In this document: one piece after another, positions 1-13,945 of the stretch | Layout of the letters: each line of letters begins with the position of its first letter | How positions within the stretch are numbered: the first letter of the stretch is position 1 | NCBI GenBank assembly: GCA_002404345.1 | Contig: DHJN01000088.1 | Span: 29,675-43,619 of the forward strand | Reading direction: 5' to 3' | DNA: 13,945 nt | Source: Actinobacteria bacterium UBA4719 | GTDB lineage: Bacteria > Actinomycetota > Actinomycetes > Actinomycetales > Dermatophilaceae | Notes under the pieces: model-generated | Database searches by the model: none | The model's input: the letters and a program-made list of their open reading frames with translations, nothing else | What the model was told of the DNA's origin: nothing | Position numbers and translations under genes: made by a program

Positions 1-609
1 GATGTCGTTGGAGGCGCCGATGTTGATCAGTCGCTGCACGGCTGAGACCAGGGCGGCAGAGTCCGCTCTAGTGCGCGGCTGGAAGCCGGTGACATACCGG
101 TCGCCTCTTTTGCCATTGTCGGCATTCCACGACACCAGGACGGTGTGCGCCCGACCCAGGAGCCTGCCGGCCGTGCCGCGTTCCAGACTCACTCCGAGCA
201 GCCGGGAGCAGGCAACCCGCACGTCGACCGCGCCGTCGCGTTCCCAGCGGACGGTGCTGTCGTCCACCACCATGGTTGCCCGTACGCGCGCGCCCTGGCC
301 AGCCGTGGCGACCCGCTCCTGACGCGAGATGGCCATGGTGGTGCTGAGGTAGGTGCCCTCGACCCAGGCCAGGGTCAGTGCCCGGGGCAGTCCGGGCGCG
401 GTGCTGGGCTCGGCGGTGCTGGGCCCGGAACCGGCGATCTGGCGGCCTGGCGACCCGGTGGCGCTGGTACCGCTGGTGGTGCCCGTGCCTTGAAGGATGC
501 CTGCGGCGGACGCGCTCTTGCGTGGGCGAGGCAGCCACCCGACATACCTCAGGGCGTAGACCACTCCCAGAACGATCAGCAGCACGCCGACTACCCTGGC
601 GCCGGTCAT
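1..609 (-). CDS. Membrane-anchored PH-like/export-type protein downstream of pyrC (3'-truncated by window edge)
   Basis: The reading frame opens with ATG at 609 and stays open to base 1, giving 203 codons with no stop, so the C-terminus lies outside the window. Residues about 6-26 (VVGVLLIVLGVVYALRYVG) form one membrane segment. A low-complexity Ser/Thr/Gly/Pro linker follows to about residue 65. After it comes a soluble, beta-rich region (LTLAWVEGTYLSTTMA...) that probably faces the cytoplasm. The start overlaps the pyrC stop by 4 bases (ATGA), so it is in the pyr operon. In mycobacteria a membrane protein of this type (Rv1382) lies between pyrC and carA; the PH-like assignment rests on that recalled family and on position, not on a search. 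I know of no biochemical function. The gene is real with good confidence; the domain name is less certain. Confidence 0.75.
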   Translation of the reverse strand, partial: MTGARVVGVLLIVLGVVYALRYVGWLPRPRKSASAAGILQGTGTTSGTSATGSPGRQIAGSGPSTAEPSTAPGLPRALTLAWVEGTYLSTTMAISRQERVATAGQGARVRATMVVDDSTVRWERDGAVDVRVACSRLLGVSLERGTAGRLLGRAHTVLVSWNADNGKRGDRYVTGFQPRTRADSAALVSAVQRLINIGASNDI

Positions 610-1907
610 GCCAGTGCTCCCTTCAGGACCGTGGGGAGGCCACGCAGGAGGGTGGCATGAACCGCGCCGGTGAGCTGGCGGCCGTGCCAGGGATTGTTGC
701 GGGACAACGACATTGAGAGGTCTCGGTCCACGGTCACCGTGGCCGACGGGTCGACCAGGGTGAGGTTGGCCGGCTCCCCCACCGCAATCGGTCGGCCATG
801 GCCGGACAACCCCGCGATGCGGGCCGGCCGCATCGACATCACCTGTGCGACACCTGCCCAGTCGAGCAGACCGGAGCCGACCATGACGTCGCTGACGACG
901 CTGAGCGCGGTCTCCAGGCCCAGCATCCCGGGGGCCGCGTCGACGAAGGCATGCTCCTTGTCGTGCCGGGCGTGCGGTGCGTGGTCGGTCGCGACGGCGT
1001 CGATCGTGCCGTCCGCCAGGGCCGCCCGAAGCGCCTCGACATCCTCGCTGGGACGCAGCGGCGGGTTCACCTTGAACGTCGGGTCGTAGCCCGCGAGCAG
1101 GTCTGTGGTCAGCATCAGGTGGTGCGGGGTGACCTCGGAGGTGACCTGGATGCCCTGCGCCTTTGCCCAGCGGATGACCTCGACAGAGCCGGCCGTGGAC
1201 ACGTGGGCGATATGCACTCGCGAGCCGGTATGCCGCGCGAGCATCACGTCGCGGGCGACGATGACCTCCTCGGCGATGCCGGGCCAGCCCGGCAGACCGA
1301 GACGCCCGGACAGCTCGCCCTCGTGGCAACAAGCGTTGTGGTCGGCCAGCTGGGGATCCTGGGCGTGCTGGGACACCACCCCGCCGAAGGCCTTGACGTA
1401 CTCCAGCGCCCGGCGCATCACCCGCGCGTCATGGACACACCTGCCGTCATCCGAGAAGACCCGCACCCGTGCGCGCGATCGAGCCATCAGCCCCAGCTCG
1501 GCAAGCTCCTCGCCTGCGAGCCCTTTGGTGACCGCACCGACCGGCTGGACGTCGACCAGAGCGGCTAACCGGCCGAGGTCGAGAACGCGCTCGGCAGCCT
1601 CTGCGGTGTCGGTGACCGGACTCGTGTTGGCCATGGCCAGGATCGCGGTGAATCCGCCGATCGCCGCTGCAGCCGAACCACTGGCAATCGTCTCGGCATC
1701 CTCACGACCCGGCTCACGCAGGTGGGTGTGCAGATCGACCAGACCCGGCAGCGCGATCAGACCGTCCGCGTCGATGGTCTGGTCGACCTGCTCACTGCCG
1801 GCGCGAGCGTCCTGGATCTTGCCGATCTCGGTGATCACACCATTGCGGATCAGCACGTCCTGGCGGCCCGCACCGACCAGATCGGCTCCCTTGATCAGCA
1901 GGCTCAT
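606..1907 (-). CDS. pyrC: Dihydroorotase (class I)
   Basis: A cytoplasmic zinc amidohydrolase of 433 residues that interconverts N-carbamoyl-L-aspartate and L-dihydroorotate, the third step of UMP synthesis. Metal-site motifs are visible in order: [10 protein letters not shown] (His60, His62), FSDDG (Asp153), SQHAQ (His181), HIAHVST (His232, His235) and ATDHAPH (Asp308). Length and motif spacing match the class I, PyrC/hydantoinase-like enzymes rather than the shorter E. coli class II form. The ATG at 1907 overlaps the pyrB stop by 4 bases, and the stop at 606-608 overlaps the next gene in the same way, so translational coupling is likely. Regulation is expected from the PyrR site upstream of pyrR. 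Residues 188-198, with two adjacent cysteines (HNACCHEG), are slightly unusual but the surrounding motif is intact. Confidence 0.97.
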
Positions 1908-2839
1908 GCGACAGACCCTTCGCCGGCGAACAGGTGGTAGAGCACGGACATCCTCACAGCCACACCGGCGGAGACCTGGTCCAGGACCAGCGACTGGGCA
2001 GCGTCAGCCGCATCCGCGGCAATCTCGAGGCCCCGGTTCATCGGTCCGGGGTGGCAGATGACCGTGTGCTTCTGGAGCGTTCTGAGCCGCTCTCGGGTCA
2101 GGCCGTAGCCGACCGTGTACTCGCGGGCGGTGGGGAAGTAGCCGCCGCTCATCCGCTCGCGCTGGACTCGCAGCATCATCACCGCGTCAACCCCCGGCAG
2201 AACCGCATCGAGGTCGTACGACGTGTCGAAGCCATCGCTCCTGGCCCAGGTCTCGATGCCGCTGGGCATCAGCGTCGGTGGCGCCACGACGGTGACGTGG
2301 GCGCCCAGGGTCTTCAGGCAGATCAGGTTCGAGCGCAGCACCCGGGAGTGCGTCAGGTCACCGACGATGGCCACGTGCAGGCCTTGGAGGTCACCGAGGC
2401 GCTGGCGCATCGAGTAGGCGTCGAGCAGGGCCTGCGTCGGGTGCTCGTGCAGGCCGTCCCCCGCATTGATGACCACCGCGTCGACCCACTGGGCCACCTG
2501 ATGTGCGGCGCCGCTGGCACCGTGCCGGATGACGAGGCCGTCGACCCCCATGGCTGCGACGGTGCGGACGGTGTCGCGCAGGGACTCACCCTTGCTGGTC
2601 GACGACCCCTTGGCCGAGATGTTGATGACGTCAGCCGAGAGCCACTTGCCGGCGATCTCAAAGGAGGACCGGGTGCGGGTGGAGTCCTCGAAGAACAGGT
2701 TCACCACGGTCCGCCCCCGCAGGGTCGGGAGCTTTTTGACCTCACGACGTTGGACATCGTGCATGGTCTCGGCCGTGTCCAGAATCGCCAGGATGCCTTG
2801 CCTGTCAAGGTCGTTCATCGACAGCAGGTGGCGCTTCAC
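1904..2839 (-). CDS. pyrB: Aspartate carbamoyltransferase catalytic subunit
   Basis: Joins carbamoyl phosphate to L-aspartate to make carbamoyl-aspartate, the committed step of pyrimidine synthesis. The 311 residues are the usual length for the catalytic chain. Carbamoyl-phosphate motif [13 protein letters not shown] lies near residues 49-61, the mobile SSTSKGES loop near 79-86, HPTQALLD near 132-139, GDLTHSRV near 160-167 and HPGPMNRG near 265-272. No regulatory-chain gene (pyrI) is present nearby, as usual in Actinobacteria. The start is GTG at 2839, which overlaps the pyrR stop as GTGA; this is the start that gives the conserved N-terminus ([10 protein letters not shown]). Expression is expected to follow PyrR control of the leading gene. 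All catalytic motifs look intact. Confidence 0.97.
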
Positions 2840-3423
2840 CGGTCTCCTCCAGTGATGCGAACCTCGTCGAGGCCATCGTGCTCGGCCAGACGCACCTGCA
2901 CGCGCTCACTGCTGGAGGTCGGCAGGTTCTTGCCCACGTAGTCGGCCCGGATCGGCAGATCCCGGTGGCCGCGGTCGACCAGGACCGCGAGGCGGACAGC
3001 CTGCGGACGGCCGAGCTCGGAGAGGGCATCCATGGCTGCGCGCACCGTGCGGCCGGAGAAGAGCACGTCGTCCACGAGCACGACCGTCTTCTTGTCGATC
3101 CCGGGTGCGGGGATGTCGGTGTGCTCGATCGCCCGGATCGGGTGCCGGCGCAGATCGTCACGATGCATGGTGACGTCGAGGGCGCCGCACGGCACATCTC
3201 GCCCTTCGACCTCGGCCATCACGCGCACGAGGCGACGGGCGAGCGCTACGCCACGGGTCGGAATACCAAGGACGACAAGGTCTTGCGAGCCCTTGTTTCG
3301 TTCGAGGATCTCGTGGGCCACGCGTCGCAGGGCCCGGGAGACGTCACCCGAGCTCATCACGACCCGCGCGGACTCGTCGCCCGAGGAGCCATCGGATGGT
3401 GGAGCAGAGTCTGGACGCGTCAC
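2836..3423 (-). CDS. pyrR: Bifunctional pyr operon RNA-binding regulator / uracil phosphoribosyltransferase-like PyrR
   Basis: PyrR binds a hairpin in pyr mRNA when UMP or UTP is high and represses pyrimidine biosynthesis; many members also convert uracil plus PRPP to UMP. The PRPP-binding signature [13 protein letters not shown] sits at residues 114-126. [13 protein letters not shown] near 53-65 and the C-terminal [12 protein letters not shown] are typical of the family. I start it at GTG 3423, giving 195 residues, because AAGGAGGT at 3439-3432 is a strong ribosome binding site 8 bases upstream. The in-frame GTG at 3450, which would make 204 residues, lies upstream of that site and inside the predicted PyrR-binding loop. 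An internal ATG at residue 23 is possible but has weaker support. The gene leads the pyr block and overlaps pyrB by 4 bases. Confidence 0.95.
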
Positions 3424-3431
3424 AGCGCCGG

Positions 3432-3439
3432 ACCTCCTT
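3432..3439 (-). promoter_or_regulatory. Strong ribosome binding site of pyrR
   Basis: On the minus strand the bases read AAGGAGGT, a near-perfect complement to the 16S rRNA tail, 8 bases before GTG 3423. It decides the pyrR start. Its AAGGA part can pair with UCCUU at 3469-3465, so it is a plausible point of repression. Confidence 0.8.
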
Positions 3440-3469
3440 CCCCGCCTCACCGGACGGGTCGTTAAAGGA
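3435..3469 (-). promoter_or_regulatory. PyrR-binding RNA hairpin sequestering the pyrR ribosome binding site
   Basis: Seen directly: the RNA from 3456 to 3443 reads CGUCCGGUGAGGCG. The known PyrR loop consensus is ARUCCNGNGAGGYU. All fixed positions match except the outermost A-U pair, which is replaced by C-G, a compensatory change. The fold is an upper stem CCCG/CGGG (3458-3455 with 3444-3441), a bulged U3454, a CC/GG pair, and a GGUGA loop. Below an asymmetric internal loop, UCCUU (3469-3465) pairs with AAGGA (3439-3435), which is the Shine-Dalgarno core. Known: in Mycobacterium smegmatis PyrR represses pyr genes at translation. Inferred: the same mechanism works here, since no intrinsic terminator is seen between this hairpin and the start codon. 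Confidence 0.8.
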
Positions 3470-3483
3470 TGTCGATCCCTGCG

Positions 3484-3489
3484 ATCCTA
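3484..3489 (-). promoter_or_regulatory. Candidate -10 element of the pyrR promoter
   Basis: TAGGAT on the minus strand fits the actinobacterial TANNNT -10 box. It would start RNA near 3477, giving a leader of about 55 bases that contains the whole PyrR hairpin. No clear -35 hexamer is visible. A GAGAG/CTCTC inverted repeat (3509-3505 with 3497-3493) lies just upstream, in the -35 to -10 spacer region. Confidence 0.45.
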
Positions 3490-3543
3490 CCTGAGAGCTG
3501 GCATCTCTCGGGAACGCGGCGAGGTTCACGCAGGGCAATGCTC

Positions 3544-3589
3544 AAAAGCCGCCGCAGGCAGAGCAGTCGGCGCGACGCATGCGGCCGGC
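3544..3589 (-). terminator. Possible weak terminator after nusB
   Basis: Minus-strand GCCGGCCGC (3589-3581) can pair with GCGGCGGC (3555-3548), making an 8-bp stem with one bulged G, followed at once by TTTT. The loop is long at 25 bases, so efficiency is doubtful. It lies about 20 bases after the nusB stop and about 55 bases before the candidate pyrR -10 box, where a boundary would make sense. Confidence 0.35.
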
Positions 3590-3609
3590 ATACCGCCTGC
3601 TCGTCCGGG

Positions 3610-4023
3610 TCAGATCAGGGTCGGCTTGACCTCGGCGAGCCTGGCCAACAGCCCGTTGACGAAGGCCGGCGAGTCATCGGTGGACAGCGAGGTCGCCAGT
3701 GCAACCGCCTCGGAGATGGCAACCCCGTCGGGGACCGCTTCGCTGTAGACAACCTCCCAGGCACCGATACGCAGGATTGCCCGGTCGACGGCCGGCATGC
3801 GTTCGATCGTCCAGCCCTGACTGTAGGTCGCCAGCAGCTCGTTGATCTGGTTCCACCTGGCGACCACGCCCCGGACGATCTCGACCGTGTAGTCGTTCAG
3901 CGAGTGTTGCGTCGCCGGCTTCGCGATCCGCTCCGTCAGGAGCGTGTCCGCGTTCACACCTCGCTGCTCGGCCTCGAACAGGAGGTCGAGCGCGCGCTTG
4001 CGCGCCTTGGATCGTGCGGACAC
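3610..4023 (-). CDS. nusB: Transcription antitermination factor NusB
   Basis: NusB binds BoxA RNA with NusE (ribosomal protein S10) and supports antitermination on rRNA operons. The all-helical protein of 137 residues has the family size. Visible features are the basic N-terminal helix SARSKARKRALDLLFEAE, the middle segment IERMPAVDRAILRIGAWEV near residues 74-92, and the C-terminal SPAFVNGLLARLAE. I start it at GTG 4023, one base after the efp stop (TGA-G-GTG). The same frame stays open upstream to 4437, but that part overlaps efp and encodes Thr/Arg/Ser-rich out-of-frame sequence. It is probably co-transcribed with efp. In Streptomyces bldD lies between nusB and pyrR; here only a short intergenic region does. 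Confidence 0.95.
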   Translation of the reverse strand: MSARSKARKRALDLLFEAEQRGVNADTLLTERIAKPATQHSLNDYTVEIVRGVVARWNQINELLATYSQGWTIERMPAVDRAILRIGAWEVVYSEAVPDGVAISEAVALATSLSTDDSPAFVNGLLARLAEVKPTLI

Positions 4024-4024
4024 C

Positions 4025-4594
4025 TCAGTTGACTCGGCCCAGGTACGAGCCGTCGCGAGTGTCGACCTTGATCTTGGTCCCCTGGTCGATGAACAGCGGA
4101 ACCGCGATCTCGGCGCCGGTCTCGAGCGTGGCCGGCTTGGTGCCACCGGTGGAGCGGTCACCCTGCAGCCCCGGCTCGGTATAGGTGACCTCGAGAACCA
4201 CGGAGGCGGGCAGCTCGACATACAGGGGGGCGTCGTCGTGCGTGGCGACCATCGCGTCCTGGTTCTCGAGCATGTACTTGGCGACATCGCCGACCACGGC
4301 CGCGGACACGTGGATCTGCTCGAACGTGTCGCCGTCCATGAAGACGAAGTCGTCACCGTCCTTGTACAGGTACTGCATCGTGCGTTTGTCGACGTTGGCC
4401 GTGTCGACCTTGGTCCCCGCGTTGAAGGTCTTGTCAACGACCTTGCCGGACAGGACCGCCTTGAGCTTGGTCCGCACGAAAGCCGGACCCTTGCCGGGCT
4501 TGACGTGCTGGAACTCCACGACGGACCAGAGCTGGTTGCCGATGTTGAGGACCATGCCGTTCTTGAGGTCGTTGGTCGAAGCCAAGAGGGACAT
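4025..4594 (-). CDS. efp: Translation elongation factor P
   Basis: EF-P binds between the P and E sites of the ribosome and relieves stalling at consecutive prolines. The 189 residues form the usual three beta-barrel domains. The tip loop reads KPGKGPAF, with the functional lysine at position 35. Proline on both sides of that loop (PGKGP) is the form described for Actinobacteria, in which the lysine works without modification; this agrees with finding no epmA/epmB, ymfI or rhamnosyltransferase gene nearby. Domain III ends with [18 protein letters not shown], which is typical. The ATG at 4594 has only a weak purine run (GAAAGAG) directly before it. nusB starts one base after the efp stop, so the two probably form a unit. 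Confidence 0.97.
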
Positions 4595-4680
4595 CTCTTT
4601 CGTATGACGGGTGCCTGGCCTGCGCCGGCACGCAGCGTGAATGCATCAGCACCCGTGGGAGGTCACGCGGGATCGGCTTC

Positions 4681-4686
4681 ATCTTA
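4681..4686 (-). promoter_or_regulatory. Candidate -10 element for efp-nusB
   Basis: TAAGAT on the minus strand fits TANNNT and would give a leader of about 80 bases before the efp ATG. No convincing -35 is visible. It sits in the 135-bp region between efp and the divergent small gene, where an efp promoter would be expected. Confidence 0.35.
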
Positions 4687-4699
4687 GCGGGCCACATAC

Positions 4700-4717
4700 C
4701 GTGCGCCCGAATGCACG
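4700..4717. repeat. Short inverted repeat in the efp / small-gene divergent region
   Basis: CGTGC (4700-4704) and GCACG (4713-4717) are perfect inverted arms around 8 bases. The element touches the candidate -10 box at 4718 and lies between the two divergent candidate promoters. An operator is possible; chance occurrence in GC-rich DNA is also possible. Confidence 0.3.
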
Positions 4718-4723
4718 TATTCT
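4718..4723 (+). promoter_or_regulatory. Candidate -10 element giving a leaderless transcript of the small plus-strand gene
   Basis: TATTCT fits the TANNNT -10 box. Six bases later comes the A of ATG 4730, the normal distance from a -10 box to a transcription start. The only Shine-Dalgarno-like bases, GAGG at 4725-4728, sit one base from the ATG, too close to work. Both points favour a leaderless mRNA, a common actinobacterial arrangement. No -35 is evident. Confidence 0.5.
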
Positions 4724-4729
4724 TGAGGC

Positions 4730-4928
4730 ATGAGGATTGTGGGGCTGTTGGTCGTGGTATGGCTCGCGGTCGGCGCGGTGGCTGCGGGTCAGCGGAGCTA
4801 CTTTTGGCGGGTCCCCGACGAACTGCGCGGGGGTGGCGACGGTTGTCGTCACGGTTGTCGCGGGCCCGTTGAACTACCTGGGGGTCAACCCCAAGATCAC
4901 GTGCCGGGTGCCACAGCCCTCAAGCTGA
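4730..4928 (+). pseudogene. Small membrane protein gene of about 65 residues, interrupted by a +1 frameshift
   Basis: From ATG 4730 the frame encodes MRIVGLLVVVWLAVGAVAAG QRSYF, an N-terminal membrane segment or uncleaved signal. At the TTTT run (4802-4805) the sensible reading moves by one base and continues as GGSPTNCAGVATVVVTVVAG, then PLNYLGVNPKITCRVPQPSS, ending at TGA 4926-4928. With one T removed, an intact 65-residue protein results: two hydrophobic segments, a conserved-looking GPLNYLGVNPKITC and two cysteines. I recall short uncharacterised actinobacterial proteins of this shape, but have not verified this by search. Without the correction, frame 1 gives a 76-residue product with an Arg/Gly/His-rich tail unlike a membrane protein. 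It could be a true mutation, a sequencing or assembly error, or programmed +1 slippage. Function unknown. Confidence 0.6.
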
Positions 4929-4983
4929 CGAGCTCAACCACTGACAAGCTCGACTACTGACAAGCTCGACTACTGACAAGCTC
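4925..4983. repeat. 16-bp tandem repeat, about 3.7 copies
   Basis: Units start at 4925, 4941, 4957 and 4973. Units 2 and 3 are identical (CTGACAAGCTCGACTA); unit 1 differs from them at 4 positions, and unit 4 is cut after 11 bases. The array begins one base before the stop codon of the small plus-strand gene and ends inside the aroQ stop codon, so it fills the whole space between two convergent genes. Confidence 0.9.
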
Positions 4984-5422
4984 AGCGGGCCAGAGCCCGC
5001 AGTGCAAGCAGGTAGGAGCCAGAACCGAATCCGGCGATCGTGCCGGTGGCGACGCCGGCGACGACAGACGTGTGCCGGAACTCCTCACGCGTCGCCGGGT
5101 TGGACAGGTGGATCTCGATCAGCTTCGCCCCGCTGGTGGTCACCATGGCGCACGCGTCACGGACGGCATACGAGTAGTGCGTGAAGGCCGCCGGGTTGAG
5201 CACGACATCGGCTCCCCGGTCGACCGCCTCGTGGATCCAGCCGATGAGCTCTCCTTCATCGTTCGTCTGGCGGAAGTCGACCGCCAGACCGAGCGAGTCC
5301 GCTTCTCGCGACACGAGATCCGCGACATTCTCCAGGGTCTCCGAGCCGTAGATCTCCGGCTCACGGCTTCCCAACCGGTTGAGGTTCGGACCATTGAGCA
5401 CAAACACCAGCGACGCCGTCAT
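4982..5422 (-). CDS. aroQ: 3-dehydroquinate dehydratase, type II
   Basis: Removes water from 3-dehydroquinate to make 3-dehydroshikimate, step 3 of the shikimate pathway, as a dodecameric cytoplasmic enzyme. The 146 residues are normal for type II. LNGPNLNRLGSREPEIYG at residues 9-26 holds the catalytic Arg20 and Tyr25, and the lid loop lies here. NPAAFTHYSYAVRDA at 76-90 (His82) and EIHLSNP (His105) complete the active site. I start at ATG 5422; an in-frame start 6 codons upstream adds only MPRLGG and is less likely. No good ribosome binding site is seen, but TAGACT lies 7 bases before the ATG, so a leaderless transcript is possible. A 59-bp gap separates it from aroB; this is one of the few non-overlapping junctions in the cluster. 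Confidence 0.96.
   Translation of the reverse strand: MTASLVFVLNGPNLNRLGSREPEIYGSETLENVADLVSREADSLGLAVDFRQTNDEGELIGWIHEAVDRGADVVLNPAAFTHYSYAVRDACAMVTTSGAKLIEIHLSNPATREEFRHTSVVAGVATGTIAGFGSGSYLLALRALAR
4985..5000. terminator. Perfect hairpin at the convergent gene ends (possible bidirectional terminator)
   Basis: GCGGGC (4985-4990), loop CAGA, GCCCGC (4995-5000) form a 6-bp all-GC stem. It lies in the last codons of aroQ and about 60 bases past the stop of the plus-strand small gene. There is no U-tract on either side, so a terminator role relies on the GC-stem-only type proposed for high-GC bacteria. Confidence 0.35.
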
Positions 5423-5429
5423 GCCCCCG

Positions 5430-5435
5430 AGTCTA
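5430..5435 (-). promoter_or_regulatory. Candidate internal -10 element for aroQ
   Basis: TAGACT on the minus strand fits TANNNT and lies 7 bases before the aroQ ATG, so RNA would start at or next to the start codon. No strong -35 is visible. It lies inside the second copy of the 21-22-bp repeat. Confidence 0.35.
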
Positions 5436-5472
5436 GGCAAGAGTGCCCCGAGTAACAGGCGAGAGTGCCCCG
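5430..5472 (-). repeat. Imperfect tandem repeat of 21-22 bp between aroB and aroQ
   Basis: Minus-strand copy 1 (5472-5451) and copy 2 (5450-5430) both begin CGGGGCACTCT and end with ACT, differing by a few bases and one deletion. A third start, CGGGGGCATG (5429-5420), runs into the aroQ start codon. The identical 11-mers are 22 bp apart, two turns of the helix, so they would face the same side of the DNA. Confidence 0.75.
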
Positions 5473-5481
5473 TCGGGACCG

Positions 5482-7147
<1,666 letters not shown>

Positions 7148-7151
<4 letters not shown>

Positions 7152-8380
7152 CACGAGCGCAACGTCTCGGGGATCGCGTCCAGGTAGCCGCGGTGGTTTC
7201 TCGAGGTCTCGGCGACGCTGTCGCCGCCGAACTTCTCGACGCACGCCTGGGCCAGGACGAGGGCAACCATGGCCTCGGCCACGACCCCCGCCGCCGGCAC
7301 GGCGCAGACGTCCGAACGCTGATGGATGGCAGTCGCGGCCTCCCCCGTGGCGAGGTCGACGGTGGCCAGCGCCTTGGGCACCGTGCTGATCGGCTTCATG
7401 GCCGCACGAACACGCAGGACATCACCGGTCGACATACCGCCCTCGGTGCCGCCGGCCCGGCCGGTGCGCCGCCGGATCACCCCGTCCTCGTCGCGGTCGA
7501 GCTCGTCGTGTGCGGCTGATCCGCGGCGGGCCGCAGTGACGAAGCCGTCGCCGATCTCCACGCCCTTGATCGCCTGGATACCCATCAGCGCTGCGGCCAG
7601 CTGTGAGTCCAGGCGACGGTCCCAGTGGACGTGGGACCCCAGGCCCGGCGGCAGCCCGTACGCCAGGACCTCCACGACGCCGCCGAGCGTGTCGCCGTCT
7701 TTCCTTGCCGCTTCCACCTCGGCCACCATCGCCGCAGAGCCCGCCGAGTCCAGGGTGCGCACGGGGTCGGCATCTAGCGCCTCGACCTCATCAGAGCGCG
7801 GCAGCTGGGCGTCCGGGCCAACACGAGCCGTACCGATGGCGACCGTGTGCGAGACCAGCGTGATTCCATAGGCCTGCCTCAGGAAGGCCGACGCCACGGC
7901 GCCCAGCGCGACCCTGGCCGCCGTCTCGCGCGCCGAGGCACGCTCCAGGACTGGGCGGGCGTCGTCGAACCCGTACTTCTGCATGCCCACCAGGTCCGCG
8001 TGACCGGGACGCGGCCGGGTCAGCGGCTTGTTGCGGGCGATCTCCTGCGGTGCGCCAACCTCAGCAGCGGCGGCATCGGCAAGAACGTCGTCGGCCGCCA
8101 CCGGATCCGGGCTCATCACCGTCTCCCATTTGGCCCATTCGGAGTTGCCGATGCGGATCGCCAGCGGCGACCCGATGGTCACGCCATGACGGACCCCGCC
8201 GAGGAACTCCACGGCGTCCTGCTCGAACTTCATCCGAGCCCCACGGCCGAAGCCGAGCCGGCGACGAGCGAGAGCCGCAGCGACGTCGGAAGTGGTGACC
8301 TCGACACCAGCGGGCAGGCCTTCGAGGGTGGCCATCAGGGCAGGGCCATGGGATTCACCGGCAGTCAACCAACGCAGCAT
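7148..8380 (-). CDS. aroC: Chorismate synthase
   Basis: Forms chorismate from 5-enolpyruvylshikimate-3-phosphate by a 1,4-trans elimination that needs reduced FMN; last step of the shikimate pathway. The 410 residues are the usual length. Signature regions are [10 protein letters not shown] at 6-15, RPGHADL at 124-130, [12 protein letters not shown] at 146-157 and RSDVCAVPA at 355-363. A 34-bp gap separates it from the prepilin peptidase stop, and AGGA about 7-9 bases before ATG 8380 can serve as ribosome binding site. It overlaps aroK by 4 bases. aroA, whose product supplies its substrate, is not in the window. All motifs are intact. Confidence 0.97.
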
Positions 8381-8414
8381 GGCAAAATCCTGCCACAGCA
8401 GCGCTCGGAGCCGG

Positions 8415-9119
8415 TCAACCAGTCATGACACGGACCGGAAACATCAACGCCACCCACGCGCCCAGAATCATCCAGGGGCCAAAAGCAATGTGCGATGAAC
8501 GGCCCGCGCGCCCCGCCAGAAGCAGAATCAGGGCAACGACGCCACCGATGATGAAGGCCGCGAAAACCGAGACGATCACCGAGCCCCAGCCCAGCCAACC
8601 CAACGACAACCCCAGCACGCCGGCGAGCTTCACGTCGCCGAATCCCAGTCCCCCACCCCCGGGCGAGACCAGAGCCAACACGAGATAGCCCACAAAGAGC
8701 ACAACCCCGGCCAGCACGCCCCGCAGCAGCCAACCCCACTGGGCCGTCACCACGGTGGGCACGAGCAACAGCACGAACCCGATCGGGTACGAGGGCAGCA
8801 CGATCAGGTCTGGCAACCGGTGGACGTCGAGGTCGATGAGTGCGAGCGCCGCACCGACGGCACCCAGGTAGAGGTATGCCGGGAGCAGGGACCACTGCGC
8901 GTAGCCACCAAAGCGGAACGTCAGCGTCGCCCAGGCGAGGGCCACGGCGAGCACCAGCCACGATGTATGCCTTGGTAAGGATCGGTCCCGCTCGTCGGGG
9001 CGCCGGTAGCTCGCGTCACCCAGTGACCTGGTCAGCCATACGCCCACGCCGACACCCAGGCCGGCCAGCACGGCAACTGCCCACCATGGGGCGGCACCCT
9101 GCGGGAGCACCAAGGTCAT
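8415..9119 (-). CDS. Short A24-family prepilin peptidase (membrane aspartate protease)
   Basis: An integral membrane protease of the type IV prepilin peptidase family, which cuts leader peptides from pilin-like proteins at the membrane. The 234 residues contain about seven hydrophobic segments. The two catalytic aspartates are visible: Asp96 in [12 protein letters not shown] and Asp162 in the GFGDVK motif (GxGD class). The N-terminal cytoplasmic methyltransferase domain with its CxxC pairs is absent, so it is a peptidase-only form, like TadV or Rv2551c of Mycobacterium tuberculosis, which is also next to aroE. No pilin or tad genes are visible here, so the substrate is unknown. It overlaps aroE by 4 bases (ATGA). 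The gene is clear; a specific symbol is not justified. Confidence 0.92.
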
Positions 9120-10045
9120 CGCGACTCCATCGCAGCCAGCCCGGCGGCCCGCATCGCCTCAACGGGTGCACGCAGGCCGGTCATCAGGTGCACCTGTTCG
9201 GCCGCCTGATGGACCAACATCTCGAACCCGGACACCACGCTTGCCCCCGCTTCCTGAAAGGTCCGCGCCAGCGGCGTCGGCCAACCGGCGTAGACCACGT
9301 CCAGCAGGAGGTGATCCGGTAACCGCGAACCGTGCGGGAGCACCCCGCCCATCAGGTTGTTCCCCAACGTGGCGGTCGCAGGCAGCGCGTTCGCGGGCAG
9401 CGTGCTGACGACCACCCGCGCGTCGCCCAGCCGGTCCATGAGCTGACTGAGCGGACTGAGCTGACTGAGTTGACTGACTTGACTGACTTGACTGACTTGA
9501 CTGACCTGACCCAACTCGATCACATCGACCTCGAGTCCGGCGCGATGCGCCTGGTCCAGCGTCTCCTGCCGCGCCGCCGAGCGCACCGCGAAAGTCACCT
9601 TCGCACATCCCAGGGCGGCCAGCGCCGCCACGACGGACCGCGCCGTGGCTCCCGAGCCGAGCACCACCGAGCTGGCCACCTGCTCACATCCGGCCTCACG
9701 CAAAGCCTGCGAAACGCCATACACGTCGGTGTTGTCACCGCTCCAGCCACCGTCTGGGCGGCGGACCAGGGTGTTGATGGCACCGACCTCGCGAGCCAGC
9801 TCCGAGACCTCGTCGGCGACCTCGAACGCGGCTTCCTTCAAGGGCATTGTCAGCGACAGGCCCGCCCACTGCGGGCCCAGCCCAGTCACGAACCCGCGCA
9901 GCGCCGGCTCCTGCACGTCATGTGCGCCATAGTGCCAGTCGCGCAGACCCAGGGCGCGGTATGCAGCCTGGTGCAGCACCGGGGAAAGGGAGTGGCTGAT
10001 GGGCGATCCGAGGACGGCGGCGCGCCGACTGGCCGCGGTCAGCAC
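9116..10045 (-). CDS. aroE: Shikimate 5-dehydrogenase with an internal (V/L)SQ repeat
   Basis: Reduces 3-dehydroshikimate to shikimate with NADPH, step 4 of the shikimate pathway. From GTG 10045 it has 309 residues. Shikimate-site motifs are SHSLSP (Ser19, Ser21), the catalytic Lys70 in LTMPLKEA, Asn91 and Asp107 in GDNTDVYG. The NADP loop is VLGSGATARS at 128-137. The C-terminal EMLVHQAAEQVHLMTG is typical. Residues 179-202 are a 24-residue repeat, eight triplets mostly V/L-S-Q, that I would not expect in the family; without it the length is an ordinary 285. I chose GTG 10045 because the next homologous block starts 9 residues later; it overlaps mltG by 7 bases. In-frame starts at 10066, 10069 and 10165 are less likely. 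Confidence 0.93.
   Translation of the reverse strand: MLTAASRRAAVLGSPISHSLSPVLHQAAYRALGLRDWHYGAHDVQEPALRGFVTGLGPQWAGLSLTMPLKEAAFEVADEVSELAREVGAINTLVRRPDGGWSGDNTDVYGVSQALREAGCEQVASSVVLGSGATARSVVAALAALGCAKVTFAVRSAARQETLDQAHRAGLEVDVIELGQVSQVSQVSQVSQLSQLSPLSQLMDRLGDARVVVSTLPANALPATATLGNNLMGGVLPHGSRLPDHLLLDVVYAGWPTPLARTFQEAGASVVSGFEMLVHQAAEQVHLMTGLRAPVEAMRAAGLAAMESR
9440..9511. repeat. 9-bp tandem repeat inside aroE (eight units)
   Basis: Eight consecutive 9-base units on the plus strand resemble GAS(Y/G)TGACT; three neighbouring units (9476-9502) are identical as GACTTGACT. Since the unit is three codons, changes in copy number keep the aroE frame. The encoded repeat is GQV-SQV-SQV-SQV-SQL-SQL-SPL-SQL. 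Confidence 0.92.
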
Positions 10046-11100
10046 TGGCCCGGATGGGTCGAGCACCACTTCAGGAACAGCCTCTCGTCGGCCACCTGAC
10101 CGGATGCGTCGACGGCGAACCTGGTATGTCCCGTCTTGGGGTTCACCACAACGAAGTACAGCCACCGCCCGGGTGTCGGGTGGGCGGCGGCCTGCATGGC
10201 TGACAGCCCGGGACTGTCGATGGGGCCCGGTGGAAGAGCGCCGGCCAGATAGGTGTTGTAGGGGCTCCGGATACGCCTGTCGAGCTTGGTCGGGCCCGCC
10301 TTGCCGCGACGGTGCGAGGCGAACCGAACGGTCGAGTCCAGCTGCAGCGGCATCGCCCTGGCGAGGCGGTTGCCGATGACCCGGGCCACCTTCGGGCCAT
10401 CGGATCTTGCGCTGGCCTCAGCCTCCACGATGCTCGCGATGGTCAGCACCCGCTGCATCTGGTCACGGGTCACACCGAGCTTGCGGAGCTCCACGAGGGA
10501 CCTTGCCACCATCGTGTGCAGCTGCTGCGCCGCAGTGGCATCCGCTGCGAACTCGTAGGTCGATGGGAACAGGTATCCCTGCGGGTTCCCCTTGGCCGAG
10601 CCGGGCAGACCCAGCACCGCATGGTTCTTCAACGCCACCTTATAGTCGGCGAGCGATCTGCCGGTGGCGGCGGAAAGTGCGCTGATGATCTCTGAGGTCC
10701 ACATACCCGCGCGGATCGTGACCCGGGGAACCTTGCGGTTGACCGGGTCCAGCAACATGGCCAGTGCCGACACCGCGCTCATGTTGGCGTGCAGCGCGTA
10801 GGTGCCCGGCTGGATTGATCCGGACTGCGGGTTGTCGGCAGCAGCATCGCCGAACGCCCTGGCCGTCACGACGTCCGACTTGTCCAGGGCCGCGCCGATG
10901 GTGCGGCTGGAGTCCCCGCCATGCACCACGACGAACACAGCGCCCGAGCCGCCCCCGGTGTCGTCGTTGTTCTCGGCACGACTGATGACCAGAGCCCACA
11001 GCACAGAGACCGCGGCAGCCCCGGTGCCGGCGACCAGACCCAGGGCAACCAGCAGCGCGATCAGCCGCCAGGTACGCCCGCCACGTCGACGCCAGCTCAT
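10039..11100 (-). CDS. mltG: Endolytic murein transglycosylase MltG (YceG-like)
   Basis: An inner-membrane lytic transglycosylase that cuts nascent glycan strands and is thought to end peptidoglycan polymerisation. Of 353 residues, 1-12 are basic, 13-40 form one membrane helix, and the rest is outside the cell. After a LysM-like part comes QGYLFPSTYEF at 174-184, LTIASIVEAEA at 219-229 with the catalytic Glu226, and the substrate-groove segment SPYNTYLAGALPPGPIDSPG. LYFVVVNPKTGHTRF closes the fold. The usual EGYLFPDTY here reads QGYLFPSTY, a mild departure. The ATG overlaps the ruvX stop by 4 bases, and its own stop overlaps aroE. The ruvX-mltG-aroE order is widespread in Actinobacteria. Confidence 0.95.
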   Translation of the reverse strand: MSWRRRGGRTWRLIALLVALGLVAGTGAAAVSVLWALVISRAENNDDTGGGSGAVFVVVHGGDSSRTIGAALDKSDVVTARAFGDAAADNPQSGSIQPGTYALHANMSAVSALAMLLDPVNRKVPRVTIRAGMWTSEIISALSAATGRSLADYKVALKNHAVLGLPGSAKGNPQGYLFPSTYEFAADATAAQQLHTMVARSLVELRKLGVTRDQMQRVLTIASIVEAEASARSDGPKVARVIGNRLARAMPLQLDSTVRFASHRRGKAGPTKLDRRIRSPYNTYLAGALPPGPIDSPGLSAMQAAAHPTPGRWLYFVVVNPKTGHTRFAVDASGQVADERLFLKWCSTHPGQC

Positions 11101-11603
11101 CGCCTCGACCCCCCTGCCTTCGTCCGGGGTGCGCGCGGTTTGCGCCCGGCCACGAGCTCTCCCGGCGGCAGTCCCGTTGACTTCTCGGCATCCAGCGCGG
11201 CCTGCAGGATCAGCACTGCGGCCGCCTGGTCCACGACGGCACGCTGGGCCCGCCCCGGCAGGCCGCTGTCGCGCATCTTGCGGTGGGCGTCGATGGTTGT
11301 CAGACGCTCGTCGACCAACCGCACCGGAGTCGGTGAGATTCGGGCCGCCAAGGTGGTCGCGTAGGTGCGGACCCCCTGGGCGGCCGGGCCTTCACCGCCG
11401 GACAGTGACCGCGGCAACCCGACAACCACCTCCAGCACCTCACGTTCGAGCACTGCTGCCGCGATCACGCCCTGGTCGGCACCGGACGTCGGATCGCGCT
11501 CGATGGTCTCGATCGGAGTGGCGAGGATGCCCCCGGGGTCGCTGGCCGCGAGCCCGACCCGGACACTGCCCACGTCAACCCCCAGCCGGATCCCTGCGCG
11601 CAT
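11097..11603 (-). CDS. ruvX: Putative pre-16S rRNA nuclease / Holliday junction resolvase-like RuvX (YqgF)
   Basis: A cytoplasmic RNase H-fold nuclease; E. coli YqgF matures the 5' end of 16S rRNA, and resolvase activity has been proposed for relatives including mycobacterial RuvX. With ATG 11603 the protein has 168 residues. The conserved blocks are RLGVDVGSVRVGLAASDP (Asp10), VVVGLPRSLSG, VRLVDERLTT (with the acidic Glu) and VVDQAAAVLILQAALD (Asp). This start lies 3 bases past the alaS stop; the frame remains open upstream to 11777, but that part overlaps alaS and encodes an Arg/Gly-rich shadow sequence. The basic C-terminal tail (RKPRAPRTKAGGSRR) is short and probably disordered. It overlaps mltG by 4 bases. 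Confidence 0.94.
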   Translation of the reverse strand: MRAGIRLGVDVGSVRVGLAASDPGGILATPIETIERDPTSGADQGVIAAAVLEREVLEVVVGLPRSLSGGEGPAAQGVRTYATTLAARISPTPVRLVDERLTTIDAHRKMRDSGLPGRAQRAVVDQAAAVLILQAALDAEKSTGLPPGELVAGRKPRAPRTKAGGSRR

Positions 11604-11605
11604 CC

Positions 11606-13945
11606 TCAGCGCCCCGCCGTCACGAGTTCCCTCACGGCGTGCTCGACCCTGGCCAGCGCTTCGCCGACCTTGGTGGTGTCGATGCCGCCGCCCTGGGCCA
11701 GGTCGTCCTTGCCGCCGCCACCTCCGCCAAGTGTCTGCGCCGCGACCTTGACCAGCTCTCCGGCCCGCAGACCCCACTGCCGGGCCGCATCGTTGGTGGC
11801 GATGATCACCACCGGGCGATCCTTGGCCACACCGGCAACTGCCACCACGGATGGGCGGTCACCGCCGAGCTTCGATCTCAGGTCAAGGGCGAGGCCCCGC
11901 AGATCGTCCGCGCCGACGCCGTTGCCCGCGTCGTGGCCCACGAAGCTCACGCCGAACACATCGCTGGCACCAGCGGCCAGGGAGGAAGACCCCGCCAGAA
12001 CCTGCTGCTGGCGCATGTTGTTGATCTCGCGTTCGGCATCCTTGAGCTTGCCCAGGATGCTCGCAATCCGCTCGGGCAGCTCTTCCGAGCGCACCTTCAG
12101 CGCTTCTGTAAGCTGCCCGACCACGGCGTGCTCACGAGCCAGGAAGTCGTAGGCGTCGGTCCCCACCAGGGCCTCGACCCGTCGCACGCCGGAACCGATG
12201 GATGCTTCGCCGAGCAGCTTGACCAGCCCGAGCTGACCCGAGCGCTGCGCATGGGTGCCACCGCAGAGCTCGCGAGCCCAGTCACCCACGGACACCACCC
12301 GCACAGCCTCGCCGTACTTCTCCCCGAACAAGGCCATCGCGCCGGATGCGCGCGCCTCGTCCTGGGTCATCACCTCGGCGTGGACCGGCAGGTCCTCGAC
12401 CAACAACGCGTTGACCTTGGCCTCCACGTCGGACATCACCGACAGCGGCAGCGCAGCGGATGCGTTGAAGTCGAACCGGAACCGTCCGGGCGCGTTCTCC
12501 GAACCGGCCTGGGTCGCGGTATCGCCCAGAGCCTCACGGATGGCCTTGTGCACCATGTGGGTGGCCGTGTGCGCACGCGAGATCGCACGACGGCGGTCGA
12601 GATCGACCAGGGCCTGCGCCTCCTGCCCCGGGCTCACCTCACCCGAGACAACCCTTGCGCGGTGCACGACGAGCCCCTTGATCGGCGACTGCACGTCACG
12701 GACCTCGATGACGGCGCCGCTGGCCAGCGTGATTCGCCCGGCGTCAGCGAGCTGCCCACCACCCTCGGCATAGAACGGCGTGCGGTCGAGCACGAGCTCG
12801 ATCTCGTCCCCGGCATGGGCGGAGGCCACGGACGCGCCGTCGACGAGCAGGCCGGCGACCCGCGCCTCTGAGACGGTCTCTTCGTACCCGGTGAACTCCA
12901 CGGCGCGTCCGAGCGAGTCCGCAACGAAGCGGTATGCCGAGGTGTCGCCGTGAGCGCTCTTCTTGGACCTGGCATCGGCCTTGGCCCGGTCGCGCTGTTC
13001 CTTCATGAGGCGACGGAACCCGTCCTGGTCGACCTGAATCCCTTGCTCTGCAGCCATCTCGAGCGTCAGGTCGATCGGGAAGCCATAGGTGTCGTGCAGC
13101 GCGAAGGCCTGGTCACCCGCCAGGGTGGTCTGACCGGACGACTTGGCCTTGGCGACCGCGTTGTCCAGGATCGTCGTGCCCGAGGCGAGCGTGCGGTGGA
13201 AGGCCTCTTCCTCGGCGTAGGCGATCTGCGAGATCCGGGAGAAGCCGGCCTCCAGCTCGGGATAGGACGCCTTCATCCGCTGCATGCTCACCGGGAGCAG
13301 GTGCGGCAGGCACGGCTGGTCGAACCCGAGCAGCCGCATCGAACGCACCGCGCGGCGCAGCATTCGGCGCAGGACGTAGCCGCGACCCTCGTTGCCGGGC
13401 GTGACACCGTCGCCAATGAGCATCAGCGAGGCCCTGATGTGGTCGGCCACGACCCGCAGGAGCACGTCGTCCGGGTGGCTGTGGGCGGCGTCGTACGCTG
13501 AGCTGGCGCCGTACCGCTTGCCGCTCAGCTCCGCCGCCCTGGCCAGGACCGGGAAGACCTCGTCGATCTCGTAGATGTTGTCCACGCCCTGCAGGACCGA
13601 GGCGATGCGCTCCAGGCCCATGCCGGTGTCAACGCTCTTGGCGGGCAGGTCGCCCAGGATCGGGTAGTCGTCCTTGCTGCTGCCCTCGCCCCGCACGTTC
13701 TGCATGAAGACGAGGTTCCAGATCTCCATGTAGCGGTCCTCATCAACGGCCGGGCCCCCCTCCGTGCCGTACTCGGGACCACGGTCGTAGAAGATCTCGG
13801 AGCACGGCCCACACGGCCCGGGCACGCCCATGGACCAGAAGTTGTCCTCCATGCCTCGGCGGACGATGCGCTCGGCGGGGATCCCGGAGTGCACGAGCCA
13901 GAGGTCCGCCGCCTCGTCGTCGTCGAGGTAGACCGTCGCCCACAG
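11606..13945 (-). CDS. alaS: Alanine--tRNA ligase, 5' end cut by window edge
   Basis: Charges tRNA(Ala) with alanine and edits Ser/Gly mischarging. 779 codons before the stop are present; the frame is open to base 13945 and begins [16 protein letters not shown], so about 120-130 N-terminal residues of the class II catalytic domain are missing. Visible are [36 protein letters not shown] with motif 3, and the tRNA-recognition region. The editing site follows: HTATHMVH (near 12550-12573) and CGGTHAQ (near 12247-12265) supply the zinc HxxxH and CxxxH ligands. The C-terminal C-Ala domain has the glycine-rich [17 protein letters not shown]. The internal ATG at 13894 is not the true start. It precedes ruvX by 2 bases and is probably co-transcribed with it. 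Confidence 0.97.

Follow-up and report, generated by a model that had tools for sequence, protein, structure and literature searches.

The leader of the pyrR operon in the stretch of DNA analyzed here (13,945 nt of a Dermatophilaceae contig, hereafter the window) carries a PyrR-type hairpin whose lower stem overlaps the Shine-Dalgarno sequence (SD) of pyrR, and masking of this SD by a PyrR-stabilized fold is very probably the best explanation of the leader. When UMP is plentiful, PyrR-UMP would bind the upper stem-loop and hold the hairpin closed, hiding the SD and barring ribosomes from starting pyrR, while without PyrR the lower stem would be weak enough for ribosomes to open. The block on pyrR would also lower expression of pyrB, pyrC and a fourth gene through 4-nt stop/start overlaps, with the reservation that pyrB carries its own SD-like stretch (GGAGGAG). 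We infer PyrR binding, UMP dependence and repression from the precedent of Mycobacterium smegmatis, and translational coupling of the operon genes and the transcription start from features of the leader and the gene junctions.

The coordinates of the relevant features are collected in Table 1. According to the NCBIfam assignments, pyrR is the first gene of the operon and thus lies inside the unit that it is proposed to control. The start of each following gene overlaps the stop of the preceding one, as GUGA for pyrB (2839-2836) and as AUGA for both pyrC (1907-1904) and the fourth gene (609-606). The hairpin is housed in a 186-nt gap on the minus strand, between the stop of nusB at 3610 and the start of pyrR at 3423. 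The source genome is a draft of 275 contigs that is 87% complete. Elsewhere in the window, a 9-nt repeat occurs eight times at 9439-9510, within an ORF on the minus strand (9116-10165) whose protein shows SQV/SQL runs.

Table 1. Features of the pyrR operon and its leader in the window.
Feature	Position	Strand	Basis and remarks
pyrR	2836..3423	minus	GUG start, 195 aa; NCBIfam NF003547, 277.2 bits (cut-off 230)
pyrR SD, AAGGAGGU	3432..3439	minus	8 nt before GUG; read from sequence
pyrB (aspartate carbamoyltransferase)	1904..2839	minus	NF002032, 395.1 bits
pyrC (dihydroorotase)	606..1907	minus	NF006836, 678.6 bits
Fourth gene, PH-like domain	1..609	minus	PF25362 (Pfam), 65 bits; extends past window end
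PyrR-type hairpin, complete	RNA 3470-3433	minus	Sequence and fold
Lower stem, 5′ arm UCCUUU	3469-3464	minus	Fold; six lower pairs near-invariant in 91 leaders picked by loop only
Bulge AACGA, 5 nt, 5′ side	3463-3459	minus	Fold; leading AA conserved
Upper stem and loop, PyrR consensus CGUCCGGUGAGGCG at 3456-3443	3458-3441	minus	Loop pattern, pair covariation
Lower stem, 3′ arm GAAGGA, overlaps SD	3440-3435	minus	Fold
Putative -10 element TAGGAT	3484..3489	minus	TANNNT spacing conserved among relatives

The hairpin had been proposed in an earlier sequence-only reading, and its sequence and coordinates were correct on re-reading. The loop region fits the consensus quoted there, ARUCCNGNGAGGYU, at all fixed positions save the outer A-U pair, which is C3456-G3443 here, and UCCUU (3469-3465) does face AAGGA (3439-3435), the core of the pyrR SD, with both arms paired in the fold. 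The internal loop that had been placed above the lower stem is not two-sided in the fold, which shows a bulge on the 5′ side only. The upper stem is formed by CCCGUC (3458-3453) and GGCGGG (3446-3441) with the loop CGGUGA between them, and positions 3470-3433 fold at -14.4 kcal/mol with 6 + 6 pairs. Folding the leader, as that reading had proposed, gave the hairpin in the 38-nt piece and in the minimum-energy folds of the 58-, 78- and 91-nt pieces, and not in that of the 98-nt piece. Compared with shuffled sequences, neither the hairpin nor the leader was clearly more stable than expected (z = -1.05 for the 38-nt hairpin, with 27 of 200 shuffles folding equally well; z = +0.57 for the 78-nt leader). 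The alignment to the Rfam PyrR family (RF00515) spans the whole hairpin including loop, bulge and lower stem, at a score of 25.2 bits (E = 0.25) that lies below the gathering score of 54. Since 0.67 matches to TCCNGNGAGGY are expected by chance in the window and one was found, the loop match is insignificant when taken alone; a chance match was rejected on the basis of its position before the pyrR start and its conservation in relatives.

This conservation was assessed in 110 pyrR loci gathered via the PyrR protein without use of the loop, a set that includes the window itself and some duplicates. Within the family, 58 genomes had a PyrR match, and 30 loci were drawn from these; the other 80 were the best 80 named of 492, among which Nocardioides and Intrasporangium kin were numerous. 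Of 111 leaders, 109 matched the strict loop pattern close to where pyrR begins, and the refuting condition set in the earlier reading, a lack of conservation among close relatives, was thus far from being the case; the two misses (L092 and L101) both carry GAGAC, with the pair retained. The relaxed loop pattern, followed at 10-24 nt by a start codon in frame, is present in all 110 loci, and 109 of them have CCTT 5′ of the loop together with A[AG]GG 3′ of it. The locus that lacks CCTT, from Agrococcus (L098), shows an insertion that separates loop and SD, as well as another, partial loop, CCCAGAGAGGCAGG. Another locus (L070) lies on a contig labelled as a Spirochaetaceae MAG, yet its pyrR and leader are of actinobacterial type, which probably reflects a binning error.

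A covariance search of pyrR leaders, likewise suggested at the outset, was carried out with a model (R1) of 91 distinct leaders, whose training alignment (A1) was chosen by the loop pattern, so that the loop letters there are present by construction and are not evidence. On the genome of the window, R1 found this site with an E-value of 1.7e-19; the next-best match had an E-value of 1.66, and further PyrR sites in this genome were rejected on that basis. Of the 396 genomes sampled across the phylum, 208 had R1 matches at E ≤ 0.01; counted by eye, these included 60/60 of the genomes belonging to the class of the window, a few of which had supplied rows to the model. RF00515, run on 100 genomes, reached its cut-off in 7 and E ≤ 0.01 in 47, with no match at the latter threshold in any of the 9 genomes of the class within that set, and the element of this class therefore goes unannotated by Rfam.

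Among the 91 leaders, the two helices are paired in 94.3 and 89.5% of cells and the whole structure in 92.4%, compared with 50-63% when the partners are slid by 1-3 columns. In 169 distinct leaders from the phylum, two upper pairs are uninformative because the search pattern fixes them, but the two pattern-free pairs adjoining the loop are standard in 169/169 and the pair beneath these in 162/169. Three upper-stem pairs covary phylum-wide: the outer loop pair is G-C in 74, C-G in 50 and A-U in 41 of the 169 leaders, and the other two are found as U-G (145), U-A (11), C-G (11) and G-C (2) and as C-G (101), U-A (32) and G-C (20), respectively. The change from A-U to C-G at the outer pair does keep pairing, as had been pointed out, but C-G is also the common state of the kin (83 of the 91 close leaders, the other 8 having U-A) and falls within the covariation of the phylum. 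At its base, the upper stem has a weak sixth pair (paired in 24/79 rows), and the RNAalifold consensus contained only five upper pairs, with the lower stem absent. For the six pairs of the lower stem, the number of rows with a standard pair ranges from 85 to 91 of 91; being near-invariant, this stem can be neither tested nor confirmed by covariation. In 163/169 phylum leaders CCUUU occurs together with A[AG]GG, but there the two were searched as motifs and pair by construction. A further lengthening of this stem by GAC/GUC is unpaired in 12, 19 and 7 of 91 rows at its three pairs.

Because the RF00515 consensus also contains the lower stem, comparison of the sequences indicates that this stem is a part of the PyrR hairpin in general and that the SD lies in a pre-existing arm. 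The proposed pairing of the lower stem with the SD is supported by the fold and by the presence of both arms in 109/110 loci. The presence of UCCUU and AAGGA in the Rfam consensus, where AAGGA need not be an SD, also speaks for another reading, in which bound PyrR sterically blocks the ribosome and the pairing of UCCUU with the SD serves only to shape the target that PyrR recognizes. Predicted opening costs bear on this as well. With the 5′ arm changed to its complement, the SD was predicted to open at lower cost in 91/102 leaders (median from 5.35 to 3.72 kcal/mol), while in the window the cost of 3.97 kcal/mol changed to 3.20 with the arm complemented and to 3.76 with it shuffled, a small predicted effect that would suit a steric block. 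By this estimate the free hairpin would be a weak lock, as a switch operated by PyrR would need. We consider the purely steric account rather unlikely, and it is compatible with SD masking, from which it differs in physics more than in outcome.

Transcription probably begins close to the hairpin. The motif TANNNT occurs 21-23 nt upstream of CCTT in 92/110 loci, compared with at most 2/110 in ten control windows further upstream, and this near-fixed spacing suggests a start about 10 nt upstream of the hairpin, near 3478-3475; no match to a sigma-70 two-hexamer promoter was found. A start so close to the hairpin would leave little room for a competing upstream arm. The sequence-only reading had described a switch without an attenuator terminator, and no terminator-like site was found at 3380-3620, on which ground attenuation in the window was rejected; none was detected in the 37/37 leaders of the class that were read. 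There is also no leader ORF between the hairpin and pyrR, whose GUG is the sole start codon 8-28 nt past the loop (leader L111). The negative terminator results weigh against PyrR causing termination in or just after the leader, either at an unseen attenuator or through Rho once pyrR is untranslated. Leaders that combine a PyrR loop with a terminator do exist in other classes of the phylum, and the Rho-dependent loss of untranslated mRNA, a general phenomenon, may add to the effect of SD masking, but as the main explanation termination is improbable. A passive hairpin or thermosensor that tunes translation without PyrR is the least credible account, since although the hairpin is able to form unaided (a 38-nt element at the folding energy given above), its unpaired loop letters are kept in 109/111 leaders while the stem letters covary, which points to protein contact, and the element precedes pyrR throughout, as well as carA in one genome.

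PyrR-dependent translational repression of the pyr operon was reportedly described in M. smegmatis by Fields and Switzer in 2007, with pyrR within the operon, a PyrR loop at the pyrR SD and no attenuator. The window shares all three features (no attenuator having been found in it), and we found no difference in kind, the window representing another family of the same class. By this comparison its switch is of an already known kind, the translational repression by PyrR of the M. smegmatis type. The members of RF00515 are mostly attenuators. With those of the Bacillus subtilis type the window shares the hairpin itself (lower stem, 5′ bulge, upper stem and loop), while it differs from them in having no detected antiterminator or terminator and in its sub-threshold RF00515 score. 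For the pyr leader of Thermus ZO5, Van de Casteele et al. in 1997 are said to have proposed that PyrR acts through a ribosome on the leader, whose translation prevents the terminator. The window has neither a leader ORF nor a terminator, but such a translated leader with a terminator resembles what we observed in other classes of its phylum. The B12 riboswitch of M. tuberculosis ppe2 is described with a uORF coupled to the gene by an AUGA overlap (PMC11260477). This riboswitch is like the leader-ORF relatives considered below in having a uORF under a leader element and AUGA coupling, and unlike the window in that its ligand is B12 rather than a protein (PyrR, as proposed) and in that the window is without a uORF.

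We classified leaders across the phylum into layouts, the names of which were coined in this analysis. PyrR was found in 384 of the 396 sampled genomes, and leaders were read in 210 (37 of the window's class and 173 of other classes). The sample is non-random, some leaders having been chosen as model matches and others as best PyrR matches. All 37 class leaders, mostly from top R1 matches, are direct, the pyrR SD itself lying in the hairpin. In other classes 38/173 are direct and 9/173 doubtful; these nine, from 47 first called direct, comprise eight that have a terminator too and one with a poorly placed start, and for five leaders (G183, G383, G175, G223 and G245) the evidence suggests instead an ORF that runs in frame across a terminator. 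In 41/173 the stop of a leader ORF abuts or overlaps the start of pyrR (by 0, 1 or 4 nt); 19 of these leaders have a terminator and 22 have none detected. In another 12/173 a leader ORF ends near, not at, the pyrR start. A terminator without an ORF reaching pyrR was found in 24/173, and 16/173 are without a layout call. The loop pattern was absent in 33/173 genomes of other classes (12 in family f28 and 11 in f42); of 110 loci from other lineages that were selected on PyrR only, 78 have the relaxed pattern. Six f42 leaders (L289, L290, L292, L294, L296 and L297) show by eye a divergent loop resembling GUACGAGAUAC, followed by terminator-like runs, and this loop is possibly a variant PyrR site missed by the pattern.

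We compared the frequency of stop/start overlaps with chance in the 88 non-direct leaders that had a usable pyrR start (5/93 were dropped). An overlap of 1 or 4 nt was present in 40 of them, from 12 families, whereas 300 shuffles of the leaders averaged 7.5 (sd 2.3), with a maximum of 15; the 40 include non-independent relatives from the same family, with f17 and f18 contributing 8 each, and one (G149) that was scored from a wrong loop, although its alternative reading (L203) also ends in AUGA at the pyrR start. This excess makes translation of the leader ORF and its coupling to pyrR very probable, as exemplified by L193, L197, L202 and L204. In several leaders (L186, L193, L197, L199, L200, L202, L230 and others) the ORF begins immediately past the hairpin SD, crosses a terminator-like hairpin and overlaps the pyrR start. 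In three f20 leaders (L179, L181 and L184) inspection by eye showed a GC-rich hairpin lacking a U-run within the opening codons of pyrR, at the place that the terminator occupies in other families. Among leaders with terminators, an antiterminator duplex with z < -1.65 was found in 7/19 leaders of group T, 4/29 of group L+T and 1/5 of a third group, rough figures based on single-letter shuffles. None of 14 L+T leaders in f11, f17, f22, f49, f70 and f74 showed antiterminator pairing beyond shuffles, a result that fits a ribosome acting as antiterminator, as was reportedly proposed for Thermus. Genome G412 has a second hairpin of PyrR type (L233, 1600-1440, minus strand), which precedes carA, with a leader ORF of 6 codons (MFETLR) that has an AUGA overlap with the carA start; this carA is a 193-aa piece that scores 169.2 bits with PF00988 (cut-off 27) and 204.3 bits with TIGR01368, below the full-length cut-off of the latter.

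The direct switch of the window may derive from a leader-ORF switch by reduction or fusion, because layouts are mixed within three families and start distances overlap. In f11, 6/11 leaders have an ORF and a terminator, and in G114 the ORF is fused in frame to PyrR; f18 has eight coupled ORFs and two pyrR starts at the hairpin SD; and f23 has one leader with a coupled ORF and three with the pyrR start at the hairpin SD. Leader ORFs start mostly 15-18 nt past the loop and direct pyrR genes of other classes mostly 15-17 nt, while direct starts in the window's class are mostly 19-23 nt past it. A PyrR tree (121 rows, quick method) required 10 or more changes between the direct layout and the rest, but it is unrooted and some of the direct labels are false, so that the direction of layout change is unproven. 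We tentatively put forward, at somewhat less than even chances, a reading in which the hairpin SD in Actinomycetota first served a leader ORF. A ribosome on this ORF would have kept an intrinsic terminator open and then passed to pyrR at AUGA, GUGA or UGAUG, so that PyrR, by hiding a single SD, shut both; direct control would have arisen several times by loss of the terminator and then fusion or deletion of the ORF, and leader peptide would make up part of the variable N-terminal extension that many actinomycete PyrR proteins carry. Among the matches listed, titles and abstracts of the open-access literature contain no description of leader ORFs controlled by PyrR in Actinomycetota; subscription papers lie mostly outside that coverage.

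To our knowledge, translational repression by PyrR is known from one Mycobacterium, and the present analysis would extend this mechanism to what looks like a whole class, in which the element is missed by the standard RNA library, both in the window and in all 9 class genomes tested. Four layouts of the one hairpin appear to occur in a single phylum, namely a terminator alone, a leader ORF through a terminator, an ORF coupled to pyrR and direct masking of the SD. With them, the passage between control of transcription and control of translation can be followed step by step and tested in reporters.
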